Assembly (NCBI GenBank): GCA_947626675.1
Contig: CANQTC010000002.1
Location: 1-64,000 of the forward strand
Direction: 5' to 3'
Length of the DNA stretch: 64,000 nucleotides
Source of the DNA: an uncultured Coprococcus sp.
GTDB taxonomy: Bacteria; Bacillota; Clostridia; Lachnospirales; Lachnospiraceae
Position 1 is the first letter of the stretch, and every line of letters starts with the position of its first letter. The position numbers and the translations under genes were made by a program. This document shows positions 1 to 64,000 of the stretch, in pieces. The notes under the pieces are model-generated. The model was not told where the DNA came from. It saw only the letters and a list, made by a program, of their open reading frames with translations, and did no database searches.

Positions 1-2
1 CT

Positions 3-116
3 CTTTATGATGAAATAAGAGTCAATGTGGTACCTATCAGACCTGACCGCCATTATCACAGAACGAAAGGTCAGCTCACGGCTAATTTTTCAAATACACA
101 TAAACGAAGCTTCTAA
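3..116 (+). CDS. C-terminal fragment of an unidentified protein entering from upstream
   Basis: Open frame from position 3: LYDEIRVNVVPIRPDRHYHRTKGQLTANFSNTHKRSF*, followed by a terminator-like hairpin. Confidence 0.4.
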   Translation, partial: LYDEIRVNVVPIRPDRHYHRTKGQLTANFSNTHKRSF

Positions 117-141
117 AAATAAATGTACCATTTAGATAATC

Positions 142-163
142 AGGGACAGGTGTGTCCTTTTTT
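142..163 (+). terminator. Short rho-independent terminator candidate
   Basis: GGACA-GGTG-TGTCC followed by TTTTTT, 27 nt after the stop at 116; short stem. Confidence 0.45.
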
Positions 164-353
164 AAACAAAGATGGATAATCGAAGAAAAAGGTCAGGTCC
201 TTTTTGATAAAGAACTTGACCTAAATCTTAAGTTAATGACATTGTATGAATATGGGATTTGTGGTTTGTAGTGTTGCATATGTGTTATATACACAGGACT
301 ACCCTCACATTCCCTGAACTCCTCATAACTTTAACAAAGAAAGGACAATCATT

Positions 354-593
354 ATGAAAATACATTTTGCTTACTACAACCAATACAAGAATGGAATAGA
401 TATTGCTTTTGCAGACAATACGCTACTCTTTCTCTCATGTGCAGAAGCTGAAAAGAATCTTTACACTACACCAAATTCTCAAAGGCTTATTGATAACCTT
501 GCGATTTAGAAACCTCTCAAATATGCTGCACTGGCTCTTGACGGAGAGTTGCAGTCATGGGCTGATGCTATGGATGAGGATTGGAGTCCGTAA
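354..593 (+). pseudogene. Small accessory protein (DUF6061-like by pattern) with an in-frame TAG
   Basis: ATG at 354 after GAAAGGA; MKIHFAYYNQYKNGIDIAFADNTLLFLSCAEAEKNLYTTPNSQRLIDNLAI-TAG(507-509)-KPLKYAALALDGELQSWADAMDEDWSP-TAA in the same frame. Confidence 0.45.
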
Positions 594-602
594 AGTGAAC
601 TT

Positions 603-3509
603 CTATTCCTCTATGTATTTCAATTCTCTTTTTTTAAATGAAAGCATCGTTCCCTCTAATATTGTAACAATAGACTGATTTATCACATCGTCCTCTATTC
701 CGCCAGCCTCAACTTCAACCAATTGATCATTTTCTTTATCAATTTTAACATGAATGATTTGATCAGAATCCGCCACAACTGCTAAATTTGGATTATGTGT
801 GACCAATATAATTTGTCTCCTATTTTTAGCCGCCTGAATAAATGGTACAAGAACTTTAGTTACGCTTTGATTATCCAAATTGTCTTCTGGCTGATCGATT
901 ACTAACGGAATATCTCGCAAATCCAAGAGTAAATAAAAAATTAGTAATAATGCTCCTCTTTCTCCAGGCGATAATTTATCCAAAGTCTTGCCATCACTCA
1001 CTAACTCATATTTATTGGTAAGATAACCTAATCCGAATAAATAATTATAAAAATCAAGCATCTTACTTTCCTTAATTTGTGGAATGATACCATCTGGAAA
1101 TTCACTCATTTTTTCAATAATCTTCTTAGGAATATCCAAATACTCTTCAATGCTTTCAATATCTCCTAATTCTTCAATCGTTTTATATAATTGATAATTA
1201 TCATCTTTGAAAATGTTTCTTTTTTGCTTATTTATATAGTCAAATACACTTTGCTGAAATGTTGTATCAATAACTAACCCTGACCTAATACATATGCTAT
1301 AGTCACTTAATAGTTCGCTATTTTCGTTCAAAAAATCATCCACTGGCTTTTTAAACCTGTTATATATCTGTATTATTTTCTTTTTTTCTTTAAGTATATC
1401 TGCTGCTATTTCATCTCGTTTCATATAAAGTGGATTTAAATCTTCCTGTATTCCTCCACTTATATACTTTATTTCGTCTTCTACAACCTTTACTGCTTCC
1501 CTACGTGTTTTCTCAATATCACTCCATTCCTTCAAGCGGTTTAAATATTCATTATATTCTTGTATATGCTTATCTTCTTCTGCAACAATATCATTTTTTT
1601 CTTTTGTATACTTGATGAGCTGGATTTCTATACCACTTTCAGGATTCTTTAGTTTATCCTTCACCTCTGCTATAAGTTGATCTATTTCAGTTTTCTTCGC
1701 ATTTACTGTTTCTTTATTAACTTTTATATGAAAAATTGTATTAACACTCAAATCAAACTCTACTAATTCTTCATTAATATGCTCCATAGACTTTGCAAAA
1801 CGATTCTGTATTTCATCAATTTCTTCCAATATGCTTTGTAACTTACGAACCTTTTCATTCAATGAAAATAATTTCTGATTTTCACTTTCACTTTGATTTG
1901 ACATTTCTTTTATTTTTTCTAAAACTGCGTCATACATTTCCTGCTTTTCTTTTGGTAGTTCAGGCTTTTCAATTTTCTTAGGTTTTATAGACATATGGGC
2001 TTCTAACTGAGTGTTCGCATCTTTTAACAGAGCCTCCTGTTTTATTTTATACGATGATAAAAGTTTTGTTTCTTTATCAATAATCTCCCTATTAACATTT
2101 GTTAAATCATTAATCAAAAATCCTATGTTTTCTTCTGTTGATTTAGTATACTTATCAATCAACTCATCAAAGTCTCTGCAATTTTCTTTGTCCATTTCTG
2201 TCAATCTAGAAAAAATAACATTATTTATTTCATCAGAAAAACGCTTAAATTCAGTATCTGTACAGATTTCTTCAAAATACTGTTGTGGAATACATTGACA
2301 CCGTTCTACATTATTTACATCAGGAATATCCGAAAGATTCTTCTTAGTAGTTTCACCATTATTCTCCCATATTAATGATGCTTCAAAGTTAGATGCCAAC
2401 TTATTTTTTAGGAATTTTCCCTTATTTAAAAAAGCAAATTTTTCGTAATTATGACTGTCTGCTAACAATCCTATTATTTCAGCTATTGCAGATTTCCCAT
2501 TTCCTTTATTTCCAATAATACTTATTAATCCTGGATTCATTGGAATACAGATATTTTGAAACCATTTTCCTTTATTTCCATCATAGTTGTCAGCCCAATT
2601 AATAACTAACTTGTCAATATATTTGGTTGAATTTTTCTTTATACGTTCAATTTGTTCTGGAACTACTCCCAAATACATACGATTATCATAGTCAATCAGT
2701 GCTTGCCTTAATCCCTCAAAACTACAATCTGCCTTAACCCATGTACATCTTTCTTCCATGCTTTCATATTCACTTTTCTCGTGAGAATCCGATGCAACCA
2801 TGCATGGCTTTCCAAACACAGCCTTATAAAATTTAGCATTCTTTGCTTCTTTCTTTTTATGATTTGGCAACTCAACTATGTCTATTTTCTTTTCTATTAT
2901 TTCACTTTTCGTAATATCTAGAGTCTCATAGATTTCTTCTGGTGTAGCTTCTTTCTTTGGAACATGTGTCATTTCATTTTCAATGCTACCATGTTTATCT
3001 CCACCATGAATAATAACAAGACCACCTAATTTATGTGTTAGTTCAACAGCATCATCTAAATTGACAATGGTTGTTAAGAGTCCTCTTCCATAATCGCCAT
3101 TCCCATTAGCTGTAATTTTGCTTTCAGTTAACCCAAGAACCGAACAAAAATTATCATATATATTCTGCCTAGTTGACTTAACATAGGTTTCACCTATCTT
3201 TATTTTCTGAGGAAATACGCAAATCAAATGTACTCCCTTTTTACCCTTATCGGTTTTAATTTCTATTCCAGGAATAAAATTGATCTGATCTTTATATAAA
3301 CCTTTTTCATTTCCCTGAGTTTCGTATATATTCCAAATATCGTCTAATGCATCCACATTAGAATGATCTGTAATTGAAAACATCGAAATATTTTTTTCAA
3401 TTAACTTATCAAAGATTTCCTCAACTGACATTTTAGTCCTAGATTCTTTTGAATATGTGGAATGCATATGTAAATTCCATAATCTCCACTCTGATCCCCT
3501 GTTTATCAC
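603..3509 (-). CDS. PHP-domain + SMC/ABC-like ATPase (TrlF family-like)
   Basis: 968 aa; N-terminal PHP motifs NLHMHSTYSKES, DHSNVDAL, PGIEIKT, ASDSHE; Walker A GNKGNGKSA; LSPGER signature; Walker B VIDQPEDNLD; VTHNPN switch; coiled-coil centre. Confidence 0.85.
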   Translation of the reverse strand: MINRGSEWRLWNLHMHSTYSKESRTKMSVEEIFDKLIEKNISMFSITDHSNVDALDDIWNIYETQGNEKGLYKDQINFIPGIEIKTDKGKKGVHLICVFPQKIKIGETYVKSTRQNIYDNFCSVLGLTESKITANGNGDYGRGLLTTIVNLDDAVELTHKLGGLVIIHGGDKHGSIENEMTHVPKKEATPEEIYETLDITKSEIIEKKIDIVELPNHKKKEAKNAKFYKAVFGKPCMVASDSHEKSEYESMEERCTWVKADCSFEGLRQALIDYDNRMYLGVVPEQIERIKKNSTKYIDKLVINWADNYDGNKGKWFQNICIPMNPGLISIIGNKGNGKSAIAEIIGLLADSHNYEKFAFLNKGKFLKNKLASNFEASLIWENNGETTKKNLSDIPDVNNVERCQCIPQQYFEEICTDTEFKRFSDEINNVIFSRLTEMDKENCRDFDELIDKYTKSTEENIGFLINDLTNVNREIIDKETKLLSSYKIKQEALLKDANTQLEAHMSIKPKKIEKPELPKEKQEMYDAVLEKIKEMSNQSESENQKLFSLNEKVRKLQSILEEIDEIQNRFAKSMEHINEELVEFDLSVNTIFHIKVNKETVNAKKTEIDQLIAEVKDKLKNPESGIEIQLIKYTKEKNDIVAEEDKHIQEYNEYLNRLKEWSDIEKTRREAVKVVEDEIKYISGGIQEDLNPLYMKRDEIAADILKEKKKIIQIYNRFKKPVDDFLNENSELLSDYSICIRSGLVIDTTFQQSVFDYINKQKRNIFKDDNYQLYKTIEELGDIESIEEYLDIPKKIIEKMSEFPDGIIPQIKESKMLDFYNYLFGLGYLTNKYELVSDGKTLDKLSPGERGALLLIFYLLLDLRDIPLVIDQPEDNLDNQSVTKVLVPFIQAAKNRRQIILVTHNPNLAVVADSDQIIHVKIDKENDQLVEVEAGGIEDDVINQSIVTILEGTMLSFKKRELKYIEE

Positions 3510-3539
3510 AATATACCTTCTTTCATCTTTCTATAATAG

Positions 3540-4190
3540 CTATATACAGTTTATTTTCTCTACTAACTTCTCAATTGGCTCACATTCCCTTATCGAATAA
3601 TGATATTTATCAATAATGCCTAACTGTTTTCCATTTTGATAGTCGTTCCTACTTGTTTTTCTTCTAAACGCCCTAGCATATCCATATAATCTATGTAATC
3701 TTTGTAATTCATCCACTTCCTGAAACACTACTATTCCACCTACATCCGAGCATGGTTTGTCAAACTTCCAAACTACATAAATAGGTATTTCTTTCCCATT
3801 CATCCTGTCTATTTCTTTACATTTAAAATAGCTTTGTAATTTGGGCTCATCAACAACTAAAGTCTCTTTTGCATACAAACCTACTCTCTCTTTTGACTTC
3901 ATAAAAGCTTGTCCTTCAAGAAACTTTGCTTCTATTCTACAAACCAATTCTCTGCAACTAGAATCCCTATATACATTTATATCTGGATACTTATCAATTT
4001 CTGTCTTTTTGCATTTATAAATTGTATTATGTTCAACATACTCCATTAATTCTTTTACTAGATCATCTGAATTGAGCAAATCTCTTTCAAATGGATAATC
4101 CAGTTTTGATTTTCCATCACATTTATGACATAATCCACATTTTAATTTCTCATCATCTAATTCCGATAAACTAACTTTACAGCTTAACAT
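3540..4190 (-). CDS. Uncharacterised 216-aa protein; possible PD-(D/E)xK nuclease-like fold, N-terminal CxxC pair
   Basis: CGLCHKC near the N-terminus; PDINVYRDSSCRELVCRIEAK resembles a PD...ExK core; lies between AlwI-like REase and PHP-ATPase genes. Confidence 0.5.
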   Translation of the reverse strand: MLSCKVSLSELDDEKLKCGLCHKCDGKSKLDYPFERDLLNSDDLVKELMEYVEHNTIYKCKKTEIDKYPDINVYRDSSCRELVCRIEAKFLEGQAFMKSKERVGLYAKETLVVDEPKLQSYFKCKEIDRMNGKEIPIYVVWKFDKPCSDVGGIVVFQEVDELQRLHRLYGYARAFRRKTSRNDYQNGKQLGIIDKYHYSIRECEPIEKLVEKINCI

Positions 4191-4199
4191 TTTCCACTC

Positions 4200-5882
4200 C
4201 TATAGCCAATCTAAGGCTTTTTCTTTTATTTTTGCATACCATTCATTTTCATCAGTTGCAGTCTTTGCCTGTTCAAGCGAATAATCAAATATTCTCTTTA
4301 CTTGCTCAGGATTTGGTACATATCCAGCTTTATATGATTGCTCAACCATATTTATAAAAACATCTAATTCTAGTGGAATAATTACAGATTGTCCACCATA
4401 AAATGCAATATTTACCGTATGTAACGCATAAAAATATGCAATACAAGATTCGTTTATTTTCGGAGCAATAAATAAGCAATATGCATCTTTTCCTATTTCT
4501 TTCTTAAGTTTTGCAAGATGACGAGATACAGGCTCTCCTTCCATCTCATATTGTTTCTGACCTAATTGCATTGTAACTTCCACTGCCACCCCGAATTCTC
4601 CATAATCGCAAACAATATCAGGCATATTCCCTGCTGCCGTTGACATTGGCTGTCCCTTATCATCCAATTTAAGATTTGCCTTAATATCTCCACCATCAAG
4701 CATTGTCATAGCTCTCCAAGTATTCCACTCTAACATAAGTGGAGCATCATAAAGAACATTCTTTTTGATATCATCAAATGTGTTCATAACATCTGCATAT
4801 TCCTTGTATTCCTTAAGATCTGCAATTTGCTTTGTTATAATTGCAGTTTTCTTACTTAAGATTGCATCTTCAAGCATATCTTTCAAGTGTTCAGTAGTTT
4901 CAGTAATAAGCACTTCTTTACCCGTAACCTCTGTCACCTGCTTTATCAGACGCTTTCTATCATCCGAATATAGCACTGGAATTGACATATCAAATAGATA
5001 TTTTTTATATTCATCTTCATCATCAACAAATACTGGTTTACGATCAATGCTATTCAAGAAAAATTCAACTTCTCTTTTCTTTTCTGGCATTATGGAAAGT
5101 GAATGACCACGCTGTGATATCTCCACCATTCCTGTTGCCCTCAAATATCTAAAGCAGGCATCTGCATAATCTCTCATATTACTTGCTTTTGTTCTGACGA
5201 ATTTTTCAAGTGAAGCATCTCTTGATTCTCTTGTCTGCGTATTACCTCCGTCGATATCATTTTTATATATCCTTTCGACTTGAGTGCGAAGATATTTGCC
5301 TCGAAACATCTTGTAGCTTCCTTCTGCATATGCTTTCATTCTTCTAAACTGCTTTATTTCAGCAACAACACTATCAAATTTATTATAATGAGTTAGCTGC
5401 ATACCAAATATCATCAACTCATCGAAACTTATTGTTCCTAATTCATAAATTAATCGGAACATTTCGAGATATGGCTTTACTCCAAATAATCCATTAAATT
5501 GTTCAGGTTCTTTATGATATGGCGATGGTAATTGGAATTTCAAAAGCTGTCTTAACAATGTTTCTTCTGTTCGCTTTCCACTAATTAGTTTTTTCCCTGA
5601 ATCTGTTAGTTTTATTGTTGGTTTCAAGTCAACAAATCCAAGTGCTTTGGGCGCTCTTGTTATTCTATCCCTAGCGCTCAAAGCCATATCTTTTGCTGAG
5701 CCCTTACCTTCAAAGTCACTACCGTCTGCCAACTTCTTAATAAATTCTACTTGTGTATCTGTGTTCCATACTTTTCCATCAAAATACTTATCTAGGACTT
5801 CTATTTCTGGAATCATTTTTAACGGGGATCTTGGTGAAGTCGTAAAAAATAATGTTTTACTTTTTAAATATGCCATTTTCAT
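4200..5882 (-). CDS. AlwI-family type II (type IIS-like) restriction endonuclease
   Basis: 560 aa; N-terminal SKTLFFTTSPRSPLKMIPEIEVL...GKVWNTDTQVEFIKKLA and C-terminal LEWNTWRAMTMLDGG...PDIVCDYGEFGVAVEVTMQLGQKQYEMEGEPVSRHLAKLKKE are characteristic; adjacent to a methylase. Confidence 0.85.
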   Translation of the reverse strand: MKMAYLKSKTLFFTTSPRSPLKMIPEIEVLDKYFDGKVWNTDTQVEFIKKLADGSDFEGKGSAKDMALSARDRITRAPKALGFVDLKPTIKLTDSGKKLISGKRTEETLLRQLLKFQLPSPYHKEPEQFNGLFGVKPYLEMFRLIYELGTISFDELMIFGMQLTHYNKFDSVVAEIKQFRRMKAYAEGSYKMFRGKYLRTQVERIYKNDIDGGNTQTRESRDASLEKFVRTKASNMRDYADACFRYLRATGMVEISQRGHSLSIMPEKKREVEFFLNSIDRKPVFVDDEDEYKKYLFDMSIPVLYSDDRKRLIKQVTEVTGKEVLITETTEHLKDMLEDAILSKKTAIITKQIADLKEYKEYADVMNTFDDIKKNVLYDAPLMLEWNTWRAMTMLDGGDIKANLKLDDKGQPMSTAAGNMPDIVCDYGEFGVAVEVTMQLGQKQYEMEGEPVSRHLAKLKKEIGKDAYCLFIAPKINESCIAYFYALHTVNIAFYGGQSVIIPLELDVFINMVEQSYKAGYVPNPEQVKRIFDYSLEQAKTATDENEWYAKIKEKALDWL

Positions 5883-5888
5883 CCTCCC

Positions 5889-6740
5889 TTAGTAATTTGT
5901 CACAATTATATGTTTTGCATCTGCTTTAAACCGATTTCTTATATTTACAGCATATGATTTATCGTATTCTTCAACTATATATTTTCCATATAATTCTTCA
6001 GTTAAAACTGTTTTCCCTATAACCAACAATGCTTTACATGATAAATTAACAAAATCATTCGCCAATCTTCTATGTTCGTCTTCACCAAATCCATTTTTAT
6101 ATGTTTCATTTCCATAATCACTAAATACACAATCATATGGTGGATCTAAAAATATAAAATCATCATTTCTTGCCATATCGAAAATTTCTGAATAATCACG
6201 ATTATATATCTCTGTTCTCTTCAACAATTGATAATGCTTATCTGTGATTAATTTCGTATTAAAATTTTTGTATCTTCCAAATGGCACATTATATTCTCCA
6301 CTTGCATTATATCTGATCATTCCTGAATACGCTGTCTTGTTAATAAAATAGTATATAACTGCATCTAAATATTCACATTCTATTTTATGATTAAACATAT
6401 TTCTCAGATTATAATACAATGCTTCATTTTTATTTTCCACTCTAACATCTGGGGTTTTCTTTTTTAATTCTTCATACTCTTTTTGATTTTTTTCATATAT
6501 TTTTTGAAGCTCATCTAATTGCTTCCTTGCAACTGGATATTCCTCTTTCATTTGCTGATAAAAGGAATATAACTTTGTGTTAACATCATTTATTATTGCA
6601 TTTTGGGGTTCTAAATAAAAATATAGTGCCCCGCCCCCAAAAAATGGTTCGATATATCTGTTATACTCCGATGGCATATTATTAATAAAATGTGATATTT
6701 CTTTCGATTTACCACCTCTATATTTAATCATTGAATTCAT
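5889..6740 (-). CDS. D12 class N6-adenine DNA methyltransferase (Dam-like)
   Basis: MIKYRGGKSKEI, EPFFGGGALYF, FIFLDPPYDCVF motifs. Confidence 0.9.
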   Translation of the reverse strand: MNSMIKYRGGKSKEISHFINNMPSEYNRYIEPFFGGGALYFYLEPQNAIINDVNTKLYSFYQQMKEEYPVARKQLDELQKIYEKNQKEYEELKKKTPDVRVENKNEALYYNLRNMFNHKIECEYLDAVIYYFINKTAYSGMIRYNASGEYNVPFGRYKNFNTKLITDKHYQLLKRTEIYNRDYSEIFDMARNDDFIFLDPPYDCVFSDYGNETYKNGFGEDEHRRLANDFVNLSCKALLVIGKTVLTEELYGKYIVEEYDKSYAVNIRNRFKADAKHIIVTNY

Positions 6741-6884
6741 AGTGTTTTCCTCCTCGTAGATTCAACCATACTAAATTATACTACTTTTTTCTTTTATTTA
6801 CTATTATTTTTTCAATGCCAGAAATATCATTAATTATGACACTTCAAAAACATCCTAGGTTCAAATTGAATCCCCCCTCATCCC

Positions 6885-8397
6885 CTATCTCCCCTCATAC
6901 GCTTCCCATAATCTCTTCTGTTCCGCACTTATCCTCAGTATCTCCTGCAAATCCCTCGCCATAGCTTTGACATTCGCATCCATCTGCTCTACAGTACCTG
7001 TACGATTACAGGCTTTAATTTCATGCTGTACTTCTTCTTTTGAATACATCTCCTTCGTTTCCACATTCATATATCCAAGTGATGTATAGCTATATCCATC
7101 CCTTGTATCTCCGAATACCGGAGCAACTTCCCATTTGGAAGTTTTCCACCTCATAAGCCTTGGGAACCAACACAATCCTTCTTTTATCAGTTCTTTGAAT
7201 GCCTCTAGCAGTTTTCCAATTTCATACAAGATCCCACGAAATGAATTTCCGGCATCAATTGTTTTATCCGCTTCCACCTGATTAGCATATTCTTCAATGG
7301 TAGGTGCAAATAATCTGAATGATGATACAAAAGCTTTGATTCTATCAAGCAATACCACTGCTTTTTTTGCCTCATCTGTAGTATATTCAATCTCCTGATT
7401 TACAGATTGAAGTTCTAACCTTTTTCCTTCCAGCTCATTTGATATACGCTGCGATTCTCTTTTATCCATATCCGACAATGCCTTCTCAATCCTCCTCTTA
7501 TTCTCAAGATATGAAATCTCTGATTCCAGTTTTTCCTTTTTATCTGTATATTCTCGTTCCAGACACTTTTCTTTCTCGACTATTTCATCCCTTTTCTCAT
7601 TAAATTCTTTATTCAGTTTCCCATCTAGAATGCTGTATGCCATTTTTGAACTAAGTAGTTCCATTTCTGCATCATATACTTGCTCGTGCAACTCTTCTAA
7701 ATGCTCCGTTTCTTTTTCTACTTTGTATTCTGCCACTGATAAATCATAATTTCTTCCAAGACTTTTTTCTGATAAATCTTCATGTGTATGATATCTGAAG
7801 CACATCCCAGCTTCCTCTCTTAATTTATCCTGTAAAATTACTGAAAGCGTTTCCGGTGTAAATACATTTCTTTTCAAAACCTTCTTCCTAAGTCCTCTCT
7901 TAGCACCTTCCCATACTGGTACTCCTACCACATGAACATGTGGACTTGCTTCATCAAAATGAATTACTGCATTTGCAATTTTAAATTCTGGCAACAGTTC
8001 CTCCAGCTTTTTAATCAGAAAACTATACACATAATACATTTTGTCCTTAACATCATCATGTTCATTCCAAAAATCCTTATCTCCACATTGAAATATTATC
8101 TCAACAGCCATATCCTGTTCCAGATTTGCCACATGTTCAAAATAATCATCAATCTTTCGTTCTGCTCTCTTTTGTTTTTCATTGTATTCTTTTACAACTT
8201 CATCAAATTCCTGATGATAAACATTCTTCACATCCTGAAGCAAATCATCTGTTCCTCGCAAAACTATAATATTATCTTTGCTATAATCTTCTGATTTGTA
8301 CTTTCTTAAATTGTGTTTTGCCACTCCAGGCAATTTACTCTTACTTGTGATAGCACTTTTCTTGTTGCTAATGTGTGCTGTATAAGACGTATTCCCC
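6885..8397 (-). CDS. MobV-family relaxase / plasmid recombination protein
   Basis: MGNTSYTAHISNKK..., NAVIHFDEASPHVHVVGVPV relaxase motif, long C-terminal coiled coil; start taken at the second Met of the ORF (approximate). Confidence 0.85.
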
Positions 8398-8433
8398 ATA
8401 AGCAAATCTCCTCTCTTATCTGTAAAAAATTTT

Positions 8434-8522
8434 CTCGGAGCATATGCTTATCATCTTGGCTCTGCCACAGATGATAACCCCTTAGCAGTTTTGGCAAGCC
8501 AATACTGCGGTGGTTCTCCGAG
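8434..8522. promoter_or_regulatory. Three-way-junction inverted-repeat region upstream of mobV (candidate oriT or structured RNA)
   Basis: Outer CTCGGAG (8434-8440)/CTCCGAG (8516-8522); hairpin TTATCATCT-TGGC-TCT-GCCA-C-AGATGATAA (8448-8477); hairpin GCAGTTTTGGC-AA-GCCAATACTGC (8485-8508). Confidence 0.65.
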
Positions 8523-8637
8523 GGTTTCAATATTAACTGTTACAACTACCAAGAGTTTAATAATCTGTTCCTTTAAGAAATACAGACTCTAAACTCTTAT
8601 AAGAATTCAGAATCTGCTTTTCCAAACATTCAGATTT

Positions 8638-9660
8638 TTAAACTCTTTCATCTGGCATAATCCATGTCCAAAAACTTGTTCCATTATTTAACTTACTTTT
8701 TCCTGAAGTAATTCCCAATTTCTTCTTAGCAGATAAAAGAGTATTTCTTTTAATTCCCCTTTTCGCTGCTTCCTGTAAAATATCATTAGATGCAATCTCC
8801 TTCGATAACCCGAAGAACTCTTTAATAAAGTTTTCCGCAATATCCAGTTTCTTTTTGCCTCGTCCTTCATTCCCCATCAGTAATTCATCAATGGTAATGT
8901 CATATGGACCGATACAAATCATTCCCCTATCTTCCGTCATTTCAAATCCAATGGCATCTCCTGCCGGTGCAAGAGAAGATTTGTCATGTGTCATAATTCT
9001 AATATTAGGTTTATCTCGAAGTCTTGCTACCAGTAACACACTTCTTGCTGTTGCCTGAATATCAATGGAACCTAAGCCTCTATAAGTTGATTTGCTCCCA
9101 GCAGCCTTATTCATATGACCGATAAGAATAACTGCGCAATTGTATTTTTCTGCAATCATTCCCAGATGTTTTAACACCGGTCTTATTTCATTTGCTCTGT
9201 GCATGTCAACCTTAGCTCCGATATAAGCCTGTATTGTATCAAGAATAATCAATTTTGCTCCTGTTTCAACGATTGCTTTCTCAAGCCGGTCATCTGTCAT
9301 ACATAACTCTTTTTCCGTTTCATCAATGACACGTATCATGGAACAGTCCGCCCCGGCCTTTTCCAATCTTGGCTTTATAGTATCATCAATACCATCTTCT
9401 GCTGTCTGATAAATAATATGAATTGGCTCATATGCTTTATCATCATCACAGGGAAGTGGCAAGCCCTTGCTAAGGGCTGCCGCCAACATCAATACAAGTG
9501 TTGTCTTTCCTTCTCCTGGATCTCCTTCAATTATGGTTATCTTTCCATAAGGTATATATGGATACCATAACCACTCCACTTCTTTTGAAACCACATCCTC
9601 CATATGGATAAGCTTCAATTCTACATTCTGCTGTTCATTCATAAACTTCCTCCTTGTCAA
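8638..9660 (-). CDS. RepA-like AAA ATPase / replicative helicase-type protein
   Basis: Walker A EGDPGEGKTTLVLMLA, LIILDTIQAYIG, VILIGHMNKAAGSKSTYRGLGSIDIQATARSVLLV. Confidence 0.75.
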   Translation of the reverse strand: MTRRKFMNEQQNVELKLIHMEDVVSKEVEWLWYPYIPYGKITIIEGDPGEGKTTLVLMLAAALSKGLPLPCDDDKAYEPIHIIYQTAEDGIDDTIKPRLEKAGADCSMIRVIDETEKELCMTDDRLEKAIVETGAKLIILDTIQAYIGAKVDMHRANEIRPVLKHLGMIAEKYNCAVILIGHMNKAAGSKSTYRGLGSIDIQATARSVLLVARLRDKPNIRIMTHDKSSLAPAGDAIGFEMTEDRGMICIGPYDITIDELLMGNEGRGKKKLDIAENFIKEFFGLSKEIASNDILQEAAKRGIKRNTLLSAKKKLGITSGKSKLNNGTSFWTWIMPDERV

Positions 9661-9902
9661 ACTGCTTCTTCATTAAAATAACCTGTTTCTTCCCAAACCC
9701 GTTTATCCGGGCAATAATAGCTATATTCATTTGAATTTCCTACTTTTATTGCCGTTCCAAATTTGAGTATTCCTTGTTGTAATCCCAGCCTTACATACTG
9801 TGCATCCTTCCCTATTGCGCTTGCAATTTCCTTTATCGGTACATTTCTTCCTGTAAAGGCTGGTAAATCAACCTTATAAAGAACTTCTGGCATATTTACC
9901 AC
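9657..9902 (-). CDS. Small DNA-binding / excisionase-like protein
   Basis: 81 aa; IKEIASAIGKDAQYVRLGLQQGILKFGTA resembles excisionase-type HTH; overlaps the ATPase start. Confidence 0.55.
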   Translation of the reverse strand: MVNMPEVLYKVDLPAFTGRNVPIKEIASAIGKDAQYVRLGLQQGILKFGTAIKVGNSNEYSYYCPDKRVWEETGYFNEEAV

Positions 9903-9987
9903 CTGTTTCTATAGAGCATTTCTTGCTCTGTTATGTTTTGCATTATACAGACCTTTATTTGCTCTGTTAATAGTTTATAATTAAATG

Positions 9988-10016
9988 TTGACTAATAGAT
10001 ATTAGTATGTTATATT
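9988..10016 (+). promoter_or_regulatory. Sigma-A-type promoter with palindromic operator for the XRE gene
   Basis: TTGACT (9988-9993), 17-nt spacer, TATATT (10011-10016); spacer contains CTAATA-GA-TATTAG (9992-10005). Confidence 0.7.
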
Positions 10017-10039
10017 TGCAATTACAGGAGGTTGGTGCG

Positions 10040-10471
10040 ATGAATACAGGTAAAAAGATTAAGTTAATTCGAACGTTTCGTGGATTAACTCAAAAAGAAC
10101 TTGGAGAGGCTTGCGGAATACATGAAGTTGCAATCCGCAAATATGAACTTGGAAAGAATCTTCCAAAATCGGAACAGCTTAGAAAAATCGCAGAAGCACT
10201 AAATGTTAATGTAAATTCATTGGTAGAATTTGATATTGAAGCTGATGGAGATGTATTACCATTACTTTTTGCAATTGACGAAGTGTTTGATGTGTCTATT
10301 AAAGACATTGATGGAGAACCCGGAATATTCTTTTCCAACAAAAGTCTCATACAATTTCTAAAAGACTGGCAGGCAATGAAGGAATTACTTGCTTCTGGTA
10401 GCCAGACTCAAGACAATTATGAGATTTGGAAAACAATTCGTCCAAATGTAACAAAAGTAACCCACGAATAA
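10040..10471 (+). CDS. XRE-family helix-turn-helix regulator
   Basis: IKLIRTFRGLTQKELGEACGIHEVAIRKYELGKNLPKSEQLRKIAEAL; AGGAGG 12 nt upstream of ATG 10040. Confidence 0.85.
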   Translation: MNTGKKIKLIRTFRGLTQKELGEACGIHEVAIRKYELGKNLPKSEQLRKIAEALNVNVNSLVEFDIEADGDVLPLLFAIDEVFDVSIKDIDGEPGIFFSNKSLIQFLKDWQAMKELLASGSQTQDNYEIWKTIRPNVTKVTHE

Positions 10472-10528
10472 TAATCATTTTACACCTTTGCTATCAGCTT
10501 TCTAGTAAATAGCGAAAGGATGGTGCTT

Positions 10529-11583
10529 ATGAAGTTACCCAACGGATACGGAAGTGTTGTAAAACTTTCCGGCAAAAGAAGAAGACCTTATCAAGTGCGA
10601 AAAACGATAGGCTGGCACTATGATAAGGAAAAAGACAAACAGGTTCAGGATATGATTACGATTGGATATGCAGCTACAAAGGCAGAAGCCTTGCAGATAC
10701 TTGCGGAATACAATAATAATCCATTTGACACCAAGACTGCTAAGATGACCTTTTCAGATGTATATGAAGAATGGTCAAAGCGTAAGTTTCCAACTATTTC
10801 TGAATCTAATGTAAAAGGATACTCTGCTTCATATAAAGCGTGTGAATCCCTTTACAACAAAGTATTCAAGGATATTAAGCTAGTTGATTTACAGACTGTC
10901 ATTGATACGTGTGGCAAGAATTTCCCCACACTAAAGAAAATCAAAGGGTTATTCAATCAGCTATATGACTATGCCTTGAAGAATGATATTTGCAACAAAG
11001 ACTATTCCAGCTACGTGGATGTCGCTCAGTATAAGGATCGTAATCCTAACAAATATGACAGAAACAAATTTGAAAAAAACGAAATTGATATGATATGGGA
11101 GCAAAAGGAAGATAAATATTATCAGATTGTATTAATGCTTCTATACAGTGGAGTTCGAGTTTCAGAATTGCTGGATTTGAAAAAAGAAAATGTTCATCTG
11201 GAAGAACAGTATTTTGATGTTATCTGTAGTAAAATAGAAAATGGTATTCGAAAGGTTCCCATAACAGATAAGCTTCTGCCATACTACAAAAACTGGTATG
11301 AATCCTGTCCGGAATGTGAATATCTACTTCACACAGAGGAAGGAAATCATTTCCTATACCGAAACTACTACGATAGCTATTTTAAACCTTTAATGGAACA
11401 GTTAAATATTAATCGTACGCCCATTGTTGTAGGCATACCTGCATTTCAATGTTAGCGGAAGCCGGTGTGAATCAGACGATAATCAAAAAGATTGTAGGAC
11501 ACTCCGGTGCTATGACTTTGACCGAAAAAGTATATACCCACTTTAATGTTAAGGATCTTATAGATGAGATTAATAAGATTTAA
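10529..11583 (+). pseudogene. Tyrosine-type site-specific integrase, frameshifted near the C-terminal catalytic box
   Basis: Integrase N-terminus and core (LLYSGVRVSELLDLKKENV) in frame to 11455; RHTCISMLAEAGVNQTIIKKIVGHSGAMTLTEKVYTHFNVKDLIDEINKI* continues in another frame to 11583; one missing C at CCC 11420-11422 would restore H-x-C-R-H-T. Confidence 0.85.
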
Positions 11584-11592
11584 ATTTAAGAA

Positions 11593-11628
11593 AGGACATT
11601 CCCCAGTATTTCTACTGAAAAATGTCCT
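11593..11628. terminator. Hairpin downstream of integrase
   Basis: AGGACATT ... CAGTA-TTTC-TACTG ... AATGTCCT; no strong T-run. Confidence 0.4.
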
Positions 11629-11646
11629 ATACATATCATAATCTTT

Positions 11647-11679
11647 GTTGCATACCTGTTGCATATGTGTTGCATTTGA
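11647..11679 (+). repeat. Three tandem 11-bp GTTGCAT repeats at the rpsI-proximal end of the element (candidate integrase arm sites)
   Basis: GTTGCATACCT GTTGCATATGT GTTGCATTTGA at 11647, 11658, 11669. Confidence 0.7.
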
Positions 11680-11766
11680 TGTAAATCCCAGCACATCTGA
11701 CAACTTTCCACAACTTCTGTAACCCTTGTAAAATGGGCTTTTCTTGATATCTTTGTTTCCGAAAGA

Positions 11767-12165
11767 TTATCTCTTTGAGAACTGAGGAGCTCTTCTCGCA
11801 GCCTTTAAGCCGTACTTCTTTCTCTCCTTCATTCTTGGGTCTCTTGTAAGGTATCCTGCCTTCTTGAGGATTGGTCTGTACTGCTCTGAGTCAACCTCAA
11901 GTAATGCTCTTGAAATACCATGTCTGATAGCACCAGCCTGACCTGTGAAGCCACCGCCCTTTACATTAACCTTTACGTCATATTTACCTTCTGTGCCTGT
12001 AGCAACAAGAGGCTGTTTCACGATAACCTTTAATGTATCAAGACCGAAATACTCTTCCATGTCTTTCTTGTTTATTGTAATCTTACCAGTACCAGGAGCA
12101 ATATAAACTCTGGCGATACTGCTTTTTCTTCTTCCTGTTCCATAGAACTTTGTTGTCTTAGCCAT
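11767..12165 (-). CDS. rpsI: 30S ribosomal protein S9
   Basis: [17 protein letters not shown]...RRAPQFSKR*. Confidence 0.97.
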
Positions 12166-12183
12166 TTCTTATAATCCTCCCTC

Positions 12184-12618
12184 TTAGTACTTAATCTCTA
12201 AAACTTCCGGCTGCTGAGCCTGATGCTTATGCTCAGGACCTGCATATACATGAAGCTTATCAATCATGCTTCTTCCAAGTGGTCCTTTTGGAAGCATACC
12301 TTTAACTGCTAAACGGATTACATCCTCCGGCTTCTTAGCCATCTTCTCTTTTAATGTTGTCTCTTTCATACCGCCAACATAATCTGAATGATTATAATAA
12401 ATCTTCTGCTCCATCTTCTTACCGGTTACTTTAATCTTGTCAGCGTTTACAACTATTACATAATCACCAGTATCAATATGTGGTGTAAATGTCGGCTTAT
12501 TCTTGCCTCTTAATATGCTTGCTATCTCTGAAGATAAACGTCCTAAAGTATGTCCTGTAGCGTCAACTACATACCACTTTCTCTCTATTGTTGATGGGCT
12601 TGCCATAAAGCTCTTCAT
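12184..12618 (-). CDS. rplM: 50S ribosomal protein L13
   Basis: [33 protein letters not shown]; start after GGAGG. Confidence 0.97.
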
Positions 12619-12714
12619 CGTGGTACCTCCTAAAAAATTTAAAATAATATGGTATATATCAATACGCTGCTTACCGGGGCATTGGTTCACAGTGTATATA
12701 TAAACTTCACACAT
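12619..12714 (-). ncRNA. Putative L13 leader (ribosomal-protein autoregulatory leader)
   Basis: About 95-nt leader between promoter and rplM: terminal A/U stem (GTATATATA / TATATATC on +) enclosing CACTGTGAACCAATGCCCCGGTAAGCAGCGTATTG. Confidence 0.5.
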
Positions 12715-12720
12715 CTACAC

Positions 12721-12749
12721 ATTATATTATACTCAACCGGGCGTGTCAA
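12721..12749 (-). promoter_or_regulatory. Consensus sigma-A promoter of rplM-rpsI
   Basis: Minus strand TTGACA-17 nt-TATAAT (12749-12744 and 12726-12721). Confidence 0.85.
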
Positions 12750-12807
12750 CGAATTTTTTCCATTTTTATTGCAATTTTTTCATTCAAAAATTTTTGCATT
12801 TTTCATT

Positions 12808-14205
12808 TTATTCAATCTTTAAATATGGCTCACACAGAAAGTCCGTAAAATCCTCCGGCTCGAAGTCACAATCGCCGCCAGAATATTGTACATGAACATG
12901 GATGCAGCAGTCACTGTCACAGTTTGGCAAATCCCTATAGAAATTCACTAACCTCCATACGTTATTTTTGTATTTTGTTTTCTGATTCACGCAATACCAC
13001 TCCGTACCGTCATCTGCCTCAATCAGGCTCATCTCATTTGTTTCACATGCATTGTCATAATATTTATACCATTCTTCCGCACTGTGTTCCGCAGTATATT
13101 TTTCAAATTGTACATCAAAATAATGCTTTTGTTTTCCTTCTATTTTGCCGCCTTTTGCCCATGTATTCAAGGATTTTCCATCTGACTCTTCATATGGCTC
13201 ATATCTTTCCGGCAAAGTCACTGTCACTTTTGTAGAGCCATCTTCTGTAAATATCTCATACGATGGTCCAAGTTTTTCTTCTTCCGTACTGTTTTCCTTT
13301 GAATACGCTTCTGATTTTTCTGCTTCATCTGCGCCTGTATTTTTTAATCCGTCATCTGAATTATCTGCGGTTACTTCTGAAACAATTTCTCTGTCATCTC
13401 TCGGATTATTCTCTTCCTTCCTTACGTTCAAAACTATAGCCGCCGCAGTACCGGCAACAACTGCTGTCGCTGCTGCTCCAACTGCTATTTTAAACTTTGC
13501 TGCTTTTAATATCGCTTTTACACCTTTTCCTGCCGCCTCTAAAAATGCCGGTGCAGCATACGGTACATACATATTTTGTACCTCTGCAACAAGAAGACTT
13601 GTGAGAAATGGCAAGGCAGCAACCGAATAAAGCTTATCGCCGCTTTTCTTTTCATACTGCTCTACACCTGCCTTGATTTTTCCTCTTGCTGCGCTCAAAC
13701 GATATGTCACTGTTCCGACCGGACATCCCATCAGCTCGGCAATTTCCGCCGCGGTCAGACCGTCAAAATAATAAAGAATAACGGTTTGATATAATGTATC
13801 CGACAGGCTGGTTTTCATAATATTTAACACAAGCTGCCTTTTTTCCTGACTCGCTGCATACTCCTCAGGAAGAAAATTTTCATTTTCCTCTAAAACAGAA
13901 TTTTCTATCTCCTCATCCTTCACCAGCTCAGGTTTCTTCTTTTTTAAATAATTCATGCTTTTATTTGCGGCAATTCTTGCAACCCATGCCATGAATTTAT
14001 CAGGCTCATTCAAGCTGTTTAACTGCTCAAATGCAGTCAGATAAACATCCTGTGCCAAATCAAGTGCATCCTGTTCGTTTTTTAAAAAGCTGATACATGT
14101 AAAATAAACCGCTCTGTAACTTAGAGCATACAGCCGTTCAAATGCTTTTTTGTCCCCTTCGGCTGCTGTCTTTACTAACTGCTCTACGTTGTCTGCATTA
14201 TTCAT
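12808..14205 (-). CDS. ECF-type RNA polymerase sigma factor fused to a TM segment and C-terminal extracytoplasmic domain
   Basis: Region 2 DALDLAQDVYLTAFEQL...FMAWVARIAANKSMNYLKKKK; region 4 LTAAEIAELMGCPVGTVTYRLSAARGKI; then IAVGAAATAVVAGTAAAIVL and a ~140-aa domain. Confidence 0.85.
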   Translation of the reverse strand: MNNADNVEQLVKTAAEGDKKAFERLYALSYRAVYFTCISFLKNEQDALDLAQDVYLTAFEQLNSLNEPDKFMAWVARIAANKSMNYLKKKKPELVKDEEIENSVLEENENFLPEEYAASQEKRQLVLNIMKTSLSDTLYQTVILYYFDGLTAAEIAELMGCPVGTVTYRLSAARGKIKAGVEQYEKKSGDKLYSVAALPFLTSLLVAEVQNMYVPYAAPAFLEAAGKGVKAILKAAKFKIAVGAAATAVVAGTAAAIVLNVRKEENNPRDDREIVSEVTADNSDDGLKNTGADEAEKSEAYSKENSTEEEKLGPSYEIFTEDGSTKVTVTLPERYEPYEESDGKSLNTWAKGGKIEGKQKHYFDVQFEKYTAEHSAEEWYKYYDNACETNEMSLIEADDGTEWYCVNQKTKYKNNVWRLVNFYRDLPNCDSDCCIHVHVQYSGGDCDFEPEDFTDFLCEPYLKIE

Positions 14206-14322
14206 CCTGCGTTTCCCTCCTGCTCTGCCCTTTTAAATCTATCCCATATTGTATATACGACTCTTTTTTTGCTTTTCTAAATAGCCCGCTCATTACATTT
14301 TATACCTTTTAATACTTCAATT

Positions 14323-15654
14323 TTAATTATATTTTTCAATCTTAAGAGCCGAACTGCTTAACAAATCCGTAAAATCTTCCGGTTTTAAATCATCACCATT
14401 AAAATTATAAATCTTCACATATATACAGCAAGGGTCTTCCTCATTGCAAGTCGGCAAATCAGCACAAAAATAAAGGGTCTTGTCGTAATCAATATCATCC
14501 TCCGCAAATACATGCTGCTCTACCTGATTGAGATAAAGCCATTTCATTCCATTCTCACCCTCTATTACACCCGTTTCGCTTGTTACACCATCATTTCCCA
14601 GTTGTCCGTTTTTTTGCCAAAAATCAATACGCTCCTGTGCGTTTTTATCAAACGCAATCCAAAGATAGTTTCCGCTATCTGATTTATTATATGAAATGTA
14701 TGTATCCGTTTTTTCCTTGATAACATATTCTTTCGGCATTGTCACTATTGCCTTCGTACAAAATTCATCCGAACCAATTGGTATATCAAAGTCCCTACTG
14801 ACAATTTCGTTATCAGCAAGCTTCGGACTGCCTGCCTCCGCTGATTCTTCTGATAATTCTGTACTTGTTGCTATCCCATCACCTTTTTCAATCTTAAGCG
14901 TCGGTTCGCATAATAAATCAGTAAAATCTTCCGGCTCAAGTTCACATTTTCTGTCATAGTGACCTACCATAAAACAGATACATCCATCATCCTCACCGGT
15001 CGGTAAATCCTTGAAGAAATAAAGAAGTCTGTCGCCATCATCCTCTATCTGATTTAAACAATACCATTCGCTGCTATCGTCTGCCGTAATCTGGCTCAGC
15101 TCATTTTTTTCACACGCTGCGCTGTGTAATCCTTTCCACCAGTCAGCATTATACTCTGCCTTCTGACTGTCAAACCATATGTCTATATAATGTTCGCCGT
15201 TGATTCTACCGCTTTTCGCACTGAATGTCAGTTTTTTTCCAATATTGTCTTCATATGTAACATTCTCATATTCCTTTGGCAATGTGACTGTAACCTTTGC
15301 AGAATTATCTTCATTGAAAATTTCGTATGAATCTCCTGTGCTTTCTGCTTCGTTACGCACCTCATTTGCTTCTGCATTTCCCGAGGCATCATTTTCCTTT
15401 TCTGAAATATCTGCATTATCTTTCTCATCTGCTGTAGGCGTATTATCTGCCGCTTCTTCTGTTACAACACCTCTGTCATCTGTGAGCTTGTTCTTATCTT
15501 TGCCTGCGCCCACAATTATAACTGCGATAACTCCCCCAACAACCGCTGCCGCTGCGATTCCGGCTGCAATTTTAATCTTTGTTGTTTTTAACATAGCTTT
15601 TACTCCTTTTCCTGCCATTTCTGCATATCCATTGTATTTGGAACGTAACATCAT
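14323..15654 (-). CDS. Membrane protein with two copies of the sigma-factor C-terminal domain (sigma-less paralog)
   Basis: GKGVKAMLKTTKIKIAAGIAAAAVVGGVIAVIIVG matches GKGVKAILKAAKFKIAVGAAATAVVAGTAAAIVL of the upstream-coded protein; two EPEDFTDLLCEP/KPEDFTDLLSSS-type repeats. Confidence 0.75.
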   Translation of the reverse strand: MMLRSKYNGYAEMAGKGVKAMLKTTKIKIAAGIAAAAVVGGVIAVIIVGAGKDKNKLTDDRGVVTEEAADNTPTADEKDNADISEKENDASGNAEANEVRNEAESTGDSYEIFNEDNSAKVTVTLPKEYENVTYEDNIGKKLTFSAKSGRINGEHYIDIWFDSQKAEYNADWWKGLHSAACEKNELSQITADDSSEWYCLNQIEDDGDRLLYFFKDLPTGEDDGCICFMVGHYDRKCELEPEDFTDLLCEPTLKIEKGDGIATSTELSEESAEAGSPKLADNEIVSRDFDIPIGSDEFCTKAIVTMPKEYVIKEKTDTYISYNKSDSGNYLWIAFDKNAQERIDFWQKNGQLGNDGVTSETGVIEGENGMKWLYLNQVEQHVFAEDDIDYDKTLYFCADLPTCNEEDPCCIYVKIYNFNGDDLKPEDFTDLLSSSALKIEKYN

Positions 15655-15750
15655 TTGTATTAGCCATAATACATTTTTCCTCTGAATACTTGTTCCTCTT
15701 TATATAGACAAATCTAAATATCATTTTATTGGCTTTTTTCAAAAAAATTT

Positions 15751-16497
15751 TTATTTTAAATATTCAATTCCCACAAGTGTCAATCCCCTTGCCTCCGCTG
15801 TAGGGCCTGCCTTGCTTCTGTCCTTTGCAAGCAGAATTTCCTGCACATACGAAGGCTCATACATTCCCATGCCGCATTTTAAAAGCGTTCCCATAATAAT
15901 TCTTACCATATTATATAAGAAGCCCGTACCGCAAATCCGCATGGTAATCATGCTTCCCTCCTTCGTGAATTGAATATCCGTCACGTTCCGCACTGTGCTT
16001 TCCACCTGTGTCCTCGGTGAACAAAAGGATTTAAAATCATGTTCACCTATCAGATATGCTGCCGCCTCCTGCATTCGTTCTATATCGATATGAAAATAAA
16101 CAAATTTAGAATACAAGCGGACTGTTGGATTCGGAAATCGGTCGTTCCATATTTTATACTCATACGTTTTAATCGTATCACAATAACGAGGATGAAAATT
16201 ATCGGCAACCTGACAGGAGTCCGTAATGACAATATCCTCCGGCAGTCTTTGATTCAGTGCAAATGATAACTTATCCGGCGGTATCCTTGTCGCAGTATCA
16301 AATACCGCCACATTCCCAAGTGCATGTACACCCGAATCCGTACGGCTTGCACCTATTATATGAATATCCTCACCAAGCAGCCCTGAAAGTTCACGATTAA
16401 GCACCTCTTCAATCGTTATTCCATTGTTCTGTATCTGCCATCCACAATAATTCGTTCCATCATATGCAACAGTTAATTTTACGCGCACCATTTGCAT
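15751..16497 (-). CDS. truA: tRNA pseudouridine synthase A
   Basis: KLTVAYDGTNYCGWQIQ...GASRTDSGVHALGNVAVFDT. Confidence 0.96.
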   Translation of the reverse strand: MQMVRVKLTVAYDGTNYCGWQIQNNGITIEEVLNRELSGLLGEDIHIIGASRTDSGVHALGNVAVFDTATRIPPDKLSFALNQRLPEDIVITDSCQVADNFHPRYCDTIKTYEYKIWNDRFPNPTVRLYSKFVYFHIDIERMQEAAAYLIGEHDFKSFCSPRTQVESTVRNVTDIQFTKEGSMITMRICGTGFLYNMVRIIMGTLLKCGMGMYEPSYVQEILLAKDRSKAGPTAEARGLTLVGIEYLK

Positions 16498-16590
16498 TTC
16501 CTTTCTAATATATGTATGAAGCCAAACTTCTATATTGGATTTTACACATTGTTCCTGCTATAAGCAAGTCCAAAATCATATACGAGTCGA

Positions 16591-16617
16591 ACGATAAGCA
16601 GCTTTGCGCATATAGTA
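16591..16617 (+). promoter_or_regulatory. Sigma-K-like promoter match upstream of the DUF2935-MCO cassette
   Basis: AC (16591-16592), 16-nt spacer, CATATAGTA (16609-16617) = CATAnnnTA. Confidence 0.45.
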
Positions 16618-16651
16618 AATAAAACGCAAAACTATAAAGGTATGAAAAAAT

Positions 16652-17548
16652 ATGTGGAAATATGTTAAATTATCACTCGAAACGCATCTTTTCTTCGCAC
16701 GCATCATGAAGGAACATTCTCTTTTTCTGCTTGTTGGTTTCCCTGAAATCAATACAAAATATCGTGAAAAAGCAGACTGGTTTCGGACACAGTTTGAAGA
16801 AGGTCTGAAAGAAACGGTACATCTTGCAAATGGCATCGTAAATGCTGATGTACTAAGTTCCTGTGAAATCGTGACCGAGTTTACCATGAAAGCCGAAGAA
16901 CAGACAGAAAAGCTTACAGGCGTTCCTATTAACTGTCAGATTACTGCTGCCGAACACAAACTGCGCCCGGGAAATTCGTGTGGCATAAACAGGGAAATGG
17001 TACAAAAAGTAAGGGCGCTTAACAGACGAATGTTTCAGCTTGTAAACGGTCTGATTGAATTTAAGGAAAATGTTCTTCAGGAAGTGCTGTCCTGCAAACT
17101 ATACACATCAAATTATCCGCTCTTAATTGAGCATATTATTCGTGAAGCAAAGCTTTACCGTTCTACCATATCAGAGCTTGAACGAAACGGCTGCATTTCC
17201 TCATCTAACAGGAAATCAATGGAACAATTCTGGAATCAGATTATGATGGAGCATGCACAATTTATCAGGGGACTGTTAGACCCTACAGAATGTGAGCTGA
17301 TTGATACAGCAAATAAATTTGCCGATGACTACTGCAAGCTTATCAACCTTGCAAGGGAACGTGATATGTGTACAATGGATGAACTGACAAGAAAAACCAT
17401 TCAGACTACGAAAGCTTATCAGCAGTTCAAGACAGCAGGTACAGAAGGCATCATAGGCTGCAATATCCGCTCCGTCATTCTGCCGCTGCTCGCAGACCAC
17501 GTCTTGAGAGAGGCAAATCATTACCTGAGAATATTGAAAACGCCATAA
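16652..17548 (+). CDS. DUF2935 family protein (ferritin-like helical, possibly metal-binding)
   Basis: MWKYVKLSLETHLFFARIMKEHSLFLLVGFPE...; second half repeats TSNYPLLIEHIIREAKLYRS...MMEHAQFIRGLLDPTE. Confidence 0.8.
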   Translation: MWKYVKLSLETHLFFARIMKEHSLFLLVGFPEINTKYREKADWFRTQFEEGLKETVHLANGIVNADVLSSCEIVTEFTMKAEEQTEKLTGVPINCQITAAEHKLRPGNSCGINREMVQKVRALNRRMFQLVNGLIEFKENVLQEVLSCKLYTSNYPLLIEHIIREAKLYRSTISELERNGCISSSNRKSMEQFWNQIMMEHAQFIRGLLDPTECELIDTANKFADDYCKLINLARERDMCTMDELTRKTIQTTKAYQQFKTAGTEGIIGCNIRSVILPLLADHVLREANHYLRILKTP

Positions 17549-17564
17549 GAAGGAAGGTAACAAT

Positions 17565-20500
17565 ATGGAATTATGCCAATATCCTATAGAAGAAAATACG
17601 AGAATCTTCCATATTGAAGCAATACAGCTTCCAATCGTATACAACAAATATGGAGACCATGATTCAAATGGTCTGCTCTATGTATTAGAGGAAGATTCCG
17701 AAAGAATAAAGAGAGAGGCTCTCCGCAGATTTGAAATGAGTCCTCCGCAGCCCTATGAAGAGGTACGCCCTCTTGTTATCAGGGCAAATCTGGGCGATAC
17801 CATAAAGATACGCTTCAGACATAAACTAAAACGAAGACTTTCGATTCATGTACAGGGCCTTTCGTATGATATAAAAAACTCTGATGGTGCAAACGTGGGA
17901 TTTAATCCTGACAGCACAACAAACGAAGAAATCTGGTATACATGGTACGCCGCCGAAGAGGGTGTTTTCTTATTCCATGACATGGCAGATGCCCGAAGCA
18001 CTGAAGATGCTACAAATATTCATGGTTTGTTTGGCGCCATCATCGTAGAGCCGCCTTCGGCAATATGGACGAATCCTGAAACAGGTGAAGAGCTTGAAAG
18101 CGGACTGATGGCAGATATTTATCAGCCGGGAAAACCTGCATTTCGTGAATACAGCGTGTTCTTCCATGACGAACTGGAGATACTGAACAAAGACGGAGCG
18201 CCCCCTGTTGACCCACATACGAATCTGCCCTCGGCTACAACGGCAATCAGCTACCGTTCCGAACCAATGCGCAACCGAATGTCTATGACACATGAGCCGG
18301 CAGATTCCGGAGAAGATATCTCCATGAGTTCATGGGTATACGGAGACCCTGCACCGCCTATTCTTCATGCTTATGTAGGCGACCCTATAAAAATCAGGCT
18401 GGTTCATGGCGGAATAAAGGAAACGCATGTCTTTCATCTGCATAACCATCAATGGCGGCTTGAGTCTGAAAATCCGGTATCGACAATTCTGGATTCTATT
18501 TCCATCAGTCCGCAGGAATGTTATACTCTTGATATTTTGTATGGAGCAGGAAGTCTCAATCGTGTAATCGGTGATGTGATTTTCCATTGTCATCTCTATC
18601 CGCATTTTCATGAGGGAATGTGGACCTTACTGCGTATTCATGACCGACTTGAAGATGGTAGCGGTGAACTGCCTGATAAAACACCTGTCCCGCCGCTTCT
18701 GCCGCTTAAAGACAGGGAAGCTCCGCCCAAAAAGGATAAGCTGCATCCCGGATATCCGAATTTTATCAATGGCGAGCCGGGCGAAAGCCCTCTTCAGCCA
18801 CCTTTCGGTGTTTTGGATAAAGACGGAAACCCTATAAATGAACCTACACCGTTGGAAGAAGCTAATTTTGTGCCAAATGCCGTACCCGGCGCATTATATA
18901 CAGACACCTGCCCCTGTCATACTGCAAATGGAGAATGTTGTCAGAAAAACATAAAAATTTTTGAAATAGCTATGGTACAGGCGAAAATCACCTACAACAG
19001 CTATGGCTGGAACGACCCGCAAGGCCGCTTCTTTGTCCTTAAAGAGGAGCTGGAACGTCATGGCGGTCTTGAGGAGTATATAAAAAAGGTTGAGCAACAG
19101 AAAATACGGGTAGAGCCGCTGGTAATTCGTGCCAACGCGGGTGACTGTATTGAGCTGCATACGACAAATCTCCTGCCTGAATATATTGAGGAAAGTCCAT
19201 TCCAGCTTCGCACCAAAACAGATATCGTCGGTCATCATTTGCATCTGGTGAAATTTGATACCATTGTATCAGACGGTTCTGCCAACGGTTGGAATAATAT
19301 TGCAGGCGCAAGGAAATATGAAACACTGATTGAACGCTTTTTTGCAGACGAGGAACTGCGCACGATATTCTTCCACGACCATCTTTTTGCCAATTCCCAT
19401 CAACAGCATGGCCTGTTCGGTGCATTAATTATAGAAGAAGCGGGCGCTACCTTCCACAATCCTAAAAATGGTAAAGAACTCTGCTTCGGAACGCAGGCTG
19501 TAATAAAACGAAGAAACGGCACTTCATTTCGTGAGTTCGCATTATTTACCCACGATTTTGCACTTCTCTTTGACAAAGATGGAAACGCGCTGAATCCGCC
19601 CGCCGTACCCGGTTCGCATGACGACCCCGGCGTTATGGGCATTAACTATCGTGCCGAGCCAATGAGAGAACGTCTGCACAGAAAAGATGACCCTGCCTAC
19701 CTGTTCAGCTCATTTGTACATGGAGACCCTGCCACACCGATTTTGGAGAGCTATCCGGGTGATGAACTGATGATACGCCTTTTAGATGGCGCTCACGAGG
19801 AACAGCACGCCTTAAATATCACCGGAATGTCATGGCACCGGGAGCCTTCGGATTTAAAGTCACCGCTTACAGCATCACAAACACTGGGAATATCCGAAGC
19901 CTTTAGCCTGAATATAACAGAGCCATATGGCGCAGGTGATTATCTGTATTATTCCGGTGGTATAGACGACGCATGGCTCGGTCTATGGGGAATTATCCGC
20001 GTACACGACCGATATAAGAAAAATCTGAAACCACTATGCAAAAGAAAAAATCAAATTATGCCGCTTCCCCCTTGTCCGAAGCTTGGAGATGTTATCAGAC
20101 GTTATGAAATTGTGGCAATACAGACAAAGCTTATTTACAACCGATATGGCGATTATGACCCTGACGGTCTGGTATTTGTTCCGCTTGAAGATGCAGAGCT
20201 GGTGCTTGCGGGGAAATGCCAACCGAAACCATTGATTATACGGGCAAATACAGGCGACTGGATTGAAATAACACTTCATAATGCACTGAAACACAATGTA
20301 CCATATTATGACTACCCAAGAGTACCGCTTGATGAAAAGCATACCCCTTCAACGCGCGTTTCGCTGAATCCGCAATTTTTGCAATATGATGCGGCGAATG
20401 ATTCCGGAATAAACGTGGGATATAATCCAAAGGAACAGACCGTAGGAATCGGTGAAAGCCGCCGCTATCTCTGGCATGCTGACCGCGAGTACGGTGCATG

Positions 20501-21236
20501 TATCCTACAGTCCTTTGGCGATATGAGAAACCATCGTTATCATGGTCTGTTCGGTGCGGTGATTGTTGAACCTGCCGGAGCAAAATGGTACAGGAATTTT
20601 TCACTAAAGCGTGATGACTTTGCAGAACAGACCGTTGTAACCGCTCCCGGTATGGAGAGTTTCCGGGAATTTGTCTTATTTATACAAAACGGAATAAGAC
20701 TGCTTGATACAGAAGGCAACATTATTAAAACAGCGTCAGGCGATGCGGAAGAGCCTTTAGATGCAGAGGACACAGGAGAAAAGGGCTATAATTACCGTTC
20801 CGAACGTTTTGCCAACCGCCTGAAAAACGATAAACGTATATGGAAGGTCTTTAGCAGTAAAGTTCATGGCGAACCGTCAACACCGCTGTTTAAGGCTTAT
20901 TCAGGCGACAGGGTAATCTTCCGTACCATGATGCCTGCTGACAAACCGAGAAATACCTCCCTTGCAATACATGGGCATCTGTGGAAGGAACAGCCACAAG
21001 ACCCGTTTTCAAGAACAATTCCGATACAGGGAGCTATCAGTATCGGCAACAAATTTGATATGGAGTTAAAAGACGGCGCTTCCTGCCCTGGTGATTATCT
21101 ATATCGTTCCGGCAGCTTTGCCTGGGATGTAGAGTCCGGCATGTGGGGCATCTTCAGAGTACTGAAACGCTCGCTTGGCTGCAAATGCAGAGATGCCTGC
21201 GGCAAAATCAAGTGCCGCTTAAGCAGGAAAAAATAG
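17565..21236 (+). CDS. Large three-unit multicopper oxidase, MnxG-like
   Basis: 1223 aa; three internal units (HIEAIQLPIVYNKYGDHD / FEIAMVQAKITYNSYGWND / YEIVAIQTKLIYNRYGDYD); HVFHLHNHQW, VIFHCHLYPHFHEGM, HHLHLVKFD, FFHDHLF copper-ligand motifs. Confidence 0.85.
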   Translation: MELCQYPIEENTRIFHIEAIQLPIVYNKYGDHDSNGLLYVLEEDSERIKREALRRFEMSPPQPYEEVRPLVIRANLGDTIKIRFRHKLKRRLSIHVQGLSYDIKNSDGANVGFNPDSTTNEEIWYTWYAAEEGVFLFHDMADARSTEDATNIHGLFGAIIVEPPSAIWTNPETGEELESGLMADIYQPGKPAFREYSVFFHDELEILNKDGAPPVDPHTNLPSATTAISYRSEPMRNRMSMTHEPADSGEDISMSSWVYGDPAPPILHAYVGDPIKIRLVHGGIKETHVFHLHNHQWRLESENPVSTILDSISISPQECYTLDILYGAGSLNRVIGDVIFHCHLYPHFHEGMWTLLRIHDRLEDGSGELPDKTPVPPLLPLKDREAPPKKDKLHPGYPNFINGEPGESPLQPPFGVLDKDGNPINEPTPLEEANFVPNAVPGALYTDTCPCHTANGECCQKNIKIFEIAMVQAKITYNSYGWNDPQGRFFVLKEELERHGGLEEYIKKVEQQKIRVEPLVIRANAGDCIELHTTNLLPEYIEESPFQLRTKTDIVGHHLHLVKFDTIVSDGSANGWNNIAGARKYETLIERFFADEELRTIFFHDHLFANSHQQHGLFGALIIEEAGATFHNPKNGKELCFGTQAVIKRRNGTSFREFALFTHDFALLFDKDGNALNPPAVPGSHDDPGVMGINYRAEPMRERLHRKDDPAYLFSSFVHGDPATPILESYPGDELMIRLLDGAHEEQHALNITGMSWHREPSDLKSPLTASQTLGISEAFSLNITEPYGAGDYLYYSGGIDDAWLGLWGIIRVHDRYKKNLKPLCKRKNQIMPLPPCPKLGDVIRRYEIVAIQTKLIYNRYGDYDPDGLVFVPLEDAELVLAGKCQPKPLIIRANTGDWIEITLHNALKHNVPYYDYPRVPLDEKHTPSTRVSLNPQFLQYDAANDSGINVGYNPKEQTVGIGESRRYLWHADREYGACILQSFGDMRNHRYHGLFGAVIVEPAGAKWYRNFSLKRDDFAEQTVVTAPGMESFREFVLFIQNGIRLLDTEGNIIKTASGDAEEPLDAEDTGEKGYNYRSERFANRLKNDKRIWKVFSSKVHGEPSTPLFKAYSGDRVIFRTMMPADKPRNTSLAIHGHLWKEQPQDPFSRTIPIQGAISIGNKFDMELKDGASCPGDYLYRSGSFAWDVESGMWGIFRVLKRSLGCKCRDACGKIKCRLSRKK

Positions 21237-21259
21237 ATAAATATCGCTAAATGCTTCAC

Positions 21260-21298
21260 CGGGGCTGTAAAAAAATTCAGAATTTTTTTACAGCCCCG
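21260..21298. terminator. Bidirectional terminator between convergent MCO and ecfT
   Basis: Perfect 19-nt arms CGGGGCTGTAAAAAAATTC-A-GAATTTTTTTACAGCCCCG. Confidence 0.9.
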
Positions 21299-21362
21299 AA
21301 ACATATTATCAAATTAAATAGCTATAATTACATCAGAAGAAACATAGCATTTGAATATATGA

Positions 21363-22163
21363 TTAAAAACAAAATCGATGCGCAACAATAACAACTGTAT
21401 ATAAAAGCATTATTATATAAGCAAAATAATCTTCTTTTTCATATTTGAGAGGAGTCATTCTGCTTCTCCCCTCTCCTCCATGAAAACATCTTGCATCCAT
21501 CGCTTCTGCCAAATCGGCAGCACGTCTTATCGCAGAAACAAACAGCGGAATAAATACAGGCGTATAACTTTTTATCCTTTTCAATATATTTCCACTCTCA
21601 AAGTCCGCTCCTCTTGAAAGCTGCGCCTTCATGATTTTATCAAGCTCCTCCATGAATACAGGTATAAACCGAAGTGCGATTGTAAGCATCATCGCAAGCT
21701 CTGCCACAGGAACTTTAAATACCTTTAGAAAGCCAAGCGCCGCTTCCAGACCTGCCGCAAGGCTCATCGGCATCGTTGTATAGGTCATCACAGCCGAACC
21801 AAGTATCAGATATACCAGTCTGACCGTAACCTTTATCGTTGTATACAGGCTTCCCGTTGTTATATGAAGCTTCCATACCGTAAACAGTATATCCCCTGAA
21901 CCGTTAAACAGGCTGAATAATGCGGTGAACGCAATAAAAATCCATACCACCTTCAGTCCCCTTACCATATAAGTAAACGGAACTTTAGCCAAGCCTATAT
22001 AAACAGCAAGAAATGCCGTAGCAGCTATCAGCATATACAAATCATCACAAAAAAACAATGTTATTGCATATACCAATGTTATAAAAAGCTTACTTCTTGC
22101 ATCTAATCTGTGTATCAGAGATGTTGCATTATAATATTGTCCTATCGTAATATCCCTAATCAT
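21363..22163 (-). CDS. ecfT: Energy-coupling factor transporter transmembrane protein
   Basis: MIRDITIGQYYNATSLIHRLDARSKL...; start after AGGAGA. Confidence 0.92.
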   Translation of the reverse strand: MIRDITIGQYYNATSLIHRLDARSKLFITLVYAITLFFCDDLYMLIAATAFLAVYIGLAKVPFTYMVRGLKVVWIFIAFTALFSLFNGSGDILFTVWKLHITTGSLYTTIKVTVRLVYLILGSAVMTYTTMPMSLAAGLEAALGFLKVFKVPVAELAMMLTIALRFIPVFMEELDKIMKAQLSRGADFESGNILKRIKSYTPVFIPLFVSAIRRAADLAEAMDARCFHGGEGRSRMTPLKYEKEDYFAYIIMLLYTVVIVAHRFCF

Positions 22164-22194
22164 ATCTTCTCCTGCCAAAACGCACAAATCATTA

Positions 22195-24024
22195 TCATTC
22201 ACCGATGTGTGTCTTTATTTCATTTACAACAGCTTCCAACTTGTTAGAAACAAGCGCCATTTCCGGCTTCATTTTTTGTTTAAATATATACATATCCGGA
22301 AGCGCAAGCTTATTTTCAGTGACAAACAGTTCATCAGCAAATGCCATATCCGGGTTTCCGTCAAATACAATGCAGCCGCTATTCATAACAATAAGTCTGT
22401 CAGCCACCTCATATACGTCATTCATGTCATGTGAAACCAATATGACCGTTGCATTTTCCCTGTTCTTAAAATCATTGATACACTGAAACAGCATATTTTT
22501 CCCCTCAAAATCCAAGCCTGCAACCGGTTCATCTAAAATCAGGATTTCAGGCTTATATGCCAATATTCCCGCCAAAGCAACGCGTTTCTTTTGCCCACCT
22601 GACAGTTCAAACGGTGATGCGGTAAAGTATTTCTCATCAATTCCTGTAATGCTTAATGCCTCTCTTGCCGCAAGCTCCGCCTGAGCTTTATCCATGCCAA
22701 AATTCTTTGGGCCATACATTACATCTTTCAGAACCGTATCCTCAAATAACTGATATTCAGGGTATTGAAATACAAAGCCGATTTTCCGCCGAAGCGCTTT
22801 CAGATTTCTTGTATTCACAACATCAATTCCTGAAACTACAAGCTTTCCTGATACAGGTCTGATTAATCCGTTCAACATCTGCAAAAGGGTACTTTTTCCT
22901 GAGCCTGTATGACCTGCTATGGCAACGATTTCCCCTCTCCTTACGGAAAAGGAAACATCTTTTACAGCACAGACAGATGTGTCACCTTTATTATAGGTAT
23001 ATGAAACATTTTCAGCCTGGATAATTGCAGTATCCTTTTCATAATTATCCATATGAATAACTGCCGCACCTTTTTCTAAATTATCCACATGCTTAAACGG
23101 CTTGGCTTTAAGATATTTCTTTAATGCCGCTGCCAGTTTGTCAAAAGCGTTCTCTCCGGCAGCCATATCTCCGCTTCCAATTCCAAATTCATTTCCGGCT
23201 TCAATTCCGCTTTCAATGCTGCCTTCAAAGCAAGAGCTGCTGAAATTCAATTCATCCGCTAATCTGTATACAAATGGTATCTCAATGCCATACAACTTAA
23301 GCTGTGCGGCTTTTTCCAAAAGAAGCTCCTGCGGCTTTTTGCAAAGCTTTACGCTTCCCTCCGACATCACATAAATATTATCTGCATAAAGCGCTTCCTT
23401 CATCTTATGCGTGATAAAAATAATCGTTATTTTTTGTTCCCTGTTCAGCCTTAAGGCAAGATTTAAAATATCCCTTGCGCCTGCCGGCTCAAGCATAGAG
23501 GTTGCCTCATCAAATACAATACAGGAAGGCCGCATCGCCATCACAGAAGCAATCGCCAAACGCTGCTTTTGTCCACCACTTAACATTGAAGTATTTCTGT
23601 CTATGTAAGCGGACATTCCTGTAAGTTCAAGCGCATGATGTACTTCCTTCCATATTTTTTCGGATTCCATACCGATATTTTCCAGTCCAAATCCAACGTC
23701 TTCCGATACGGAATTGCCAACTATCTGATTGTCAGGGTTTTGAAACACCATACCAACCTTTTTTCTGATATCTAAAAGATTGGCTTCATCAGCCGCATCT
23801 TTTCCGGCTATAATCACGCTGCCTTCATCGGCTGAAAGCAATCCATTCATATGTCTTGCTAAAGTCGATTTTCCAGAGCCATTCCTGCCCATAATGGCAA
23901 TAATGCTTCCTTTATCAGCCATAATGTCCGCATCCTTCACAGCAAAATGCTCACCGATAACATTTCCGTCAGAATCCTTTATATTAAATTTGTGTGATAA
24001 CTGCTTAATATCTATAAAAGCCAT
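22195..24024 (-). CDS. Fused energy-coupling factor ATPase (EcfA1-EcfA2 in one polypeptide)
   Basis: Two ABC cassettes: MGRNGSGKST...LSGGQKQRLAIA and AGHTGSGKST...LSGGQKKRVALA in 609 aa. Confidence 0.92.
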   Translation of the reverse strand: MAFIDIKQLSHKFNIKDSDGNVIGEHFAVKDADIMADKGSIIAIMGRNGSGKSTLARHMNGLLSADEGSVIIAGKDAADEANLLDIRKKVGMVFQNPDNQIVGNSVSEDVGFGLENIGMESEKIWKEVHHALELTGMSAYIDRNTSMLSGGQKQRLAIASVMAMRPSCIVFDEATSMLEPAGARDILNLALRLNREQKITIIFITHKMKEALYADNIYVMSEGSVKLCKKPQELLLEKAAQLKLYGIEIPFVYRLADELNFSSSCFEGSIESGIEAGNEFGIGSGDMAAGENAFDKLAAALKKYLKAKPFKHVDNLEKGAAVIHMDNYEKDTAIIQAENVSYTYNKGDTSVCAVKDVSFSVRRGEIVAIAGHTGSGKSTLLQMLNGLIRPVSGKLVVSGIDVVNTRNLKALRRKIGFVFQYPEYQLFEDTVLKDVMYGPKNFGMDKAQAELAAREALSITGIDEKYFTASPFELSGGQKKRVALAGILAYKPEILILDEPVAGLDFEGKNMLFQCINDFKNRENATVILVSHDMNDVYEVADRLIVMNSGCIVFDGNPDMAFADELFVTENKLALPDMYIFKQKMKPEMALVSNKLEAVVNEIKTHIGE

Positions 24025-24103
24025 CTTTCAAGCTCCCTTACAAACAAAACTCTACTGTCGCAACGATTCCGTTCATTGCCACAAGCAACGCAAATTAACA
24101 TAG

Positions 24104-24148
24104 GCAAAAAAAGGGCTGAAAGCACAATATTTTTGTACTAACAGCCCT
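24104..24148 (-). terminator. Terminator after rplQ
   Basis: Minus strand AGGGCTG...CAGCCCT followed by T-run. Confidence 0.85.
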
Positions 24149-24163
24149 CTTTTTATGTTGTAA

Positions 24164-24700
24164 TTAAACTAACTCAAGAACAACTTCCATAGCCTGGTCA
24201 CCTTTACGCTGACCAATCTTGATAATTCTTGTATAACCACCGTTACGACCTGCATACTTTGTACCATACTCGTCAAATAACTTTGCAGTTAAATCAACCT
24301 TCTTTGTACCGGCTTTTTTACCGGCAGCTTCTGTAGGTACCTCTACTACAGGATATAATACCTTAAGCATTTCTCTTCTTGCATGAAGTCTTGATGGCTG
24401 GTCTTTCTTAACCTTCTTCTCAACTGTGTCATATACAGTAACTTTCTTACCGTCTACAACCTCTTTCACTCTCTTGCCATCTTTGTCTTTCTTTGCAACC
24501 TTAGCCATTACAGTAACTTCATCATAGTTATCCTTTTCCTTAACGGCTAATGTAATAAGCTTTTCTGCAATCTTAACAACTTCCTTAGCTCTTGCTTCTG
24601 TTGTCTTAATCTTGCCATGATATAATAACTGTGTTACCTGATTACGAAGCAATGCCTTTCTCTGTGCGCTTGCTTTTCCAAGTTTTCTATACTTTGCCAT
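24164..24700 (-). CDS. rplQ: 50S ribosomal protein L17 (long form)
   Basis: MAKYRKLGKASAQRKALLRNQVTQLLYHGKIKTTEARAKEV... Confidence 0.95.
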   Translation of the reverse strand: MAKYRKLGKASAQRKALLRNQVTQLLYHGKIKTTEARAKEVVKIAEKLITLAVKEKDNYDEVTVMAKVAKKDKDGKRVKEVVDGKKVTVYDTVEKKVKKDQPSRLHARREMLKVLYPVVEVPTEAAGKKAGTKKVDLTAKLFDEYGTKYAGRNGGYTRIIKIGQRKGDQAMEVVLELV

Positions 24701-24771
24701 GTTTTTATTTCCTCCTTACCCTATCGGGTCTTCACTGTGCCTACTATTCTTCAGCGTGAGTGGTATCTGTA

Positions 24772-25728
24772 TTAGTCATCATTTGCATTCAGGGATAAAC
24801 CTAATTCTTTCAGCTTTGCTAATACTTCATCTAATGATTTACGACCGAGGTTACGAACCTTCATCATATCCTCAGGAGTCTTATTAATTAATTCTTCAAC
24901 GGTATTGATTCCGGCTCTCTTTAAGCAGTTGTATGAACGAACTGATAATTCAAGTTCATCAATATTCATCTCAAGAACTTTTTCCTTTTCGTCTGTTGTG
25001 CTTTCAACCATAACATCAACGGATTTCGCATTTTCTGATAAATCAACGAAAAGATTTAAGTGCTCTACAAGTACCCTTGCTGCAAGACTTACAGCTTCGT
25101 CTGGAGCTAATGCGCCATTTGTAAATACATCAAGCGTCAGCTTATCATAATCTGTAACCTGACCGACACGAGTATTCTGTACTGTAAGATTTACTCTTTC
25201 TACTGGTGTATATATTGAATCGATAGCGATAACATCTATTGGCGCTTCAGCTTCTTTATTCTTATCTGAACCAACGTAACCACGACCATTTCCAATCGTA
25301 AGTTCCATCTCAAGCTTTGCATCCGGTCCGCTTAAATTAGCAATTACCAAATCCGGATTTATAATCTCTAAATCACCATCTACATGTATATCTGATGCTT
25401 TTACAACGCGTTCACCACTAACATCTATATATGCCTGCTTCGTTTCGCGTGTAAGTGAGTTATTTTTAATAACAAGTGATTTGATGTTCATGATAAGCTC
25501 TGTAACATCTTCCTTTACACCAGGAATTGAGCTGAACTCGTGTAAAACACCTTTTATCTTAACATGTGTTACAGCCGAACCTGGTAATGAAGAAAGCATA
25601 ATTCTTCTAAGCGAATTACCAAGCGTTGTACCATAACCTCTCTCTAAAGGCTCTACTACAAATCTGCCATACTTGTCATCATCTGAAATCTCAGCTATCT
25701 CAATTTTGGGTTTCTCAAACTCAAACAT
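24772..25728 (-). CDS. rpoA: DNA-directed RNA polymerase subunit alpha
   Basis: [28 protein letters not shown]; alpha-[21 protein letters not shown]. Confidence 0.97.
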
Positions 25729-25781
25729 TCAAGCCCCTCCTTTATGGGTATTTAACTGCTACACTCCAGTAATACCAGTTA

Positions 25782-26375
25782 TTACTTAGAATATAACTCG
25801 ACAATAAGGGTCTCATTTACAGGAACATCAATCTGCTCTCTATTTGGCTTCTCAACAACTTCTCCTGAAAGATTTTCTCTGTCAGCAGTAAGCCATCCCG
25901 GAACAAGATGTCCTTCTGTTGCTGCCATTATATCCTTATATCTCTGAAGAGACTTGCTCTTCTCTCTGATTTCAATCTTATCACCAGGCTTAACTGAGTA
26001 TGATGGAATATTAACTTTCTTACCATTTACAAGAACATGCTTATGGTCAACAATCTGTCTTGCTTCTCTTCTTGTTCTTGCAAATCCTAATCTGAATATT
26101 ACATTATCAAGTCTTAACTCAAGTAATGTCATAAGGTTAGGACCTGTTAAACCTTTCTGCTGTTCTGCCTTAGCATAAAGATTACGGAAAGGCTTCTCTA
26201 ATACGCCGTAGATGAATTTTGCCTTCTGCTTTTCACGAAGCTGAAGTCCATATTCACTCATCTTCTTGTTCGCTCTTGTTGATTTTCTTCTTGATTTCTT
26301 ATCTATTCCGAGATACATTGGCTCCATGCCTAAAGATCTGCATCTCTTAAGAACTGGGGTTCTATCTACTGCCAT
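25782..26375 (-). CDS. rpsD: 30S ribosomal protein S4
   Basis: S4 domain [39 protein letters not shown]. Confidence 0.97.
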
Positions 26376-26394
26376 CTTGTCTTGTACCTCCTAA

Positions 26395-26790
26395 TTATAC
26401 TCTTCTTCTTTTTGGTGGACGGCATCCGTTATGTGGTACCGGTGTTACGTCTCTGATACTTACTACATCTATTCCACAAGCTGAAAGCGCACGAATTGCT
26501 GCCTCTCTTCCTGAACCAGGACCTTTTACCATAACATCAACTGTCTTCAAACCGTAAGGTGCAGCAGCTTTTGCAGCCGTCTCTGCAGCCATCTGAGCAG
26601 CATATGGAGTTGACTTCTTAGAACCTTTAAATCCTAAACCACCTGCGCTTGCCCATGAAAGAGCATTACCTTCAGCGTCTGTTAATGTAACGATTGTATT
26701 ATTGAAAGATGACTGAATATGTGCCTGTCCATGCTGAACACTTTTTCTGACACGCTTCTTAGTCACTTTTTTAGTAGCCTGTTTAGCCAT
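26395..26790 (-). CDS. rpsK: 30S ribosomal protein S11
   Basis: [44 protein letters not shown]. Confidence 0.97.
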
Positions 26791-26851
26791 TAACTTAAAC
26801 CTCCTATGGTTTTTTCAAAATTAAACAAATGTATATTGTTCTATCTAAAAA

Positions 26852-27220
26852 TTATTTCTTCTTATTTGCTACTGTCTTCTTAGGACCTTTACGAGTTCTA
26901 GCGTTTGTCTTTGTCTTCTGACCACGAACCGGAAGCCCCTGTCTGTGACGCTTGCCACGATAGCAGGCAATTTCCTGTAAACGCTTAATATTAAGAGCTA
27001 CTTCTCTACGTAAATCTCCTTCAACAGTCTGTGTTGCATTGATGACTTCACTGATTCTTCTTACTTCATCATCAGTTAAGTCAGCGCAACGTGTGTCAGG
27101 ATTAACATTTGCTTCCTTAAGAATACGCTGTGATGATGGTAAACCTATACCATATACATAAGTAAGTCCAATCTCAACGCGCTTCTCTCTTGGTAAATCA
27201 ACACCTGAAATACGAGCCAT
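26852..27220 (-). CDS. rpsM: 30S ribosomal protein S13
   Basis: [26 protein letters not shown]; start corrected from longer ORF. Confidence 0.97.
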
Positions 27221-27410
27221 TCTAATTAACCTCCGTAAAAATTCTTCTTGTTTGGCGATTATCCCGGCATATCCTGATGCGTCCGCAACAGGGTGAAATG
27301 CATATGCCGACAGTCCTGCAACCATAATAATTTCTATATTTTTACTAGCATATACACGATATGCTACAGCCGCTTTTAAATAATACAACACATCAAATGT
27401 GTTGACGCAC

Positions 27411-27454
27411 AAAAAACAAGGTACCACTCCTGATGGGCTATCATCTAAGTACCT
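27411..27454 (-). terminator. Terminator/attenuator between rpmJ and rpsM
   Basis: Minus strand AGGTAC...GTACCT-TG-TTTTTT with inner GATG...CATC. Confidence 0.6.
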
Positions 27455-27468
27455 CATTCCTTTTTTGA

Positions 27469-27582
27469 TTAGCCTTGACGCTGTTTGTGCTTTGGATTTT
27501 CGCAGATTACTCTAACGATACCTTTTCTCTTGATAACTTTGCACTTATCGCATATAGGCTTTACTGATGCTCTAACCTTCAT
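27469..27582 (-). CDS. rpmJ: 50S ribosomal protein L36
   Basis: Not in ORF track (<60 aa): [37 protein letters not shown]. Confidence 0.95.
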
Positions 27583-27681
27583 TAGAAAATCTCCTTTCAA
27601 AAAAAGTCCGCTACAAATACGCATTTTAACATCTTATATGATAAAATGCAATAGCAAAATTAATAAATATTGGTATTTTTC

Positions 27682-27900
27682 TTATTTATCTCTCCATACG
27701 ATTCTTCCTTTTGTTAAGTCGTATGGTGACAATTCAATCGTTACCTTGTCACCCGGAAGAATTTTGATATAGTTCATTCTAAGCTTTCCGCTGATGTGAG
27801 CAAGCACCTTATGTCCATTTTCGATTTCTACCTGAAACATTGCATTCGGAAGCTTTTCAAGGACTGTTCCTTCTACTTCAATTACATCTGCCTTTGACAT
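27682..27900 (-). CDS. infA: Translation initiation factor IF-1
   Basis: [53 protein letters not shown]. Confidence 0.97.
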
Positions 27901-27940
27901 TTTTAATCCTCCTACCAACTTATCAGTTTTATGGTGAACA

Positions 27941-28585
27941 TTATTCGCCGAGTATCTTTGTTATAGCAGCAAATACATCATTCATGTCAACTGTTCCGTC
28001 AACCTCTTTCATAACACCCTTTTTCTCATAATAATTGATGAGCGGCTGTGTCTGCTCATGATATACCTTCAATCTGTTCAAAACTGTTTCAGGCTTATCA
28101 TCATCTCTTAAGATGAGGTCTGCTCCGCAAGTATCACATTTGCCCTCAACCTTTGTCGGGTTATATACAATATGATATGTTGCTCCGCATCCTACGCATG
28201 CACGTCTGCCTGACATTCTTCTTACTATATTTTCATCCGGTACTTCAACATTAATCGCATAATCAATTGATTCGCCAATCGCTGAAAGTGCCTTATCAAG
28301 CGCCTCTGCCTGCGGAATCGTTCTTGGGAAACCATCCAGAACATATCCGTTCTGACAGTCAGGCTCTTTAAATCTATCTATAACTAAATCAACAACTAAT
28401 TCATCCGGTACAAGAAGTCCCTTATCCATGTACTCTTTTGCCTTAGCGCCAAGTTCTGTTCCATTTTTAATATTTGCTCTGAATATATCTCCTGTTGAGA
28501 TATGCGGTACGCCGTATTTTGCCGCAATCATTTTCGCCTGTGTACCTTTTCCTGCCCCTGGGGCGCCTAACATAATTATTTTCAT
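27941..28585 (-). CDS. adk: Adenylate kinase
   Basis: [21 protein letters not shown]; Zn-lid CVGCGATYH...CDTCG. Confidence 0.97.
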
Positions 28586-28752
28586 ATATACCTCCATTAC
28601 ATCTGCCAACCTCACAGCACATCATACACATGACACCTGCCAGTTGAAACACATCATTCATTAAACAACGAATTTATAAATATCTTTAAATACACGAATA
28701 GGAAGTGTACATTGTACACTCCCATTCCTGTTTAAGTCCATTCTCAGTTTTA

Positions 28753-30066
28753 TTAATCTAATAAAAATCCCTGATAATGTCTTACAAGCATCTGTGATTC
28801 CAAATTCTTCATTGTTTCAACAACAACACCAACTACGATAATGATGGAAGTACCACCAAACGAAAGGCTTGTACTGAAAAATCCATTAAAGAACATCGGA
28901 ATACATGCTACAATCAGCAGTCCAACTGCGCCTATAAATATAATATAATTTAATATTTTATTCAGATAATCCTGTGTTGGTTTACCAGGTCTGATACCCG
29001 GAATAAAACCACCGCTCTTCTTCATATTATTGGCAATCTCCATTGGATTAAAGGTAATCGCCGTATAGAAATATGCAAAGAAGAATATCAGCAGAATATA
29101 TACAATCAAACCGACAGAAGCCCACGGCGTCGTTCTGCTGAACCAATTCGACTGACTTAATGCCCGAAGAATCTTTCCGCCAGTACCTGAAGCTTCTACA
29201 CCAAACAGACTGACGATAATCTGTGGTACGGAAAGTATCGAAGATGCAAAAATAACCGGTATAACACCTGCGGTGTTGACCTTGAGCGGAATGTTGTTTG
29301 TCTGTCCACCAACCTGTTTTCTTCCTCTCACGCTCTTCGCATACTGAACAGGAATTTTTCTTTCTGCCCCCTGAAGCATACAAACAAGAACGACTGTAAC
29401 AATAATAACTGCTGCAATTAATAATCCGACAAGCACAAGTCTTACAATATCTTTTCCCTTCATAAACTGTACATACAGGTTTTGAAGGTCATTCGGGAAG
29501 GTTGAAACGATATTAATTAACAAGATAATGGAAATACCATTTCCTACCCCTCTTTCGGTTATCCTTTCACCAAGCCACATTACAAATGAACTTCCGGCTG
29601 TAAGAATAACAATCATGGAAAGCACTGTCCAGAAGCTATAGTCATAAAGGAAACCTTTCCGTCCAAAGCTTACTGCAAGGCCGGCACTTTCAAGAATCGA
29701 AAGACCGATTGTTAAAAATCTTGTGATTGCAGTTATCTTCTTTCTTCCATCTTCACCATCCTTCTGCATCTCTTCAAGTGCAGGAATTGCAATTGTGAGA
29801 AGCTGGATGATAATAGAAGCCGTAATATAAGGCGTTACGGACAGAGCAAATATTGTCATCTGCTCCATCGCTCCACCTGTAAATGAACTGAAAAAACCAA
29901 GTGATTCTCCCAGTGTATTTGTCAGATAATCCTTTATTGCTGCCGAGCGGATTCCCGGTACGGGAATTAAGCTTCCGAGTCTTATTATGACTAATGCAAA
30001 GAATGTATATAATAATTTTTTTCTTATTTCCTTTACTTTGAACGCGTTCATAAAGGTTTTGAACAT
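28753..30066 (-). CDS. secY: Preprotein translocase subunit SecY
   Basis: ALVIIRLGSLIPVPG...SGGFIPGIRPGKPTQDYL. Confidence 0.97.
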   Translation of the reverse strand: MFKTFMNAFKVKEIRKKLLYTFFALVIIRLGSLIPVPGIRSAAIKDYLTNTLGESLGFFSSFTGGAMEQMTIFALSVTPYITASIIIQLLTIAIPALEEMQKDGEDGRKKITAITRFLTIGLSILESAGLAVSFGRKGFLYDYSFWTVLSMIVILTAGSSFVMWLGERITERGVGNGISIILLINIVSTFPNDLQNLYVQFMKGKDIVRLVLVGLLIAAVIIVTVVLVCMLQGAERKIPVQYAKSVRGRKQVGGQTNNIPLKVNTAGVIPVIFASSILSVPQIIVSLFGVEASGTGGKILRALSQSNWFSRTTPWASVGLIVYILLIFFFAYFYTAITFNPMEIANNMKKSGGFIPGIRPGKPTQDYLNKILNYIIFIGAVGLLIVACIPMFFNGFFSTSLSFGGTSIIIVVGVVVETMKNLESQMLVRHYQGFLLD

Positions 30067-30068
30067 TA

Positions 30069-30509
30069 TTAAATCACCTCTGCTTTTCCGCCAAGAGCCT
30101 CAATCTTCTCGGCTGCTGACTTTGAAAAAGCATTTGCCTTGACATTGAGTTTCTTTGTCAATTCTCCATTTCCAAGAATCTTAACACCATCGCGTGGGTT
30201 CTTTACAATACCTGCTTCAATAAGGGTTTCAACTGTAACTTCAGAACCATTTTCAAATCTCTCAAGAGCGGAAACGTTGATTGCAACAATCTCCTTATGG
30301 TTAATGCATGTAAAACCTCTCTTCGGAATTCTTCTATATAATGGCATCTGGCCACCTTCAAAGCCTGGTCTAGGTGAGCCTGAACGAGCCTTCTGACCTT
30401 TGTGTCCCTTACCTGCAGTCTTGCCATTTCCTGAACCATGTCCACGGCCTACTCTGAAATTATCGCTATGCTTTGAGCCTTCAGCCGGCTTTAATGTTGA
30501 TAAATTCAT
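30069..30509 (-). CDS. rplO: 50S ribosomal protein L15
   Basis: [44 protein letters not shown]. Confidence 0.96.
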
Positions 30510-30532
30510 GTCCTGCATCCTCCTTAATATAA

Positions 30533-30715
30533 TTATACTTCTTCTACCTTTACTAAATAACTAACCTGCTTAACCATACCAAGAGTTGCAGCATTATTTG
30601 GAAGTTCAACTGATTTGTTTACCTTCTTAAGGCCAAGCGCCTCAACTGTTCTCTTATGCTTTGGAACACAGCCGATTGGTGATTTTACTAAAGTAACTTT
30701 TAACTTATCTGCCAT
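30533..30715 (-). CDS. rpmD: 50S ribosomal protein L30
   Basis: [35 protein letters not shown]. Confidence 0.95.
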
Positions 30716-30729
30716 TTTCTAATACCTCC

Positions 30730-31239
30730 TTAGTTAAGTATCTCGTCAACAGATTTACCACGAAGTCTTGCAATTTCTTCAGGTGCTTTAATCTCTGAAA
30801 GACCTTTGATTGTAGCAAGAACAACGTTCTGCTTATTATTTGAACCTAAGGATTTTGTACGGATATTCTTGTAACCTGCAAGCTCCAGTACGCTACGCGC
30901 AGGACCACCTGCGATGATACCGGTACCTTCCGGAGCTGACTTAAGCAGTACAGAAGCACTACCGAATTTTCCGTTCCAATCGTAAGGGATACTACCGTTG
31001 TCATTTACAGGAACTGTAACTAAATTCTTTGTTGCATCCTCCTTGCCTTTACGGATGGCTTCAGGAATTTCTACAGCTTTTCCTACGCCAACACCAACGT
31101 GACCATTCTTATCACCAACTACAACAAGACATGCAAATCTGGAATTACGACCGCCCTTAACAACCTTAGTTACACGTTTGATATCTACTACTTTTTCTTC
31201 TAATTCTAACTTACTAGCATCTATGATTTCACGCTTCAT
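30730..31239 (-). CDS. rpsE: 30S ribosomal protein S5
   Basis: [39 protein letters not shown]. Confidence 0.96.
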
Positions 31240-31258
31240 ATGTTGTTTTTCCTCCTTA

Positions 31259-31627
31259 TTAGAATTCCAGACCAGCTTCTCTTGCTGCATCTGCTAATGC
31301 CTGAATCTTACCATGATATACGAAACCGCCTCTGTCGAAAACAACAGATTTAATTCCCTTCTCTAATGCTCTCTCAGCAATCACCTTACCAACGTAAGCT
31401 GCTGCATCAACGTTGTTTGTCTTTTCAAGTTCATCCTTAACAGACTTCTCAACTGTTGAAGCAGAAACCAAAGTCTTTCCAACTGAATCATCAATAATCT
31501 GAGCGTACATATGATTATTACTTCTGAAAACAGCTAAACGTGGGCTTGCTGATGTACCAGCTAAATGATTACGAACACGCATATGCTTTTTAACGCGGAC
31601 TTCGCTTCTTGATACCTTTTTAATCAT
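31259..31627 (-). CDS. rplR: 50S ribosomal protein L18
   Basis: [20 protein letters not shown]...[16 protein letters not shown]. Confidence 0.96.
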
Positions 31628-31644
31628 CTTATCTCACTCCTTTA

Positions 31645-32184
31645 TTATTTCTTACCAGTCTTACCAACTTTACGTCTGATTGTTTCATCAACATACTTGA
31701 TACCCTTGCCCTTATATGGCTCCGGTGCTCTCTTCTCTCTGATTTCCGCTGCATACTGGCCAACTTTTTCCTTATCAATACCGCAAACTGAAATCTTGTT
31801 TCCGTCAACCTTTGTCTCAAGTCCTTCTGGATCAACCATTTCAACCGGATGTGAATAACCAAGAGCAAGAACAAGCTTGTTGCCCTGCTTCTGAGCTCTA
31901 TAACCAACACCGTTTACTTCAAGGTCTTTCTGATAACCTTCTGTAACACCAACAATCATATTATGAATCAGTGTTCTTGTTAAACCGTGTAATGAACGCA
32001 TTTTCTTTAAATCATTTGGTCTTGAAACTGTGATAACATCAGCTTCTAACTTAATTTCCATTTCCGCAGGAAGCACTCTTTCAAGCGTTCCCTTAGGACC
32101 TTTTACAGTCACTTTATTATTTTCTGCAATATCTACAGTAACACCTGCAGGTACCGCGATAGGCATTCTTCCGATACGTGACAT
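31645..32184 (-). CDS. rplF: 50S ribosomal protein L6
   Basis: [19 protein letters not shown]...[21 protein letters not shown]. Confidence 0.96.
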
Positions 32185-32201
32185 TTCGCCGTTCCTCCTT
32201 C

Positions 32202-32603
32202 TTACCAAATAAACGCAAGTACTTCGCCGCCTACGTTTTCTTTTCTAGCTTCTTTATCTGTTAATACGCCCTTATTTGTTGAAATAATAGCAGTTCCCAT
32301 TCCTCCAAGAACTCTTGGAAGCTCATCCTTGCTTGCGTATACACGAAGACCAGGCTTTGAAATTCTCTTAAGACCTGTTATAATCTTCTCATTTTTATCT
32401 GCACCATACTTCAAAGTAATCTTGATTGTCTCAAACTTACCATCTTCAATAATCTCTACAGCCTTAACATAACCTTCTGATAAAAGTATGTCTGCTATAG
32501 CTTTCTTCATCTTTGAAGCAGGGATTTCTACTGTATCATGCTTTGCTGTATTAGCATTACGAATTCTTGTAAGCATATCTGCTATTGGATCGCTCATTGA
32601 CAT
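32202..32603 (-). CDS. rpsH: 30S ribosomal protein S8
   Basis: [31 protein letters not shown]. Confidence 0.96.
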
Positions 32604-32626
32604 AATAAATTTCCTCCTTCTTACTC

Positions 32627-32812
32627 TTACCAGCTTGATTTCTTAACGCCAGGAATCTGTCCCTTATATGCTAACTCACGGAAGCAGATTCTACAAATTC
32701 CGTATTTCTTTAATACTGAATGTGGACGACCACATATGTTACAACGTGTATATGCTCTTGTTGAGAACTTTGGTGCACGCTGCTGCTTTACCTTCATTGC
32801 TGTTTTAGCCAT
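32627..32812 (-). CDS. rpsN: 30S ribosomal protein S14 type Z (zinc ribbon)
   Basis: 61 aa; [23 protein letters not shown]. Confidence 0.96.
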
Positions 32813-32831
32813 GTTGAATCTCCTCCTCTAA

Positions 32832-33371
32832 TTATTTGCTGTAAGGCATACCGAACAATGTTAATAACTCACGAGCTTCCTCGTCTGTATTTGCAGTTGT
32901 TACAAATATGATATCCATACCTCTGACCTTATCCACCTTATCATACTCGATTTCAGGGAAGATAAGCTGCTCCTTAATACCAAGTGCATAGTTACCTCTT
33001 CCATCAAATCCGTTCGGATTGATACCTCTGAAGTCACGCACACGAGGAAGTGCAAGGTTTACTAAACGGTCTAAGAATTCATACATTTTCTCGCCGCGAA
33101 GTGTTACTTTACATCCGATAGGCATTCCCTCTCTTAACTTGAAGTTTGCAACTGACTTTCTTGCACGCGTTACAACAGCCTTCTGACCTGCAATAGTCTC
33201 AAGGTCTTTAATTGCAGAATCTAAAACCTTAGCATTTTCTCTAGCTTCACCAACGCCCATATTGATAACAATCTTCTCGAGCTTTGGAATCTGCATTACA
33301 TTTTTATATCCGAATTTCTCAGTCATGGCGCTCTTTATTTCAGCGTCATACTTTTCTCTAAGTCTACTCAA
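32832..33371 (-). CDS. rplE: 50S ribosomal protein L5
   Basis: [26 protein letters not shown]. Confidence 0.97.
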
Positions 33372-33391
33372 CTAAGACGACCTCCTTCCAA

Positions 33392-33709
33392 TTAATCTAT
33401 CTTCTCTGTCTTACCATCAACTTTGGCTACACGAACTTTATCCTTACCTGTTCCTTCAAAACCTATTCTTACAGGCTTGCCCTTGTAAAGATACATTACG
33501 TTAGAGATGTCCATAGGAGCTTCCATTTCAATAATGCCACCCTGCTGGTTCGCCATGCTTGGTTTGCTATGTTTGAATACTTTATTGATTCCTTCAACTA
33601 TTACAGTACCCTTTTTGCTGTCAACTGAAAGGACTTTTCCTTCTTTGCCCTTATCCTTACCGGCAATAACCTGTACCATATCGTCTTTTTTAATCTTCAT
33701 TGTTGCCAT
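33392..33709 (-). CDS. rplX: 50S ribosomal protein L24
   Basis: [25 protein letters not shown]. Confidence 0.96.
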
Positions 33710-33723
33710 GTCCATACACCTCC

Positions 33724-34092
33724 TTATAATACTTCAGGTGCAAGTGAGACAATCTTCATGAATTTCTTATCTCTCAGTTCTCTTGCAACCGGTCCAAAGA
33801 TACGTGTACCTCTTGGATTTAAATCGTCTTTTATAATTACAGCAGCATTCTCATCGAACTTGATGTATGAGCCATCCTTACGACGAGCGCCCTTCTTTGT
33901 TCTTACAACAACGGCTTTCACTACATCACCCTTTTTTACAACTCCACCTGGTGTTGCATCTTTAACTGAGGCAACGATGATATCGCCGATATTTGCATAT
34001 CTTCTAACTGAGCCGCCTAAAACTCTGATACAAAGTAATTCTTTTGCACCAGTATTATCAGCAACTTTAAGTCTTGTTTCCTGCTGAACCAT
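33724..34092 (-). CDS. rplN: 50S ribosomal protein L14
   Basis: [28 protein letters not shown]. Confidence 0.97.
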
Positions 34093-34105
34093 TTTATTTG
34101 CCTCC

Positions 34106-34360
34106 TTATTTTGCCTTTTCGATGATTTCTACAAGTCTCCATCTCTTATCCTTCGATAATGGTCTTGTTTCCATAACTTTTACTCTATCGCCAACTTTGC
34201 ACTCATTATTCTCATCATGAGCCTTTAACTTATAAGTTCTCTTTACAATCTTGCCATAAAGAGGATGCTTAACATTATCTACGATAGAAACAACAATTGT
34301 CTTATCCATCTTGTCACTTGTAACTAAACCTACACGTGTTTTTCTCAGATTTCTTTCCAC
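34106..34360 (-). CDS. rpsQ: 30S ribosomal protein S17
   Basis: [24 protein letters not shown]. Confidence 0.96.
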
Positions 34361-34384
34361 AATAAATTCCTCCTTCCAAGATAA

Positions 34385-34588
34385 TTAAGCATTAGCCTTC
34401 TGGGCTATAACTGTCTGTATTCTTGCTATATTTTTTCTTACATCTTTAATTCTGCTTGTATTGTCAAGCTGATTTGTAGCATTCTGAAATCTCAGGTTGA
34501 ATAATTCCTTTTTAGCAGCTACTAAATCACTCTGGAGTTCGTCGATTGACTTACTGTTTAATTCATTCATAAAATCCTTAGTTTTCAC
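34385..34588 (-). CDS. rpmC: 50S ribosomal protein L29
   Basis: [46 protein letters not shown]. Confidence 0.96.
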
Positions 34589-35015
34589 TGCCTGCTACCT
34601 CCTCTAAATCTGCTTTTGTTACAATTTTACACTTCAGTGGGAGCTTGTGCATTGCAAGTCTTAAAGCCTCTCTGGCTACTTCTTCAGATACATCTGCTAT
34701 CTCAAACATAACTCTGCCCGGCTTAACAACCGCTACCCAATACTCAAGTGAACCTTTACCTGAACCCATACGAGTTTCAGCAGGCTTTGCTGTAACCGGT
34801 TTGTCAGGGAAAATCTTTATAAATACTTTACCACTACGTTTCATATATCTTGTCATCGCAATACGGGCTGCTTCAATCTGATTAGACTTAACCCAAGCAG
34901 GCTCCATTGCTACGAGACCATATTCGCCGTTCGTAATCTTATTGCCTCTAAGCGCTTTACCAGCCATAGAACCTCTAAACTGCTTACGACGTTTTACTCT
35001 CTTAGGCATTAACAT
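34578..35015 (-). CDS. rplP: 50S ribosomal protein L16
   Basis: [42 protein letters not shown]. Confidence 0.97.
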
Positions 35016-35680
35016 TATTTATCGCTCCCTTCCTTTGTTGTCTTTGTTGGAAGTACCTCACCATGGTAAACCCATGTCTTAACACCAACCTTGCCGAATG
35101 TTGTATCAGCTTCAGCAAATCCATAATCAATATCAGCACGAAGTGTCTGAAGCGGAATTGTACCCTGGCTGTAGAACTCTGTTCTCGCCATATCAGCGCC
35201 GCCAAGACGTCCTGAACATGCACACTTGATACCTAAAGCGCCTGCCTTCATGGTTCTTCCCATGCAAGACTTCATTGCTTTTCTGAATGATATACGGTTT
35301 TCAAGCTGTGCAGCGATGTTTTCAGCTACTAACTGCGCATCTGCATCCGGTTTCTTGATTTCCTTAACATCTATAAATAACTTTTTGCTTGTTAATTTCT
35401 GGGCATCTGACTTAATCTTTTCGATTCCGGCGCCGCCCTTACCGATAATAACGCCCGGTTTTGCTGTATATAATGCAACCTTTACCTTATCAGCAGCTCT
35501 CTCAATTTCAATCTTTGAGATATTTGCATTGTAAAGTGTCTTCTTTAAATAAGTTCTGATTTTATTATCCTCTGCTAAATTGGCAGCGAATTCATCATTC
35601 TTTGTATCAGCATACCATCTTGAATCCCAATCTTTGATAATGCCGACTCTTAAACCATGAGGATTAACTTTCTGTCCCAT
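35015..35680 (-). CDS. rpsC: 30S ribosomal protein S3
   Basis: [27 protein letters not shown] motif [13 protein letters not shown]. Confidence 0.97.
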
Positions 35681-35690
35681 TATTTACCTC

Positions 35691-36077
35691 CTATCTCTCG
35701 TCAAGCACGATTGTGATGTGGCTTGTTCTCTTCTCAATTCTATATGCTCTACCCTGTGCTCTTGGATGAACTCTCTTCATTGTAGGACCTTTGTTCGCAT
35801 AGCACTCTGCGATATAAAGGTTCTCCATCTTCATACCATTGTTATTTTCAGCATTCGCAACTGCTGACTTTAATAACTTCTCTATAACACTTGAACCATA
35901 TCTAGGGTTATATGCAAGTATTGCTAATGCAGTCTGAACATCCTTGCCTCTAATCGCATCTAACACGAAGCAAGCTTTTGTTACTGATACTCTTGCATAC
36001 GAAACCTTCGCTGACGGTCTTGTATCTTTATTCTCATTTCTGAGTCTCTTATCATGGGATCTATGTCCTTTAGCCAT
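35691..36077 (-). CDS. rplV: 50S ribosomal protein L22
   Basis: GPTMKRVHPRAQGRAYRIEKRTSHITIVLDE. Confidence 0.96.
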   Translation of the reverse strand: MAKGHRSHDKRLRNENKDTRPSAKVSYARVSVTKACFVLDAIRGKDVQTALAILAYNPRYGSSVIEKLLKSAVANAENNNGMKMENLYIAECYANKGPTMKRVHPRAQGRAYRIEKRTSHITIVLDER

Positions 36078-36109
36078 GGATAAATCCTCCTTTCAAATAT
36101 TCCAATTAA

Positions 36110-36388
36110 TTATCTTCTACCCTTCTTCTCGTCTTTACCATGACCTCTGTATGTTCTGGTAACTACGAATTCACCAAGCTTATGTCCAACCATATCCTCT
36201 GTTATATATACAGGTACATGTTTTCTTCCGTCATGTACAGCGATTGTGTGTCCAACGAATGATGGAAATATTGTCGAACGTCTTGACCAGGTCTTTATCA
36301 CTTCTTTACTGTTGTTTGCATTTAAAGCATCAACTTTTTTCAGTAAATGCGCATCTGCAAATGGTCCTTTTTTTAATGAACGAGCCAT
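36110..36388 (-). CDS. rpsS: 30S ribosomal protein S19
   Basis: [24 protein letters not shown]. Confidence 0.97.
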
Positions 36389-36403
36389 CGTCATACCTCC
36401 TTA

Positions 36404-37249
36404 TTATTTAACACTCTTACCGTCTCTTCTTCTTACTATCATCTTATTAGACTGTTTGTTCTTCTTTCTTGTCTTAAGTCCCATAGCTGGTTTACCCCAA
36501 GGTGTTGAAGGGCCTGAACGACCGATTGGTGCTCTACCTTCACCACCACCATGTGGATGGTCATTAGGGTTCATGACAGAACCACGAACTGTTGGTCTAA
36601 TACCCATATGACGTTTACGTCCGGCTTTACCAATGTTTACAAGGCCATGCTCGATGTTTCCTACCTGTCCGATTGTTGCTCTGCAGATAATTGGAACCAT
36701 TCTCATTTCACCTGATGGAAGTCTAAGTGTTGCGTACTTGCCTTCCTTAGCCATAAGCTGTGCTGCATTTCCTGCTGAACGAACAAGCTGTCCGCCCTTG
36801 CCCGGGTATAACTCGATATTGTGTACCTGAGTACCAACTGGAATATTCTGAAGCGGAAGGCAGTTACCAACTTTGATTTCAGCCTCTTCGCCATTCATCA
36901 GAACGTCACCGACTGCAAGTTTATATGGTGCTAAGATATATCTCTTCTCACCATCTGCATAAAAGAGAAGCGCAATATTTGCTGAACGGTTTGGGTCATA
37001 CTCGATTGCATTTACAGTTGCCGGAATACCGTCCTTATCGTTTCTCTTAAAATCAATTATTCTATATTTTCTCTTTGCACCACCGCCGTGATGTCTTACT
37101 GTTATCTTTCCCTGATTGTTACGACCGGCTGTTTTGCTCTTTGAAACAACAAGTGATTTTTCAGGAGTTGTCTTTGTAATCTCTGCAAAATCAAGACCAG
37201 TCATGTTTCTTCTGGAAGGTGTATATGGGTTATATGTCTTAATTCCCAT
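36404..37249 (-). CDS. rplB: 50S ribosomal protein L2
   Basis: [21 protein letters not shown]...[23 protein letters not shown]. Confidence 0.97.
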
Positions 37250-37322
37250 TTTTGTTCTCCTTTCGGTTCAATTTATTATCACGCTTTGATTGCGTATATA
37301 AGTTTTTATAGGTTTCAAACGC

Positions 37323-37622
37323 TTATAAACCTTCAAAGATTTCGATATCCTTGCTCTCGGCTGTAAGCTGTACAATCGCCTTTTTGTACTTTGCAGTACG
37401 TCCGTATGTTGCACCGCGTCTTTTAACCTTACCGTCATTGTTCATTGTGTTGACTTTTGCAACCTTTGTTCCCTCAAACATCTTTTCAACAGCATCTTTA
37501 ATCTGTGACTTATTTGCTTCAGGATGAACAAGGAATGTATACTTCTTTTCTGCCATAGCATCCATACTTTTCTCTGTGATTACAGGTTTAAGTATAACGT
37601 CATAATATTTAATATCTGCCAT
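37323..37622 (-). CDS. rplW: 50S ribosomal protein L23
   Basis: [41 protein letters not shown]. Confidence 0.96.
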
Positions 37623-38242
37623 TATGCGTACACCTCCTCTATTGCTGCAACAGCATCCTTTGTAAGAACAAGCTTCTCATACTTGAGAATATCGTAAACA
37701 TTCAGTGTGTTTACTAATGTTGTCTTAACTGTAGGAATGTTGTTTGCCGAAAGAACAACATTATTGTTCTTATCCTTTGTTACGATAAGTGACTTAGGAG
37801 CTGAAAGCTTTGCAAGAATCTTTGCAAATACGCTTGTCTTAATCTCCTCCATCTCTAACTTATCAACAACAACAAGCTTATCTTCAGCAAGCTTTGTTGA
37901 AAGCGCAGACTTCATAGCGAGCTGCTTTTCCTTCTTATTCATCTTAACTGAATAATCTCTTGGCTTTGGTGCAAATACAACACCACCACCTGTCCACTGC
38001 GGAGACCTTGTTGAACCCTGTCTTGCATGACCGGTACCCTTCTGTCTCCACGGCTTTCTTCCGCCGCCTGAAACTTCAGAACGTGTCTTTGCGCTCTGTG
38101 TTCCCTGACGTCTGTTGGCCAACTGACCAACAACAGCCAAATGCATTACATGCTCATTTATTTCTACACCGAACACTGAATCATTGAGTTCTAATGTCTC
38201 AACTTCATTTCCTTCGATGTCATAAACCTTAACTGATGCCAT
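37622..38242 (-). CDS. rplD: 50S ribosomal protein L4
   Basis: [43 protein letters not shown]. Confidence 0.97.
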
Positions 38243-38265
38243 TTCTGTATCTCCTTTCCAAAGCC

Positions 38266-38949
38266 CTATTTACCGGACTTTACTGTTTCCTTAAGCATAA
38301 CCAATGATTTCTTTGGTCCCGGAACTGCACCCTTAACCAAAATAACATCATTTTCAACATCTATTTTAACAATCTCAAGGTTCTGGATTGTAACTCTTAC
38401 GTTACCCATATGTCCAGGCATCTTCTTACCTTTGAATACTCTGCCCGGGGTTGTTGCAGAACCATTTGAACCTGCATGTCTGTGGTACTTGGAACCATGT
38501 GCTGAAGGACCTGACTTTAAACCATGTCTCTTAAGACCGCCTGCATAGCCCTTACCTTTTGACTTTGCAGTTACGTCAACCTTATCGCCTGCAGCAAAGA
38601 TGTCTGCCTTAATCTCAGCACCCAGCTCGTACGCTGAACTGTTCTCAAGTCTGAACTCTCTGTAAAAAGACTTCGGTGTTGTTCCCGCTTTCTTTGCATG
38701 TCCTGTTTCTGCCTTACCAGCACCATGAGGATTTCTGATAACTTTCTTTCCCGAAACATCCTTTGTTGTAATTCTTTCTTTCTTTTCGCCAAATCCTACC
38801 TGAATTGCTTCGTAACCGTCATTTTCAACTGTTTTAACCTGGGTTACAACGCATGGACCGGCCTGTAATACTGTAACAGGTGTTAATACACCGTTTTCGT
38901 CGAAAATCTGTGTCATTCCGACTTTTGTTGCTAAAATAGCCTTTTTCAT
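38266..38949 (-). CDS. rplC: 50S ribosomal protein L3
   Basis: [20 protein letters not shown]...[27 protein letters not shown]. Confidence 0.97.
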
Positions 38950-39074
38950 TTTTCTTCCTCCTAATTAATTCACAGCGGATTGCTTCTGCAATCATACTAA
39001 ATTACATCCGAAGATGCATTAGGTACTGTTCTTTGAATCATGTTGTGATTTGTTTTAAATTAGTTCACTTCTAA

Positions 39075-39386
39075 TTATTTCATCTTAACGTCGATGTAGA
39101 CACCAGCAGATAAGTCAATCTTCTGTAATGCATCAATGGTCTTCTGTGTTGGTGCAATTACATCGATTAATCTCTTATGAGTTCTCTGCTCGAACTGTTC
39201 TCTTGAATCTTTGTACTTATGAACAGCTCTTAAGATTGTGATTTTTTCTACCTTTGTCGGCATTGGAACCGGACCGCTGACCTTAGCGCCTGTCTTCTTC
39301 ACTGTATCGATAATCTGTCCTGCAGCCTGGTCGATAAGCTTGTGGTCGTATGCCTTAAGTGTAATTCTCATAATCTGATTTGCCAT
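39075..39386 (-). CDS. rpsJ: 30S ribosomal protein S10
   Basis: [45 protein letters not shown]; start after GGAGGCGG. Confidence 0.97.
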
Positions 39387-39627
39387 AAAAAAAGCCGCCT
39401 CCTTTTCGCACTGAATCTTAGTACAACAAGTGGTGACTGCACACTCTCCCGTGCGTTTCCTATTTGTATTTAAGAAAAAAGCACGTCGTTTCTGCTCTTT
39501 GGAGCAGACAGTTTTTTGTGCAGTGACTTGCCGCCAGTTATTTTTAATTGACATTCGCTCCACGAAAAACCTGTATCCTATGATACAGCAACCTCCGTTT
39601 CATCGCTATCATGTCACAGCACGTTTG

Positions 39628-39656
39628 ATTATATACCAGTATTTTCTGTATTGCAA
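39628..39656 (-). promoter_or_regulatory. Promoter of the S10 superoperon
   Basis: Minus strand TTGCAA-17 nt-TATAAT. Confidence 0.75.
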
Positions 39657-39690
39657 GCTTTTTTTCAAAGTATTTTTTCTTTATTTCCGC

Positions 39691-40269
39691 TCACTCAATC
39701 CCATCCGCGATAACGCATCTCACGCCATACCGCATCTTGCCTGTGTAGTTACAGGTGAAGAGCGTCATATCCCAGTTATGGTTGTTTTCCAGCATTGAGC
39801 CTACATCATATCCGTCTATATATTCGGTATCCACAACAACCAGCCTGGTTACTTTTCCTGTTACATCCGTATAATACACTTCATCGCCATCATAGACCTC
39901 GGACAATTCTCCGAAAAAGCCGCTCATATTATGACCGCATATAATCATATTCTTACTTTCGAGATTTCCTCTGTAACGGCAGAGGCTCTCTTTCATCAGT
40001 TCATAAGACCAGTCCCTCGAAATAGGAAGCTTAACATTTATCTTCGGAATCTCAAGAATACCAATATAATCATCGTCGCCTATCCTGATGCTTCCGCCTT
40101 TTATACTGTCCGTATGCTCTTCCATAATCTGTTCAAGTTCTGTCCGTATCGTTTCAGCGCCTTCATTACCACGCTTCTCCATTATTCTGTTATAAGCACC
40201 GAGAGCGGCTGATACAATTATCAAAACCGCTCCCGCAATCATCAATATTTTACTACGAAGTCTTTTCAT
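39691..40269 (-). CDS. Sortase (second sortase of the pilus locus)
   Basis: GILEIPKINVKLPI...ICGHNM...MTLFTCNYTGKMRYGVRC (TLxTC). Confidence 0.85.
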   Translation of the reverse strand: MKRLRSKILMIAGAVLIIVSAALGAYNRIMEKRGNEGAETIRTELEQIMEEHTDSIKGGSIRIGDDDYIGILEIPKINVKLPISRDWSYELMKESLCRYRGNLESKNMIICGHNMSGFFGELSEVYDGDEVYYTDVTGKVTRLVVVDTEYIDGYDVGSMLENNHNWDMTLFTCNYTGKMRYGVRCVIADGIE

Positions 40270-40957
40270 ACATTTTTCCTTTTCGGCGATAATCCGCATA
40301 GCCAAGTACAAGCAATGTTACACCACTGATAAATAGTATAAGAACCGGAAGTCTCTGCACACCCGTCTGCGGAAGTTTTGGTCCTACCGGTGTGTCCGGC
40401 GGATTATCCGGTGGATTGTCCGGCGGATTGTCCGGTGTATTACTCGCCTTTGCCTTCGGATATGCAATAACGTCATACTGAGCATATACGCCGTCACACA
40501 AAGGTGCTTCAATAATAAAAGGATTCACCGTATATTTATCAGAAGCTTCTGTTACAACCAGATAGATTCCATAGTCAACCTCACCAAAATCTGCAATTCC
40601 CTCACTATCAGATTTCAACGTCTTTACTGCTGAAATTTTGTGTTTTGTTATATACTCAAAAAGTTTGTTTGAGTTATCCAGTGTTGCAGTCTTTTTAAAT
40701 GTAGAAAAATCAAGGCGGTCAACCATCTCTGCAAACTCCGGAACCGCCTTATACTCGCGTTCCTTATAATTTGTAAAAGAAGCAATCTTGTATAATGAAA
40801 CTTCCCTGTTCTCTATAGACATTTTATCCTTCAGCTCTGAAAGAACAACACGAATGGTCGCATTTTTGTCATCAGCCTTTACCGGAATTTGAAATGTTCC
40901 AAGTACCATGATAAACACCGTCAGGATACTGAAATATTTTATTAATAGTTTCTTCAC
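40253..40957 (-). CDS. Minor/basal pilin, LPQTG-anchored
   Basis: Signal peptide; (PPDN)n linker; PKLPQTGVQRLPVLILFISGVTLLVLGYADYRRK. Confidence 0.85.
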   Translation of the reverse strand: MKKLLIKYFSILTVFIMVLGTFQIPVKADDKNATIRVVLSELKDKMSIENREVSLYKIASFTNYKEREYKAVPEFAEMVDRLDFSTFKKTATLDNSNKLFEYITKHKISAVKTLKSDSEGIADFGEVDYGIYLVVTEASDKYTVNPFIIEAPLCDGVYAQYDVIAYPKAKASNTPDNPPDNPPDNPPDTPVGPKLPQTGVQRLPVLILFISGVTLLVLGYADYRRKGKMYEKTS

Positions 40958-40981
40958 GAATTTTCACCCTCCTTTCATTAT

Positions 40982-41860
40982 CTATCTGTACTTATCCATA
41001 ATTTCATTTCTTCTTATACGTTCCTGTCTGCTTAAGCTTCTGCCGCGATATCTTGTTGCATAGTAAAGAATCAATACCATCGTCATCGCCCACAGGATAA
41101 TTCCTATTGTGATTGCTGCATACGCCGGATTGATTTTCCTTGCATCGGCATAAATAATTTCTTTCTGCCTTTCCGCATCAATCCTTCTTCCATGAATCAA
41201 AAGCCTGTGCGTATTAATTCCATATGGCGTACAGGTGATGAGCGTTACCAAATCCTCGCCATCTTCTATATGAAGCTTATCAAGCTCCACCGGTTCAACA
41301 ATCTCTATCTGGTATACTTCATAGACAAGAACCTCATCCAGCACATGTATTTCAAAATAATCCCCTTTGACAAGTTGGTCAAGGTCATTAAACAATCTTG
41401 CAGTAGGAAGCCCCCTGTGGCCAAGCAGCAATGCGTGTGTATTTTCACCGCCTATTGGAAAACTGGAATTTTCAGCGTGTCCAACAGCCACCTGAAGTAC
41501 ATCCGCCTCTGTTCCATGATAAATCGGAAGTTCCTGATTGATAATCGGAATGTCAATATACCCAATCACACCATCCCCGGCAATGTTCAGAATATCGTTA
41601 TACACATCTGATGCCGATTCATTCGCGGCAATATTCGCTCCGCCATTATAGAGTTGTTCATTATAAGCCCGCGCTGCCGCCTTAAGCTGTTCAAGATTCT
41701 GCGATGTACTGACAATATCTTTATAATTGCTTACAACTCTTGACTGTAGTCTTGAATTATACCAGTCGCTAATCGCCGGATAAGAAACAACGGCAGTACC
41801 GACAAGGAATATTATAAGCATTATTAAATTAAAGCCGTTTTTTTTAAGAAACTTTCTCAT
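40982..41860 (-). CDS. Class C (pilus) sortase
   Basis: GYIDIPIINQELPIYHGT...GHRGLPTARLFNDLDQL...LVTLITCTPYGINTHRLLIHGRR. Confidence 0.92.
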   Translation of the reverse strand: MRKFLKKNGFNLIMLIIFLVGTAVVSYPAISDWYNSRLQSRVVSNYKDIVSTSQNLEQLKAAARAYNEQLYNGGANIAANESASDVYNDILNIAGDGVIGYIDIPIINQELPIYHGTEADVLQVAVGHAENSSFPIGGENTHALLLGHRGLPTARLFNDLDQLVKGDYFEIHVLDEVLVYEVYQIEIVEPVELDKLHIEDGEDLVTLITCTPYGINTHRLLIHGRRIDAERQKEIIYADARKINPAYAAITIGIILWAMTMVLILYYATRYRGRSLSRQERIRRNEIMDKYR

Positions 41861-41942
41861 AAAACCAATACCACCAAGCTAAGTAAATCTTTTCATCTCT
41901 CAACTGACACATAATAATCCGCCGCCGTCTTACACCCGCATC

Positions 41943-42542
41943 TTATTTATTTGTCAGGAATGATAATTTATTCAATGGATATATCCTAAGAGAGACTTTT
42001 CCAATAACATCCTCCTGCTTGACACAGCCAATCTGGTCTGAACGGCTGTCCACAGATGTACTTCTGTGGTCTCCTAAGACAAACCAGCAATCTTCAGGCA
42101 CCTGATAAGGGAATTTCAGGTCGCATATCCCCTGTCCCTTATCAACTGCATACGGCTCATCTACAAGCTCATTGTTCACATAAACATTGCCCTTATCATC
42201 CATATAAACCATATCTCCGGAACCTGCAATGGCACGTTTTATCAGAATCTTATTATTGTAATAAAAAGCAATCATTTCACCTGTTTTAAAATTGTCAGTC
42301 TTACGCACAACAACAATCTCATCTTCATAAAGCGTCGGCGTCATGCTCGTTCCCGTAACCCTAAGTATCGGTATCCAAATCACTGCAAGCAGAACTGAAA
42401 TCGATACTACAAATACGAGTGATACAATCGTTATCCGAATTGCTTTCATATATCTCGAAAGTGTATCGCGCCTCGCAAGCTCCCTTTCCAACTGTTTCAG
42501 CGTCGGTCTGTCTTTCCTAGTCATTCCTCTCATCCTCCGCAA
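41943..42542 (-). CDS. lepB: Signal peptidase I of the pilus locus
   Basis: VTGTSMTPTLYEDEIVVV (Ser), KILIKRAIAGSGD (Lys), VLGDHRSTSVDSR; exact start uncertain. Confidence 0.92.
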   Translation of the reverse strand: MRRMRGMTRKDRPTLKQLERELARRDTLSRYMKAIRITIVSLVFVVSISVLLAVIWIPILRVTGTSMTPTLYEDEIVVVRKTDNFKTGEMIAFYYNNKILIKRAIAGSGDMVYMDDKGNVYVNNELVDEPYAVDKGQGICDLKFPYQVPEDCWFVLGDHRSTSVDSRSDQIGCVKQEDVIGKVSLRIYPLNKLSFLTNK

Positions 42543-42702
42543 GAATACTTTCTAACAATTTATCTATATCATCCGCTTCAGATGTTGATACCGACTCCTT
42601 TTTCTCAAGCCTTTTCTTCAGTTCTAAAATCTCTTCTTCCTGATCCCTTATGATCCAAAGCAGCTCAGTTTTCTTAAGTCTGCGAAGTTCCTTATCAGTC
42701 AT
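42517..42702 (-). CDS. Small acidic coiled-coil protein in pilus operon
   Basis: 61 aa MTDKELRRLKKTELLWIIRDQEEEILELKKRLEKK; overlaps lepB. Confidence 0.65.
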   Translation of the reverse strand: MTDKELRRLKKTELLWIIRDQEEEILELKKRLEKKESVSTSEADDIDKLLESILAEDERND

Positions 42703-42723
42703 AATGAATTCCTTCTATTCCTT

Positions 42724-44496
42724 CTATCTCTCTTTTCTTTTCGCAATTGTGCGGACCATAAAACCAATTACTGCAGCAAGCATCAGAATTGCACCAAATG
42801 CATAGAACAGTTTTGTACCCATACCACCTGTGCTTGGAAGTTTTGAACCTGCTTTATTCTCAACCTTTACCGCAATACCTGAACCATCTTCTAATGGTGT
42901 TGCAGCAATTGTTGTACTATCCGCTATACCACCGCCTGATATCGAACCGGTAACAGCCGGTGCTGTCGCACCTGTTAAATCCGTTACGCTTTCTGTTGCA
43001 ACAATCGTAACATTGATTGGCTTTTCAAGGTCATTAAATCCGTCAGGAGCTTTTGTCTCAACTAAAGTATAAGTTCCCGCATCCAGTCCATCAATATGTA
43101 TCATTCCATCTGTACCGGATTTTAATTTTGTTTGCGCTCCGGTTGTACCAGTCGTTGCAACTTTGTAAACACCGTTCGTAAGCGTTACGTTCAGTTTAAC
43201 ATTCTCAGCTTTTGGTCCATTTGTACCCTTCAGCGCTGTAAAGGTACCTGTATAGATTTCAAACTCAGCGCCGCTAAGCGGAGTTTCTGTCTTCTCAGCG
43301 CCTTTTTCATAGTACTTCTCTACATCCAATCGGAATGTATAAACATATACTTTTTTCTCAACCGTTTCACCTGTAGAATTTGTATATGGGTCATTGCTAA
43401 AGATAATCTTTGCTGTATTCGGGTTATTTGCCGGTGCAATTACTGCATCATTATTTACAATTGCAGAATATTCAAAATAAATCGGTGTATTTTTCTCAAT
43501 CTTGTATGTTTCCATAGCCGTCTTAATGTTTGCAAATGTTACCGTAATTGATGTTGCACCAGTTGCGTTATCTTTCGATGACGCTGCACTGTAGTTAGCC
43601 GCAGGCATTTCTGTTTTTACAGGAATCGCTAAGTCTTTTCCATCAGCATCTTTTGTCACAAAATAGTACACTTTCAAAGTATCTGCCTGATAGGTAAGCC
43701 CTTTACTAAGGGTATCTGCCATTTCCAGTTTATAAGTTGTATAACCTGTTACGTCAGGCGTACAGGATGCAACGCGGAAATCTACAATATCACCAATCTG
43801 ACTTGTTGTTTGGTTTGCCAGTGTTTCATTTACAGTATCTTTATTTAATACAATCTTTTTATCAATTGTTGGCGCGCCAACCTTAATATCGATTGTAACT
43901 TTATATGTCTGGCTCGCTGTATCATATGCAGTCGTATCAAGTGCGCATGCCGTTATTACATCCGCTTTCGATGTTGCTCCGTCATTCGCTGTTGAAACGC
44001 CATATACCAGATAGTAACCAATCGGAAGATTCTCAACAGAAACGCTTTCCTGTCCTGCTGCAACTACTGCGTCTGTACCGGCAATATTATTTGCTTTTGC
44101 ATAATCATATACTGCTTTTGCAAACTTCTGCAGATTTTCTGCAGACAGACCGTTGATAAAAGAGTTGATACCGCTTTGTAATGTTAAATCTGCAGTTGTT
44201 GAAAAAGCGCCCGTAAATTGAGTACTTGTAAAAAAGTCTTTAAAATCGTTACTCAGGTGATATGCATATGCATCCGGTGCAGCATCACCGCCATTTGTTG
44301 CATCCATAAATCTATACAGGGTAAATGTCTTTCCTGAAATGGATACATGCGTGGTATCCTTATCATTACTAATCGTAATGGTACCTGTTTTCGCATCATC
44401 AGCTCCGGCAGCAAATACGCTTATGCTCATACACATGATTAATGCCACCAATGTGATTAATGAAGTTATCATTCTTTTCAATCTTATTTTCTTCAT
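42724..44496 (-). CDS. Major (backbone) pilin, LPSTG-anchored, isopeptide-type
   Basis: Signal peptide, E-box YTLVETKAPDGF, KLPSTGGMGTKLFYAFGAILMLAAVIGFMVRTIAKRKER. Confidence 0.9.
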   Translation of the reverse strand: MKKIRLKRMITSLITLVALIMCMSISVFAAGADDAKTGTITISNDKDTTHVSISGKTFTLYRFMDATNGGDAAPDAYAYHLSNDFKDFFTSTQFTGAFSTTADLTLQSGINSFINGLSAENLQKFAKAVYDYAKANNIAGTDAVVAAGQESVSVENLPIGYYLVYGVSTANDGATSKADVITACALDTTAYDTASQTYKVTIDIKVGAPTIDKKIVLNKDTVNETLANQTTSQIGDIVDFRVASCTPDVTGYTTYKLEMADTLSKGLTYQADTLKVYYFVTKDADGKDLAIPVKTEMPAANYSAASSKDNATGATSITVTFANIKTAMETYKIEKNTPIYFEYSAIVNNDAVIAPANNPNTAKIIFSNDPYTNSTGETVEKKVYVYTFRLDVEKYYEKGAEKTETPLSGAEFEIYTGTFTALKGTNGPKAENVKLNVTLTNGVYKVATTGTTGAQTKLKSGTDGMIHIDGLDAGTYTLVETKAPDGFNDLEKPINVTIVATESVTDLTGATAPAVTGSISGGGIADSTTIAATPLEDGSGIAVKVENKAGSKLPSTGGMGTKLFYAFGAILMLAAVIGFMVRTIAKRKER

Positions 44497-44601
44497 AATT
44501 TTTTCTTCCTTTCTTTTTTGATTTCGGCGGCTGCGAAGTCTTAGCATTTCTAATCCGTTTCTTCACAGCCTGCCATGATTATCATATTCTCTTTTCTGAT
44601 T

Positions 44602-53994
<9,393 letters not shown>

Positions 53995-54087
53995 AGCGTA
54001 TATACCTCCCATGTTAATATTTTTTTATAAGTATTTTTATTTTATAAGATACGAATTTAACCATTCGTCATTTTATACAGTTATCTA

Positions 54088-54116
54088 ATTATAAATTATT
54101 AATAATTCATAGTCAA
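54088..54116 (-). promoter_or_regulatory. Pilus operon promoter
   Basis: Minus strand TTGACT-17 nt-TATAAT (54116-54111, 54093-54088). Confidence 0.75.
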
Positions 54117-54140
54117 TAGTCAAAGTCAAATCAAAGTCAA
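54111..54140 (-). repeat. Array of TTGACT/TTGATT hexamers overlapping the pilus promoter -35
   Basis: Minus strand CTTGACTTTGATTTGACTTTGACTATTGACT: four TTGACT plus one TTGATT. Confidence 0.8.
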
Positions 54141-54182
54141 GTTCCATTTTTCCCCTGCGTAATCAGAACGGCACTATAGCTA

Positions 54183-55559
54183 CTATAACTTTTCAAGCAT
54201 GACAACCGTTTCAATATGTGTTGAATGGCAGAACTGGTCTATCATTGCTGCTTTTTTTATACAATATCCGCTTTTACTGAGTACCTTTATATCTCTTGCA
54301 AGTGTCGCAGGCTCACAGCTCACATAAACGATACGTCCGGGCGCCATTCTGACAAGTGTATCCAGCAGCACTTCATCACAACCTTTTCTCGGCGGGTCTA
54401 CTACTACCACATCCGCATGCGCTGCTTCTCCATCTTCTTTGTAAACAGCCGGAACGATTTCTTCCGCCCTCCCCGTATAGAACGTCACATTTTTCGCACC
54501 GTTTATTTCTGCATTTTTCCGGGCATCTGCTACAGCCTGCGGAACAATCTCTACACCATATACCTGCTTTGCTTTTTGTGAAAGGAACAAGGATATCGTT
54601 CCGATTCCGCAGTACATATCCCATACGACCTCACCGCCGCTAAGCTCTGCATACGAAAGCGCTTTCTCGTACAAGACTTTCGTCTGGACAGGATTTACCT
54701 GATAAAACGATAATGGTGATATGCGGTATCTTATGCTTCCTATATAATCTGTTATATAGTCCTGTCCCCATATCGTCACGCATTTATCTCCTAAAATTCT
54801 GTTTGTCTTTTCTTTATTTATATTGATACAGATGGATTTCATTCCATCTATCCGTACAAGTTTTTCCGTCAATTTCTCGATATCGGGAATTTTTTCACCA
54901 TTGATAACAAGACATACCATAATGTCATCTGTAGCAAATCCCACTCGTATCAGCAGATGACGCATCAGTCCTTTTCCTGTTTTTTCATCATAGGTACTGA
55001 TGTGATGTTGTTCTATGAAAGTTCTTACGGCTCTGACAATCTCATCATTGACCGATGCGCCTATCGCGCAGCTGTCTGTATCAATAATCGTATGTGTCCT
55101 GCCCGCATAAAAGCCGATAACAACATTTCCATCTTTATCTCTTCCTATCGGAAACTGTGCTTTATTCCTGTAATTGTATGGATGCGTCATTCCATATGGC
55201 GGTTTTTCCATAATCTTTTCAGGTTCGGCGATTCCGCCTATCCGTTTTAAACAGTTTGCAACCTTATTCCATTTATATTCTAATTGCTTTTCATAACTTA
55301 TGTGCTGCATCGTGCAGCCGCCGCATCTTCTTGCATTATCACATACCGGCGCTACTCTGTAAGGCGACGGACTGAGCAGCTCCACCAGTCTGCCATAAGC
55401 GATGTTCTTTTTCAGCTTGATTATCTTCACAACTGCTCTGTCTCCCATAACCGTATCTTTGACAAATACGGTCATGCCTTCTATATGGCCGATGCCTTCT
55501 CCGTCATTTCCCATATCTTCTATCAGGATTTCGTAGTCATTGTTTTTCGTGATTTCCAT
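54183..55559 (-). CDS. rlmD: 23S rRNA (uracil-5-)-methyltransferase, RumA/RlmD family
   Basis: TRAM-like N-terminus; CDNARRCGGCTMQH; DMYCGIGTISLFLS; VVDPPRKGC. Confidence 0.9.
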   Translation of the reverse strand: MEITKNNDYEILIEDMGNDGEGIGHIEGMTVFVKDTVMGDRAVVKIIKLKKNIAYGRLVELLSPSPYRVAPVCDNARRCGGCTMQHISYEKQLEYKWNKVANCLKRIGGIAEPEKIMEKPPYGMTHPYNYRNKAQFPIGRDKDGNVVIGFYAGRTHTIIDTDSCAIGASVNDEIVRAVRTFIEQHHISTYDEKTGKGLMRHLLIRVGFATDDIMVCLVINGEKIPDIEKLTEKLVRIDGMKSICININKEKTNRILGDKCVTIWGQDYITDYIGSIRYRISPLSFYQVNPVQTKVLYEKALSYAELSGGEVVWDMYCGIGTISLFLSQKAKQVYGVEIVPQAVADARKNAEINGAKNVTFYTGRAEEIVPAVYKEDGEAAHADVVVVDPPRKGCDEVLLDTLVRMAPGRIVYVSCEPATLARDIKVLSKSGYCIKKAAMIDQFCHSTHIETVVMLEKL

Positions 55560-55649
55560 ATTGATTACGCTATGCCTTCCGTACTTTTTTCACATTTTTC
55601 TATTCTTATTTTCTTTCAGGGTTATCTTTATTTATCTGACTTCCTTTAT

Positions 55650-56588
55650 CTACCTTGTTGTCTTCCTGATATTGGAGTCAAACATTCTGTTATATCCAAG
55701 CCAGCCCGCTTCATCTTTGGCTGAAAGCGCCTCGATAAATGTCTGAAGCTTTGCGTCTGTGTTGTCTGCAAATGATAAGGCAAGCGCTTCAATCAGCGCC
55801 GGTTTTTTCGGCGAGCCATATTCCAGTTCTCCATGATGCGCCAGGATACAATGTTCCAGTTCATTCGCTTCTTTTGCAGGGAAGTCAGGAATGTCCTTTA
55901 TTTTATCTCTTATCATCATCGTACCCATAACGATATGTCCAAGAAGCTGTCCTGCATCTGTATAATCATTTTCAGGGAAGGATGATATCTCATATATTTT
56001 TCCGATGTCGTGCAGCATCGCTGCTGTAAGCAGTAAATCTCTGTTCAGGATTGGATAATATGTAGTATAATAGTCACACATTTTTGCAACCGCAAGAGTA
56101 TGTTCCAACAATCCACCCACAAAGCCATGATGTACGGACTTTGCGGCAGAGTGTGCTTTAAATTCCTTTGAAATATGTGTATCTTCTATAAAAAAACGTT
56201 TTAACAGCGTTTTATAATAAGGTCTTTCCAGTGAATCAATAAGCTCTAAAAGGCAACGAACCATTTCTTCTACATTTTTCTTTGTAGCCGGCATATAGTT
56301 ATTGATATCGTATTCGCCAGCTTCCGCTATACGGATTTTTTTTATGTTCAGTTGAAGGGAATTATTAAATACAGTAACCTGTCCATCCACCTTGACATAA
56401 TTCAGGTTTTCAAAGTGAGCAATTCCGTTGTTTAATTCCCATATTTTTCCGTCTATGCTTCCTGTTGCATCTGTAAGCAGCAGGGAATAATATGTTTTTC
56501 CGGATTTTGTTTTGCCTACAATTTTATTCTTACACAAATAAACGTCTGAAACTATCTCGCCATCCGTAAGTTCCTTTATAAATCTCAT
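55650..56588 (-). CDS. YhaM-like 3'-5' exoribonuclease / HD-domain protein
   Basis: OB-like N-terminus, HHGFVGGLLEHTLAVAKMCDYY, AAMLHDIGKIYE. Confidence 0.85.
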   Translation of the reverse strand: MRFIKELTDGEIVSDVYLCKNKIVGKTKSGKTYYSLLLTDATGSIDGKIWELNNGIAHFENLNYVKVDGQVTVFNNSLQLNIKKIRIAEAGEYDINNYMPATKKNVEEMVRCLLELIDSLERPYYKTLLKRFFIEDTHISKEFKAHSAAKSVHHGFVGGLLEHTLAVAKMCDYYTTYYPILNRDLLLTAAMLHDIGKIYEISSFPENDYTDAGQLLGHIVMGTMMIRDKIKDIPDFPAKEANELEHCILAHHGELEYGSPKKPALIEALALSFADNTDAKLQTFIEALSAKDEAGWLGYNRMFDSNIRKTTR

Positions 56589-56818
56589 AACCATTTCCTT
56601 TCAGCGTTATTATTCATTGACTGCTTCAATGTACTTTGCAATGCGCTGTTCATACGTCCGCACATTTTCTACACAAGATATATTAACATATTTTATGGCA
56701 ATGTCAATTTAAGAGACATTTTTCATCGTAAAATTTCCACTATTCATCAGCAGAAAAATTATATAAAATGTATAAAAAGAACGGTATCACGAATAGCCTT
56801 GATGCATGGATGTTCTCC

Positions 56819-57421
56819 TTAAAACCGAAATGTATCTTTCATTCCCAGCCACTTTTGGTCTTTTTCACTCAAATTAAGCTTTGTACCGTCTGCCAGTTGA
56901 TACCCTTCTGCGCTTGCGGTTCCCTGATACCCGCCAACAAGCCCCGGCCACTCAATGCCTATCTCAGGGTCATTCCATGCAAGTCCGCCTTCATCGCCCG
57001 GATGATAGAAATCAGTTACCTTGTAACAGAACTTTGCTACATCAGACAGTACCAAAAATCCATGTGCGAAGCCTTCTGAAATATAAAACTGTTTATTGTT
57101 CTCCTCTGTAAGTTCCACGCCAAACCACTGTCCATAAGTCTTGCTGTCACTTCTTAAGTCCACTGCTACATCAAATACAGCCCCCTGAATCACACGAACA
57201 AGTTTTCCCTGTGGATATTCCTTCTGAAAATGAAGTCCTCTTAATACCCCTTTTGTGCTCATGCTTTGGTTATCCTGAACGAATACCATGTCAAGACCTG
57301 CCTCGTGCATATCATTCTGATTATATGTTTCTACAAAATATCCCCTGCTGTCACCATGTACAGTAGGCTCGATTACATATAATCCTTCTATTGGCGCTTT
57401 TGTAACTTTTATCTGTCCCAT
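56819..57421 (-). CDS. rfbC: dTDP-4-dehydrorhamnose 3,5-epimerase
   Basis: DSRGYFVETYNQND...GVLRGLHFQ...EGFAHGFLVLSD. Confidence 0.94.
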   Translation of the reverse strand: MGQIKVTKAPIEGLYVIEPTVHGDSRGYFVETYNQNDMHEAGLDMVFVQDNQSMSTKGVLRGLHFQKEYPQGKLVRVIQGAVFDVAVDLRSDSKTYGQWFGVELTEENNKQFYISEGFAHGFLVLSDVAKFCYKVTDFYHPGDEGGLAWNDPEIGIEWPGLVGGYQGTASAEGYQLADGTKLNLSEKDQKWLGMKDTFRF

Positions 57422-57426
57422 CGCTG

Positions 57427-58344
57427 TTAATCCCTTTCTATTTCTTTAAGGTATCTGGCGAGTGCATCCTGCCATTTAGGAAGCGGCTTAAAACCTTCCT
57501 GCGTAAGCTTCCTTCTGTCGAGCCTGCTGTTAAATGGTCTTGCTGCCTTTGATATGCCATACTCTGCTGTAGTAACAGGTATTACCTTTGTATCGTATCC
57601 TGCCTGTTTCAATATCTCACAGGCGAAATCATACCAGCTTATGTATCCGCCTTCATTTGTTGCATGATAATAGCCGTATTTCTCCGTTTCTATCATATCC
57701 ACAAGAAGCCTTGCCAAATCGTAAGTATAGGTCGGCGTACCGATTTGGTCATTGACGACCTTAATGGTATCAGACTTCTTTCCAATAGTAAGCATTGTCT
57801 TGATAAAGTTCCTGCCATTTCTGCCAAATACCCAGGCAATACGCACAATGAAATATTTCTCTAATGTTTTGCTGACTGCAAACTCCCCTTCGAGCTTCGT
57901 CTGCCCATAGACGCTAAGCGGCTTGTAGTCTGTGCAGTCAGGCTCCCAGGGGGTATCCCCGTTTCCATCAAACACATAATCTGTGCTAAGGTATACCATC
58001 TTTGCATCAAGTTTTTTACAGACTTTTGCAATATGCTTCGTACCTGATACATTAATATCATATACCTTATGAATATTCTCCTCATCTTCCGCCGCATCTA
58101 CAGCTGTCCATGCGGCACAGTGAACGACAACATCCGGTTTTATCTCTGTAATCACTTTATCAACTGCCTCTTGGTCTGTTATATCAAGCTTGGCATATGG
58201 CATGGTGCATACCGGCGAACCATCCTGTTCGCCATTATAGTTTTCCGATATATCAGAACCGATTCCTGCGTATCCGCGTTTATTCAGTTCATTCATAACA
58301 TCATGTCCCAGTTGTCCGCAGACTCCGGTTACAAATACTTTCAT
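57427..58344 (-). CDS. rfbD: dTDP-4-dehydrorhamnose reductase
   Basis: MKVFVTGVCGQLGHDVMNEL...YLSTDYVFDG...YGQTKLEGE. Confidence 0.94.
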   Translation of the reverse strand: MKVFVTGVCGQLGHDVMNELNKRGYAGIGSDISENYNGEQDGSPVCTMPYAKLDITDQEAVDKVITEIKPDVVVHCAAWTAVDAAEDEENIHKVYDINVSGTKHIAKVCKKLDAKMVYLSTDYVFDGNGDTPWEPDCTDYKPLSVYGQTKLEGEFAVSKTLEKYFIVRIAWVFGRNGRNFIKTMLTIGKKSDTIKVVNDQIGTPTYTYDLARLLVDMIETEKYGYYHATNEGGYISWYDFACEILKQAGYDTKVIPVTTAEYGISKAARPFNSRLDRRKLTQEGFKPLPKWQDALARYLKEIERD

Positions 58345-58393
58345 GTTCTTAACCCCTTATCCGATAAATTTCTATATATCCGTATTTTTCCTT

Positions 58394-59413
58394 TTATCTG
58401 TTGCCATACATCTTCTCATAATAATTCTGATAGTCACCGCTGATGATAGTTTCCCACCACTCACGATTATCCAGATACCAGCTTATCGTTTTCTTGATTC
58501 CATCAGCAAACTTCGTTTCCGGAAGCCATCCCAGCTCACTATGTATCTTTGTCGGGTCTATTGCATAACGCATATCATGACCTTTCCGGTCACTTACATA
58601 TGTTATAAGGCTTTCCGGCTTGCCAAGTTCCTTACATATTATCTTTACGATATCGATGTTCTTCATTTCATTATGTCCGCCTATGTTATAGACCTCTCCG
58701 ACTTTCCCCTTATGAATAATCAAATCAATCGCTTTACAATGGTCCTCAACGTAAAGCCAGTCACGCACATTAAGCCCCTCGCCATATACAGGCAGCGGCT
58801 TGTCCGCCAGCGCATTCGCAATCATAAGCGGAATCAGCTTCTCCGGAAAATGATATGGTCCATAGTTATTTGAACACCTTGAGATTGTAACCGGAAGTCC
58901 ATATGTCCTGTGGTATGCCTGTACCAGTAAATCCGCAGACGCCTTTGACGAACTGTAGGGACTGCTTGTATGTATCGGTGTTTCTTCTGTAAAAAATAAA
59001 TCCGGCCTGTCAAGCGGTAAATCTCCGTACACCTCATCTGTGGATACCTGATGATAACGTGTAATACCGTATTTCCGGCAGGCATCCATCAATGTCGCCG
59101 TACCGATAATATTCGTCTGTAAGAAAATCCCCGGATTTTCTATTGAACGGTCCACATGACTTTCTGCTGCAAAATTCACCACGATGTCCGGATGTTCTTC
59201 TTCAAATAGTTTATAGACGGCTTCCCTGTCGCAGATATCCGCCTTTACAAACCTGAAATTGGGATGCGCCATCACAGGCGCAAGCGTAGACAGATTTCCT
59301 GCATATGTCAGTTTATCAAGGCAGATAATCCTGTAATCAGGATATTTGTCAAGCATATGAAATACAAAATTACTTCCGATAAATCCGGCTCCTCCGGTTA
59401 CAATAATTGTCAT
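58394..59413 (-). CDS. rfbB: dTDP-glucose 4,6-dehydratase
   Basis: [16 protein letters not shown]...STDEVYGDL...YSSSKASAD. Confidence 0.95.
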
Positions 59414-59443
59414 ATCTAAATACTCCTTATATCAATTTATATT

Positions 59444-60340
59444 TTAATGCAATGCATCAATATATTTGCCATCTAAGACATCCTTAAGATACTGTCCATA
59501 CTGATTTTTCTTCAATATCTCATAAACTGCAAGTACATCTTCCCTGCTTATCCACCCATTTAAGTATGCGATTTCTTCAAGGCACGCAATCTTTCTATGC
59601 TGGTGCTGTTCCATCGTCTTTACAAAATTTGTAGCATCCACAAGGCTTTCATGCGTACCGGTATCAAGCCATGTAAATCCCTGTCCAAGCAGCTCCACAT
59701 TCAGCTTGCCTGATTCCAGATAAATCCTGTTCAAATCTGTTATTTCCAACTCTCCCCTGGCAGAAGGCTTCAGATTCTTTGCATAGCCTACCACACGATT
59801 ATCGTAGAAATATAAGCCGGTTACACAATAATTGCTCTTGGGTTTCGCTGGTTTTTCTTCAATAGAAACCGCTTTTCCGTTTTCATCAAACTCAACGATG
59901 CCAAAGCGCTCCGGGTCATCTACATAATAACCGAAAACAGTTGCGCCTTTACCAGTCTCTGCCTTTTTCACAGCTGCTTCCAAACGCTGCGTAAGACCAT
60001 GTCCGGCGAAGATATTATCGCCAAGCACCATCGCCACCGTATCATCGCCTATAAATTCTTCACCAATAATAAACGCCTGCGCCAGTCCGTCCGGTGATGG
60101 CTGAACGGCATATGTAAGATTCACACCAAATTGATGCCCGTTACCAAGCAATTCCTTGAAACGCGGCGTATCCTGCGGCGTTGAAATAATCAGGATATCT
60201 CTGATTCCCGCCTGCATTAACACAGACATCGGATAATAAATCATTGGTTTATCGAATACCGGAAGCAATTGCTTCGATGTTACTTTCGTTAATGGATATA
60301 GGCGTGTCCCCGAACCGCCTGCTAATATAATTCCCTTCAT
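59444..60340 (-). CDS. rfbA: Glucose-1-phosphate thymidylyltransferase
   Basis: [37 protein letters not shown]. Confidence 0.96.
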
Positions 60341-60400
60341 ACCGTTTTCTCCTCATCTTTTGTGACTTTGCACAAATTTTTTAACACATTAATATTAATA

Positions 60401-60429
60401 ATTATATTAATTTTTATATTCATTGTAAA
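60401..60429 (-). promoter_or_regulatory. Promoter of rfbABDC operon
   Basis: Minus strand TTTACA-17 nt-TATAAT. Confidence 0.65.
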
Positions 60430-60461
60430 GCACCAAAGTTCATGTGAATTTTACTTTTAAC

Positions 60462-60512
60462 AAAAAAAATCCCAAAAACAATATAGCTGCATCACTATAT
60501 TGTTTCAGGGAT
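60462..60512 (-). terminator. Terminator after ilvE
   Basis: Minus strand TCCC..AAACAATATAG-loop-CTATATTGTTT..GGGA then TTTTTTTT. Confidence 0.85.
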
Positions 60513-60532
60513 ATTTTTAGTCCTGTCAACTA

Positions 60533-61558
60533 TTATTGTATCTCTTTAATCCATCCTTTAGGTGCTTCCAGTCTTCCCATCTGTATACCGGTCAGGGTAT
60601 CATAAAGTTTCTTTGTTACCGGTCCCATTTCTTCCATTCCGCTTGGGAAACAAATCTCGTTTCCGTGGTCATAAATCTTTCCAACAGGTGAGATAACAGC
60701 GGCAGTTCCGCAAAGACCGCACTCAGCAAAATCTTTTACCTCTTCAAAATATACTGTTCTTTCTTCAACTTCAAGTCCGAGGATATCCTTTGCAACTGTC
60801 ATCAGAGAACGTCTTGTAATCGATGGCAGGATACTGTCTGACTTTGGTGTTACCACCTTGCCGTCTTTTGTTACGAACAGGAAGTTTGCTCCGCCTGTTT
60901 CTTCTACCTTTGTTCTTGTTGCTGCGTCCAGATACATATTTTCATCAAAGCCCTCTTTATGTGCTGTTACAATCGCATGAAGGCTCATCGCATAGTTCAG
61001 GCCTGCCTTGATATGACCGGTTCCATGCGGTGCAGCTCTGTCAAAATCAGAAACCTTAATCGTAATTGGCTTTGCGCCGCCCTTGAAATATGGGCCAACA
61101 GGTGTACAGAATATTCTGAACTGATATTCCTCGGCAGGTTTTACGCCGATAACAGGATTTGAGCCAAACATATATGGTCTCAGATAAAGGGTTGCGCCGG
61201 AACCATATGGCGGTACATAATCGATATTTGCTTTAACCGTTTCTACTACTGCTTCTACAAATCTATCCTCAGGGAATACCGGCATCTCAAGTCTGCTTGC
61301 CGAATCCGCAAATCTGCTTGCATTCAGGTCAGGTCTGAAGCATACTACTTTTCCGTCTTCGGTTGTATATGCCTTTAAACCTTCAAATACAGTCTGTGCA
61401 TACTGAAGTACGCCTGCACATTCGCTGATTACCACCTTTGAATCCTCTGTCAGAACACCTTCATCCCATGCTCCATTCTTATAATTCGATACAAACCTTT
61501 TCTCTGTTTCTATATATCCAAATCCAAGATTTGACCAGTCAATATTCTTCTTATCCAT
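60533..61558 (-). CDS. ilvE: Branched-chain amino acid aminotransferase
   Basis: YAQTVFEGLKAY, RPDLNASRFADSASRLEMP, EVEERTVYFEEVKDFAECGLCGTAAVISPVG. Confidence 0.94.
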   Translation of the reverse strand: MDKKNIDWSNLGFGYIETEKRFVSNYKNGAWDEGVLTEDSKVVISECAGVLQYAQTVFEGLKAYTTEDGKVVCFRPDLNASRFADSASRLEMPVFPEDRFVEAVVETVKANIDYVPPYGSGATLYLRPYMFGSNPVIGVKPAEEYQFRIFCTPVGPYFKGGAKPITIKVSDFDRAAPHGTGHIKAGLNYAMSLHAIVTAHKEGFDENMYLDAATRTKVEETGGANFLFVTKDGKVVTPKSDSILPSITRRSLMTVAKDILGLEVEERTVYFEEVKDFAECGLCGTAAVISPVGKIYDHGNEICFPSGMEEMGPVTKKLYDTLTGIQMGRLEAPKGWIKEIQ

Positions 61559-61668
61559 CTTATCTACTTCCTTTCAAGTAAAATCTGTAATTATTGTAAA
61601 TGATTTCATGCCTAATATTTGTTATAGCACATTATTCATGCTTTTTCCATAGGAAAGACATAAAAATA

Positions 61669-63156
61669 TCAATCTTCTGTCGGTGCTTTCGCTTCTTCAA
61701 ATGTGCTTATCACATCTTCTGATGGTGCTTTTGTAATCAATGACACAAGGATGGCGGTCAGAAGTCCTGCTGCAAAGCCCGGTATAATCTCATAAAGCCC
61801 GGTTGAAGCCGCAAAGCACTTAAACCATACTGCATCTACCGCAAATCCTACTATAATAGAAGCAAGCGTTCCTGAATAGGTCAGTCGTTTCCAGTAAAGT
61901 GAAAGTATGATGGCAGGGCCAAATGCCGAGCCAAACGCGCCCCATGCATTACTTACAAGGTCCATAATGCTGCTGCACGCAGGATTCATGGCGATTACAA
62001 GCGCTACGACAGAAATTACGATAACGACTATTCTGCCTGCCCAGAGCATCTCTTTATCGGATGCCTTCTTACGAATTATCGGTTTGTATACGTCGGATGC
62101 AAATGCCGAGGAGGATGCCAAAAGCTGCGAGTCTGCGGTACTCATGGACGCCGCAAGTATCGCGGATAATAAAACACCTGCTATCAGCGCCGGAAATACG
62201 GCTCTTACCATGCTGATAAAGATACTTGATTCATTTCCTACAAGCGCATCGCCAAAGTATTTTCTTCCTACAATTGCAACGACAGATGCCATAACAAGGA
62301 TAATGCCTGTCCAGCAGCTTCCAACGATTCTGGACTTCTTCATTTCCTTTTCTGATTTAATGGATATGTATCTTACAAGGATATGCGGCATTCCCAAATA
62401 TCCAAGTCCCCAGCCAAGTCCGGAAGCTATTGTTATGATACTTGCTTTATTCAGTGTTCCACCTGACAGTACGTTATAGTAATGCTCCGGAAGTACATCA
62501 GATGGTGATACAAAGCCTGCTCCCTGCATGGCAACAACTGCTATAATCGGCGCTATCATAAGCGCAGCCAGCATGAGAAGCCCCTGGAAAAAGTCTGTCC
62601 AGCACACAGCATTAAATCCACCTAAAAACGTATACACTACAATAATTGTAGACGCTGCAATCATTGCCCCTTTTTCATCTACGCCCATGACCGAGTGAAA
62701 CAACGTTCCACATGCCTTAATACTTGACGCTGCATAAATACAATAGGCAATCACAAATATAACCGCACAAATTATCTGCAATGCTTTATTCTCCGTTTTA
62801 AACCGGTTTGTAAGGTATTGCGGTATGGTAATCGAATCATTGAACTGAATGGAAAACCGCCGAAGTCTTGGCGCTACAAAAATCCATGCGCATACTGTAC
62901 CTATCAATAGTCCCACCGATATCCATATCTCACTGAAGCCATTCAGATAAATAGCGCCCGGAAGGCCCATCAAAACCCATGCGCTCATATCAGAAGCTCC
63001 GGCGCTCAGTGCCGCTACCAGTCCATTCATATTTCGTCCGCCGAGAAAATATGCTTTTTCTCCGGCCTCTTTCTTTGACTTGATAAAGAAGTAAATACCT
63101 ACTCCTATCACAAGTGCAAAATAGACAATAAAAGCAATTAATTCGTAATTATTCAT
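61669..63156 (-). CDS. putP: Sodium/proline symporter (SSS family)
   Basis: YFLGGRNMNGLVAALSAGASDMSAWVLMGLPGAIY. Confidence 0.92.
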   Translation of the reverse strand: MNNYELIAFIVYFALVIGVGIYFFIKSKKEAGEKAYFLGGRNMNGLVAALSAGASDMSAWVLMGLPGAIYLNGFSEIWISVGLLIGTVCAWIFVAPRLRRFSIQFNDSITIPQYLTNRFKTENKALQIICAVIFVIAYCIYAASSIKACGTLFHSVMGVDEKGAMIAASTIIVVYTFLGGFNAVCWTDFFQGLLMLAALMIAPIIAVVAMQGAGFVSPSDVLPEHYYNVLSGGTLNKASIITIASGLGWGLGYLGMPHILVRYISIKSEKEMKKSRIVGSCWTGIILVMASVVAIVGRKYFGDALVGNESSIFISMVRAVFPALIAGVLLSAILAASMSTADSQLLASSSAFASDVYKPIIRKKASDKEMLWAGRIVVIVISVVALVIAMNPACSSIMDLVSNAWGAFGSAFGPAIILSLYWKRLTYSGTLASIIVGFAVDAVWFKCFAASTGLYEIIPGFAAGLLTAILVSLITKAPSEDVISTFEEAKAPTED

Positions 63157-63348
63157 TCTCTCTACACCTTTCATCGTATTTTATAAAAATTTAACATATA
63201 ACATTTCAAATTCTACACAAAAAGCAGTCTAAAATCAAGATGTTTCAATATACTAACCCGCATACTATGTGATATACTTAAAAAATATATGTAATCCGAC
63301 ATCCAAATTTTATAAAATTTAGCTGTCGTTGTGAAAGGGAGCGTTCAT

Positions 63349-64000
63349 ATGAAATCAGAAAAACAAATAGCCATGAAAATATCCGGCGTCAGCATTATTG
63401 CCAATATTATTTTATCTCTTCTAAAGATGTTTGCAGGTTTTATCGCACATTCAAGTGCAATGGTTTCTGATGCTGTTCATTCTGCATCAGATGTATTCAG
63501 TACCATTATCGTTATTATCGGAATTAATGCAGCCGGAAAAAAATCAGATGACAGACACCCCTATGGGCATGAGCGTTTTGAATGTGTTGCTTCTATTATA
63601 TTGGCAGATGTTCTGCTGCTTACCGGTCTCGGAATCGGTTACACAGGAATCAAAACCATTCTATCCGGTACTTATACAAGCGCTGCTGTACCAGGTATGC
63701 TTGCACTGATTGCCGCCATCCTCTCCATCGTTGTAAAGGAGCTTATGTTCTGGTATACCAGAGCAGGGGCAAAGAAAATCAATTCCGGCGCACTTATGGC
63801 AGATGCATGGCATCATCGTTCCGATGCGCTGTCCTCCATCGGCGCTTTAATCGGTATCGGCGCCGCAAGGCTTGGCTATCCTGTTATGGATTCGGTCGCA
63901 AGCATTGTGATATGCCTGTTTATTGTCGTTGCGGCTTTAGATATCTTTAAAGATGCTTTTGATAAAATGGTAGATTGTTCCTGTGATGAAAAGACAATCC
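63349..64000 (+). CDS. Cation diffusion facilitator (CDF) transporter, 3'-truncated by window
   Basis: MKSEKQIAMKISGVSIIANIILSLLKMFAGFIAHSSAMVSDAVHSASDVFSTIIVIIGINAAGKKSDDRHPYGHERFE...; start after GAAAGGGAG; not in ORF track because no stop in window. Confidence 0.92.
   Translation, partial: MKSEKQIAMKISGVSIIANIILSLLKMFAGFIAHSSAMVSDAVHSASDVFSTIIVIIGINAAGKKSDDRHPYGHERFECVASIILADVLLLTGLGIGYTGIKTILSGTYTSAAVPGMLALIAAILSIVVKELMFWYTRAGAKKINSGALMADAWHHRSDALSSIGALIGIGAARLGYPVMDSVASIVICLFIVVAALDIFKDAFDKMVDCSCDEKTI

Follow-up and report, generated by a model that had tools for sequence, protein, structure and literature searches.

In the window, that is, the whole stretch of 64,000 nucleotides of an uncultured Coprococcus sp. 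that was analysed (contig CANQTC010000002.1), positions 603-6740 are occupied by four genes on the minus strand. All four open reading frames are intact, and the ORF coordinates confirmed the gaps of 6, 9 and 30 nt that an earlier reading of the sequence (the original prediction) had described. In 5' to 3' order of the minus strand the genes are:

5889..6740, minus strand: Dam-family D12 N6-adenine methyltransferase, 283 aa, probably specific for GATC (TIGR00571, PF02086, alignment with Dam and DpnM)
4200..5882, minus strand: AlwI-family type IIS restriction endonuclease, 560 aa (PF09491, alignment with BspD6I)
3540..4190, minus strand: 216-aa nuclease-like protein of the PD-(D/E)xK type, N-terminal Cys cluster, not assigned to a named family (motif, structural model)
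603..3509, minus strand: TrlF-family protein, 968 aa, with an N-terminal PHP domain and an SMC/RecF-like ABC ATPase (NF045780, motifs)

This four-gene order was seen only here among the loci that were read in comparison. A scan for promoters and terminators yielded signals that were not above those of shuffled DNA, and neither BREX core genes (PglZ/PglX/BrxC) nor type I core genes (HsdM/HsdS/HsdR) were present among the ORFs around the operon.

The methyltransferase matched TIGR00571 (dam) with 188.5 bits (cut-off 114.85) and PF02086 with 129.6 bits, and it contains the DPPY motif in the form FLDPPYD. It could be aligned with DpnM (2dpm) and with Dam of E. coli (2g1p), whereby R143, P153 and Y157 correspond to Dam R124, P134 and Y138. 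Judged from the sequence, its specificity is probably GATC. The endonuclease matched PF09491 (RE_AlwI) with 186.8 bits (cut-off 23.1), and it aligned with the large subunit of BspD6I over residues 10-509, with E385, D422 and E435 conserved. Its target would be an asymmetric site, for which a GGATC-like sequence is the likeliest candidate. It had been predicted that the two proteins form a restriction-modification (R-M) pair, and in addition to the profile matches this is backed by the comparison with 18 AlwI-type loci besides the present one, all of which are self-sufficient pairs with an adjacent D12 methyltransferase. The type IIS R-M systems of the AlwI type (AlwI, GGATC; BspD6I, MlyI and PleI, GAGTC) resemble the present pair in the endonuclease family, the adjacent adenine methyltransferase and the catalytic residues. 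However, for the AlwI system two fused methyltransferases have been described (PMC4081073), whereas the present locus has a single Dam-like enzyme, and two extra nuclease-like genes follow downstream of the R-M pair, unlike in AlwI-type systems.

The original prediction had regarded the four genes as one composite system, and it had proposed that rare adjacency of the two extra genes to AlwI/D12 pairs would speak against this idea. Neither the gene of the 216-aa protein nor a TrlF gene was found within about five genes of the AlwI/D12 pair in any of the 18 other loci, and each of the two extra genes was found without an AlwI gene, so that the strict composite idea fails. The compactness of the operon, with its small gaps and intact reading frames, would fit an obligate system in which all four genes are required together for defence or for element maintenance, but in the light of these distributions such a system is highly improbable.

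For the 216-aa protein, no match was found among the Pfam and NCBIfam families or the sequences of the PDB. Nevertheless, E64-x-D66, P69-D70-I71 and E87-x-K89 are shared without exception by five homologs. When an AlphaFold model (mean pLDDT 76.5) was compared with the PDB, Hjc resolvases ranked first (E 0.005, prob 1.00), and phage nucleases also matched the fold. The earlier guess of a PD-(D/E)xK-like protein was thus substantiated, and based on the motif and the modelled core fold the protein is predicted to belong to the PD-(D/E)xK nuclease superfamily. The Hjc-type Holliday junction resolvases are the closest solved folds, but the 216-aa protein is longer and carries a Cys cluster as well as additional C-terminal sequence, and no solved structure was significantly matched by its sequence. 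One of its homologs weakly matched PHROG 5702, a Holliday junction resolvase (E 0.005). A weak PADLOC match of the 216-aa protein to PglX (E 0.002, one member) was judged to be due to chance or to the common fold.

A protein of this kind, encoded directly downstream of an AlwI-type gene, could be the small catalytic subunit of a type IIS endonuclease, with the AlwI-type protein as the large subunit. BspD6I is indeed a heterodimer of a large and a small subunit (604 + 186 aa; PMC4081073), and the similar size, the same gene order and the PD-(D/E)xK motif are in accordance with such an arrangement. However, the 216-aa protein has no sequence match to the BspD6I chains, the small subunit included, and the latter is matched instead by the C-terminal domain of the AlwI-type protein itself. 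Furthermore, the gene is absent from the closest AlwI pairs (0/18 loci), and the family is present without AlwI. On the grounds of both sequence and distribution the assignment as a BspD6I-like small subunit was rejected, and a heterodimer is regarded as very unlikely.

In two further lineages, L002 and L008, an adenine methyltransferase adjoins the 216-aa family; in MCC353 methyltransferase and 216-aa gene are kept together. The present methyltransferase is closest (79.5%) to a methyltransferase that is paired with a 216-aa gene without AlwI, compared with about 65% for the AlwI-linked enzymes. It was considered whether an AlwI gene had been lost between the two genes in L002, but the 232-nt gap consists of a short-repeat array and contains no endonuclease remnant. 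In L005 and L010 the 216-aa gene stands by itself, and searches of IMG/VR, plasmids and phages revealed no further homologs.

The fourth protein had been predicted to be TrlF-like, and it matched NF045780 with 547 bits (cut-off 350). The alignment of 22 TrlF homologs revealed invariant residues in the PHP domain (H14, H16, E83 and D241), in the ATPase (Walker A, G338-K339-S340; signature, S847-x-G849; Walker B, D872-Q-P-E875) and, in addition, H905; all of these motifs are intact in the present protein. The literature search for the TrlF family yielded only the temperature-restricting locus trlR-trlF-trlG of Photorhabdus (PMC7554251). The TrlF family is common to both loci, but a trlG- or trlR-like gene is absent beside the present TrlF gene, which follows a type II R-M pair instead; the trlR-trlF-trlG context defines the Photorhabdus locus and not the protein family. 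Another PHP plus NTPase protein is Ppl, which has been described as a single-gene anti-phage system with 3'-5' exonuclease activity (PMC12904381). The two proteins share the layout of a PHP domain and an ATPase with a related C-terminal part, but the present TrlF is not a member of the Ppl family (NF042955, 112 bits, cut-off 1000).

Among 22 Bacillota loci, the present one included, the TrlF gene was found in a methylation-based defence operon in 11 cases, i.e., with BREX (5), type I R-M (3), a type IIG-like gene (1), a DUF6079/methylase/helicase cluster (1) and the type II pair described here (1). In several lineages it is inserted between core genes, either PglX and PglZ or HsdM and HsdS, and the overlaps amount to 4 to 16 nt. 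Relatives of these core genes were present in 12 of 21 TrlF stretches versus 2 of 79 control stretches, a comparison that favours the TrlF loci because the control panel was drawn from them. Of 12 plasmid loci, 11 have a TrlF gene without an adjacent R-M system, and the same is true of about half of the Bacillota loci that were read; no TrlF was found in phage records. PrrC and RloC are auxiliary effectors of BREX or type I R-M operons. With those BREX and type I operons that contain auxiliary effectors (PMC12839542) the present locus shares the presence of back-up nuclease genes in an operon based on methylation, but it is built around a type II pair, and BREX or type I core genes are lacking. 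The predicted extra effector layer coupled to a modification system finds support in a more general form, from TrlF in modification operons and from the 216-aa family beside adenine methyltransferases; the set of four genes in this order was seen only here.

The original prediction had also placed the operon inside a mobilizable element, which is supported by the following genes:

6885..8405, minus strand: MobV/Pre-type relaxase (PF01076, 56.8 bits, above the cut-off; NF041497, 32 bits, below the cut-off of 100)
8638-9660, minus strand: AAA_25 ATPase (PF13481, 101 bits)
9657-9902, minus strand: small protein, called xis-like from its size and position only
10007-10471, plus strand: HTH regulator (PF01381)
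10520-11455, plus strand: tyrosine integrase (PF00589), frame broken before the RHTC motif, as read from the sequence
11767..12165, minus strand: rpsI, ribosomal protein S9 (translation), adjoining the integration site

The relaxase is 86% identical to that of G122, and in sister elements the ATPase and xis-like genes are likewise retained next to the relaxase gene. In the sister locus L091 the similarity stops at window position 11778. Repeats marking both ends of the element were not found, and its left end is not delimited because the contig begins at window base 1. The sister elements carry differing R-M-type cargo in the same slot behind the relaxase gene, and a chance assembly would therefore be easy. 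The AlwI/Dam pair, a stand-alone TrlF and a stand-alone nuclease might thus have simply accumulated in one slot, possibly sharing a transcript but acting independently. The free-standing AlwI pairs of all 18 other loci, the TrlF genes without adjacent R-M and the solitary members of the 216-aa family agree with this explanation, which is a serious contender, albeit somewhat short of an even chance. In contrast, chance neighbourhood does not account for TrlF genes nested among BREX and type I core genes in several lineages, nor for the linkage of methyltransferase and 216-aa gene that persists in MCC353.

GATC is nearly absent from the host chromosome, where 120 kb contain 21 sites versus 482 expected; on the element, 18 of 41 expected sites are retained. 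This would fit a Dam-like methyltransferase whose main task is to protect the element against a putative GATC-cleaving enzyme in the host lineage, with the nucleases punishing loss of the element. However, strong GATC depletion is found in other Clostridia, too, and such a role in element maintenance is rather improbable. A link between GATC depletion and TrlF was also considered (4/7 TrlF genomes versus 1/29 controls), but it was abandoned when none of 15 further TrlF genomes proved to be strongly depleted.

The operon very probably serves defence. The favoured reading, to which we assign an about even chance, is that of a type II R-M operon with two accessory nuclease modules; the operon as a whole would be exchangeable cargo that a MobV-type element, located beside rpsI, carries behind its relaxase gene. 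The small gaps, the known pairing of methyltransferase and endonuclease, the linkage of the 216-aa family with methyltransferases, the TrlF genes in modification operons and the layout of Ppl speak for accessory modules; the singular four-gene order, the ability of TrlF and the 216-aa family to stand alone, the weak Ppl match and the varied cargo of the slot speak against them. If it is correct, the Dam-like enzyme would mark self DNA by adenine methylation, probably in GATC, and the AlwI-type enzyme would cleave incoming DNA that lacks this mark. Its asymmetric site, for which a GGATC-like sequence is likeliest, would include the methylated site or overlap with it. The 216-aa protein would act as a second nuclease that tells self from non-self via the same methyltransferase. 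TrlF would be a back-up effector, the SMC/RecF-like ATPase of which might sense DNA ends or some other signal of ongoing or failing restriction. The ATPase would then license nucleic acid degradation by the PHP domain, in line with what has been reported for Ppl, a distant relative. It is tempting to speculate, although the odds are low, that DNA-modification defence in general (BREX, type I, type IIG-like and type II R-M) employs TrlF-type PHP-ATPases as a back-up effector that has attracted little notice, and that here one Dam-like methyltransferase licenses three nucleases (AlwI-type, the new PD-(D/E)xK family and TrlF) in a tiered manner, so that phages defeating restriction trigger the next nuclease.

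Even if the genes are nothing but cargo, the locus is an example of a mobilizable element in which R-M-type genes are exchanged in the slot behind the relaxase gene. If the two extra genes are indeed accessory modules, the question is opened whether TrlF responds to restriction itself, i.e., to DNA ends, or to the inhibition of restriction by phages. The 216-aa family would then represent a new kind of nuclease with a link to adenine methylation, and one nuclease-ATPase family would have been added to several otherwise unrelated types of methylation-based defence.

It was verified in the window sequence that the operon consists of four same-strand genes, separated by gaps of 6, 9 and 30 nt, as the original prediction had stated:

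5889-6740, minus strand, Dam-family methyltransferase gene (TIGR00571, 188.5 bits)
4200-5882, minus strand, AlwI-family endonuclease gene (PF09491, 186.8 bits)
3540-4190, minus strand, gene for a 216-aa protein, no family assigned
603-3509, minus strand, TrlF-family PHP-ATPase gene (NF045780, 547 bits)

The upstream side of the operon carries the backbone of a mobilizable element, i.e., a Mob_Pre relaxase, an AAA_25 ATPase, a small xis-like protein, an HTH regulator, and, next to rpsI, a tyrosine integrase. A frameshift just before the RHTC motif breaks the integrase frame (10520-11590); barring an assembly error, this copy of the element may therefore no longer be able to move. Host chromosomal DNA (contigs L020-L025 and window 11770-64000) is nearly devoid of GATC, with 21 sites versus 482 expected in 120 kb. 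The counts were 6 versus 174 in the chromosomal part of the window, which also contains a 3136-aa open reading frame (44602-54012), and 18 versus 41 in the mobile element. The depletion is common to one congener (G571, ratio 0.15) and absent from three others.

DpnM and E. coli Dam could both be aligned to the methyltransferase, which keeps the counterparts of Dam R124, P134 and Y138, residues with a role in GATC contact. The endonuclease matched the large subunit of BspD6I across 500 residues, including a conserved active-site region. Both strands of the AlwI site GGATC would be protected by a GATC methyltransferase (PMC4081073). AlwI-family genes were present in 21 of 344 genomes of the order. 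Apart from the window, 18 of their neighbourhoods were read, and each has a D12-type methyltransferase adjoining the AlwI-family gene. Neither the 216-aa gene nor TrlF was found within about five genes of the AlwI-family gene in any of these 18; one AlwI-carrying genome, G365, also encodes TrlF, on a different contig. The closest four pairs (L099, L100, L102, L103) stand on their own. Given these neighbourhoods, the R-M pair is complete without the two extra genes. The same 18 neighbourhoods leave the proposal of a strict composite four-part anti-phage or element-maintenance system unsupported.

Few homologs of the 216-aa protein exist: they were found in 3 of 298 genomes from the family (host counted) and at four loci in the genome collection. 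Five family sequences have in common a CxxCx2-3C cluster, the motif E-x-D-xx-PD-I ... E-x-K and a C-terminal NG...YH[FY]S. A structure predicted by AlphaFold (mean pLDDT 76.5, unreliable at residues 19-39) had its best PDB fold matches among Hjc Holliday junction resolvases, with modest scores, and small phage nucleases were also near. Because of the conserved motif and these closest folds, the protein is predicted to be a PD-(D/E)xK nuclease. In Clostridium sp. MCC353 a homolog (71%) lies downstream of a methyltransferase that is 79.5% identical to that of the window, which is nearer than any AlwI partner (about 65%). The interval between the two MCC353 genes contains only a 232-nt repeat array (short GCGCAACGCAAAATCT-like repeats, L004 10640-10871). 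At L008 a homolog (54%) comes after a different adenine methyltransferase, and two genomes further removed carry it as a solitary gene. The 216-aa protein may thus use the mark of the window methyltransferase.

TrlF was found above the family cut-off in 5 of 194 relatives and in 16 of 398 genomes of the phylum, the window's genome included in both. In 11 of 22 Bacillota loci, again including the window, it is part of a modification-based defence operon; L104 and L105 had been picked up because they resemble the window protein.

Gene contexts of TrlF in Bacillota. The labels BrxB and TrlG, and BrxC and BrxL in L154/L157, are our reading of the sequences; BrxC/BrxL are also backed by a core-protein panel.
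L153: BrxC-PglX-TrlF-PglZ-BrxL
L154, L157: BrxB-BrxC-PglX-TrlF-TrlG-PglZ-BrxL
L159: PglX-TrlF-PglZ-BrxL
L156: PglX-PglZ-BrxL-TrlF
L149: HsdM-TrlF-HsdS
L163: split TrlF with HsdS and HsdR
L038: HsdR-HsdM-HsdS-TrlF
L039: fused methylase-specificity protein (type IIG-like), overlapping TrlF
L152: DUF6079-methylase-TrlF-helicase
Window: type II R-M operon, the 11th modification-linked locus
L150, L155, L158: TrlG-like gene only
L036: Mrr-nSTAND3 gene, DUF4007 nearby
L151: TIR protein
L037, L104, L105, L160-L162: no evident partner

The TrlG-like gene (about 390 aa) directly follows TrlF in L150, L154, L155, L157 and L158, and likewise in a Photorhabdus locus. Relatives of the panel proteins occurred in 12 of 21 TrlF stretches versus 2 of 79 control stretches, a comparison biased upward because the panel proteins themselves came from TrlF loci; the nesting of TrlF between core genes is the stronger argument. 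A first sighting is not claimed, as Krishnan et al. 2020 may already mention PHP or TrlF. A BREX survey describes auxiliary and back-up nucleases within BREX operons, and its main text names neither PHP nor TrlF (PMC12839542). The layout of TrlF is like that of Ppl, a single-gene anti-phage protein described as a 3'-5' exonuclease (PMC12904381), but the similarity is distant (112 bits versus a cut-off of 1000). If TrlF acts like Ppl, it would be licensed by DNA ends that the restriction enzyme makes, or by a phage attacking the cell.

Directly behind the relaxase, sister elements whose backbone proteins are related carry R-M-type genes that differ from element to element, which marks a cargo slot (L190-L198, L091). 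It holds methyltransferases (L190, L195), a NO VEIN-like protein (L192), an HsdR-like protein (L193), Vsr with a C5 methyltransferase (L198), or a divergent AlwI pair (L091, which resembles a decayed element copy with an internal deletion); most labels in L190-L198 are our reading of translations. This variety supports the alternative in which the four genes partly represent cargo that has accumulated. With protein functions deduced from sequence throughout, an R-M core with accessory effectors is the best reading, only moderately ahead of independent cargo.

On plasmids TrlF mostly lacks an R-M neighbour, and a type I R-M system adjoins it in 1 of 12 loci read. Taken together with the Bacillota operons, these contexts suggest that TrlF can act alone, yet has repeatedly been recruited by modification systems.
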